Shown: positions 1 to 64,000 of the stretch, in pieces
Numbering within the stretch: the first letter of the stretch is position 1
Layout: each line of letters opens with the position of its first letter
Assembly (NCBI RefSeq): GCF_023023025.1
Contig: NZ_CP095481.1
Span: forward strand, 8,321,001-8,385,000
Direction: 5' to 3'
Length of the DNA: 64,000 nucleotides
Origin: Amycolatopsis sp. WQ 127309
GTDB lineage: Bacteria; Actinomycetota; Actinomycetes; Mycobacteriales; Pseudonocardiaceae
Translations under genes and position numbers: made by a program
Notes under the pieces: model-generated
Told to the model about the DNA's origin: nothing
Database searches by the model: none
Seen by the model: the letters and a program-made list of their open reading frames with translations, nothing else

Positions 1-914
1 TCCACGGCATCGACCTCACCGGCAAGCTCGCCCTCGTCACCGGCGGCTACTCCGGCATCGGCCTCGAAACCACCCGCGCCCTCGCCGGCGCCGGCGCACA
101 CGTCGTCGTCCCGGCCCGCCGCCCCGCCGTCGCCCAAGAAGCACTCGCCGGCATCACCGGCGCCGAAGTCGGCGAACTCGACCTCGCCGACCTGGACAGC
201 GTCCACACCTTCGCCGACCGCTTCCACGCCACCGGCCGCCGCCTCGACATCGTCATCACCGGCGCCGGCATCATGGCCACCCCCGAAACCCGCGTCGGCC
301 CCGGCTGGGAAGCCCAGTTCGCCACCAACCACCTCGGCCACTACGCCCTGGTCAACCGCCTCTGGCCCGCCATCACCGACGGCGCCCGCGTCATCGCCGT
401 CTCCTCCCGCGGCCACCACTTCTCACCGATCCGCTGGACCGACCCCCACTTCCAGACCGGCTACGACAAGTGGCTCGCCTACGGCCAGGCCAAAACCGCC
501 AACATCCTCTTCGCCGTCCACCTCGACCGCCTCGGCCACACCAGGGGAGTGCGCGCCTTCGCCCTGCACCCCGGCTCGATCCTCACCCACCTCACCCGCC
601 ACATCCCGCACGACGAACGCGTCGCCCAAGGCTGGATCGACGAAAACGGCACCCCCAGCGCCTACTTCAAGACCCCCGAAGCCGGCGCCGCCACCCAGGT
701 CTGGGCCGCCACCTCACCCCGGCTCGACGGCCTCGGCGGCGTCTACCTCGAAGACTGCGACATCGCCGAACCCGCACCCGCCGGCGGCGGCGTCACCGAC
801 GTCGGCCTCCGCTACGGCGTCCGGCCCCACGCCACCGACCCCGCCGAAGCCGACCGCCTCTGGACCCTCTCCGCCGACCTCACCGGCGTCGACGCCTTCG
901 CTACTTCCCGGTGA
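1..914 (+). CDS. SDR family oxidoreductase (5' end outside window)
   Basis: This is the C-terminal part of a short-chain dehydrogenase; the start codon lies left of position 1 and the first complete codon is at 3. The Rossmann motif TGGYSGIG is near 42-65 and the active-site pair is visible as the S in AVSSRG plus YGQAK (YxxxK), so the enzyme looks catalytically complete. It should be an NAD(P)-dependent cytosolic oxidoreductase of the retinol-dehydrogenase-like group; the sequence does not show its substrate. The TGA at 912-914 overlaps the stop region of the convergent DUF1345 gene by 14 bases. Family call is sure, function is not. Confidence 0.88.
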   Translation, partial: HGIDLTGKLALVTGGYSGIGLETTRALAGAGAHVVVPARRPAVAQEALAGITGAEVGELDLADLDSVHTFADRFHATGRRLDIVITGAGIMATPETRVGPGWEAQFATNHLGHYALVNRLWPAITDGARVIAVSSRGHHFSPIRWTDPHFQTGYDKWLAYGQAKTANILFAVHLDRLGHTRGVRAFALHPGSILTHLTRHIPHDERVAQGWIDENGTPSAYFKTPEAGAATQVWAATSPRLDGLGGVYLEDCDIAEPAPAGGGVTDVGLRYGVRPHATDPAEADRLWTLSADLTGVDAFATSR

Positions 915-1545
915 TCACACCCACCGCGATCCCCAGGATCGCCGTGTTGTAGACGAACGACACCACGCTGTGCGTCAGCACCGTGTACCGGATCGGCCGC
1001 GCCCGCACCTCCACATCGGACGTCGCGAACGACGTCCCCACCGTGAACGCGAAATACGCGAAGTCCAGCAAGTTGGGCCGCTCCGTCGCCGGGAACCGCA
1101 ACCCCGGCTCCGGCGCCGCCTGGTAGTGCAGGTGCGCATAACGGTCCGCGTACCCGAAGTGCAGCAGGATCCACGCCGCCAGCACCGCCGGCACCGCACT
1201 GATCTGCAGCACCGACGCCATCTCGTCGTCCTCGTCGGCGATCGCGTTCGCCACCAGGATCAACCCACCCGCCGTCATCCCGACCACACTCACCACCAGC
1301 GTCGCCGCGAAGTTCCACCGACGCCCCAGGAGACTGTGCAACCACGACGGCTCCACCTCGTCACCCACCAGCCGGTACCGCCGGATCCGCACCCACCGCG
1401 ACACGATCGCCATCAGCGCGAACACGTCCCACGCCAGCAGGAACACCACGTCCAGCCCCGTGTTCGGCGCGATCAACCACCCCAGCCCGAGCAACACCAG
1501 CAGGAACTCCGCGCACCGGTACCAGACCCTCCGCAGCCACCGCAT
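901..1545 (-). CDS. DUF1345 family membrane protein
   Basis: The 214-residue protein has four clear hydrophobic segments (about residues 10-28, 30-48, 75-98 and 110-130) and a further one at the C-terminus. The late stretch with DFAYFAFTVGTSFATSDVEV followed by a conserved arginine pair and an H-x-x-x-SF-x-x-N-T pattern is the signature of DUF1345. No biochemical role is established for the family. ATG at 1543-1545 is the natural start because the hydrophobic N-terminus follows directly. It is convergent with the SDR gene and overlaps its end. Its promoter must lie in the short gap 1546-1594. Confidence 0.82.
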   Translation of the reverse strand: MRWLRRVWYRCAEFLLVLLGLGWLIAPNTGLDVVFLLAWDVFALMAIVSRWVRIRRYRLVGDEVEPSWLHSLLGRRWNFAATLVVSVVGMTAGGLILVANAIADEDDEMASVLQISAVPAVLAAWILLHFGYADRYAHLHYQAAPEPGLRFPATERPNLLDFAYFAFTVGTSFATSDVEVRARPIRYTVLTHSVVSFVYNTAILGIAVGVITGK

Positions 1546-1594
1546 CGCGCGAAACTAACGGCCCCACGCCCCGACGGCACCCGGGATCACCTGG

Positions 1595-2155
1595 TCAGGT
1601 GGTGCGGGGGACCAGCGCGACCAGGTACCGGCAGGGGAGCGACCCCGGGTTCTCGAACACCCGGTCCGGCGCGGACCCCAGCTGCAGGCAGTCCCCGGCG
1701 TCCAGCTCGTGCACCTCGGCACCCTCCCGCATCCGCAGGTGCCCGGCCAGCACCCAGATCTGCTGGTGCAGGAACGTGCTCGCCCGCAACGGCACCGCCG
1801 CACCCGCCGGCAGCTCGATCTCCACCAGCTCCAACGGCCGCCCGGACGCGGGGGAGACCGACCGGCGCCGGTACCCGGAATCCGGATCCACCCACACCGG
1901 TTGCTCCGCCGCCCGCACCAACCGCCGCTCGTCACCCTCGGCCCGCGCGATCAGCTCCGTCAGCGTCATCCCCAGCGCGGACGACAGCTTCGCCAGCAAC
2001 GCCGCCGTCGGCTGGACGTCACCCCGCTCGATCTTCCCGATCATCGCCCGGGACACCCCCGAGTCCTCGGCAAGCACGGCGACGGACAGGCCTCGGGACG
2101 TCCGCGCCGCGTGCACGGTCGCCGCCAGCCGAAGGGTCAGGGGATCGGTCATCAC
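1595..2155 (-). CDS. XRE-family transcriptional regulator with C-terminal cupin
   Basis: A 186-residue two-domain regulator. Residues 8-65 form an XRE/HTH_3 DNA-binding domain (LSVAVLAEDSGVSRAMIGKIERG is the helix-turn-helix core). Residues about 105-183 form a small beta-barrel cupin expected to sense a ligand. This architecture is common in regulators of neighbouring metabolic or detoxification genes. It is transcribed divergently from the GNAT acetyltransferase with only 38 bases between the two starts, so it very probably controls that gene and itself. The start is GTG at 2155, directly followed by ATG. A TATAGT -10 box sits so close upstream that the mRNA is probably leaderless. Confidence 0.85.
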   Translation of the reverse strand: MMTDPLTLRLAATVHAARTSRGLSVAVLAEDSGVSRAMIGKIERGDVQPTAALLAKLSSALGMTLTELIARAEGDERRLVRAAEQPVWVDPDSGYRRRSVSPASGRPLELVEIELPAGAAVPLRASTFLHQQIWVLAGHLRMREGAEVHELDAGDCLQLGSAPDRVFENPGSLPCRYLVALVPRTT

Positions 2156-2193
2156 TTGATACTATACGACCCATTATGGCTACCATAGGAGCC
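2156..2193. promoter_or_regulatory. Divergent promoter/operator between XRE-cupin and GNAT genes
   Basis: In 38 bases there is a minus-strand -10 (TATAGT, 2166-2161) six to seven bases before the regulator's GTG. On the plus strand a TTGATA (2156-2161) and a TACCAT (2181-2186), 19 bases apart, place the start of transcription next to the GNAT ATG at 2194. A perfect inverted repeat TATGG-CTA-CCATA covers 2175-2187 and overlaps the plus -10, which is where a repressor such as the XRE protein would bind. Boxes were read by eye; the operator role is inferred. Confidence 0.5.
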
Positions 2194-2709
2194 ATGAAGG
2201 TCCGAGACGCCACACCGGACGACGCAGCCGCCTGCGCCGCCATCTACGCGCCCTACGTCACCGACACGGTGATCTCCTTCGAAACCGAACCACCCGACAC
2301 CGAAGAAATGACCCGCCGCATCGCCGGCGCGCACGCCTGGCTCGTCCTCGAGGAGGACGGACAGGTACTGGGGTTCGCCTACGCCGGCCCGTTCGCCAAA
2401 CGCGCCGCGTACCGGTGGTCGTGCGAGACGAGCATCTACCTGGAACCAGGCCGACGCCGCACAGGCGCCGGACGCGCGTTATACGAGGCGTTGTTCAGCA
2501 GGCTGCGGGAACGCGGATACCGGCGGGCGTTCGCCGGGATGGCGATGCCGAACGACGCGAGTGCCGGACTGCACCGCGCACTGGGGTTCGAGCCCGCCGG
2601 CGTCTACCGGAAGGTGGGCTGGAAGCACGGAGCCTGGCGTGACGTCGCCTGGGTCCAGAAGGACCTCTCGGACGACGAGGGAGCGCCAGATCCCGGTTAC
2701 TTGACATAA
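2194..2709 (+). CDS. GNAT N-acetyltransferase, phosphinothricin acetyltransferase-like
   Basis: A 171-residue GNAT enzyme. It has the hallmarks of the PAT/bar subfamily, which acetylates phosphinothricin, methionine sulfoximine or related amines using acetyl-CoA: FETEPPDTEEM near residue 30, the acetyl-CoA loop RRRTGAGRALY near residue 90, and MPNDAS followed by LHRALGFEPAG and VGWKHGAWRDVAW toward the C-terminus. Substrate is inferred from family only. ATG 2194 is preferred over the in-frame ATG 2176 because homologues begin right at the beta strand MKVRDAT and because the promoter fits a leaderless start. The stop codon TAA (2707-2709) and the last residues lie inside the dif site. The divergent XRE-cupin gene is the likely regulator. 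Confidence 0.85.
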   Translation: MKVRDATPDDAAACAAIYAPYVTDTVISFETEPPDTEEMTRRIAGAHAWLVLEEDGQVLGFAYAGPFAKRAAYRWSCETSIYLEPGRRRTGAGRALYEALFSRLRERGYRRAFAGMAMPNDASAGLHRALGFEPAGVYRKVGWKHGAWRDVAWVQKDLSDDEGAPDPGYLT

Positions 2710-2726
2710 TGTACATTATCGGCACT
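2699..2726 (-). other. dif: dif chromosome-dimer resolution site (XerCD target)
   Basis: The 28 bases have the dif geometry 11-6-11: left arm ACTTGACATAA, centre TGTACA, right arm TTATCGGCACT. Read on the minus strand, the 24 bases from CCGATAAT to GTCAAGT agree with the actinobacterial dif consensus as I remember it; only outer positions of the weaker arm differ. The core 2706-2719 is a perfect 14-base palindrome. XerC and XerD would recombine here during FtsK-driven terminus segregation. The site overlaps the stop codon of the GNAT gene. Confidence 0.85.
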
Positions 2727-3192
2727 AGGGCAGTGCCTGCGACGGACACCCAAGAGGGGCGAAAGAAGCCGAACTCGGCGGGGGTTCTTCGTCAGGACGG
2801 CTTCTCCTGAGGGAACGGCCGGGAGTGAAGCGTCATGCGTCGTCGTACAGAGACTCCCGGGCCGCAGAGGCGCCCAGGGAGGTGTTCCGTAGGGCCGCGA
2901 GAGACATCCCCTGGAGCTGCAGACCGATGTCCCGTCACCCGACCGTAAAACGTCACGGTGACGAAACTAGAGTACGCAATGTTAGGCCGAACGCGCGTCG
3001 TCGGGACTTGACGGGCTCATCGGGCGCCATCCGGAGATCTGCTCCCGGCTGGCTCAAGCCTGGACGCCCTGCGGGTGCCGGTCGAACATGTGTGCGTATG
3101 CCCCGCAGTGTGTCAGATGTGCCGCTTGAGGTCTCGAAGGCCGTCAGACGAGATCCGGGATCCCCCGGGAGCGGATCCCTGACGATTCCGAC
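2727..3192. other. Intergenic stretch between the two dif-like sites
   Basis: No credible gene is visible here; the open frames lack family motifs and plausible ribosome binding sites. The only local structure noticed is the inverted repeat CGTCAC-G-GTGACG at 2951-2963, followed by an AT-richer patch (about 2964-2990) that could contain a promoter pointing either way. Spacing between the centres of the two dif-like sites is about 496 bases. Confidence 0.5.
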
Positions 3193-3224
3193 ATTTCATG
3201 CATAATGGCAATTATGCATGAAAT
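3193..3224. repeat. Perfect inverted repeat with dif-like 11-6-11 architecture
   Basis: Arms of 14 bases (3193-3206 and 3211-3224) are perfect reverse complements around GGCA. Counted as a Xer site, 3195-3222 is TTCATGCATAA, centre TGGCAA, then TTATGCATGAA, so the inner ATAA...TTATG positions match a dif site while the outer arms and centre differ from the dif at 2699-2726. A further CCG/CGG pair extends the symmetry after a two-base bulge (3188-3190 with 3225-3227). It lies 53 bases before the ATG of a tyrosine recombinase and could be its recombination site or its operator. Confidence 0.75.
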
Positions 3225-3277
3225 CGGACGGGACCCGGTGAGCGAAATTGTCGGTGCCGTACGGTACAAGATCCACC

Positions 3278-4240
3278 ATGAAGGTTTCCGAGGCCCAGCA
3301 AGCCTTCTTCGCCGCCCGCCGGCCGCGCAAGGACTCGCCGCACACCACTGACGCCTACCGCCGGGATCTGGCCGGGATCACCACTCTCCTGGTTTCGGAG
3401 CTCGGCCGCCCCGCCGAGGACCTGGCGGTCGCCGACCTCACCGGGCAGGCGCTCCGGTCGGTGTTCGGGGTGTTCGCGGACGGGCACGCGAAGAGCTCGG
3501 TGCTGCGGGCCTGGTCGACGTGGAACCAGTTCCTGACGTTCTGCGTGGCGGACGGGCTGCTGGCGGGCAACCCGATGGGTGCGGTGGCGCGGCCGCGGAC
3601 GCCGGCGTTGACGCCGAAGCCGTTGCGGGGTGAGGAAACCCCGGAGCAGCTCCTGTCGGCGGCGGCCGCCGGTTCGCGGCGGGCGCGGGACCCGTGGCCG
3701 GAGCGGGACGTGCTGGTGATCGCGCTGGGGCTGGTGGCGGGGTTGCGGGCGGCGGAGATGCGGGCGCTGACGCCGCGATCGCTGGTGGGGCGCGCCGGTG
3801 AGCTGCGGTTGCACGTGAAGGGGAAGGGCAGCCGGGATCGGTCGATCCCGGTGCAGCCGGTGCTGGCGGAGCTGATCGAGCGGTACCGGGAGTCGTGCCG
3901 GGTGCGGTTCCCGGGGGTGCGGTCCTCCCCTGGTTCGCCGTTGCTGGTGGACCGCGCGGGCGAGCCGATCGGCCGGGGCGCGCTGGAGTACCTGGTGAAG
4001 TCGTGTTACCGGGGCGCGGGTCTGCACGACCGGGTGCCGGTGGGTGCGAACCTGCACGCGTTGCGGCACACGTTCGCGACGCGCTTGGCGGAGGACGGCG
4101 CGACGGCGTCGGAGATCATGGCGCTGCTGGGTCACGCGAGCTTGGCGACGAGCCAGAACTACATCGAGGCGACAGGCAGGGAACAGCGCGCGGCGGCGGC
4201 GAGCAACCGCACGTACCGCGCCCTGGACGGCTTGAGCTGA
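3278..4240 (+). CDS. Xer-like tyrosine recombinase next to dif
   Basis: A 320-residue site-specific recombinase with the two-domain XerC/XerD plan: a SAM-like N-terminal core-binding domain (residues about 1-90) and a C-terminal catalytic domain. All catalytic residues are present: Arg157 (GLRAAEM), Lys181 (VKGKG), His260-x-x-Arg263 (HALRH), His286 (LLGHAS) and the nucleophile Tyr295 (NYIEA). Size is that of Xer proteins rather than phage integrases. I chose ATG 3278 (start of MKVSEAQQAFF); a TTG at 3248 is possible. Actinobacteria normally keep xerC and xerD elsewhere, so this may be an additional recombinase dedicated to the flanking sites, or one of the pair relocated. No other mobile-element genes are visible beside it. 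Confidence 0.88.
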   Translation: MKVSEAQQAFFAARRPRKDSPHTTDAYRRDLAGITTLLVSELGRPAEDLAVADLTGQALRSVFGVFADGHAKSSVLRAWSTWNQFLTFCVADGLLAGNPMGAVARPRTPALTPKPLRGEETPEQLLSAAAAGSRRARDPWPERDVLVIALGLVAGLRAAEMRALTPRSLVGRAGELRLHVKGKGSRDRSIPVQPVLAELIERYRESCRVRFPGVRSSPGSPLLVDRAGEPIGRGALEYLVKSCYRGAGLHDRVPVGANLHALRHTFATRLAEDGATASEIMALLGHASLATSQNYIEATGREQRAAAASNRTYRALDGLS

Positions 4241-5000
4241 CCGGCGGTTCGGGCAGTTTCGGCGGTTCGGGCAGTTTCTGCGGGTCGGGGCTGTCGAGTG
4301 AGCCTGGTCAGCGGAGTTCTGCGGCCTGTGGGGCATCACCGGCGCGAGCGGGCCAGTCGTGCAGGCCGCGCGAACGGCCCGTTCGCGCGTTATCGGGCAC
4401 GAACGGGCCGTTCGCACCACGGTGGGGGCCGCGATCCATGCATGCCAAGAGCAGACAGCGCCTGGCCGGCTGTCCCCCGTCAGCTTCCCGATGGGCGTCG
4501 GAGTTCCCTGTGCGAACGCGCCGAGCCGGGCGTGCCGCTCGGCTCTCTTGAGAGGCACCTCACGGGAGTGGCCTTCGTGTGCGCTACCCCAGCTCTCGCT
4601 CCCCTGGCCAGTCCATGCCATGCCCCGGTGCGCGGGCGACTCTATCTCGCACGAGCGGCCCATTCACGCCAAGCCGTGTGTGCGAATGGGCCGCTCGTGC
4701 GCCACATCAGACACGAACGGGCCACTTGTGCCATGCCCGAGGACGCGAGTGGCCCTCTCGCGCTTGGGCCGGTGCACGAGCGGCCCGTTGGCTCCCTGTC
4801 GCACGCGCGAACGGGCCATTCGCGCCGGCCCGAGCGCGAGAGGGCCACTCGCGCTCTGCCCCTACGCGCCAAAGGGCCAGTCGTGACTGCCGTGCACGTG
4901 TCCGCTTGAGCGTTTACTCACACACGAACGGTCGCTCCGCCCTGCGTGCGCTTGAGCGCTACCTCGCACGTGAACAGGCTTCAGGGCACGCCGTCGTGGG
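4241..5000. repeat. Non-coding region with a cluster of GGGCC-centred palindromes
   Basis: About 760 bases without a credible gene. It contains at least six short inverted repeats built on the same plan, GC-rich arms around GGGCC or GGCCC: 4367-4389 (arms CGCGCGAACGG, perfect), 4400-4414, 4744-4762, 4805-4825, 4832-4856 (arms GAGCGCGAG, perfect), plus the long hairpin 4648-4701. Weaker relatives occur near 4343-4361 and 4870-4885. The arms alternate between GAACGG, GAGCGG, GAGTGG and GAGAGG variants, like a family of repetitive extragenic palindromes that has diverged in place. Confidence 0.7.
4648..4701. repeat. 18-bp perfect inverted repeat hairpin
   Basis: Arms at 4648-4665 and 4684-4701 are exact reverse complements (left arm begins CGCACGAGCGG), separated by an 18-base loop. 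Each arm is itself one copy of the GGGCC-type palindrome of this region, so two copies in opposite orientation make a very stable stem. There is no T-tract, so it is not an obvious terminator. Confidence 0.75.
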
Positions 5001-5414
5001 TCAGCGGAGTTGTTCGAGGTCCTTGGCTGCGCGGGCGATGTCGGCGGCGAGGCCGCGCAGCTCCCCCGCGTCGGCGCCGTCGTCCGCCGCGGTGACGATG
5101 TCCTCGGCGGCGCAGCGGAGCTGGAACAGGCGGTCCTGCAGTGCGGCGATCTCCGTGTCGGACAGCACGACCGCGTCTTCGGGGAGACCGCTGCGCTGCA
5201 GCGCGGTGCGGCGTTCGTAGGCTCGCTGGCGGCAGGACTGGCCGCAGTAGCGTCGGCGGCGGCCGACGTTGCCGCCTTCGGGGAGGCGTCGGCCACACCA
5301 GCCGCAGTGCTTCGGGGCGCCGCGGCGGGCCGGGGCCAGGTCGTCCGCGGGTGGCTGGGCTAGTTCGGCGGCTTCCCTCACCCGGGAGACCCTAGCTGGC
5401 CATCGTCCGCTCAT
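5001..5414 (-). CDS. Small actinobacterial protein with a CxxC/CxxxxC cysteine cluster
   Basis: A 137-residue protein. The central segment has HCGWCGRRLP, then RRRRYCGQSCRQRAYERR, a four-cysteine cluster (C-x2-C and C-x3-C) that probably binds zinc. The motif YCGxxCRQRAYExR is seen in many uncharacterised actinobacterial proteins, some of them DNA-binding. The C-terminal half (about 75-135) is helical and charged and may form a coiled coil. ATG 5412-5414 is the natural start; the gene is divergent from the glycerophosphodiesterase with a 33-base gap. I do not know its function. Confidence 0.7.
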   Translation of the reverse strand: MSGRWPARVSRVREAAELAQPPADDLAPARRGAPKHCGWCGRRLPEGGNVGRRRRYCGQSCRQRAYERRTALQRSGLPEDAVVLSDTEIAALQDRLFQLRCAAEDIVTAADDGADAGELRGLAADIARAAKDLEQLR

Positions 5415-5447
5415 GCCGGGGTCATGGCGGAAGTGCACACTTGAGGG

Positions 5448-6230
5448 ATGCGCGCGTCCTTCCCGTACCTGGCCGATCCGCTCCCCCGTGCTTTCGCGCA
5501 CCGTGGCTGGCACCTCGACGAGCTGGCGGGGCTGGAGAACTCGCTGCCGGCGTTCCAGCGGGCATTCGCGGAGGGGTACCGGTACATCGAGACGGACGTG
5601 CACGCGACGGCGGACGGTGTGGTGGTGGTGCACCACGACACGCACCTGGACCGGACGACGGACGGGTCGGGGGCGATCGCGTCGCAGACGTGGGCGCAGC
5701 TGAAGAACGTGAAGGTCGGGGGCGAGGTCGCGTTGTCGCGGCTGGAGGACGTGCTGGAGGAGCTGCCGGAGGCGCGGTTCAACATCGACGTGAAGGTCGA
5801 TCAGGCGGTGGTGCCGTTCGTGGACGTGCTGGCGCGGACGGGTGCGCGGGACCGGGTGGCGGCGGCGTCTTTCTCGGACGCGCGGCTGGCGCGGTTGCGG
5901 AAGCTGGCGGGGCCGGAGCTGGTGACGGCGGTCGGGCCGCGGTCGGTGCTGGCCCTGTGGGCGCGCGGGAAGCTGCCGCTGCTGCCGCTGGGCGGGCTGG
6001 TGCTCGGGGTGATGGCGCAGGTGCCGGTGCGGCAGGGGGCGTTGCGGGTGGTGGACAAGTCGTTCGTGGCGATGGCGGGGCGGTCCGGGATCGAGGTGCA
6101 CACGTGGACGATCGACGATCCGGCGGAGATGCGGACGCTGCTGGACCTCGGGGTGCACGGGATCGTGACGGACCGGCCGGACCTGCTGCGTGAGGTGTTG
6201 ATCGAGCGGGGCACCTGGCAGCAGGCGTGA
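5448..6230 (+). CDS. Glycerophosphodiester phosphodiesterase family protein
   Basis: A 260-residue GDPD/PLC-like TIM-barrel protein. The N-terminus shows FAHRGWHLDELAGLENSLPAF, the family HRG...ENS signature with the first catalytic His. Then follow YIETDVHATADGVVVVHHD with the metal-binding Glu-x-Asp and the second catalytic His, and near the C-terminus VHTWTIDDP and GIVTDRPDLL. It should hydrolyse glycerophosphodiesters to glycerol-3-phosphate and an alcohol. No signal peptide is seen, so it is probably cytosolic and recycles phospholipid headgroups. ATG 5448 has only a weak GAGGG directly before it. Confidence 0.9.
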   Translation: MRASFPYLADPLPRAFAHRGWHLDELAGLENSLPAFQRAFAEGYRYIETDVHATADGVVVVHHDTHLDRTTDGSGAIASQTWAQLKNVKVGGEVALSRLEDVLEELPEARFNIDVKVDQAVVPFVDVLARTGARDRVAAASFSDARLARLRKLAGPELVTAVGPRSVLALWARGKLPLLPLGGLVLGVMAQVPVRQGALRVVDKSFVAMAGRSGIEVHTWTIDDPAEMRTLLDLGVHGIVTDRPDLLREVLIERGTWQQA

Positions 6231-6260
6231 CGGGAATTTTGTCCACCTGTTCGCCGGAGT

Positions 6261-6278
6261 GACCGGTTCGCACCGGTC
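6261..6278. promoter_or_regulatory. Short hairpin upstream of the secreted protein gene
   Basis: GACCGG-TTCGCA-CCGGTC is a perfect 6-bp stem with a 6-base loop, lying between the glycerophosphodiesterase stop and the next gene, about 50 bases before its ATG. It could be a weak terminator or an operator. There is no T-tract. Confidence 0.3.
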
Positions 6279-6329
6279 TCGCTAGCGTGGGTTTCCGCCC
6301 GGTTCCGGGCTTCCTTGGGGAGGGAATCC

Positions 6330-7472
6330 ATGCGAAGACGTGCTGTTGTGCTGCTCTGCGCCGTGCTGGCGTTGCTGGGTCTGGTCGCTGTGCCGGGTGA
6401 GGCGGTGGGGCCGCCGCCGAATTCGGAGCCCTACACGGCTCCGGTGGATCAGCCGTTGTCGCTCGACGAGTGTCATGTGGATACGCGGCACGGCTACTAC
6501 GTGAAGAACGCTTTCGGGGCGTGCTGGTTCACGGAGCTGAAGTTCGCGCACTACGCGTGCCCGGAGCCGGAGTGCGCGGTGGACGGGACGGCGTCGGCGT
6601 ACGTGTTCTCGACGTTGAACGTGCTGAAGGACTCGCGGCGGGTGGCGATGGCGCACCGGCTGGTGAACTGGCGGACGGACAACGTGGCGGACACGGCGCG
6701 GTTCGGGGTGTCGATCCTGTGCGGGCCGCCGACGGGTGATGCCGGTTTCTGTGACCGGTCGGTCGTGCCGGTGGTGAAGAGCATCGCGGAGTGGAAGGCG
6801 GCTCCCGACGTCACGGAGGTGTTCTCCCTGGACGGCGAGGACCCGCCGGCCACGGAGGCGTCGGCGGAGGTGGCCGCGGAGAAGCGGACGTCCTACACCG
6901 TGTCGTCGCGGCTGGTGGCGGAGACGGACGATCGGTTCACGCTGGCCGGGTCGTCGATGGGGACGGGTGTGCGGTGCGACGTGGCGCGGCAGTCGGATCC
7001 GGCGTACGTGCGGGGTGCGGACTGCGTGCTGCGGACGTGGTTCACGCCGATGTTCGACTTCTCGGCGGGTGAGCTGCCGATCGCGGAGACGGGGCGGTTC
7101 GTGCGGGACGTCGCGCCGGCCGGGCGGTACGCGGGTTATCCGGGGACGTCGGGTGGGTCGGCCGGGTTCACCGGGCCGCAGAACCGGTTGTTCTACGACG
7201 TCGCGACGCGGCAGGCGCACCGAGTGGCGGCGGAGGCGCGGTGTGCGAGTACGTGGGGGCCGTTCTGGAACCGGCACTCGGGTGGGCTGACCAACGTGTG
7301 CGGTGCGTATCCGGTCGACGAGAGCGTGCAGGGTGCTTCGGCGACGTCGTCGTTCACGGTGCGGCCGGTGCTGGACACCGACCACGCGGAGTTCCAGCGG
7401 CGGTTCACCCGGTTCCTGGCGGAGAACCACGTGCTGGACGGCGACGGGTACTACTTCTATCCCCTGCCGTGA
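6330..7472 (+). CDS. Secreted protein with NucA/NucB-like C-terminal domain
   Basis: A 380-residue exported protein. ATG 6330 follows GGGGAGGG at good spacing and gives a classical signal peptide (MRRRAVVLLCAVLALLGLV, cleavage near AVG). Residues about 30-230 are an uncharacterised region with several cysteines. Residues about 270-380 resemble the NucA/NucB deoxyribonuclease fold: a region ending C-G-A-Y-P-V-D-E-S where the family usually has C-D-E-Y-P-F-A-S-T, then RFLAENHVLDGDGYYF, close to the family's N-x-V-L-D-G-D-x-F ending. The nuclease resemblance is a motif-level reading; the catalytic segment is altered, so activity is uncertain. It is convergent with the rpf-like gene. Confidence 0.7.
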   Translation: MRRRAVVLLCAVLALLGLVAVPGEAVGPPPNSEPYTAPVDQPLSLDECHVDTRHGYYVKNAFGACWFTELKFAHYACPEPECAVDGTASAYVFSTLNVLKDSRRVAMAHRLVNWRTDNVADTARFGVSILCGPPTGDAGFCDRSVVPVVKSIAEWKAAPDVTEVFSLDGEDPPATEASAEVAAEKRTSYTVSSRLVAETDDRFTLAGSSMGTGVRCDVARQSDPAYVRGADCVLRTWFTPMFDFSAGELPIAETGRFVRDVAPAGRYAGYPGTSGGSAGFTGPQNRLFYDVATRQAHRVAAEARCASTWGPFWNRHSGGLTNVCGAYPVDESVQGASATSSFTVRPVLDTDHAEFQRRFTRFLAENHVLDGDGYYFYPLP

Positions 7473-7479
7473 CGCCTCG

Positions 7480-7508
7480 GCCGGGCCGGGGCTGCTCCCC
7501 GGCCCGGC
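7480..7508. terminator. Bidirectional terminator hairpin
   Basis: A perfect 12-bp stem, GCCGGGCCGGGG with its complement, around the loop CTGCT fills most of the 43-base gap between two convergent genes. No T-tract follows, as is usual in very GC-rich actinobacteria. Confidence 0.75.
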
Positions 7509-7515
7509 GCCGGCG

Positions 7516-8187
7516 TCAGCGGGGTGGTTTGCCGTTCCAGGCGGCGTCCCAGGTCTTGGGGCCGAGGAGACCGGAGTCCTTGATGCCGTTGGCGCGCTGG
7601 AGGGCGAGGACGGCTTCCTTGGTCTTCTCGAGGTAGCAGCCGGTGCCGGTGAAGCCGTAGCCGAAGGCGTTCATGCGGAGCTGGAACGTCTTGAGCGGGG
7701 CGGCGCAGTCGCCGTAGGCGTAGACGACGCCGGGCCAGGCGGGTTTGCCGCTCGGGGGTGGCGGGGTGGGTGCGGGGACCGGTCGGCTGCCGCCGATGTA
7801 GGCGGAGTCGGCGTAGCTGGGGACGCGCTTGCTGCGGGCGTCGCCGTCACCGGAGAGCTTGAGCATGCCGGCGCACTGCCAGGGCTGCCAGCCGCGCATC
7901 CGGTAGAGGTAGAGGGCGCGGTAGTCCTGTTCGTGGGCGGCGGCCTGGTCGGGGCGGCCGGCGCCGCCGACGCTGCGCCAGGTGGGGAGGTCGAACTGGT
8001 AGGCGCCGTAGTAGCCGTTGCCGGTGTTGGTGGCGTAGCGGCCGCTCGACTCGCACATGCGCAGCTTGGCCCAGGCGCTCGACGCGGGGTCCGCGGAGGC
8101 GATGGCGGGGACGGTCAGCTGCAGACCCAAAGCGGCGAAGGCGAGAAGCAGGATTCTCGCCACGGTGCGTCGGCGGTTGTGGATCAT
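7516..8187 (-). CDS. Resuscitation-promoting factor-like transglycosylase with peptidoglycan-binding domain
   Basis: A 223-residue secreted cell-wall enzyme. Residues 1-34 are a signal peptide (MIHNRRRTVARILLLAFAA, cleavage around ASA). The Rpf/transglycosylase-like domain spans about 36-110, with the catalytic Glu in CESSG, then NTGNGYYGAYQFDLPTW and the late QPWQCAGML pairing cysteine. A Pro-rich linker (about 135-150) leads to a peptidoglycan-binding domain (LQRANGIKDSGLLGPKTWDAAW). It should cleave peptidoglycan to allow growth or resuscitation. ATG 8187 is chosen because it starts the signal peptide and lies six bases after a -10 box, so the transcript is probably leaderless. Confidence 0.9.
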   Translation of the reverse strand: MIHNRRRTVARILLLAFAALGLQLTVPAIASADPASSAWAKLRMCESSGRYATNTGNGYYGAYQFDLPTWRSVGGAGRPDQAAAHEQDYRALYLYRMRGWQPWQCAGMLKLSGDGDARSKRVPSYADSAYIGGSRPVPAPTPPPPSGKPAWPGVVYAYGDCAAPLKTFQLRMNAFGYGFTGTGCYLEKTKEAVLALQRANGIKDSGLLGPKTWDAAWNGKPPR

Positions 8188-8193
8188 GCGAGC

Positions 8194-8222
8194 ACAGTAA
8201 GAGGGTGCCCCTTTGGCCACAA
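8194..8222 (-). promoter_or_regulatory. Promoter of the rpf-like gene, leaderless
   Basis: On the minus strand TTGTGG (8222-8217), 17 bases, then TACTGT (8199-8194) make a plausible sigma-70-type promoter. Only six bases separate the -10 from the ATG at 8187, so transcription would start at or next to the A of the start codon. Read by eye. Confidence 0.5.
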
Positions 8223-8432
8223 GAGACACACTGCTTACACGAGTCTCACACGAAACACCGTTCACCCCGCCGAGCGACACACCGTGACGCGTCGAATGTG
8301 ATTGCCACGGAAGTGGCGGATGAGCACGGTGCGACGAACCGGACACGGTTTCGGCGAACTTCGGGACCGGTGGCGGTACCGCCCAGTAGTCTCCGCGCTG
8401 ACCTGGACGATCTTGACCCTGAGGAGCCGTGG

Positions 8433-9833
8433 ATGACGCTGGCCGGAACGCGCTCGACCAAGCGCGAGCGCTGGGGCTGGTATTTCTACGACTGGGCGAA
8501 TTCGCCGTTCTATTCGTCGACGACGACGGTGTTCGGCGCGCTCTACATGAGCACGATCGCGGCCGAGGACGCGAAGTCGAACTTCACCCTTAACGGGGAC
8601 CACGCTTGTGTCGACGCGTCCGGCGCGTCGGACACGCTGCACAACTGCGACGTGAGTTTGTTCGGGCTGCACTTCCCGGCCGGCTCGACGTGGGGTTACC
8701 TGCTGTCGGTGGCGACCGTGGTGCAGGTGCTGGTGCTGCCGATCGCGGGCGCGGTGGCCGACCGCAGCCGCAACAAGCGGCGGATCCTGGGCGGGTTCGC
8801 GTTCCTGGGCGCGTCCGCGGCGGCGGCGATGTTCTTCATGGCCGGGTCGGACTGGCAGCTGGGCGCGGCGCTGTTCATCGTGGCGAACATCGGGTACGGC
8901 GGCTCGCTGGTCGTCTACTACTCGTTCCTGGTGGACATCGGCGGGCCGGACGAGCGGGACGACATCTCGGCGAAGGGGTGGGCGTTCGGGTACCTGGGCG
9001 GTGGCCTGGCGCTGGCGTTGCAGCTGGGGTTCTACCTCGGCCACGACGCCTTCGGGGTGTCCAAGGGCACCGCGGTGCAGATCTGCTTCCTGACCTCGGG
9101 GCTGTGGTGGGCGTTGTTCACCGTTCCCTCGGTGCGGGCGCTCCCCCGCGACCACACGCCGGTGGACGTGGCGCCGGGTACGTCGGTGCTGCGGGCGGGG
9201 TTCGGCGAGCTGCGGCGGACGATCGTCTCGGCGAAGGCGTTCCCGCTGACTCTGGCGTTCCTGGGCAGCTACCTGATCTTCACCGACGGCATCACCACGG
9301 TGGTGGCGGTCTCGGCGCAGTACGGCAAGGACGAGCTGCGGTTCGGCGACGAAGTGCTGATCATGACGATCCTGGTGATCCAGTTCGTGGCGTACCTGGG
9401 TGGCACGCTGCACGGGCTGGTGGCGCGGCGGTACGGGGCGAAGCGGACGATCCTGGGCAGCCTGGTGCTGTGGATCGTGGTGCTGGTCGGGGCGTACTTC
9501 ATCCAGCCGGGGAAGGTGGTGCAGTTCCTGGCGGTGGCGGTGGGGATCGGGCTGGTGCTGGGCGGGACGAACGCGCTGTCGCGGTCGCTGTTCAGCCAGA
9601 TGATCCCGCAGGGCAAGGACGCGCAGTACTACTCGCTCTACGTCGTGGGCGAGCGCGGGACGTCGTGGCTGGGGCCGCTGGTGTTCGCGGGGGTCGGGCA
9701 GGCGACGGGGTCGTTCCGGCTGGCGATCGTGGCGCTGGTGATCTTCTTCGTGGCCGGTCTGGTGCTGGTCGCGCTGGTCCCGGTGCGGCGCGCGATCGTG
9801 GCGGCGGGCAACCGTCCGCCCGAGGTGCTGTAG
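8433..9833 (+). CDS. MFS transporter, UMF1/Atg22 family
   Basis: A 466-residue integral membrane protein with about twelve hydrophobic helices. The opening WGWYFYDWANSPFYSSTTTVF is the family signature (DWANS) of Atg22/UMF1-type MFS carriers, and ADRSRNKRRI between helices 2 and 3 is the usual MFS loop. A second DWxxxR-like loop (ARRYGAKRTI) lies mid-protein. Substrate is unknown; fungal Atg22 effluxes amino acids from the vacuole, but bacterial members are uncharacterised. ATG 8433 is preceded by GAGGAG at six bases. A 12-base palindrome GGCGGTACCGCC at 8372-8383, just before a possible TAGTCT -10, may be its operator. Confidence 0.88.
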   Translation: MTLAGTRSTKRERWGWYFYDWANSPFYSSTTTVFGALYMSTIAAEDAKSNFTLNGDHACVDASGASDTLHNCDVSLFGLHFPAGSTWGYLLSVATVVQVLVLPIAGAVADRSRNKRRILGGFAFLGASAAAAMFFMAGSDWQLGAALFIVANIGYGGSLVVYYSFLVDIGGPDERDDISAKGWAFGYLGGGLALALQLGFYLGHDAFGVSKGTAVQICFLTSGLWWALFTVPSVRALPRDHTPVDVAPGTSVLRAGFGELRRTIVSAKAFPLTLAFLGSYLIFTDGITTVVAVSAQYGKDELRFGDEVLIMTILVIQFVAYLGGTLHGLVARRYGAKRTILGSLVLWIVVLVGAYFIQPGKVVQFLAVAVGIGLVLGGTNALSRSLFSQMIPQGKDAQYYSLYVVGERGTSWLGPLVFAGVGQATGSFRLAIVALVIFFVAGLVLVALVPVRRAIVAAGNRPPEVL

Positions 9834-9854
9834 TCCCCGATAGGGTCGGCTGTC

Positions 9855-10619
9855 GTGACCTCGCTGAACGACCGGGCCTCCGGCCCCGATCCCACGGACG
9901 CGCTGTCGTCGGTTCCCGCGGCCGGTTCGCGCCGCGGGACGCCGCCGGTGGGCCGGCTGAAGTTCTGTTACGGGCCGATGGACTGCGGGAAGTCGACGCT
10001 GGCGCTGCAGATCGACCACAACCACGCGCGCCAGGGCAGACGGGGGCTGGTGCTGGTGCGCCACGACCGCTCGGGTGCGCCGCAGATCTCCAGCCGGATC
10101 GGGCTGAGCCGGCAGGCGGTGGAGGTCGGTGAGGACACCGACGTGCGTGACCTGGTGCGGCAGGAGTGGGCGCGCGGGCAGCACGTGGACTACGTGGTGG
10201 TGGACGAGGCGCAGTTCCTCTCCCCCGGGCAGGTCGACCAGCTGGCCGAGCTGGCCGACGAGGTCCAGATCGACGTCTACTGCTTCGGGATCGCGACGGA
10301 TTTCCGGAGCAAGCTGTTCCCGGGAGCCGCACGTCTGTTCGAACTGGCGGACGAGCTGCAGCCGGTCCAGGTGGAGGTTCTGTGCTGGTGCGGGCTGACC
10401 GGGCGGTTCAACGCGCGGGTGCTCGACGGCGAGGTTGTGCGCGAAGGCGATACGGTGGTCGTGGCAGATACCGAACAATCCGTAGTTGAAACTTCAGCTT
10501 CAGCACGATTTGAGGCCGAAACGGCTACTTTGCGTTATCAGGTATTGTGTCGTCGCCACTTTCGGGCGGGTGACCTGGGGCCCGTTACCGCTCATCACGG
10601 TCAGTTACGGTTGACCTGA
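9855..10619 (+). CDS. tdk: Thymidine kinase
   Basis: A 254-residue type II thymidine kinase that phosphorylates deoxythymidine with ATP in the salvage pathway. The P-loop is GPMDCGKST (residues 40-48), the Walker B/substrate segment VVVDEAQFL is near 117-125, and two cysteine pairs (CWCG and C-R-R-H) fit the zinc lasso, the last one partly degenerate. The first 34 residues are an extension absent from most homologues, so a GTG at 9949 could be the true start instead of GTG 9855. The last 180 bases are clearly lower in GC than the rest and contain a TTA leucine codon at 10605-10607, which is rare in actinomycetes. Confidence 0.88.
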   Translation: MTSLNDRASGPDPTDALSSVPAAGSRRGTPPVGRLKFCYGPMDCGKSTLALQIDHNHARQGRRGLVLVRHDRSGAPQISSRIGLSRQAVEVGEDTDVRDLVRQEWARGQHVDYVVVDEAQFLSPGQVDQLAELADEVQIDVYCFGIATDFRSKLFPGAARLFELADELQPVQVEVLCWCGLTGRFNARVLDGEVVREGDTVVVADTEQSVVETSASARFEAETATLRYQVLCRRHFRAGDLGPVTAHHGQLRLT

Positions 10620-10763
10620 GAGATGCCCGAGTAGCCCATCCGGGGGATATCAGCACTAAGAAGGCCGTATTGACGTCACGCCGGAGCGCGAAATGCCTCC
10701 TACTAGTGGAAGCTGATCCCGGCGGGTGACGCAGCTCATCGTGAGCAACGACATGGTGAACCG

Positions 10764-10789
10764 GGAATCCCCGGAGACCCTGAGTCGTT
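10764..10789 (+). promoter_or_regulatory. SigR-type (oxidative stress ECF sigma) promoter of rbpA
   Basis: GGAAT (10764-10768), 18 bases, then GTT (10787-10789) is exactly the consensus for SigR/SigH-type ECF sigma factors. rbpA is a known SigR regulon member in Streptomyces, so gene and promoter support each other. The leader to the ATG at 10845 would be about 50 bases. Confidence 0.8.
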
Positions 10790-10844
10790 GCATAGGGTGA
10801 GCACCACCCTGGCTCCACCCCGGAGCTGACTGAAAGGACCCATC

Positions 10845-11192
10845 ATGGCCGACCGTGTTCTTCGTGGAAGCCGGCTGGGAGCGGTCAGCTACGAGACCGA
10901 CCGCAACCACGACCTCGCCCCGCGACGCACCGTGCGCTACGCCTGCCCCAAGAACCACGAGTTCGAGGTGCCGTTCTCCGACGACGCCGAGATCCCGACG
11001 GTGTGGGAATGCCGGCTGCACGGCAGCGAGTCCGAGATCGTCGATGGCGGGCAGCCCGAGCAGAAGAAGGTCAAGCCGCCGCGGACCCACTGGGACATGC
11101 TGCTTGAGCGGCGCACCATCCCCGAGCTCGAGGACCTGCTGAACGAACGTCTCGCCGAGCTGAAGGGCCGCCGGACCTCCCGGTCCGCGTGA
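10845..11192 (+). CDS. rbpA: RNA polymerase-binding protein RbpA
   Basis: A 115-residue actinobacteria-specific protein that binds RNA polymerase and the principal sigma factor, stabilises the open complex and alters rifampicin response. Visible landmarks are the N-terminal MADRVLRGSRLGAVSYETDR, the core zinc-ribbon-like part with C-P-K-N-H-E-F and W-E-C-R-L-H-G, the basic linker QKKVKPPRTHWDML, and the sigma-interaction helix RTIPELEDLLNERLAELKGRR. Length and order are those of the family. AAAGGA precedes ATG 10845 at normal spacing. A SigR promoter lies upstream and a strong hairpin terminator follows at 11234. Confidence 0.95.
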   Translation: MADRVLRGSRLGAVSYETDRNHDLAPRRTVRYACPKNHEFEVPFSDDAEIPTVWECRLHGSESEIVDGGQPEQKKVKPPRTHWDMLLERRTIPELEDLLNERLAELKGRRTSRSA

Positions 11193-11233
11193 CCTCTTCG
11201 GGACTCGGCTCGTAGCCTGCTCCCACCACAACG

Positions 11234-11270
11234 GAAAGGCCCCCGCGACCTCCCCCCGCGGGGGCCTTTC
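11234..11270 (+). terminator. Rho-independent terminator after rbpA
   Basis: GAAAGGCCCCCGCG and its exact complement form a 14-bp stem around a 9-base loop, 42 bases after the rbpA stop. The stem ends in CCTTTC rather than a long T-run. Confidence 0.85.
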
Positions 11271-11305
11271 GCATGCCTGCACACCGGCTGGCGGGGCCCT
11301 TCGGT

Positions 11306-11362
11306 CGGTCGTGAGGGGCACCCTCAGGGCTTGTACATCCCTGAAGGTGCCCCTCACGACCG
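11306..11362. repeat. Intergenic hairpin repeat, copy 1 (GTGAGGGGCACC family)
   Basis: Arms 11306-11329 and 11339-11362 match over 24 positions with one mismatch; the left arm begins CGGTCGTGAGGGGCACC and the loop is nine bases (CTTGTACAT). The same arm sequence returns at 11548-11595 and, shortened, at 11441-11461. Such repeats look like those I associate with Amycolatopsis intergenic regions. Confidence 0.8.
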
Positions 11363-11557
11363 CTCCGCCGGTGACGCTCCGGCCGCACGTGAGCCCGGCC
11401 GCGTGCGCGCCGCCGGGCCGGCCGGGCAGCTCGCCCAGTGTCGTGAGGGTGCCCCTCACGACGGCTCCGCTGGCGACGCCCCGGCCGCACGTGAACCCGC
11501 GACCGGGGCGTGCGCGCCGCCGGGCGGCCTGGCAGCTCGCCCGATGTCGTGAGGGGC
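11351..11557. repeat. Imperfect tandem duplication of about 102-106 bp
   Basis: The segment starting CCCTCACGACCGCTCCGCC at 11351 recurs from 11453 as CCCTCACGACGGCTCCGCT with scattered substitutions and a small insertion. Both copies run through the common blocks GGCCGCACGTGA, GTGCGCGCCGCCGGG and GGCAGCTCGCCC and end at the next GTCGTGAGGG arm. Unit borders coincide with hairpin arms, and the short hairpin 11441-11461 (TCGTGAGGG-TGC-CCCTCACGA) sits at the junction. There is no gene in 11193-11590. Confidence 0.75.
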
Positions 11558-11595
11558 ACCTTCAGGGCTTATAAGTCCCTGGGGTGCCCCTCACG
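11548..11595 (-). terminator. Hairpin repeat copy 3, overlapping the NUDIX gene stop
   Basis: Left arm CGTGAGGGGCACCTTCAGGG (11548-11567) pairs with 11577-11595 with a one-base bulge and one mismatch. The stop codon of the NUDIX gene (11593-11591) is inside the stem, so the element probably ends that transcript. Confidence 0.65.
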
Positions 11596-12265
11596 GCTGG
11601 TGGCTGAACGGGCCTTCCAGGGCCGCCCACTGCAGGAGCATGATCGTCTTGGCGTCGGCGATCTCCCCGGTGCCCACCATGGCCAGGGCCTCCTTGAACG
11701 GCAGCGCGACCACCTCGATGTCCTCCCCCTCCTCCGCGAGCCCGCCGCCGGCGCCGCGCTCGGCCGGGCGGTACGGCGCCGCGTAGCAGTGCAGCCGCTC
11801 GGTGACCGAGCCCGGGCTCGTGTAGACGTCGAACACGTGCTCCAGCTCACCGATGCGGACGCCGGTCTCCTCCTGCGCCTCGCGGCGGATGGCCGTCTCG
11901 GGGTCCTGGTCGTCCAGGAGCCCGGCTGCGGCCTCCAGCAGCATCCCGTCGGGGTGGCCGTTGACGTAGACCGGGTAGCGGAACTGCCGGGTCAGCAGCA
12001 CCGTGGCGCCCTCGAGGTCGTAGAGCAGCACGGTGGCGCCGTTGCCGCGGTCGTAGGTCTCGCGCTGCTCGGTCGTCCGGTGCCCGTCGCCGTGGTCGTA
12101 GTCGAACGTCGTGCGGCGCAGCACGTGCCAGCCGGCCGCGAGCAGTTCGACGTCGGTGACGCGCACCCGCGGGTTCCGGTCCAGGTCGCGGCCCGCCCGG
12201 TCGAGGCCGGTGCGGCCGCGGTGGTCGGGGACGTCGAGGCCGGGCACGCTTGTCGTAGTGGTCAT
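11591..12265 (-). CDS. NUDIX hydrolase, nucleoside-diphosphate-sugar pyrophosphatase-like
   Basis: A 224-residue NUDIX protein. The Nudix box is recognisable in GLLDDQDPETAIRREAQEE, with REAQEETG carrying the metal-binding glutamates; the usual Glu after the first seven positions is Asp, as in some GDP-mannose pyrophosphatases (NudK group). The preceding VLLTRQFRYPVYVNGHPDGMLLEAAAG and the following FDVYTSPGSVTERLHCY also fit the NudK/ADP-ribose pyrophosphatase group. It should hydrolyse an NDP-sugar to NMP and sugar-1-phosphate; the exact substrate is not readable. ATG 12265 starts MTTTTSVPG. It is divergent from the DeoR-type regulator with a 48-base gap. Confidence 0.85.
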   Translation of the reverse strand: MTTTTSVPGLDVPDHRGRTGLDRAGRDLDRNPRVRVTDVELLAAGWHVLRRTTFDYDHGDGHRTTEQRETYDRGNGATVLLYDLEGATVLLTRQFRYPVYVNGHPDGMLLEAAAGLLDDQDPETAIRREAQEETGVRIGELEHVFDVYTSPGSVTERLHCYAAPYRPAERGAGGGLAEEGEDIEVVALPFKEALAMVGTGEIADAKTIMLLQWAALEGPFSHQP

Positions 12266-12279
12266 GCCGCGACCATAAT
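12250..12279 (+). promoter_or_regulatory. Putative promoter of the DeoR-type regulator gene
   Basis: TTGTCG (12250-12255), 18 bases, then CATAAT (12274-12279) gives a plausible sigma-70-type promoter with a leader of about 28 bases and an AGGAGG ribosome binding site at 12301-12306. The -35 lies in the 5' end of the divergent NUDIX gene. Confidence 0.4.
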
Positions 12280-12313
12280 GTGCACGACTCGGAACGAACA
12301 AGGAGGATCGTGC

Positions 12314-13075
12314 ATGTTGGTTGGGGAACGCCGCGAGCTGCTGCTGGGCCGGCTGGCCGCCGAGGGCAAGGTGCTGGCCAAGGACGTCGCGGCCGAGCTC
12401 GGCGTCTCGGAGGACAGCATCCGCCGCGACCTGCGGGACCTCGCCGCGGCCGGGCTCTGCCAGCGCGTCTACGGCGGGGCGCTGCCCGTCTCCCCCGCCG
12501 TCGCCGACTACGCGAGCCGGACGTCGATCGCCGTCGCGGGCAAGGACCGGGTGGCCGCCCTCGCCGCCGGCCTGGTCCGGCCGGGGGCGACGGTCATCCT
12601 CGACGGCGGGACCACGTCCCTGGCCGTCACGAAGGCGCTGCCCCGTGACCTGGCGGCGACGGTCGTGACGCACAGCCCGACCGTCGCCGCCGCGTTGCTG
12701 GACCACGAGGGCATCGAGGTGTTCCTGCTGGGCGGGCGCCTGTTCCGGCACTCCGCGGTCACCTGTGGCGCCGCCGCGGCCGAGGCCGCCCAGGCGATCA
12801 GCGCCGACGTCTTCCTGCTCGGTGTCACCGGCGTCCACCCCGAGGCCGGGCTGACCACCGGCGACGCCGAGGAAGCCGCGATGAAGCGGACGCTGGCCCG
12901 GCGCGCGGCCGACACGTACGTGCTGGCGAGCGCCGAGAAGCTCGGTGCGGCGTCGCGGTGCGCGGTCTTGCCCTTCGCCGACGTCGCCGGAATCATCACC
13001 GACGCCGACGAGACCGACCCGAACGTGCGGAAACTTGCAGAACTCGGCGTCGAGCTGCGGCTCGCCGGCCACTGA
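12314..13075 (+). CDS. DeoR/GlpR family transcriptional regulator
   Basis: A 253-residue repressor of the DeoR type. The N-terminal winged helix-turn-helix (residues 5-58) has LAKDVAAELGVSEDSIRRDLRDL followed by the family's GLCQRVYGGAL wing. The C-terminal DeoR sensor domain (about 75-235) contains ILDGGTTSLAVTKAL, a sugar-phosphate isomerase-like ligand loop, and EVFLLGGRL. Such proteins respond to phosphorylated sugars. Start ATG 12314 follows AGGAGG at seven bases. The methyltransferase gene begins 11 bases after its stop, so the two are probably co-transcribed, although no sugar gene is adjacent. Confidence 0.9.
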   Translation: MLVGERRELLLGRLAAEGKVLAKDVAAELGVSEDSIRRDLRDLAAAGLCQRVYGGALPVSPAVADYASRTSIAVAGKDRVAALAAGLVRPGATVILDGGTTSLAVTKALPRDLAATVVTHSPTVAAALLDHEGIEVFLLGGRLFRHSAVTCGAAAAEAAQAISADVFLLGVTGVHPEAGLTTGDAEEAAMKRTLARRAADTYVLASAEKLGAASRCAVLPFADVAGIITDADETDPNVRKLAELGVELRLAGH

Positions 13076-13086
13076 GGGGGAACCAC

Positions 13087-13845
13087 ATGACCGAGCACCG
13101 GGTGAAGTTCGCGGCGTTGTTCGACGCCGAGGTCCGGCCGCACAACGAGCGCTTCCGGGCCGCGGCGGCCGTCACCCGCGGCGAGGACGTCCTGGACGTC
13201 GGCTGCGGCACCGGCGAGTCGACGCGGGAGGCCGCGCGGGCGTCGGCGACCGGGACTGTCCTCGGCATCGACGTCTCCGAGGCGGCGATCGCGACGGCCT
13301 CAGAACGCGGAGAAGCCACGTTCGCGGTCGCCGACGCGCAAACGCACCCGTTCCCGGCCGCGCGGTTCGACGTCGCGCTCAGCCGGTTCGGCTCGATGTT
13401 CTTCCCCGACCCGCCCGCGGCCTTCGCGAACATCGCCCGCGCCCTGCGGCCCGGCGGGCGTGTGGTGCTGCTCGTCTGGCAGGAGCGCGACCGCAACGAG
13501 TGGTACTCCGTGCTCCACGACGCCCTGGCGCCCGGCACGACAGCGCCACCCGCCGGCGCGCACTTCTCTCTCGGCAACCCGGAACGCACGCGGGCGATGC
13601 TCGAAGGCGCGGGCTTCACCGGCGTCGAGTTCACCGAAGTGCGCGAACCCGTCTGTTACGGGCCCGACACCGCGACGGCGGTCGAGTTCACCCTCGGCCT
13701 CAAGGACGCGAAGGAACTGCTCGCCGGGCAGGACGAAGACGCCGCTGTGGATCGGCTGCGCACGGCGTTCACCGCGCGTGAGACCCCCGACGGCGTCTTC
13801 CTCGGCTCCAAGGCCTGGATCGTGACGGCGCTCAGCCGCGCTTGA
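13087..13845 (+). CDS. Class I SAM-dependent methyltransferase
   Basis: A 252-residue methyltransferase with SAM motif [11 protein letters not shown] (about residues 36-45), the acidic loop GIDVSEAAI, motif [15 protein letters not shown] and post-motif [13 protein letters not shown]. The fold is the Methyltransf_11/25 type; comparable proteins are often annotated as UbiE-like, but the substrate cannot be read. GGGGGA precedes ATG 13087. It probably forms an operon with the upstream DeoR-type gene, and its 3' end overlaps the convergent polyprenol-phosphate mannosyltransferase gene by 14 bases. Confidence 0.88.
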
Positions 13846-14599
13846 ACAACCGCTTCAGCTGCTGTGTGCGGCGCTGCACGCCCCAGGTCGCCACCCGCAG
13901 GAACGCCTCGCGGATGATCGAGCCGCTCATCTTCGACTCGCCGATCTCGCGCTCGGTGAACGTGATCGGCACCTCGACGATGTCGAACCCGGCGTCGGCC
14001 GTGCGCAGTGTCAGGTCGATCTGGAAGCAGTAGCCGTGCGAGTTGACCTCGTCCAGGGCCAGCTTCTCCAGCACCGGGCGCCGGTACGCGCGGAACCCGG
14101 CGGTGATGTCGCGCACGCGCATCCCCAGCGCGAGCTGCGAGTAGACGTTGGCGCCGCGGGAGAGGATCTGCCGGTTGACCGGCCAGTTCACCACGCTGCC
14201 GCCGGGCACGTACCGCGAGCCGATGGCCAGGTCGGCGTCGCCGACCGCGTCCAGCAGCCGCGGCAGGTCCTCGGGCGCGTGCGAGCCGTCGGCGTCCATC
14301 TCGACGATGGTGTTGTACTCCCGGGCCAGACCCCACCGGAACCCGGCGATGTAGGCGGCGCCCAGGCCGGACTTCTCCGTGCGGTGGAGCACGTGGACGC
14401 GCTCGTTGGCCGCGGCGCGCTCGTCGGCGAGCTCACCGGTCCCGTCCGGGCTGCCGTCGTCCACGACCAGCACGTCCACATCCGGAAGTGCCTTGTGCAG
14501 GCGGTCCAGGATCGGCCCGAGGTTCTCCCGCTCGTTGTAGGTCGGGATCACCACCAGCACCGGCTCGATTCCCCGGGCCCCCCGCGGCGCCTGCGACAT
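13832..14599 (-). CDS. Polyprenol-monophosphomannose synthase (DPM1-like GT2)
   Basis: A 255-residue GT2 glycosyltransferase that transfers mannose from GDP-mannose to polyprenyl phosphate, giving the lipid-linked donor for protein O-mannosylation and lipoglycans. Motifs: [12 protein letters not shown] (N-terminal nucleotide-binding), [27 protein letters not shown] (DXD-type metal site) and [10 protein letters not shown], then the DPM1-typical GFRAYRR. There is no C-terminal membrane domain, so the enzyme is peripheral. Start ATG 14599 follows GGAGGAG. It is the last gene after lnt, 26 bases downstream. In Mycobacterium tuberculosis the two activities are fused in Ppm1; here they are separate neighbours. 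Confidence 0.9.
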
Positions 14600-14625
14600 C
14601 CGTGCTCCTCCGATATCCCCGGCGG

Positions 14626-16254
14626 TCAGTCCGCCGTGTCCCCTGCCGTGCCGGCGCTGCTGCGCCGGGTGCGAAAACGGAGTACGAGCCCGCCGGCCAC
14701 CCCGGCGATCGCCAGTGCCAGCAACCCGTACTCCGTCCACGCACCGAGTCGATCCGACAGCGTAGTCTGCGTGCGCAGCGGCACGCGCCCGACCAGGGAG
14801 TCGGCCATGAAAAGGCCGGTTGAGCTGGTGATCGTGCCGTCGGGCGCGACGATGGCGCTGACCCCTGAGACGGCGGACACCACGACCGACCGGCTGTGCT
14901 CGACCGCCCGCAGCCGCGACATCGCCAGCTGCTGCACGCTCATCTCGCTGTCCCCGTACCAGGCGTTGTTGGTCGGCACGACCAGCAGCTCCGCCCCGTC
15001 GCGCACGGCGTCGTGGGCGGGGTAGTCGAACGCGGCCTCGTAGCAGACGAACACCCCGACCTGGGTACCGGCGACGCCCAGGGTCTGGTTGGCGCCGTCG
15101 CCCGGGACCATGTCGACGGTCTCCTGGTCCACGAACGGCGTGACGAGCGCGGCGAGCTTGCGGGCGGGCACGTACTCGCCGAAGGGCACCAGCTGCTGCT
15201 TGGCGTAGCGCTGCCCGGGCCCGGTGTTCGGGTCCCAGACGATGACGGAGTTCTGGATGTGCCGGTCCGGCAGCACGTAGAGGGCGCCGATCAGGGCCGG
15301 GACGCCGAAGTTCGCGACGAGCTGGTCGACCTGCGGGTCCGGGCCGTTGACGGTGGTGGCGCTCTCCGGCCACAGGATCAGGTCCGGCTTCGGGACCTTC
15401 CCGGCGCGGATGGCGTCCAGCAGCCGCTGGCTCTCGGCGATGGTGTTGCGGCGCAGCAGGTCCCGCTCGCCCTGCAGCGCGAGGCCGATGTCGGGGGCGT
15501 TGCCCTGCACGGTGGCGATGGTGCGCTCGCCGTCCTGGGCGGCGGTCCCGATGGTCGGCCACAGCGCCAGGCCCGCGACGACGGGCAGCAGCGTGCCGAC
15601 GGCGGCCAGGACGGTGCGCCGGGCGCCCAGTGCGGGCCGGACCGCGTCACGGGTGTCCCAGAGGCGGCCGGCGAGGGCGGCGAGGCAGAAGCCGCTGAAG
15701 ACGACGGCGAGGCCGACCAGTGGCGCGCCGCCGATCGAGGCGAGCGGCAGGAACGCGCCTTCGGGCTGGCTGAACGCGACCCGGCCCCACGGGAACCCGC
15801 CGAAGGGGAACCACGCGCGCGGCGTCTCCATCGCGATGAAGATCAGCGCGCCCCACAGCGGCGCGAGCGGCAGCCGGGCCACCAGCGTGATGAGCCCGCC
15901 CGCCAGGCCGTAGTAGAGCGCCAGCGCGCCCGACAGGCCGAGCCACGGCCACGGGCCGAAGTCCGGGCCGAGGAAGTCCAGCAGCCAGGTCAGCAGCGGC
16001 AGGAAGAAGACGAGCCCGAACGCGAAGCCGTAGCCGAACGCGCCCCGGAAGCTGCGGCCGCGCAGCACGAGCGCGAACCCGGCGAAGGCGAGCGGGGCGA
16101 GCCACCACAGCGGGCGGGGCGCGAAGCTCAGGTAATAGGCGAAACCGGACACCAGCGCGCCGGCCAGCCGCAGCAGCCACACTCGCGGGAAGCGCCGGGT
16201 TCGGGTGGGTTGGTGCGAAGCGCCCGGTTCGGGGTCCGCCACGGTGACTGCCAC
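14626..16254 (-). CDS. lnt: Apolipoprotein N-acyltransferase
   Basis: A 542-residue membrane enzyme that adds the third acyl chain to lipoproteins. The first 220 residues hold six or seven membrane helices. A nitrilase-like catalytic domain follows with the complete triad: Glu in LILWPESAT, Lys in [15 protein letters not shown] and Cys in [10 protein letters not shown] final hydrophobic helix lies near residues 500-525. GTG 16254 starts MAVTVADPE. The gene is 11 bases downstream of the amidohydrolase and upstream of the polyprenol-mannose synthase; the lnt-ppm order is the conserved actinobacterial arrangement and suggests coordination of lipoprotein and mannolipid synthesis. Confidence 0.92.
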
Positions 16255-16265
16255 AGGTGCTGACT

Positions 16266-17870
16266 CTAGGTGCCCGGCGTGAAGTCGTCGTAGACGACCT
16301 CACCCGCGCGCACCGTGCGCAGGCAGCGCGGCAGCTGGGCACCGGGCTCGAGGCGCGGCAGCGGCGGCACGCCGGCGCGCGGGTCGGTGGACCAGCGCTG
16401 CACGCGGGTGTCCGGGGTGGCGACGACGAGGTCGGTCGCGTCCCAGATCGCGTAGTGCGCCGGCGCGCCCGGGGCCAGGCTCCCGGTGATGCCGTCGTTG
16501 ACGCCGGCGGCGCGGTGCCCGGCCCGGGTGTGCGCGGTGAACGCCGCGCGCGGTGACAGGCCCGCACCCGGCGTCCGGTGGTAGGCGGCCGCGCGGACGC
16601 TCGCCCACGGGGCCAGTAGCGTGACGGGTGCGTCGGAGCCGAAGGCGAGCATGACGCCTTCGGCGGCCAGCGCGGAGAACGGGTTGAGCCCGGCCGCACG
16701 GCCGGCGCCCAGGCGTTCGGCGTACATCCCGTCCGTGCCGCCCCAAGCGGCGTCGAACAGCGGCTGCATCGAGGCGACGACACCCCAGCCGGCGAGGATC
16801 TTGGACTGCTCGGCGGTGACCATCTCCAGGTGCTCCAGCCGGTGGTGGCTCGCGGCGAGGGCGCGCTGGCCGACCTGCTTCTCGGCCAGGCGGAAGCCTT
16901 CGATCACCTCGGCGGTGGCGGCGTCGCCGATGACGTGGAACCCGGCCTGCAGCCCGGCCTCGGTGCACGCGGCGAGGTGCTCGCCGATGCGGTGGGCGTC
17001 GAGGTAGAGCGCCCCGGAGCCGTGGTGGTCGGCGTACGGCTCGCTCAGCGCGGCGGTGCGGGAGCCGAGCGCGCCGTCGACGAAGAGGTCGCCGGCCAGG
17101 CCGCGCACGCCCAGTTCGCGAGCGGTGTCGACGGCGCCGAGCTCGCCCCAGTAGCCGACGACCTCGGGCCCGTCCGGGCCGGCGAGGGCCAGGAGCGCGG
17201 CGAGGTCGTCGCGGCCGGAGATGTCGGGGCCGGCGCACTCGTGGACGCTGACGATGCCCTGCTTCGCGGCTTCGGCGAGGAACGCGCGCTGGGCGCGTTC
17301 GCGCTGCTCGGGGGTGACGGCGGCGCGCACGGCCGCGCGGACGGCGTGGTGGGCGTCGCGGGTCAGCGGGCCGTCGGGCGACCAGCCGTCGGCGCCGCGG
17401 GCGGCCGGGGCCAGCTCGACCAGCGCCGTGGAGACGAGGGCGGAGTGGACGTCGACGCGGCTGAGGTAGACCGGGGCGCCGCCGGCGGCGTCGTCCAGCT
17501 CGGTGCGGCTGGGCGGCCGCGGGTCGGTCCAGGCGGTCTCGTCCCAGCCGTGGGCCAGCAGGACCTGGCCGGGGAGGACGGCGTCGCGGACGGCGGCCAG
17601 CAGCCCGGCGCGGTCCCGGACGCTCGTGAGGTCGAGGCCGGTCAGGTGCAGGCCGGTCGCGGTGGCGTGGACGTGCGCGTCGACGAACGCGGGGGCCACG
17701 AAAGCGCCGTCGAGGTCGATGGTCTCGGCGCCGGGGTGCAGCGCGCGGGCCGGGCCGTCCTGGCCGGCCCAGACGACGGTGCCGCCGGTGACCGCCATGG
17801 CCGTGGCGTCCGGGCCGGCGGGGGTGTAGATGCGCCCGCCGAGCAGGAGCGTGGTGTGTTCGTCCGTCAC
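16266..17870 (-). CDS. Amidohydrolase family metal-dependent hydrolase (YtcJ-like)
   Basis: A 534-residue amidohydrolase of the amidohydrolase_3/YtcJ group. Metal site landmarks: VDAHVHATATG (HxH), the later FHVIGDAA and HHRLEHLE histidines, and FGSDAPVTLLAPW with the catalytic Asp. The flanking beta-sandwich strands (LLLGGRIYTP and GEVVYDDF) close the fold. Substrate unknown; relatives act on N-substituted amides or imides. I chose GTG 17870 (start VTDEHTTLLLGG) because the extra 20 residues from ATG 17930 are Gly/Pro-rich and unlike the family, but neither start has a convincing ribosome binding site. It is probably the first gene of the operon with lnt and ppm. Confidence 0.85.
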   Translation of the reverse strand: MTDEHTTLLLGGRIYTPAGPDATAMAVTGGTVVWAGQDGPARALHPGAETIDLDGAFVAPAFVDAHVHATATGLHLTGLDLTSVRDRAGLLAAVRDAVLPGQVLLAHGWDETAWTDPRPPSRTELDDAAGGAPVYLSRVDVHSALVSTALVELAPAARGADGWSPDGPLTRDAHHAVRAAVRAAVTPEQRERAQRAFLAEAAKQGIVSVHECAGPDISGRDDLAALLALAGPDGPEVVGYWGELGAVDTARELGVRGLAGDLFVDGALGSRTAALSEPYADHHGSGALYLDAHRIGEHLAACTEAGLQAGFHVIGDAATAEVIEGFRLAEKQVGQRALAASHHRLEHLEMVTAEQSKILAGWGVVASMQPLFDAAWGGTDGMYAERLGAGRAAGLNPFSALAAEGVMLAFGSDAPVTLLAPWASVRAAAYHRTPGAGLSPRAAFTAHTRAGHRAAGVNDGITGSLAPGAPAHYAIWDATDLVVATPDTRVQRWSTDPRAGVPPLPRLEPGAQLPRCLRTVRAGEVVYDDFTPGT

Positions 17871-18001
17871 GCCCTGAGTCTGCTCCGGCCTGCCGACCCC
17901 TCCGCCACCTGGGGGAAGATCCGCGAGCATGCAGGAAGATTTACTCCGTGAGAACGTTATGACAGGATATTTTGACGCCTAACCGACGACTGGGAGTACA
18001 A

Positions 18002-19390
18002 GTGACTGCGATCCAGGAACCTGTGACACCTGCCGCCGCCATCGACCAGCCCTACGAGTACGCCCGCGCCGAGCTGGTGGAACCCGACTGGCGCCGCTTC
18101 CCCGGCTGGCACGGCGTGACCGACGCGGAGTGGCGTGACGCCCAGTGGCAGCGGGTGCACTGCATCCGCAACGCCAAGCAGCTGCGCGCCCTGATGGGCG
18201 ACCTGCTGGAGGACCGCTTCTACGACGACCTGGCCGCCGACCAGCGCGAGATGGCGACCATGTCGATGCTGCTGCCGCCGCAGATGATCAACACGATGGC
18301 GCCGACGGCGGGCACCGACCCGGCGAAGGTGACCGAGGCGTTCTACCGCGACCCGATCCGCCGCTACATGCTCCCGGTCAAGAGCGACCGCGACACGACG
18401 TGGCCGAGCCACCCCCACTCGGAACGCGACTCGCTGCACGAGGCGGAGATGTGGGTCGTCGAGGGCCTCACCCACCGCTACCCGACCAAGGTGCTGGCCG
18501 AGATGATCTCGACCTGCCCGCAGTACTGCGGCCACTGCACCCGGATGGACCTCGTCGGCAACTCGACCGAGCAGGTCGAGAAGCACAAGCTGGCCCTCAA
18601 GCCGGTCGACCGCCAGGACGCGATGATCGCGTACCTCAAGAAGACCCCGGGCGTGCGCGACGTGGTCGTCTCCGGCGGTGACGTCGCCAACGTGCCGTGG
18701 CCGCAGCTCGAGTCGTTCCTGATGCGCCTGATGGACATCGAGACGGTCCGCGACATCCGCTTGGCGACCAAGGCCCTGGCCGCGCTGCCGCAGCACTGGC
18801 TGCAGCCGAAGGTCGTCGAAGGCCTGGAGCGCGTCGCCGTCACCGCCCAGCGCCGCGGCGTCAACCTGGCGATCCACACCCACGTCAACCACGCCCAGTC
18901 GGTGACCCCGCTGGTCGCGGAGGCCGCGCAGACGGCGCTGAACGTCGGCGTCCGCGACGTCCGCAACCAGGGCGTCCTGATGCGCGGCGTCAACGCCACG
19001 CCGGCACAGCTGCTGGACCTGTGCTTCGCCCTGCAGGGCGAGGCGAACATCCTGCCGTACTACTTCTACATGTGCGACATGATCCCGAACGCCGAGCACT
19101 GGCGGGTGTCAGTGCACGAGGCGCAGGAGCTGCAGCACGCGATCATGGGCTACCTGCCGGGCTACGCCACGCCACGCATCGTCTGCGACGTGCCCTACGT
19201 CGGGAAGCGGTGGGTGCACCAGCTGGCCGACTACGACCGTGAGCTGGGCATTTCCTACTGGACCAAGAACTACCGCACCGGCATCGAACTGGACGACCCG
19301 GAGGCCTTGAACCGCCGTTACCCGTACTACGACCCGATCTCGACGCTGCCCGAGGCGGGCCGGACGTGGTGGGCCGGGCAAGCCGGCTGA
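18002..19390 (+). CDS. KamA-family radical SAM aminomutase
   Basis: A 462-residue radical SAM protein of the lysine 2,3-aminomutase family, which uses PLP and an iron-sulfur cluster to move an amino group from alpha to beta. The cluster motif CPQYCGHCTR (CxxxCxxC) is near residue 175. Two aspartates that bind the lysine epsilon-amine in the clostridial enzyme appear to be kept, in YFYMCDMIP and in IVCDVPYVGK, which favours a basic substrate, but alignment is needed. GTG 18002 is preceded by GGGAG at good spacing. It converges on the NRPS gene with only 6 bases between stops, so it marks the probable edge of the polyketide cluster; membership is undecided. Confidence 0.85.
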   Translation: MTAIQEPVTPAAAIDQPYEYARAELVEPDWRRFPGWHGVTDAEWRDAQWQRVHCIRNAKQLRALMGDLLEDRFYDDLAADQREMATMSMLLPPQMINTMAPTAGTDPAKVTEAFYRDPIRRYMLPVKSDRDTTWPSHPHSERDSLHEAEMWVVEGLTHRYPTKVLAEMISTCPQYCGHCTRMDLVGNSTEQVEKHKLALKPVDRQDAMIAYLKKTPGVRDVVVSGGDVANVPWPQLESFLMRLMDIETVRDIRLATKALAALPQHWLQPKVVEGLERVAVTAQRRGVNLAIHTHVNHAQSVTPLVAEAAQTALNVGVRDVRNQGVLMRGVNATPAQLLDLCFALQGEANILPYYFYMCDMIPNAEHWRVSVHEAQELQHAIMGYLPGYATPRIVCDVPYVGKRWVHQLADYDRELGISYWTKNYRTGIELDDPEALNRRYPYYDPISTLPEAGRTWWAGQAG

Positions 19391-19396
19391 CGCCGC

Positions 19397-22357
19397 TCAC
19401 GCGATTGGGACGCGCACCGGGCTCGCCGCCAGGTGTGCGACCCGGCGCAGGGTGGGGCTGTCGATGATCTCGCCCAGTGCCGCCATGAAACGGGGCTCGT
19501 CCTCGGGCGCGACCACTTCCGCGCACACCTTCGCCACCATCACCATCAGCGTCAGCGAGGTGCCGCCCAGGGAGTAGAAGTCGCTGTCCGGGCCGATGTC
19601 GCGCTCGGGCAGGCCCAGCGTCGTGGCCCAGATCGCGGCCAGCGCCGACTCGGTCGGGCCCGCCGGTTCGGCCGTGGGGACGTCCGCCGTCGCGAACGGG
19701 TCCGGCAGCGCGTGGGCGTCGACCTTGCCGCTGGGCGCCAGCGGGAGGTCGGGTACCGCCACGAACACCGATGGCACCAGGTGCTTCGGCACCCGGGCGG
19801 CCAGGTGGGCCGTGAGGTCGGCCGGTAGCACGTCCCCGGCGCAGACGACGTAGGCGCACGGGACGCGGTCCGTGTCGCCGGGGCGGCTTCTGGCGACCAC
19901 GGCCGCGCGGCTGATCGCGGGGTGGGTCTCCAGCGCGTGCTCGATCTCCGCGGGTTCGACGCGGTGGCCGAGCACCTTGATCTGGTCGTCGCCGCGGCCG
20001 AGGTAGTCCAGGGCGCCCGACGGCAGGACGCGGGCGTGGTCGCCGGTGGCGTACGCGCGGCTGCCGTCGGCCAGGCGCACGAACAGCCGCTCGGTGAGGT
20101 CCGGCCGGCCGCGGTAGCCGCGGACGGTCTGCGCACCGCTCAGGTGGATCGCGCCCACCTCGCCGGCCGGAACGGCGGCGCGCCGGTCGTCGAGCAGGTG
20201 CACCGTGACGTTGTCGGCAGGCCGGCCGATGGGGACGGCGGCGCCGACGTCGGTGGCGGGGTCGTACTCGTGGACGACGCAGCCGACGGTGACCTCGGTC
20301 GGCCCGTATTCGTTGATGACGCGGCAGTCCGGCCCGAACGCCGCCCGCGCCGCCGCCGCGGTCCGCACCGCCAGCCGTTCCCCGCCGACGATCGCGAGCC
20401 GCACGCCCGGCGCGGTGATCCCGAGCCTGGCGATCAGCTCCAGGTGCGACGGCGTGAGCTTGACCGAGTCGACGCCGCTGTCGCGCAGCATCCGCGTCAG
20501 CCCGACGTGGTTGGGCTCCTCGGCGAACACCGCGACGCTGCCGCCGGCGAGCAGCGGCAGCAGGATCGCGGTGACCGGCAGGTCGAAGGCGAGCGAGGTG
20601 AACAGCGGGAACCTTGTCGCAGCACCGATCCGGTACTCGCGGATCGCCCACCGCACGTAGTTGACGACGTGCCGGTGCTCGACCTCGACGCCCTTCGGCC
20701 GCCCGGTCGACCCGGACGTGTAGATCACGTACGCCAGGTCCTCGGGCGCCACCGGCACTCCCGGAAACGCCGCACGCCGGTTGTCCGGGGTGATCCGCGT
20801 GCAGCCGTCGGGCGTGCACGGCCGGTGGGCGTGGGACGCGGGGAGCAGGCACGCGGCGGCGCCGGCGTCGGCGAGCAGGTCGGCCAGCCACGCGTCGGGG
20901 TGGTTCGGGTCCAGGGGGAGGTAGGCGGCGCCGGCCTTCAGGACGCCCCAGAGCCCGGCGAGGGTGGCGGCGGTGCGCTCGGCGAGCAGGCCGACGAGGT
21001 CACCCGGCCGCACGCCCCGCTCGACCAGGGTGTGCGCCACGGCGTCCGACCGGGCGGCCAGCTCGGCGTAGGTGAGGGTCGTGTCCCCCTCGACGACGGC
21101 GACCGCGCCGGGTGTCCGCGCGACCTGGCGGGCGAACAGGCTCACCAGCGTCTCGTCGACCGCTGGGGTGACGGTGCCGCGCAGTTGGGCCTCGGGTGGG
21201 GAAAGCACGGCGGCGATGCCGTCGAGCAGGGCCTCCGCCCGGTCCGCCAGGCCGTCGACGTCGTCGCCGGAGATGATGATCTCGGTGCGCCCGTCGACCT
21301 CGACGATCGTGAGCACCGGTGTGATCAGCAGACCGCACACCGGCAGCGAGCAGACGGTCGTCGCGGTGAAGCCGCCGGCCGTGTAGTCGGCCAGGTCCAC
21401 CAGGCCCAGGTGGCTCACGGTGAAGGCGGGCCCGGGTTTGCCCTTGACCGCCATCGCGGTGTCCACAGTGGACAACAGGGCGCGCCAGGCCGGGAGCGGC
21501 ACGCGGTCGAGCAGCCACAGCAGCGCCGGGTGCGGGTAGCCGGTCAGGTGACGGCCGTCGCCGACCAGCCGCAGGAGCGTCTCCTGCGTCCGCTGCCACG
21601 TCGAGCCGGGCGGCACGGGCAGGGTCAGCTGTGACGTCAGCGGGCCGGTCGAGAAGCCGCCGGGCAGGTGCCGGCGCAGGTCGACCGGGACGATGAACGT
21701 CGCGGGGTCGAGGCCGCACAGCTCCGTCAGCGCGGTCGCGATCTTGGCCACCGCGGCCGGGTGCCGGCCGTCGACCGTGCGCCGCCGGAAGAAGTGCCCC
21801 CGCGCGGCCAGCGGGGCGCGCCCGCGCAACGGCGGCGGCGCCGTGGGCTTGGCCGGTCCGGGCCCGGGACGGGGACCGAGCAGGTGCTGGACGTCGCGCA
21901 TCGTCGTGCGCGCGTCGGGACCCGTCGGGACTTCGCCGCGCAGCGCGCGGAACACTTCGCCCGCCCAGAGCAGCGCGCCCTTGCCGTCCATCAGGGAGTG
22001 GTGGACGCGGAACACGACGGCCGGGCGCGCGCCGGTGAGCAGGACGACCTCGCTCATCGGCGCACCGCCGGCCCCGGTCAGCGGCCGCTCCAACGCCGGT
22101 TCGCCCGCGAACGTCACGCGGTCGACGCGGTCGCCGTCGAGGGTCCGGACGGCCGGGGCCCGGCCGCTGTCGAGCCACCGGCCGCCGCGGCGGGTCAGCC
22201 GTGACCCGTGGCAGGTGCGGGCGGCGCGCCCGACGGCGTCGGCCAGTGCCGCCGGGACGAGGCTTCCGGTGCCCTCGACCACGACCTGGATGCACATCGG
22301 CGCGGCCGGCGGCGTGGCGAGCAGGAATCGCTCGGAGAAGAAGATCCGCTCGGTCAC
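19397..22357 (-). CDS. NRPS-like protein: condensation-like domain, Asn-coded adenylation domain, carrier protein
   Basis: A 986-residue single module. Residues about 1-400 are a condensation/acyltransferase-like domain with an intact HHxxxDG motif (His119-His120, HHSLMDG). It reads more like PapA or WS/DGAT-type acyltransferases ([10 protein letters not shown]) than like a standard LCL domain. Residues about 415-890 are an adenylation domain ([25 protein letters not shown]; final lysine in PSGKVD). Pocket residues read from motifs A4, A5 and A10 are D, L, T, K, I, G, E, V, G, K, the asparagine code. The carrier protein has its phosphopantetheine Ser934 in LGGTS. There is no thioesterase, epimerase or docking helix. 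Its GTG overlaps the PKS-B stop by two bases, so it is translationally coupled. Confidence 0.88.
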
Positions 22358-25300
22358 GGGAGGGTTCCTTCCGGGTCGGCCGGCAGCTCGCCGAGCCAGG
22401 TCCGCACGGCCTCGGCCGCCGCCGCGACGTCGCGGCTGCTCAGGGAGAAGTGGTCGCCGGCCAAGGTGATCTCGTCGTGCGCGACCGGCCAGCGCGTGTG
22501 CCACTCCTCGTCGGCCAGCGGTTCCAGCTCGGGCGGCCCGGCCAGCGCGTCGGTGGGCCGCAGGACCAGGGTCGGCGCGGCGAGCGGGCTCGGCCGCCAG
22601 CCCTGCAGCATCAGCGTGTACACCGAGGACGCCGTGATCTTCTCGAAGTCGAGGTCGGCCGAGTCCGGCATGGCCGCGTACTGGTGGCTGAGGAAGCGCA
22701 GCATCCGCGACGGCACCTCGTCCGGCACGTAGGTGTCGACCAGGACGACGGCCGCCGGGATCGTGCCCGCCCGTTCCAGCTCGGCCGCGACGGCGGCCGC
22801 CAGGACCCCACCCGACGACATGCCGAACAGCGCGAACGGCTGCCCGCCGGCACACCGGAGCGTCGCCTCGGCGAGCGCGGCCACCAGCACGTCGAACCCG
22901 GCGGCAAGGGGCTCGCCCGGCGCGTACCCGGGTGTGACGACCAGCGAAAGGTCGCTGACGCCCCGCAGTTCGTTGGCGAGCCTGCTGAAGTTCAGCACGG
23001 CGTCCATCGCCGCCAGCGGCGCGAAGCAGATCAGGTGCGGCCCTTCGTCGCCTTCGGCCAGCCGGACGACCCGCGTCCCGCCGTCGAACTCGTCCGCACT
23101 GTCGAAAGTGGACCGTGCGGCGGCCGCGGTGGCGCCCAGCAGTTCCATCTCCCGGCCCTTGCCCTGCTGCAGCAGGGTCCGGTAGATGTCGCCGAACGTG
23201 GGCCCGGCGGCCGCCGGCGCCTCTGTGGTGTTTACCCGGGACGCCAGCAGGTCCGCCAGGGCGGTGGCGTTTTCGAGGTCGTAGACGACGGTGGCGGGCA
23301 GCCGCTGCCCGGTCGCGGTGGCGAGCCGGTTGCGCAGGCCCACCGCCGTCAGCGAGTCGAACCCCAGCTCCCGGAACGGCCGGTCCGCGTCGATCGCCTC
23401 GATCGAGCGGTAGCCCAGTTCGGCCGCGGCCTCGGTGCGGACGAGCTCGACCAGCACCGCGAGCCGGCCGGCGCGATCCAGCCCGGCCAGCCGCGTGGTG
23501 AGGCCGGTTCCGGCCGCGGCGGCCGTCGCGGTCCGGCGGACGCGTCCGACCAGGCCGCGCAGGATCGGTGCCACCGTCCCGCTCGAGCGGGCCTGGGCCC
23601 GCAGCCCGGCGACGTCGATGCCGACCGGCACCACGAGCGGCCGGGGCGCGGTGAGGCCGGCGTCGAACAGCCGCAGGCCCTGCGCGGCGTCGAGCGCCGT
23701 CATCCCCGATCGCGCCATCCGCGCGAAGTCGGCTTCGCCGAGGTCGCCGGTCATCCCGCTGGCCTGCGCCCACAGGCCCCACGCCAGCGAGACGGCCGGG
23801 TGCCCGGCGGCGCGGCGGCGGGCCGCGAGCGCGTCGAGGAACGTGCTGGCCGCGGCGTAGTTGCCCTGCCCGGCGCTGCCGAGCAGCCCGGACACCGACG
23901 AGAACAGCACGAACGCCGTCAGGCCGAGGTCGCGGGTCAGCTCGTCGAGGTGCACCGCCGCGTCGGCCTTCGGGCCGAAGACGGTGTCGATCCGCGCCGG
24001 GTCGAGCGCGGTGATCACGCCGTCGTCGAGCACGCCCGCGGCGTGCACCACGCCGGCCAGCGGCGCGTCCGACGGGACCCGGGCGAGCAGGTCGCGCACC
24101 TGGTCGCGGTCGCCGACGTCGCACGCCACCACCTCGACGCGCGCCCCCAGCTCCCGCAGCTCGGCGCCGAGGTCCGCACCGCCGCCGCGGCGCGAGACCA
24201 GCACCAGGTCGCGGACGCCGTGTTCGGTCACCAGGTGCCGGGCCACCAGCGAGCCCAGCGCGCCGGTGCCGCCGGTGATCAGCACCGTGCCCTTCGGGCC
24301 GAACGTGCAGGGGAGGTCGCCGTCGGACTCCGACGTCCCGGCCGCCAGCCGGGGCACGAGCACCCGCTCGTCCCGGACGACGATCTGCCACTCGCCCGCG
24401 TCGGTCACCGGCGTGACGACGTCCGGCGGCAGGTCACCGTCGGTGCCGAGGTCGGCGAGCAGGACGCGGCCGGGGTTCTCCGTCTGCGCCGCGCGCACCA
24501 GGCCCCACACGGCCGCCGCGACCGGGTCGGCGGTCTCGGTGGCCACGGCGTTCCGGGTGGTGACGACCAGCCGGGTGTCCTCCCGGGCCGGGTCGGTGAG
24601 CACGGTCTGCAGCGTCGTGAGGACGTCGGCGAGCACGGTCCGCACCCGCCGCGGTGTGGGTTCGCCGTCCTCGCCGGCGCCGGGCCTCAGCACCAGCCAC
24701 GGCGGAGCGCCCGCCTCGGCCAGGTCCGCCGGGCCGTCGAGGAAGACGGCGTCGACCGGCGGGCCGGCCGGGACCGGCAGCACGGTCCAGTCGATGCCGA
24801 AGAGCCCGTCGGTCCCGCCGTCCGGGCCGGTCGTGAGCTGGTCGGGCGAGACGGGCCGGGTCACCAGCGAGCCGACCGAGAGGACCGGTTCACCCGCGGT
24901 GTCGGCGAGATCGATCGCGACGCCGCCGTCGGCCGGGGTGAGCCGGACGCGGACGGCGCCGGTGGCCGTGGCGTGCACCGCGACACCCGTCCACGCGAAC
25001 GGCAGCGAGACTTCGTCACCGGTCGTCGGCGCCAGCATGGGCGCGTGCAGGGCGGCGTCGAGCAGGGCCGGGTGGAAGACGAACCCGGTGCCGTCGGCCT
25101 GCGGCGGCAGCGTCACTTCGGCGAAGATCTCGTCACCGCGCGTCCAGGCCGCGGTCAGGCCGCGGAAAGCGGGGCCGTAGTCGTACCCGCGGGCGCCGAG
25201 GGTGTCGTACAGCTCGCCCACCTCGATCGCTTGCGCGCCGGTGGGTGGCCACTCGCGCAGCCCGGCGCCGGCGGGCACCGTGGTCTCGGCGAGCGTCCCG

Positions 25301-28300
25301 GAGGCGTGGCGAGTCCAGTCCGCGCCGTCGGTCTCGGGACGCGAGTGGATCACGACGGTTCGGCGGCCGTCCGGTTCCGCGGCCGCCCCGACGACGACGT
25401 GGACGCGCAGGGCGGTGGTCTCGGGCACGAGCATCGGCGCCTCGATCACCAGCTCCTCCAGCACCGACGCGCCGACCCGGTCGCCGGCTTGGACGGCCAG
25501 TTCGACCAACGCCGCGCCCGGAACCAGGACGACGCCGTGGGCGGCGTGGTCGGCCAGCCACGGGTGCGTGGCCAGCGCGAGCCGCCCGGTCAAGACCACG
25601 CCGCCGGTGTCCGGGTCCTCGACCGCGGCACCGAGCACCGGGTGCGCGAGCGCCGTCTGGCCCAGCCCGGCCGCGTCGGTGGCGGCCTGCGGCACCAGCC
25701 AGAAGTGCTCGTGCTGGAACGCCGACGTCGGCACGGCCGCGACCGACCCGATAACCGGGCTCGCGGGCCAGCGGACGGCGACGCCGCGGACGAACAGCTC
25801 GGCGAGGGACTCCAGGAACCGGCCCCGGTCGCCTTGGCCGCGCTGCAGCGTGCCGCACACGACGGCGTCACGCACTCCCGCGTCGTCCAGGGTCTCCCCC
25901 AGCGCGGTGGTCAGGACCGGGTGCGGCCCGACCTCGACGAACACCCGGAATCCGCGCTCGGCCAGCGTCCGGGTGGCGTCGGCGAAGCGCACCGGGTGAC
26001 GCATGTTCTCGTACCAGTACCGGGCGTCCAGCTCCTCGCCGTCGGCCCAGTCGCCGGTCGTCGTGGACAGCAGCGGGATCTCGGCGGTACGCGGTGAGAG
26101 GTTCGCGAGCTGCGCGAGGACGCGCTCGCGCAGCGGCTCGACCTGGGCGGTGTGGGCGGCGAAGTCGACGCCTTCCGGCCGCCAGCGCATGATCCCCGCC
26201 TTGGCCAACCGGCGCTCGACGGTGTCGATCGCCTCGGGCTCGCCGGAGAGCGTGACCGAGTCCGGCGCGTTCACCGCGGCGATCGACACGCGGCCGGCCA
26301 GGTCGCCGAGCAGCGGCTCGACCACGTCGGCGCCGGCCAGCACCGACAGCATGGTGCCGTGCCCGGACAGCTCGTCGCGGATCAGCTTGCTGCGCACGGC
26401 GATCACCTTCGCGGCGTCCTCGAGGGACAGCGCCCCGGCGACACACGCCGCGGCCAGTTCACCCTGCGAGTGGCCGACCACGGCGTCGGGCCGGACGCCG
26501 GCGGCCTGCCACAGCGCGGCCAGCGAGACCAGCACCGCCCACGACACCGGCTGGACGACGTCCACGCGGTCCAGGCCCGGCGCACCGGGCGCGCCGGCGA
26601 TGACGTCGGAGAGCGTCCAGTCGAAGTGCGGCGTCAGCGCGCGTTCGCACTCGGCCATCCGGGCGGCGAACGCCGGCTCGGTGCCGAGCAGCTCGCGGCC
26701 CATGCCGGCCCACTGCGTGCCCTGGCCCGGGAAGACCAGCACGGTCCCACCCGCGGTGGCCGGGACGACGGCCCCGGTGCGCACCCCGACGACCGACCGG
26801 CCACCGGCGACCCCGCGCAGGCCGTCGATCGCCGTCTCGACGTCGCCGGCCACGACGACCGCGCGGTGGTCCCACGCCGCACGGCCGGTCAGCAGCGTGC
26901 GGGCCACCTCGGGCAGCGACGCGTCTCCCTCGGCGGCCAGGAAGTCCGCCAGGCGCTCGGCTTGCGCGGCCAGACCGCGGGCCGAGCGCGCGGACAGCAC
27001 CACGGGCACCGCCGTGCCGTCGCCGGCGTCGGCCGGGGCGGGCGGTGGGCCCTGTTCGAGGATGACGTGCGCGTTGGTGCCGGAGACGCCGAACGACGAC
27101 ACGCCGGCCCGGCGCGGACGCCCGGGCTCGGGCCAGGCGACCTCGTCGGTCAGCAACCGCACGGCACCCGACGCCCAGTCCACTTTGGACGACGGCGTGC
27201 CCGCGTGCAGCGTGCGCGGCAACAGGCCGTGCCGCATGGCGAGGATCATCTTGATCACGCCCGCGACGCCCGCGGCGGCCTGGGAGTGCCCGATGTTGGA
27301 CTTGAGCGAACCGAGCCACAGCGGCTCGTCCCGCTCCTGGCCGTAGGTCGCGATGACGGCCTGCGCTTCGATCGGGTCACCGAGCATGGTGCCGGTGCCA
27401 TGGGCCTCGACGGCGTCCACGTCGGACGGCCGCAAGCCCGCGTTGGCCAGCGCCTGGCGGATCACCGCCTGCTGGGCCGGGCCGTTCGGCGCGGTCAGGC
27501 CGTTGGACGCGCCGTCCTGGTTCACGGCGGTGCCCTTGACCACTGCCAGTACCGGACGGCCTTCGCGGCGCGCGTCGGACAGCCACTGCAGCACCACGAC
27601 GCCGACGCCTTCGGCCCAGCCGGTGCCGTCGGCGTCGTCCGAGAACGACTTGCACCGGCCGTCGGCCGACAGCGCGCCCTGGCGGGAGAACTCGACGAAC
27701 GTCGACGGCGACGCCATCACCGTCGCGCCACCGGCCAGGGCGACCGAGCACTCGCCGGAGCGCAGCGACTGGGCCGCCAGGTGGATCGCCACCAGCGACG
27801 ACGAACACGCCGTGTCCACCGTGACGGCCGGGCCCTGCACACCGAGCACGTAGGACACGCGGCCCGCGGCGACACTGCTCGCCGAACCGGTGCCCAGCAG
27901 GCCTTCCAGCTCCGCCGACCGCACGCCCGCGCCGTAACCCTGGTACATCAGGCCGGTGAAGACGCCGACGTCCTGCCCACGCAGCGACGTCGGATCGACC
28001 CCGGCGCGTTCGAGGGCCTCCCACGAGGTCTCGAGCAACAGCCGCTGCTGCGGGTCCATCGCGAGGGCCTCACGCGGCGAGATGCCGAAGAAACCGGGGT
28101 CGAACAGGCCCGCGTCGTGCAGGAAGCCGCCGGAACGGGTGACCGAGCGGCCCGTCGCGTCCGGGTCGCCGCCGAGCAGCGCCCCGAGGTCCCAGCCGCG
28201 GTCCTCGGGGAACGCCGACACGGCGTCGCGGCCCTCGTGGACCAGGTCCCACAGGCCGTCCGGGGTCGCCACGCCGCCGGGCAGGCGCACGCCCATGCCG

Positions 28301-31300
28301 ACGATCACGATCGGGTCGTCGGCGAGTGCGCCGGTCGCCGCGGTCACCACGCGGACGTCGTCCTCGCCGACCAGTTCGCCGAGCAGGTGCCCGGCGAGGG
28401 CGGCGGGGTTCGGGAAGTCGAACACGACCGTGGCGGGCAGGGTGACGCCGGTGGCCGTGCTCAGCCGGTTGCGCAGCTCCACCGCGGTCATCGAGTCGAA
28501 CCCGGCGTCGCGGAACGCCGTCGAGACCGCCATCGGGTCGGCGCCGCCGAGCACGACGGCGGCTTCGGTGCGCACCAGGTCGGTGAGCAGCGTCCGCTGG
28601 GCGTCGGCGTCCAGACCGGCCAGCCGGGACAGCACGCCGTCGGCCGCCGCGGTCCGGTCCGCCGGGCGGCGAACCTTGCCGACGATCTCGCGCAGGGTCG
28701 CGGGCAGCACACCGGCGCGCGCGTGGCCGCGCAGGACCGGGAGGTCCAGCGCGAGCGGCACCAGCACCGCACGGTCGGCGGACAGCGCGGTGTCGAGGGC
28801 GCGTATGCCCTGCTCGGCGTCGATCGCCTTGATGCCCGAGCGCGCCATGCGCGCGGTGTCCGCCGCGCCGAGGCCGCCGGTCATGGCGCTGCCCTCGGCG
28901 GCCCAGAGACCCCAGGCCAGCGAGACCGCCGGGTGCCCGGCCGCGCGGCGGCGGGCGGCGAGAGCGTCGAGGAACGCGTTGGCCGCCGAGTAGTTGCCCT
29001 GCCCGGCGCTGCCGAGCGTGCCGGCGACGGAGGAGAACAGGACGAACGCCGCCAGGTCCAGGTCGCGGGTCAGCTCGTCGAGGTGGCTCGCGGCGTCGGC
29101 CTTCGGGCCGAACACCGTGGCCAGCCGGTCGGGGTCGAGGGTGCCGATCATGCCGTCGCCCAGCACGCCGGCGGTGTGCACGACGGCCGTCAGCGGCGCG
29201 TCGGCCGGGACGGCGGCCAGCAGCCCGCGGACCTGGTCACGGTCGGCGACGTCGCAAGTCACGACGTCGACCCGTGCGCCCAGTGCCCGCAGCGAGGCGG
29301 CCAGTTCGGCCGCGCCGTCGGCGGCGAGCCCGCGCCGGGAGGCGAGCACCAGGCTGCGGATCCCGTGCGTGGCGACGACGTGCCGGGCCACGACCGCGCC
29401 CAGCGCGCCGGTGCCGCCGGTGATCACGACCGTGCCCGCCGGGTCGAGGGCGGCGACGTCCGTCTGTTCGGCGGTGACGCGGTTCAGGCGCGGGACCCAC
29501 ACGGCGTCCTCGCGCACGGCGACCTGCCATTCCTGCGCCGACGCGGCGCCCGCGAGGACGTCCATCGGAGCGTCGCCGGTGTCGAGGTCGGCCAGCAGCA
29601 CGCGGCCGGGTTCCTCGGCCTGGGCCGCGCGCACCAGCCCCCATACGGCGGCGAGCACCGGGTCGGCGACGGTCCCGGCCGCGTCGACCGCGCCGTGGGT
29701 GACGACGGCGAGCCGCGCATCCCGCAGGTCCGGGTCGGCCAGGAACGCGCGCAGCACGGCCAGTACGTCGGCCGTCGCCTCGTGCAGTGTCGTTCCGCCG
29801 GCCACGGGCAGGACGTACCAGTCGGCTGCCGGGCCGGTCAGGTCGTCGATGCCGCGTACGACGCCGGGTTCGGCCACGGCCGGTTCGGCCCAGGGGACCC
29901 AGTCGAGGCCGAACAGCAGGTCGTCCCGGCGCGGCGCGCCGGCCTGCAGCGGGCGGCTCACCACGGACGCCACCGACAGGACCGGCGCCCCGGTTTCGTC
30001 GGTCAGGTCCACCGAAATGCCGGAAGCGGCCGGGGCGACGCGCACGCGCAGGCGGTCCGCGCCCGGCGCGTGCAGCGCGATCCGGTTCCAGGCGAACGGG
30101 ACGCCGAGGGTGCCGCCGCTCTCGACCCCGGTCAGGAAGCCGGCGTGCAGGGCGGCGTCGAGCAACGCGGGGTGCAGGGTGAAGCCGCGCGCCTCGGCCG
30201 TCTCGGGCAGCGTCAGTTCGCCGAAGTTCTCCGGGCCGCGGCGCCAGGCGGCGGTCAGGCCCTGGAAGACCGGGCCGTAGTCGTAACCCTGCTCGGCGAG
30301 CAGGTCGTAGAAGTCCTCCAGGGCAACGGGTTCCGCGTCCGCGGGCGGCCATGGCGCCGTGTCGCGCACGGCGGTGGGCACGGCCGGCGTCAGGTAGCCG
30401 GTGGCGTGCCGGGTCCATTCGACGTCCATACCGTCGGGTCGCGAGTGCACCGCGACCGCGCGGCGGCCGAGGTCGTCGACCTCGGCGACGACGACCCGCA
30501 GGTCCAGGGCGCCGGTCTCCGGGACGAGCATCGGCGCCTCGATCACCAGCTCGTCGAGCATCGGGCAGTCGCCGTACGCGCCGGCCCGCAGCGCCAGCTC
30601 GACCAGCGCGGCCCCCGGCACCAGCAGCACGCCGCCGACGACGTGGTCGGCCAGCCACGGCTGCAGTTCGCGCGAGACGCGACCGGTCAGCGCGAAGCCG
30701 CCGCCGGGGATCTCCACGACCGCGCCGGCGAGCGGGTGGTCCAGCGCCGCCTGGCCGAGCCCGGCGGCGTTGCCACCGGTGGCCGGGCGCACCCAGTACT
30801 CGGTGTGCTGGAACGCCGTGGTGGGCACCGGAACCACGCGTCGCGGCCCGGCGAGCAGCGCGGACGCGTCGACGCCGGCGTCGCGCACGAACAGCTCGGC
30901 GAGCGCGGTCAGCGCGGTGGCCACCTCGGGCCGGTCGCGCCGGGTGAGCGCGACCGCGGGGGTGCCGGCCGCCGCGACCAGGGCCGACAGCACCGCGTCC
31001 GGGCCGAGTTCGAGCACCAGCGCGGGCGAGCGCCCGGCGATGGTGGTGACGACGTCGGCGAACCGCGTCGTCCGGCGTGCCTGGGCCGTCCAGTGGTCCG
31101 GAGAGCCCAGGTCGTCGGCGAAGGTGCCGGTCACCGCGGAGACGACCGGGATGGCCGGCGGCCGGTAGGTGAGCGTTTCGGCGACGGCCCGGAACTCGTC
31201 GAGCATCGGGTCCATCAGGGCCGAGTGGAACGCGTGGCTCACCGTGAGCACCGACGTCTTGCGGCCCTCGGCGGCGAGCCGGCCGGCGACCGCGTGCACC

Positions 31301-34300
31301 GGCTCGTGCTCGCCGGAGAGCACGACCGATTCGGGCCCGTTGACCGCGGCGATCGAGACGTGCCCGTCGACCGCTTCGATGGCCTTCAGCGCGTCGCCTT
31401 CGGTGGCCGCGACGGCGACCATCGCGCCCCCGGCGGGCAGCGCCGACATCAACCGGCCGCGGGCGGCGACCAGTTTCGCCGCGTCCGCCAGCGACAGCAC
31501 CCCGGCGACGTGGGCCGCGGTCAGCTCGCCCAGCGAGTGCCCGGCGAGCAGCTTCGGCCGGACGCCCCACGACCGCACGAGCCGGAACATCGCCACCTCG
31601 ACGGCGAACAGCCCGGCCTGGGTGAACGCCGTGTCGTCCAGCAGCGCGGCCAGGTCGGTGCCCGGCTCGGCGAACACCACGTCCCGCACGGCAGGCCGGC
31701 CGTCGAGGTGCGCGTCCAGCGCGGCGCAGACCTCGTCGAACGCCTCCGCGTACACCGGGTAGGCGGCGTACAGCTCCCGGCCCATCCCGGGCCGCTGCGC
31801 GCCCTGACCGGTGAACACGATCCCGACACCCGAGGTCTCGGGATCGACCTCGCCGCGGACGACACCGGGGCCGTCGACGGCGGTCAGCCCGGCCACCGCG
31901 GCGTCGCGGTCACCCGCGAGCACCACGGCCCGGTGTTCCCACACCGCCCGCGACGACAGCAGTGAACCGGCCACGGCCGCGAGGTCGTGGCCCGCCTCCA
32001 GGTGCGCGGCGACCCGGGCCGCCTGCGCGGTCAGGCCACGCCGGGAGCGGGCCGACACCACGACCGGGACGATCGCCGGCGCGTCCGGCGCGGCCTCGAC
32101 GACCGCGGCGGGCGCCTGTTCGACGATCACGTGCGCGTTGGTACCGCTGACGCCGAACGACGACACCGCCGAACGACGCGGCCGGCCCAGTTCAGGCCAC
32201 GCCGTCTCCTCGGTGAGCAACCGCACCGCACCGGCCGTCCAGTCCACTTTGGACGACGGCGTGTCGACGTGCAGGGTCTTCGGCAGCAGCCCGTGCCGCA
32301 TGGACAGGACCATCTTGATCACCCCGGCCACGCCGGCGGCGCCCTGGGTGTGCCCCACGTTGGACTTCAGGGAGCCCAGCCACAGCGGCGTCTCCCGGTC
32401 CTGGCCGTAGGTCGCGAGCACGGCCTGCGCCTCGATCGGGTCGCCCAGCGTGGTGCCGGTGCCGTGCGCCTCGACGGCGTCGACGTCCGCTGCGGCCAGA
32501 CCGGCGTCGGCCAGCGCCTGGCGGATGACCGCCTGCTGCGCGGGCCCGTTGGGCGCGGTGAGGCCGTTGGACGCGCCGTCGGAGTTGACCGCGCTCCCCC
32601 GGACCACGGCCAGCACCTCACGGCCTTCGCGACGCGCGTCGGACAGCCGCTGCAGCACCAGCACGCCGACGCCCTCGCCCCAGGCGGTGCCGTCGGCCGC
32701 TTCGGCGAACGACTTGCACCGGCCGTCGGCGGCCAGGCCGCGCTGACGGGAGAACCCGATGAACGGACCCGGCGTGGCCATCACCGTCGCGCCACCGGCC
32801 AGCGCCATCGTGCACTCGCCCGAGCGCAGCGCCTGCGCGGCGAGGTGGATCGCCACCAGCGACGACGAACACGCCGTGTCCACCGTGACCGACGGGCCCT
32901 GCACGCCGAGCACGTAGGAGACGCGCCCGGCGGCCGCGCCGCCCGAACCGCCGGTGCCGAGCAGGCCTTCCAGGCCGTCGGCCTGGGCACCCATGCCGTA
33001 GTCGTAGTACATCAGGCCGGTGAACACGCCGACCCGCTGCCCGCGCAGCGACGTCGGGTCGATCCCGGCGCGCTCCACGGCCTCCCACGACGTCTCCAGC
33101 AGCAGCCGCTGCTGCGGGTCCATCGCGAGGGCCTCCCGCGGCGAGATGCCGAAGAACGCGGGGTCGAACTGCCCGGCGTCGTGCAGGAAACCGCCGTGGC
33201 GGGTGTAGGTCTTGCCCGCGGCGTCCGGATCAGGGTCGTACAGGCTGTCCGCGTCCCAGCCGCGACCGGTCGGGAACTCGGTGATCCCGTCCCCACCACT
33301 GCGCAGCAGGTCCCACAGGTCCTCGGGCGTGGCCACCCCGCCGGGCAGCTTGACGCCGATCCCGACGATGGCGATCGGGTCGTCGGCCGCCGCCGTGCGC
33401 ACCGCGACCGTGGTACTGGGGGCTTCGGGGGCCGCGTCACCGGCCAGTTCATTGTGCAGGTGTTCGGCCAGGACGGCCGGGCTCGGGTAGTCGAACACGA
33501 CGGTCGCGGGCAGCGTCACGCCGGTGGCGGCGGTCAGCCGGTTGCGCAGCTCGACCGCGGTCAGCGAGTCGAACCCGGCGTCGCGGAACGCCTTCGCCAC
33601 ACCGATTCCCGCACCGCTGCCGAGCACGACGGCGGCTTCGGCGCGGACCAGCTCGGTCAGCGCGGCCAGCTGCCCGGCGGCGTCGAGACCGGCGAGCTCG
33701 GCGAGCAGGCCGGTGGACGCCGACGCCGCCTGGGCGGTCCGGCGGCCGCGCCCGGCCACGCCCCAGAGGATCGACGGCAGGACACCCGCACGGGCGTGCC
33801 CGCGCAGCACCGGCAGATCCAGCGCGGCCGGCACGAGCACGGCGTTGTCGGCGGTCAGCGCCGCGTCCAGCAGGCGCAGACCCGCGGCGGCGTCGAGCCG
33901 GGTCATGCCGGAGCGGTCGACGCGGGCGTCGTCGGCTTCGCCGAGGCCCGCGGTCATGGTGCTCGCTTCGGCCCACATGCCCCAGGCGAGCGACACGGCC
34001 GGGTGCCCGGCGGCGCGGCGGCGGGCGGCCAGCGCGTCGAGGAAGGCGTTGGCCGCGGCGTAGCTGGCCTGCCCGGCGCTGCCGAGCACCCCGGCGACCG
34101 AGGAGTACAGGACGAACGCGCCCAAGCCGAGGTCGCGGGTCAGCTCGTCGAGGTGCACCGCCGCGTCGGCCTTCGGCCGGAACACGGCGTCGACACGGGC
34201 GGCGTCGAGGGCGTCGAAGGTGCCGTCGTCGAGCACGCCGGCGGTGTGCACCACCGCGGTCAGCGGCGCGGTCGCCGGGACGTCGGCGAGCAGCGCGCGG

Positions 34301-37300
34301 ACCTGGTCGCGGTCGGCGACGTCGCACGCCACCAGCCGCACCTCGGCGCCGAGGTCGCGCAGCTCGGCCGCCAGCTCCGGCGCACCGGGCGCGGCCGGGC
34401 CGCGACGGGACGCCAGCAGCAGGCTCCGGACGCCGTGGACCGTCACCAGGTGCCGGGCCACGAGACCGCCAAGGGTGCCGGAACCGCCGGTGACGAGCAC
34501 CGTCCCGGCCGGGTCGAACCCGGCGGGCCGGTCGGTGTCCGTGAGCGTCTTTTCCAGGCGGGGCACCAGGATCCGGCCGTCACGGACGGCGAACTGGCTC
34601 TCCCCCGCGTCGATCGCCGCGGCCAGCGCACTGCCGACGGTCTCCTGGGTGTCGGCCAGCACGAGCCGGCCCGGGTTCTCCAGCTGGGCCGAGCGGATCA
34701 GGCCCCAGACCGCCGCGGCCGCCGGATCGGCCGGGTGCGTACCGAGCGGGTCGACGGCGCCGTCGGTGACGACGATCAGCCGCGCGCCGCGCCACCGGTC
34801 GTCGGCGAGGAACGCCTGGACGGTCTCGAGCACGGTGGTCACCGCGGCCCGGGCGTCGTCGGGGAGCTGCGCGGTGGTCACCGGCAGCAGGAGCAGTCCC
34901 GGTTCACCGTCGCCCGCCAGGTCGGCGGGGCCGGTGATCGTCTTCGTGGGGACGGCGTTCGGCTCGCCCACGGCGGGCAGTTCGGTCCAGGAAACCCGGT
35001 AGAGGGCGCCGATCCCGGGTCCGGCGTCGAGCTTCGCGGCGGTGACCGGCCGGCTGACCAGCGAGCCCACCGACAGCACCGGCGTGCCCGCCGGGTCGCT
35101 CAGCTCCACCGCCATCCCGCCGTCCGCGGCGGGGGTGACGCGGACGCGGACCGTGGTCGCGCCGATGGCGTGGACGGCGACGCGGTTCCACGCGAAGGGC
35201 AGCTCGATGCCGTCGCGCTCGCCCGAGCCCGCGGTGACCAGCGCGGTGTGCAGGGCCGCGTCGAACAGGGCCGGGTGGATCGCGAACCCGTCGTCGGCCG
35301 CGGCTTCCGGCAGGACGACCTCGCCGAACAGCTCCGGCCCGTGCGACCAGACGGCGGTCAGGCCCTGGAAAGCCGGACCGTAGCCGTAACCGTGGTCGGC
35401 GAGCGCGGTGTAGAAGCCGTCGAGGTCGAGCGGGAGCGCGCCGTCCGGCGGCCAGACCGCGGGTGCCGCGGCGGCGGCCGGCACGGCGGTGCCGAGGAAC
35501 CCGGCCGCGTGCCGCGTCCAGCCCGCGTCGCCGGTCTCCGGGCGGGTGTACACCGCAACCGCGCGGCGGCCGGTCGCGTCCAGCTCGCCGACGACGACCT
35601 GCAGGCGCAGCACGGCGTCCGCGGGCAGCAGCAGCGGTGCCTCGATGACGAGTTCGTCGAGCACCGGGCAACCCACGTCGTCACCCGCGCGGACGGCGAG
35701 CTCGACCAGCGCGGTACCCGGCACGAGCACGACCCCGCCGATGGCGTGGTCGGCCAGCCACGGCTGCAGGGCCTGCGACAACCGGCCCGCCAGCGCGACA
35801 CCGTCGGAGCCGGGCGTGTCCAGCACCGCGCCCACGAGCGGGTGCGCGGCCGGCGTCAGGCCCAGCGCCGCGGCACTGCCGGATTCTTGGGGCTCCAGCC
35901 AGAACCGCCGGTCCTGGAACGCCGTCGTCGGCACCGGGACCAGGACCCGCGACGCGGGCAGCAGCGCGGTCCAGTCGACGTCCTCGCCGCGGACGAACAC
36001 CTCGGCCAGCGCGCGCATCGCCGTCGGCACCTCGGGCCGGTCGCGCCGGGTCAGCGCGACCGCGGCGGGGGCGCCGGGCAGCGCGCCGGCGAGCCCGCTC
36101 AGTACACCGTCCGGGCCCAGCTCGACCAGCAGCGACCGGCCGGCCAGCGCGCCGACGGCGTCGGCGAACCGCACCGGGCGGCGGACCTGCTCGACCCAGT
36201 GTTCGGGCGTGGCGCAGTCGGCGGTGCCGGACACCATCGAGACCACCGGGATCGTCGGCGGCCGGTAGTCCAGCGTCTCGGCCACGGCCGCGAACTCGGC
36301 CAGCATCGGGTCCATCAGCGGCGAGTGGAACGCGTGGCTCACGGTCAACGTCTTCGTGCGGCAGCCGCGGGCCGCGAACGCCTCGGCGACCGCGTGCACG
36401 GCGTCGTGCGCACCGGAGATCACCACGGATTCCGGGCCGTTGACCGCGGCCAGCGACACGCGGTCGTCGAGCGCGGCGGCGACGTCCTCTTCGGACGCGG
36501 CGATCGCGACCATCGCGCCCCCGGCGGGCAGCGCCGACATCAGCCGGCCGCGGGCGGCCACCAGTTTCGCGGCGTCGGTCAGGGACAGCACCCCGGCGAC
36601 GTGGGCCGCGGTGATCTCGCCGAGCGAGTGGCCCGCGACCGCGCGCGGCCGGACGCCCCACGAGCGGACCAGCGCGAACATCGCCGTCTCGACCGCGAAC
36701 AGCCCGGCCTGGGTGAACACGGTGTCGTCCAGCAGCGCGGCGAGGTCGGTGCCCGGCTCGGCGAAGACGACGTCGCGGACCGGCGGGTGCTCCGGCAGGT
36801 GCCGGTCCAGTTCGGCGCAGGCCGCGTCGAAGGCGATGGCGAACACCGGGAACGCCGCGTGGAGTTCCCGGCCCATCCCGGCGCGTTGCGCGCCCTGGCC
36901 GGTGAACAGAAATGCGACACCGGCACCGGCGGGGTCCACTTCGCCCCGGATGGCGCCGCCTTCGCGCAAGGCGGTCACGGCCTGGCCGGGATCGGCGGCG
37001 AGCACCACAGCGCGGTGTTCCCACGCGGCCCGGGCGGACACGAGGGCACCGGCGACGTCGGTGAGCCGGACGTCCGGCGCCGCGGCCAGGTGCGCCGCCA
37101 GCCGTTCGGCCTGTGCGGCGAGCCCGGCTTCGGAACGGGCCGAGACCACCAGCGGGACCGGTCCGGCGGGCTCGGCGGGCCGGTCGGTGACCTCGGCGAA
37201 CGGCGGCTGTTCGAGGATGACGTGGGCGTTGGTCCCGGAGACGCCGAACGACGACACGGCGGCCCGGCGCGGGTGGCCGGTCTCCGGCCACGGCGTCTGC

Positions 37301-40300
37301 TCGCCGAGCAGCCGGACCGAGCCCGCCGTCCAGTCCACATGGGACGACGGCTCGTCCAGGTGCAGGGTCTTCGGCAGCACGCCGTGCTCGAGGGCCAGGA
37401 TCATCTTGACCACACCAGCGACGCCGGACGCGGCCTGGATGTGGCCGAGGTTCGACTTCAGCGCGCCGAGCAGCAACGGCCGGTCGGCGGGCCGGTCCTG
37501 CCCGTAGGTCGCCAGCAGCGCCTGGGCTTCGATCGGGTCACCCAGTGTCGTGCCGGTGCCGTGGGCCTCGACGACGTCGACGTCCGAAGTGGACAGTTCG
37601 GCGTTGGCCAGCGCCTGCCGGATGACCGCCTGCTGGGCGGGGCCGTTGGGGGCGGTCAGGCCGTTGGACGCGCCGTCGGAGTTGACCGCGGTGCCCTTCA
37701 CCACGGCCAGCACGTGACGGCCTTCGCGCAGCGCGTCGGACAGGCGCTGGAGCACGACGACCCCGGCGCCCTCACCCCACGCGGTGCCGTCGGCGGCCTC
37801 GGCGAACGGCTTGCAACGCCCGTCGGGGGCGAGCCCGCGCTGACGCGAGAACTCGACGAACGTCGCCGGGGTCGCCATCACCGTCACGCCGCCCGCCAGC
37901 GCCATCGAACACTCACCCGAACGCAGCGCCTGCGCCGCGAAGTGCATCGCCACCAGCGACGACGAACACGCCGTGTCCACCGTGACCGACGGGCCCTGCA
38001 CGCCCAGCACGTACGACACCCGCCCGGCGACGACGCTGGTCGTCGAGCCGGTGCCCAGCAGGCCGTCCAGCCCGGTGGTCCGCGCGCCCAGCCCGTAACC
38101 CTGGTAGGCGGCGCCGTGGAAGACGCCGATGTTCTTGCCGCGCAACGAAACCGGTGAGACGCCGGCGCGTTCCAAGGCCTCCCAGGACGTCGTCAGCAGC
38201 AGGCGCTGCTGCGGGTCCATGGCGAGGGCCTCGCGCGGCGAGATGCCGAAGAACTCCGGGTCGAACAGCCCGGCGCCGGTCAGGAAGCCGCCGTGGCGGA
38301 CGTAGGTCTTGCCGGAGGCGTCCGGATCGGCGTCGTAGAGGTCGCCGAGGTCCCAGCCGCGGTCGGCGGGGAACGGCGCGATCGCGTCACCGCCGTCGAG
38401 CAGCAGCTCCCACAGGCCTTCGGGGCTGTCGATGCCGCCGGGCAGGCGCAGGGCGGTCCCGACGATGACGATCGGGTCGTCGTCGGCAGCGGTCGCGGCC
38501 GACGCCACCACGGCGGGCGCGGCGGATCCGACCAGTTCGGTGTGCAGGTGCCCGGCCAGCGCTTCCGGGTTGGGGTAGTCGAAAACGGCCGTGGAGGGCA
38601 GGTTGACGCCGGTCTTCACGGTGAGCCGGTTGCGCAGCTCCACCGCGGTCAGCGAGTCGAACCCGGCGTCGCGGAAGGCGCGCGACGCGCCCACGCCCTC
38701 GGCGTCGCCGAGCACGACGGCGGCCTCGGCGCGGACCAGGTCGGTCAGCACCGCGAGCTGTTCGGCGGGGTCGAGCCCGGCGAGCCGGTCCGGCAGGCCG
38801 CCGGTCGGGTCGCCGTCGCGCGCGGCGCGGCGGACGCCGCCGACCAGGCCGCGGAAGATCGCGGGCAGCACGCCGAGCCGGGCGTAGTCGCGCAGGATCG
38901 CCGGTTCGAGGACCACCGGGACCAGGGCCGCGCGGTCCGCGCCGAGCGCGCGGTCGAGCAGCCGCATGCCGTGCTCGACGTCCACCGCGCCGATGCCCGA
39001 GCGGGCCATCCGCGCGGTGTCGGCGGTGTCGAGCCGCCCGCCCATGCCGACGCGGGCCCACATGCCCCAGGCGAGCGACACGGCGGCGTGCCCGGCGGCG
39101 CGGCGGCGGGTGGCGAGCGCGTCGAGGTAGGTGTTCGCGGCGGCGTAGTTGCCCTGGCCGGGACCGCCCAGCACACCCGCGGCGGAGGAGAACAGGACGA
39201 ACGCGGCCAGGCCGAGGTCCCGGGTCAGCTCGTCGAGGTGGGTGGCGGCGTCGACCTTGGGCCGGAACACCCGGTCGACCGCGGCGGCGTCGAGCGAGGT
39301 GACGACGCTGTCCTCCAGCACCCCGGCGGTGTGCACGACGGCGGTCAGCGGCGCGGGCAGCCCGGCCAGCAGCGCGCGGACCTGGTCGCGGTCGGCGACG
39401 TCGCAGGCCACGATCTCGACGCGGGCACCCAGCTCCCGCAGCTCCGCGGCGAGTTCCGGCGCACCGTCGGCGTCCGGGCCGCGACGGGACGCGAGCACGA
39501 CGGTGCCGCAGCCGTGGGTGGTGATCAGGTGCCGGGCCACGACGGCGCCGAGCGCGCCGGTACCGCCGGTGATCAGCGCGGTGCCGGCCGGATCGAGGGC
39601 GACGGCGGGCGGGCCGGCGACGACCCGGGTCAGCCGCGGCACCCACGTGCCGCTGTCCCGGACGGCGAGCTGCCCTTCACCGGCGGCGACCGCGGCGTCG
39701 AGGGTCGCCGTGTCCGGGATCCCGTCGACGTCGGCGAGCAGGAGACGGTCCGGGTTTTCCGACTGGGCGGAGCGCGCCAGCCCCCACACCGCGGCGGCGA
39801 CCGGGTCGACGGTCTCGCCGTCCCGGGTGGCGACGGCGTTGCGGGTGAGCAGGACGAGCCGGGTCCCGGCCCAGCGCGGCTCGGTGAGCAGTGTCTGGAT
39901 CGCTTTGAGCACTGTGTCCACAGTGGACCGGGCGCGTTCGGGTTCGGTGCTGCCGGTGCCCGCGGGTACCGGCAGCAGGACGTAGTCCCCGGCCGTGGCC
40001 GTCTCGGTGAGTTCCGTGACGACCTGCGACGTCGAGTCCGACGCGGCCGCAGGCACGTCGAGGGGTGTCCAGTCGACGCCGAAGAGGACGTCGGTGGGGT
40101 GGGTGGCGGCCGCTTCCGTCCGCTGGTGGCGGACCGCGGCGGCGGTGAGCACGGGCAGGCCGTCGGGGTCGGTCAGGCGCAGCGCGACGCCGTCGCCGGC
40201 CGGGGTCAGCCGGGCCCGCACCGTGCGCGCGCCGGTGGCGTGGATCGCGACGTCGGTCCAGGCGGCCGGGGTCAGCGGGGCGGTGCCGGGGTCGGTGACG

Positions 40301-43300
40301 AGCACCGGGTGCAGTGCGGCGGCGAGCAGTGCCGGGTGGAGCGCGAAGCCATCGGTGGACAGCGTCTCGGGCAGGGTGAGGTCGGCGTACAGCTCTGAGT
40401 CGCGGCGCCACAGGGCGGTCAGGGCGTCACCGTCGTAGCACCCGGTCAGGTCGACTGGTTCCGCGCCGGACGGCGGCCACTCGCCGGTCACGGCGGCGGG
40501 GGTGGCGACGCCCGTGCCGAGCCGGCCGGTGGCGTGTTTGGTCCAGGCCGCGCCGTCGGTGTCGGGCCGGGAGTGGACGCTGACCTCGCGCTTTCCGTCG
40601 TCGTCGGCCGCGCCGACGACGATCTGGACGCGCCGGACCTCGTTCTCCGGCAACGCGACCGGAGTGTCCACAGTGAACTCACGCAGGGTCGGGCAGCCGA
40701 CGTGGTCACCGGCGCGGATCGCCAGCTCGACCAGCGCGGCGGCCGGCAGGACCGTGGCACCGGCGACGACGTGGTCGGCCAGCCACGGGTGCAGCGATCG
40801 CGAGATCCGGCCGGTCAGCACCACGCCGCCGGTCTCGGGGGCTTCGACGACGGCGCCGAGCAGCGGGTGACCGGCCGCGGTGAGCCCGGCCGCCGACACG
40901 TCGGCGAGGCCGGTGCCGGCGGGCAGCCAGTACGTCCGCTCCTGGAACGCCGTGGCCGGCAGCCGTCGCAGCCGGCGTGGCCGCGGGGCGAGTGCGGCCC
41001 AGTCGACGTCACCGCCGCGAACGAACACCTCGGCCAGCGCGGTGAGTGCGGACGTCACCTCGGGCCGGTCCCGCCGGGTCAGCGGAACCGTCGCGGGCCC
41101 GCTCGGCAGGGCCGCGGCAAGCCCGCTGAGGACGCCGTCGGGGCCCAGCTCCAGCAGCACCGACCGCGGGCCGAGGGCGGCGACCGCGTCGGCGAACCGC
41201 ACCGGGCGGCGGACCTGCTCGACCCAGTAGTCCGGAGTGGACAGTGCGCCGGCACGGTCGCCGGTCACGGTGGAGGCGATCGGGATGACCGGCTCGGCGT
41301 AGGTCAGCCGCGTCGCGACCTCGCGGAAGTCGGCCAGCATCGGGTCCATCAGCGGCGAGTGGAACGCGTGGCTCACCGTCAGGGCCTTCGTGCGGACCCC
41401 GCGGGCGGCGAACTGCTCGGCGACGGCGTGCACGGCGTCGTACTCACCCGAGATCACCACGGATTCCGGACCGTTGACGGCGGCCAGCGCGACGCGGTCG
41501 CCCAGCAGCGGGACGACCTCGCTCTCGGGCGCGGCGATCGCGGTCATCGCGCCGCCGGCGGGCAGCGCCGACATCAGCCGGCCGCGGGCCGCGACCAGGG
41601 TCGCCGCGTCGGGCAGGGACAGCACGCCGGCGACGTGCGCGGCGGTCAGCTCACCCAGCGAGTGCCCGGCCACGATCTCGGGCCGCACACCCCAGGTTTC
41701 GACGAGCCGTGTCATCGCGACCTCGACCGCGAACAGCCCGGCCTGGGCGAACACCGTGTCGTCCAGCAAGGCCGCGAGGTCGCTGCCCGGCTCGGCGAAC
41801 ACGACGTCCCGCACCGGCGGCAGCCCGGCCAGGCCTCGGTCGAGTTCGGCACACACCGCGTCGAACGCCTCGGCGTACGCGGGGAACGCGGCGTACAGCT
41901 CCCGGCCCATCCCCGGCCGCTGGGCGCCCTGGCCGGTGAAGAGCACGGCGACACCGGGTGCGGCCGGGTCGGCCACACCCCGGATCACGCCAGTGCCGTC
42001 GAGGGTGCGGAGCCGTCCGGCTGCCTCTTCTACGTCGGTGGCGAGGACAACGGCGCGGTGTTCCCACACCGGGCGCGAGGCGACCAGCGAACCGGCGATG
42101 GCGCCGAGATCTGTGCGTCCGGTCAGATGGTCCGCGAGCCGCTCGGCCTGGTCGTTCAGACCGGTTTCCGATCGAGCGGACACCAGCAACGGCATCAGCC
42201 CGACGCTGGGCTCGTCGTCCACAGGGGATTCGGGAGGGGCTTCGAGGACGACGTGGGCGTTGGTGCCGGACACGCCGAACGCCGATACCGCCGCGCGGCG
42301 CGGCCGGGCGAGCGCGGGCCACGGCGTCGGCTCGGTCAGCAGCCGCACCTCGCCGGTCGTCCAGTCCACTTTGGACGACGGCGCGTCGACGTGCAGGGTC
42401 TTCGGCAGTATGCCGTGCTTCAGTGCCATGATCATCTTGATCACACCGGCGACCCCGGCCGCGGCCTGCGTGTGCCCGACGTTGGATTTCAGCGACCCCA
42501 GCCAGAGCGGGGTTTCCCGGTTCCGGCCGTAGGTGGCCAGCAGGGCCTGGGCTTCGATGGGGTCGCCCAGGACCGTGCCCGTGCCGTGGGCCTCCACGGC
42601 GTCGACGTCCGATGTGGACAGCCCGGCGTTGGCCAGCGCCTGCCGGATGACCCCCTGCTGGGCCCGGCCGCTGGGCGCGGTGAGGCCGTTGGACGCGCCG
42701 TCCTGGTTGACGGCGGTGCCCTTGACCACGGCGAGGATCTCGCGGCCTTCGCGGCGCGCGTCGGACAGCCGTTGCAGGACGACGACGCCGGCGCCTTCGG
42801 CCCAGCCCGTGCCGTCGGCGGCTTCGGCGAACGACTTGCAGCGGCCGTCGATGCTCAGCCCGCGCTGGCGCGAGAACCCGACGAACACGCCCGGGGTCGC
42901 CATCACCGTCACGCCGCCGGCCAGCGCCAGCGAGCACTCGCCCGAGCGCAGCGCCTGAGCGGCCAGGTGGATCGCGACCAGCGACGAGGAGCACGCCGTG
43001 TCCAGGGTGACCGACGGCCCTTCGAGGCCCAGCAGGTACGACACGCGCCCGGCCGCGACGCTCGACGCCGTCCCGGTGCCCAGCAGACCCTCGAGGCCCG
43101 GTTCGCGCGAGCCGACGCCGTAACCCTGGAAGTACAGGCCGCTGAAGACGCCGACCGGCTGTCCGCGCAGCGATCCCGGGTCGATGCCCGCGTACTCCAG
43201 CGCTTCCCACGACGTCGTCAGCAACAGGCGCTGCTGCGGGTCCATGGCGAGGGCTTCGCGCGGCGCGATCCCGAAGAACCCGGGGTCGAAGTCGCCCGCG

Positions 43301-46300
43301 TCGTGCAGGAAGCCGCCGGAGCGGGTGTAGGTCGTGCCCTCGACGTCGGCGTCCGGGTTGTAGAGCGCGTCGAGGTCCCAGCCGCGGTCGGCCGGGAAGC
43401 CCGAAATGGCGTCGCCGCCCGCTTCGAGGAGGTCCCAGAGCGATTCGGGGCTGTCGACGCCGCCGGGCAGGCGCAGACCGGCGCCGACGATGACGATCGG
43501 GTCGTCGGTGACCTCCACCGCGGCGACGGGGGCAGCGACCACGGTGTCCACGCCGAGGATTTCGGCGTGCAGGTGCTCGGCGAGCGCGGCTGGGTTCGGG
43601 TGGTCGAACACGACGGTCGCGGGCAGGGCGACGCCGGTCGCGGTGACCAGCCGGTCGCGCAGCTCGACGGCGGTCAGCGAGTCGAAGCCGACGTCACGGA
43701 AGGCGCGCGTCCGGCCGATGGCGTCCTCGCTGCCGAGGACAAGTGCGGCCTCCGCACGGACCAGCGTGGTGAGCTCAGCGTGCCGGGCGGCGGTGTCGAG
43801 GCCTTCGAGCCGGGCCCGCAGCCCACTGGTGACCGACCGATCGGCGGCGACGGCCGCTTCGGCGGCGTCGATGGCGTCCCGCGCATCGGGCAGCCCACGC
43901 AAGAACGGGCTCGGCCGGGCCGCGGTGAAGATCGGGGCGAAGCGGGGCCAGTCCATGGCCGCGACGACGACGGCCGCCCGGTCACCGCGCAGCACGCGGT
44001 GCAGCGCGGTCAGGGCCAGGTCGGGTTCCATGGTCAGCACCGCGCGCCGGCGCAGCCGTTCGGTGTCGGCGGCGGTGCCGACGACACCGGTCCCGGCCCA
44101 CGGCCCCCAGGCGACGGAGAGCGCGGGCTTGCCGCGGTCACGACGAGCCTCGGCGAGCGCGTCGAGATAAGCACTGGCGGCAGCGGGCGCGGACTGCCCG
44201 GCCGAGCCCCACACGCCGACGACGGAGGAGAACAGCACGAACGCGTCGAGCGGGTGGCCGTCGAGCAGCTCGTCGAGAATCGCCGCGCCCTCGACGCGGG
44301 CGGCCACGGCCTTGCTGAACCCAGCTACGTCGTGGTCGGCCAGCGCGGTCGCATCAGCGGCTGCCCCCGCGGCGTGGACGACCGCGTCGGGCGGATACTG
44401 GGCGATCACGGCGGCGACGGCGTCGCGATCGGTGACGTCGCAGGCCACGGTCGTGACACGGGTGCCGGCCAGGTCCGGCGCGGTGCCGGTCCTGCTGAGC
44501 AGCACGAGGTGCTCGGCCCCGGCGCGGGCGAGCCAGCGAGCCACGTGGCCGCCGAGCGCACCGGAGCCACCGGTGACCATGACGGTGCCGCGCGGCCGCC
44601 AGCCTTCGACTGTTGTGTCCTCACTGCGGGCCAGGCGACGGGCGAAGGTGCCGTTTGCACGGAGGGCGATCTGGTCTTCGCCGCCGTCCGCGGTCACCAG
44701 GGCGACCGCGCGGGCGGGCAGGTCACCGTCCACTTCGGACGGGAGGTCGAGCAGGCCGCCCCAGCGGCCCGGGTGTTCCAGCGCTGCCGCCCGGCCGAGG
44801 CCCCACAGCTGCGCCGCCCGCGGATCGGGCGCGGTGTCGGCGGGCCCGGTGCGCACGGCACCGCGGGTCACGCACCACATCCGCGCGCCGCCCCCGGCGT
44901 CGGCCAGGGCTTGCACGGCGACGACCAGCTGCTCCGCCCGTCGGGGCAGGCACACAACGCCATCGAGGGGCCCGGCTGCAGCGATCCGCGCGGCGAGCGT
45001 GGCGCGATCGAGGGAGAGTTCGACGACGACGCCGCCAACCGGCCCGCTCTCGGCGAGCGCGGCGCGGCCCGGCGAAGGGTCAGCCGCGGCACCACTGACG
45101 GGTCCAGCTTCGGCGATCCCTGCGGCGAATGCGGCGCGGTCCGGCGAGCGATCAGCCGCGGCACCACCGAGGCGCCCGGCGAGCTGGGTGCGGTCCGCCG
45201 AAAGATCGGCAGTCATCCCGGCGAAGGCTGCGGCCAGTGCGCCGTCGTCGTCGGGGTCGACCAGTACCAGCCGGCGACCGGTGGCGGGCCGGGTGGTGGG
45301 CTCGGTGATCTCGTCCCAGGTGACCTCGTAGGTCCAGTCTCGGACCGCGGAGTCGTCGCGGCGGGCCGCTCGCCAGCGGGACAGGACCGGGGGGACCGCT
45401 GCCAGTGCGGCCTGGTCGTCGGGGGCCAGTGCGGGGTCCAGTGCGGCTGCGTCGCCGGTTCGGGCGGCGCGCCAGAAGGCGGCTTCCTCGCCTTGGTCCG
45501 GTGTTGCCGTGGGTTCGGCCGTGAGCCAGAAGGGGCGGCGACGGAACGCCGTCGTGGGCAGGCGCACCGGGTGGGCCGGGCGGGGCACTATCGCGCCCCA
45601 CTCGACGACGGCGCCTCGGACGAACAGCTCGGCCAGAGCGGTCAAGGCGGTCGTGGGCTCGGGACGGTCGCGCCGGGTCAGGGCGACCGCGGGCGGTGCG
45701 TCCTCGACGGACTTCGCCATCGCGGTCAAGACGCCGTCCGGGCCGAGTTCCAGCAGTACCGAGACCGGGAGGTCACCGAAAGCCGAGAGAGCGTCGGCGA
45801 AGCGCACGGTTTCGCGCGCCTGGCTGGTCCAGTACTCGGGCGAGCAGAGGTCGGTGGAGAGGGCGCCGGTCACCGCGGAGACGACCGGGATGGCCGGGGA
45901 GCGGTAGGTGAGTGTTTCCGCCACTGCGCGGAACTCGTCGAGCATCGGGTCCATCAGTGCCGAGTGGAACGCGTGGCTCACCGTCAGCGCGCGGGTCCGG
46001 TGCCCGCGGGCCGAGAGGGCTTCCGCGGCGGCGTGCACGTCGTCCGCCGGGCCGGACAGCACCACGGCCGCCGGGCCGTTTACGGCGGCGATCTCTACCG
46101 GTCCGCTGTGCTCGGCCAGGACCTCGCGGACTTCGGCTTCCGCCGCGGTGACGGCGATCATCGCGCCGCCCGCGGGCAGCGCCGACATGAGCCGGCCGCG
46201 GGCGGCGACCAGCTTGGCGGCGTCGGCCGCCGACCACACCCCGGCGACGTACGCCGCGGTCAGCTCGCCCAGCGAGTGCCCGGACACCGAGCGCGGACGC

Positions 46301-48233
46301 ACGCCCCACGACTCGGCGAGGCCGTACATCGCCACCTCGACGGCGAACAGGGCGGCCTGCGTGTACGCCGTGTCGTCCAGCAGCCGGGCAAGGTCGGTGC
46401 CGGGCTCGGCGAACACCACGTCCCGCAACGGGACCGCCAGGTGCGGGTCAAGGTCGGCGCAAACGGCGTCGAATGCCGATGCGAACGCCGGGAACGTCTC
46501 GTACAGCTCGCGGCCCATCCCGGCGCGTTGCGCGCCCTGACCGGTGAACACGACGCCGACGCCGGCGGAGTCGGCCTCCCCGCACACGACACCCGGATGA
46601 GACTCACCCGCCGCCAAAGCGCGCAGGGCGGCAAGGGGGTCGGCGGCCACCACCACGGCGCGGTGTTCCCACAGCGCCCGCGACGACACCAGGGAACCGG
46701 CGACGGCCGCGAGGTCGTTCTGCGAGTCGAGTGCCGTCGCGAGACGGTCCGCCTGTGCGGCCAACGCCTGCGGTGAACGCGCCGAGAGCACCAGCGGCAC
46801 GATCGCCGGCGCAGACGACGTAGGCGCAGGGGACACAGAGGCCGCCTGCTCCAGGATGACGTGTGCGTTCGTCCCCGACACGCCGAACGACGACACTGCT
46901 GCCCGGCGTGGGCGGTCCAGTGCCGGCCACGGTGTCTCCTCGGTCAGCAGCCGCACCGCGCCGGCCGTCCAGTCCACTTGGGACGACGGTGCGTCGACGT
47001 GCAGCGTCTTCGGGAGGATGCCGTGCCGAAGAGCCAGGATCATCTTGATCACGCCCGCCACCCCGGCGGCGGCCTGCGCGTGGCCGATGTTGGACTTCAG
47101 GGAACCCAGCCACAGCGGGGTTTCCCGGTGCTGACCGTACGTGGCCAGCACAGCGTCGGCCTCGATCGGGTCACCGAGGGCGGTGCCCGTGCCGTGTGCC
47201 TCGACGGCGTCGACGTCCACTGTGGACAGTTTGGCCGCCGCGAGGGCCTCGCGGATCACCTCTTCCTGGGCGAGGCCGCTCGGGGCGGTCAGGCCGTTGG
47301 ACGCGCCGTCCTGGTTCACCGCGGTGGCCCGCACCACGGCCAGGACCTCACGTCCTTCGCGCAGCGCGTCGGACAAGCGTTCCAGCACGAGCACGCCGAC
47401 GCCCTCGGCCCAGCCGGTGCCGTCGGCGGCGTCGGCGAAGGACTTGCAGCGGCCGTCGGCGGCCAGGCCGCGCTGACGGGAGAACTCCAGGAACACCCCG
47501 GGCGTCGCCATCACCGTGGCGCCGCCGGCGAGCGCCAGCCGGCACTCCCCCGCGCGCAGCGACTGGCCCGCGAGGTGCATCGCGACCAGCGACGACGAGC
47601 ACGCCGTGTCGACGGTGACGGCCGGACCGCGCAGGCCCAGCACGTAGGAGACGCGGCCCGCCGCGACGCTGCCCGCGGATCCGGTGGCGAGCAGCCCTTC
47701 CAGCTCCACGGGCGCCGCACCGCCGCCGTAGCCCTGGTAGGACAGCCCGGTGAACACGCCCACGCGCTCGCCGCGCAACGCCGTCGGCGCGATGCCGGCG
47801 TACTCCAGCGCTTCCCACGACGTCTCCAGCAGCAGGCGCTGCTGCGGGTCCATGGCCAGCGCCTCGCGCGGGGAGATGCCGAAGAACTCCGGGTCGAACG
47901 CGGGCGCGTCGGCCAGGAACCCGCCGGAGCGCACGTAGGACTTGCCCGCCGCGTCCGGGTCCGGGTCGTAGATGCCGTCGAGGTCCCAGCCCCGGTCGGC
48001 CGGGAACGACGTGATCCCGTCGCCGCCGCGCCGGAGGAACGCCCACATCCCGGCGGGATCGGTCACCCCGCCCGGCAGCCGCACGCCGATGCCGACGACC
48101 GCGATCGGGTCGTCGGCCGCGTCGGCGGTCAGGGCGGCGTTGGCCTTCGTCAGCCGCGCGTTGTCGAGCAGCGCCTTCCGCAGCGCCTCGACGAGCTTGG
48201 CATCGGGCGTGCCCACGGGTCCTCCGGTGGTCA

Positions 48234-48234
<1 letters not shown>
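22354..48234 (-). CDS. Type I modular polyketide synthase PKS-B (five modules plus thioesterase)
   Basis: An 8626-residue cytosolic megasynthase. Order: N-terminal docking coiled coil ([20 protein letters not shown]), then B1 KS-AT-KR(inactive)-ACP, B2 KS-AT-DH(inactive)-KR-ACP, B3 KS-AT-DH-KR-ACP, B4 KS-AT-DH-KR-ACP, B5 KS-AT-DH-KR-ACP-TE. KS active-site cysteines are residues 212, 1748, 3423, 5122 and 6810, all in DTACSSS with both histidines kept. Start ATG 48234 overlaps the PKS-A stop by one base (TGATG), so the two are co-translated. The TE has Ser8473 in GMSSGG. Given the terminal TE, this is the last polyketide protein of the line and releases the chain, probably as a macrolactone. 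It reads through to the coupled NRPS gene. Confidence 0.95.
22360..23190 (-). other. PKS-B terminal thioesterase domain
   Basis: A type I thioesterase at the C-terminus after the last ACP. The nucleophile is Ser8473 in GMSSGG (22818-22816); the Asp is in VLVDTYVP and the His in LAGDHFSL, so the triad is complete. It should release the finished chain by lactonisation or hydrolysis. Confidence 0.9.
23250..28322 (-). other. PKS module B5: KS-AT(branched)-DH-KR-ACP
   Basis: KS about 28320-27045 (Cys codon 27807-27805). AT about 26740-25700 has RVDVVQP and GHSQGE, typical of methylmalonyl ATs, but the specificity motif at 26150-26168 reads F-A-A-H instead of Y-A-S-H, so the extender may be methylmalonyl or a larger unit. 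DH (about 25645-24860) keeps the HxxxGxxxxP His, HPALLDA and YGPAFRG and should be active. KR (about 24290-23700) has an LDD motif (B-type) and the catalytic Tyr, but the Asn four residues later is Ser8130. ACP Ser is in GFDSL. Expected output: an alpha-branched trans double bond next to the carboxyl. Confidence 0.8.
28350..33395 (-). other. PKS module B4: KS-AT(malonyl)-DH-KR-ACP
   Basis: KS Cys codon at 32871-32869. AT has GHSLGE and the HAFH malonyl motif. DH has H-V-V-G-G...P, HPALLDA and YGPVFQG, so it is active. KR has GGTGALG, LGD (the diagnostic third Asp kept, B-type) and NYSAAN. ACP reads GFDSM. Expected output: an unbranched double bond. Confidence 0.85.
33430..38490 (-). other. 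PKS module B3: KS-AT(malonyl)-DH-KR-ACP
   Basis: KS Cys codon at 37968-37966. AT has HAFH, malonyl-type. DH has H-A-I-G-G...P, HPALFDA and YGPAFQG, so it is active. KR has GGSGTLG, LDD (B-type) and SYAAAN. ACP reads GFDSL. Expected output: an unbranched double bond. Confidence 0.85.
38520..43515 (-). other. PKS module B2: KS-AT(malonyl)-inactive DH-KR-ACP
   Basis: KS Cys codon at 42993-42991. AT has HAFH, malonyl-type. The DH keeps its first histidine (H-V-V-A-G...LP), but the catalytic Asp of HPALLDA is Ala2638 (40323-40321), and the stretch that normally carries YGPxF is shortened by about 12 residues ([11 protein letters not shown]), so dehydration should not occur. KR has GGTGALG, LED (B-type Asp kept) and NYAAAN, active. 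Expected output: a beta-hydroxyl. Confidence 0.85.
43540..48120 (-). other. PKS module B1: KS-AT(malonyl)-inactive KR-ACP
   Basis: KS Cys codon at 47601-47599. AT has HAFH, malonyl-type. KR is of the A-type lineage (GVWGSAGQ), but the catalytic Tyr is Pro1350 (44187-44185) and the following Asn is Ser1354, so it should leave a beta-ketone. The KR structural subdomain also carries an unusual tandem repeat (44955-45218). ACP reads GFDSL. Confidence 0.87.
44955..45218 (-). repeat. Intragenic tandem repeat in the KR structural subdomain of module B1
   Basis: Four consecutive degenerate units of 18-24 residues share the pattern S-x-D/G-R-x-x-x-A...A-G-P-x-x-G. Related KRs have one such unit (in module A3, [17 protein letters not shown]). 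The units are visible in the DNA as repeated blocks (for example GGTCAGCCGCGGCACCA and ATCAGCCGCGGCACCA). Reading frame is preserved. Confidence 0.75.

Positions 48235-64000
<15,766 letters not shown>

Follow-up and report, generated by a model that had tools for sequence, protein, structure and literature searches.

In the replication terminus of this Amycolatopsis chromosome a third Xer-type tyrosine recombinase is encoded beside a symmetric dif-like site, and the sequence comparisons make it reasonably likely that the two form a single-recombinase Xer system next to XerCD/dif. The recombinase, for which we coined the name Xer3 in this analysis, probably uses the symmetric site alone. The anatomy of the locus, its conservation and the linkage of the site both to Xer3 and to dif were observed directly in the genomes compared. 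Bacterial chromosomes are generally assumed to have a single dimer-resolution system, either XerCD/dif or one recombinase instead.

The window, i.e. the whole 64-kb stretch of DNA that was analyzed (G000:C1:8321001-8385000), belongs to an 11.13-Mb genome assembled as a single contig. It holds the three parts of the locus:

2699..2726, + strand: dif, XerC/XerD-type site (sequence and genome-wide search)
3193..3224, no strand: symmetric dif-like site of Xer3, with a 28-bp core at 3195-3222 and a perfect 14-bp inverted repeat around GGCA
3278..4240, + strand: xer3, third Xer-type tyrosine recombinase, 320 amino acids (PF00589, catalytic residues, tree)

The terminus locus and the Xer3 protein

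The dif sequence in the window is ACTTGACATAA-TGTACA-TTATCGGCACT. A genome-wide search allowing up to 3 mismatches over the 23-base core gave a single match, at G000:C1:8323701. With dnaA at 2697282 in the 11133454-bp circle, dif is 5.63 Mb off, which is 50.5% of the way round, and the locus is therefore the terminus. The symmetric site, ATTTCATGCATAAT-GGCA-ATTATGCATGAAAT, consists of two 11-bp arms (3195-3205 and 3212-3222) flanking the 6-bp centre TGGCAA (3206-3211). It lies 496 bp from dif, centre to centre, which agrees with the earlier note, where a symmetric site with dif spacing had been placed about 0.5 kb from dif. By arithmetic with equal base frequencies, 64 kb should contain a perfect 14-bp inverted repeat, with the spacing fixed at 4 bp, about 0.0002 times. 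The xer3 gene extends from an ATG at 3278 to a stop at 4240 and starts 53 bases past the palindrome, as had been stated before. An in-frame TTG is present upstream at 3248; the family alignment begins at the ATG. No structured RNA was found in positions 2600-3400 by searching Rfam at E ≤ 1. In the intergenic region after xer3 (4340-4960) a palindrome like CGAACGGGCCGTTCG was seen by eye in many short variants.

Xer3 matched PF00589 at 3.9e-20 in a profile search. The residues R157, K183, H260, R263, H286 and Y295 were invariant in 15 aligned sequences (that of the window and 14 others, down to 37% identity) and aligned with the catalytic residues of XerD in the structure database, where XerD structures were clearly matched by sequence. 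The R-K-H-R-H-Y set noted earlier is indeed complete, and by profile match and catalytic residues together Xer3 is a tyrosine recombinase. It scored below the NCBIfam equivalog cut-offs for XerC (141.9 vs. 335.15 bits), XerD (115.2 vs. 329.6 bits), the archaeal-type XerA (79 vs. 220 bits) and XerS (45.5 vs. 267 bits). Searching the genome with the XerD model returned one gene above the cut-off (348.8 bits), an XerC-like gene labeled as such by elimination (259.7 bits), Xer3 (114.8 bits) and then seven weaker matches. Counted with this model, the xer genes of the genome are XerD-like, XerC-like and Xer3, which bears out the description of the protein as a third Xer. In a tree of 53 rows, rooted on four XerC/XerD-like rows and computed with a tool that warned of long branches, the 49 Xer3 rows were separate from those four with support of 100/100.

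Conservation of the site and its pairing with dif

Xer3 was found at E ≤ 1e-40 in 71 of 80 Amycolatopsis genomes and in 215 of the 390 genomes of the family. It occurs in 23 of the 46 family genera, with one match per genome among the genomes listed except G164, which has two. The strict palindrome GCATAAT-N4-ATTATGC was present in 82 of the same 390 genomes; all 82 had Xer3, and none of the 175 genomes without Xer3 had the palindrome. This distribution supports the proposal of one protein for both like arms, and carries no probability since the genomes counted share ancestry. The strict spelling was missing from 133 of the 215 Xer3-positive genomes, which counts against the single-recombinase reading; the loci examined in such genomes mostly had other arms, e.g. 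GGATAAT or one worn arm. Within Amycolatopsis, 69 of the 71 Xer3-positive genomes carried the strict palindrome, G043 and G197 had variants, and it occurred in none of the nine Xer3-negative genomes.

Seventy Amycolatopsis loci were compared for the structure of the site, from all 71 Xer3-positive genomes of the genus but G002. All 70 had a site that matched at least 17 of the 20 arm positions, which speaks against a chance occurrence. Perfect 11-bp arms were found in 50 of the 70 loci; the exact palindromy claimed for the arms holds in the window, and among relatives it is common without being invariant. In the genus the arms are conserved (TNATGSATAA) and the centre is variable. Sites in another family of the class, such as TTTCATGCATAA-ACCGTG-TTATGCATGA, have non-palindromic 6-bp centres, and the plasmid sites of Mycobacterium and Mycolicibacterium read xATGGATAA-N6-TTATCCATx, often with mismatches. 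Because these 6-bp centres, in the other family and on plasmids, are non-palindromic, the layout of the site is 11-6-11, as in dif. One strict site was found in the window's own genome, opposite dnaA, and one in each of 30 further genomes searched whole; three genomes of the genus had two (G002, by contig overlap, G042 and G044). The Xer3 system has the anatomy of a single-recombinase Xer/dif system, with a dedicated like-armed site, a short centre, one copy per chromosome and a position near the terminus.

Scanning 11.3 million contigs for TSATGSATAAT-N4-ATTATSCATSA yielded 104 loci, with about 0.2 expected by chance (arithmetic). These palindromes were found regardless of dif, and a dif-type site was present 214 to 1192 bp away in 71 of them; elsewhere in the 2.10 Mb scanned there were only 2 dif-type matches. 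For the other 33 palindromes the stretch examined, which was short for some, contained no dif-type site, and these count against the pairing. A dif-type site was within 1.4 kb of the site in 69 of 70 Amycolatopsis loci and in 32 of the 40 loci from other genera and families (L101-L140). The initial strict palindrome scan missed asymmetric versions of the site, which were recovered by an arm-based scan that gave sites in 33 of these 40 loci; the remaining seven (L106, L118, L121-L124, L127) lacked both site and dif over the stretch examined, L121 ending at a contig end. In the wider class the pair was found in 7 of 29 loci, and the 22 without it, 17 of which had no site, also count against the pairing. 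Among the listed loci of Pseudonocardiaceae type, the site usually lies to the TTATCGG side of dif. It is on the opposite side in Rhodococcus (L148, L169, L186, L200), in L131-L134 and in the mycobacterial loci L164, L174, L181, L198 and L207, and not on that opposite side in Mycolicibacterium L216. The same five mycobacterial loci have, beside the palindrome, a dif-like sequence TTGACCATAA-N6-TTATCGG, mismatched in some, with a longer left arm and variable centres.

The linkage to the gene is looser. Xer3 was not encoded in the stretch examined at 49 of the 104 palindrome loci. Thirty of these 49 genomes were searched whole, and 21 had Xer3 elsewhere, scoring at least 342 bits against at most 125 for the XerC/XerD-like genes. 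The nine palindrome genomes without Xer3, which count against the association, were eight mycobacterial-type assemblies and one Lachnospiraceae MAG. A strict palindrome in a Lachnospiraceae MAG (L160), with no Xer at E ≤ 1e-20, may reflect chance or contamination. In 13 of the 21 genomes xer3 was on the same contig as the palindrome, 4.5 kb to about 530 kb apart. The gene is about 530 kb away in Actinoalloteichus caeruleus (L213), with the palindrome 535 bp from dif, and about 415 kb away in Saccharopolyspora kobensis (L167), with the palindrome 600 bp from dif. Since the gene can be up to 530 kb off while the palindrome stays near dif, the position by dif is what is conserved. The steady neighbor of the palindrome is dif, at about 0.2-1.3 kb, more than xer3. 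The question posed in the earlier note, whether the recombinase always travels with the palindrome and dif, is answered in the negative for the gene (about 415 and 530 kb away in the two cases above). The related view of gene and site as a module fits the plasmids described below, seven of eight having the site no more than about 50 bp before the gene, and less so the chromosomes, where the palindrome tracks dif more than the gene.

Plasmid copies, Kribbella and the origin of the symmetry

Relatives of Xer3 with <60% identity were found by tblastn on 62 of 72,556 plasmid records, 60 of which are from Mycobacterium, Rhodococcus, Mycolicibacterium, Dietzia, Prescottella and Corynebacterium. Large plasmids of actinobacteria are probably served by related modules of gene and site. 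In seven of the eight plasmids inspected, all from Mycobacterium or Mycolicibacterium, a site precedes xer3 by no more than about 50 bp; L315 is the exception. The M. crocinum plasmid (199 kb, read whole) has a strict palindrome with the centre TCTACA at 265 bp from a weak dif-like sequence, which scores 16/18, below the threshold used elsewhere, and is the sole basis for site-dif pairing on a plasmid. A second, imperfect site (centre CATTCG) lies upstream of xer3, 17 kb from the strict palindrome, and the mycobacterial contigs G440:C71 and G433:C3 also carry both kinds of site. The different centres suggest that the strict site would be the crossover site and that the imperfect one may serve regulation. 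Four Xer3 copies were present in one draft genome of M. nebraskense (G438, the genome of L187), perhaps on several plasmids. A phage origin of Xer3 was considered and rejected, with only 8 of 50,697 phage records matching at E ≤ 1e-10, at 25-29% identity.

Kribbella, which we take to belong to another order than Amycolatopsis, has xer3 in 15 of 38 genomes. Because the Kribbella gene nests inside an Amycolatopsis-like clade in the tree, it was probably acquired by transfer. The site is 255-1193 bp from a dif-type site in all 10 loci examined out of these 15 genomes. The outer bases of the Kribbella dif differ from those of the Amycolatopsis dif, and homology between the two groups covers site and gene, the dif flank and spacer being non-homologous beyond short stretches.

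Pairs of Xer3-type sites occur on a few contigs. One Mycobacterium contig (L161) has two sites 2.3 kb apart with centres TCTACA and TCCGCA, possibly a trace of an inserted segment. In L379 (G042:C55:1-16000) a second strict palindrome, with the centre TGAGCA, is 1323 bp from a dif-type site with the centre TCTATG, and an imperfect site follows 3.4 kb further; the contig is 176 kb and perhaps a plasmid. No element flanked by two sites of equal centre was seen, the pairs in L161, L379 and some mycobacterial contigs having unequal centres.

The 4-bp centre was also followed on the gene tree of the 70 Amycolatopsis sequences. Read in orientation it requires 24 changes, compared to 14 without orientation, which corresponds to about 10 flips, such as GGCA/TGCC and CACT/AGTG, mostly GGCA/TGCC within a clade of 27. 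In 26 members of this clade the arms are perfect to 13-24 bp, and the outer arm bases covary. The flips look like the footprint of exchange in antiparallel register. As proof of Xer3 recombination they were rejected, since unrelated hairpins nearby also have loops in mirrored versions (with a shared stem for CCAGA/TCTGG, with different stems for TAGA/TCTA), in a control that is thin, the palindrome being the sole hairpin at one place in 40 of 40 genomes. According to the accessible part of PMC8604942, template switching by polymerase homogenizes the arms of inverted repeats and inverts their spacers. Because of this, and because unrelated hairpins flip too, the perfect symmetry and the centre flips are more likely products of template switching than proof of recombination. 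REP-like hairpins TCGTGAGTG...CACTCACGA with loops TAGA or TCTA were observed about 2.2 kb after the xer3 start in L002, L019 and L021; quite different hairpins occupy this place in other species. Some assemblies (L194 and L220; L365 and L368, on G002 contigs C75 and C82) break about 110 bp from a palindrome that is present on both contigs, which could be caused by mixed centre orientations in the culture.

Precedents, proposed function and rival readings

By analogy of site design, the nearest precedent for Xer3 appears to be XerL of the Legionellales, as characterized in the accessible part of PMC9765430. There XerL works without a partner on a dif whose arms have perfect dyad symmetry, and it is the dimer-resolution system of its organism; its gene is >400 kb from the site, and a plasmid-borne recombinase with an adjacent site occurs in Coxiella (PMC9765430). 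The systems are alike in having one recombinase, uninterrupted inverted-repeat arms, a possibly distant gene and plasmid copies. Unlike XerL, Xer3 is found in a genome that also has an XerD-like gene, an XerC-like gene and a normal dif. The XerS/difSL system of streptococci and lactococci, in the accessible text of PMC5357621, resembles Xer3 as a single recombinase whose gene is directly beside the site in one module. It differs by its 31-bp site with a difSL centre of 11 bp, compared to 6 bp in the Xer3 site, and by the low XerS score given above. Helicobacter and Campylobacter have XerH/difH, likewise a single-recombinase system with the site near the gene (PMC9765430, accessible part), to which Xer3 is weakly related (66.2 bits with the profile; XerH structure 5jjv). 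With XerC/XerD-dif it shares the catalytic residues, the 11-6-11 layout and the inner ATAA/TTAT of the arms; XerC and XerD are two proteins on unlike arms, whereas Xer3 is below both of their cut-offs and outside their clade. A literature search, with subscription papers mostly outside its reach, gave no description of a third Xer with a symmetric second site in actinobacteria, as the earlier note had also held. In the accessible text of the review PMC5357621 the strings 'actinobact' and 'third' do not occur, and that of Kono et al. (PMC3025954), who predicted dif in all 66 actinobacterial genomes, mentions no second site.

If the preferred single-recombinase reading is correct, Xer3 would bind the two like arms of the site. 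Sister sites, on a dimeric chromosome or a multimeric plasmid, would synapse in parallel, as set by the non-palindromic centre, and Xer3 would exchange strands across the 6-bp centre and separate the copies. Binding, catalysis and the role in resolution are what we infer here from comparative data. The recurrence of the pair by dif in other actinobacteria points to a second system for resolution, acting when replication ends. Against the preferred reading, no recombination product was observed, and if two separate systems at 0.5 kb from one another both acted in the same synapse, each would undo the exchange of the other and leave the dimer unresolved. The close pairing of site and dif implies either that both need the same spot or that they act on one another.

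In the latter case Xer3 at the symmetric site might partner XerCD at dif in one composite locus, its synapse aligning both dif sites or the exchanges alternating. We think this unlikely, though several observations agree with it: the pairing recurs in several families, with the site to either side of dif, and also beside dif-type sites with other arms or centres, as in L164, L174, L181, L198 and L207 (214-524 bp) and in G042:C55 (1323 bp); the strict palindrome of the M. crocinum plasmid is 265 bp from its weak, below-threshold (16/18) dif-like sequence; and a common terminus alone would not require a distance of <1.3 kb. However, the spacing ranges from 214 to 1323 bp, the side of dif varies between groups, and the invariant catalytic residues suggest strand exchange and not binding only. 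Furthermore, G440:C71 and G433:C3, two mycobacterial contigs read whole that carry both palindrome and xer3, have no dif-type site, with one palindrome 221 bp from a contig end. That many actinobacterial termini, and perhaps some plasmids, would have a composite two-site locus in which, for example, Xer3 synapsis licenses or cancels dif exchange is in our estimate unlikely.

The palindrome could also be an operator at which Xer3 or another regulator controls xer3. It ends 53 bases before the start codon in the window, an imperfect site often precedes the predicted start of mycobacterial genes by about 30-100 bp, and the upstream site of the M. crocinum plasmid, with the centre CATTCG instead of the TCTACA of the strict site, looks like autoregulation. 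The palindrome at dif nevertheless persists with the gene 0.4 to 530 kb away, and operator use therefore cannot explain its conservation there. We consider this reading very improbable and rejected it as the main role, since the site remains by dif where the gene does not. Improbable as well is a mobile element, domesticated or residual, IMEX-like or derived from a plasmid, that inserted near dif. The relatives on 62 of 72,556 plasmid records point to it, as do the patchy distribution in Kribbella (15 of 38, nested in an Amycolatopsis-like clade) and the double sites in L161 (2.3 kb apart) and L379 (3.4 kb apart). Against it, half of the family's genera (23 of 46) have Xer3, all genomes listed except G164 gave a single match, dif itself is intact, and the double sites differ in their centres. 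The suggestion in the earlier note of a remnant of an element integrating at dif found no support, given this conservation; descent of the module from a plasmid module is possible.

On the single-recombinase reading, which we favor, many actinobacteria apparently retain a whole single-recombinase system next to an intact dif. If Xer3 is active, it and XerCD could undo each other's exchange, and their control then becomes a question. For genetic work in Amycolatopsis, Xer3 and its site might be useful as a tool.
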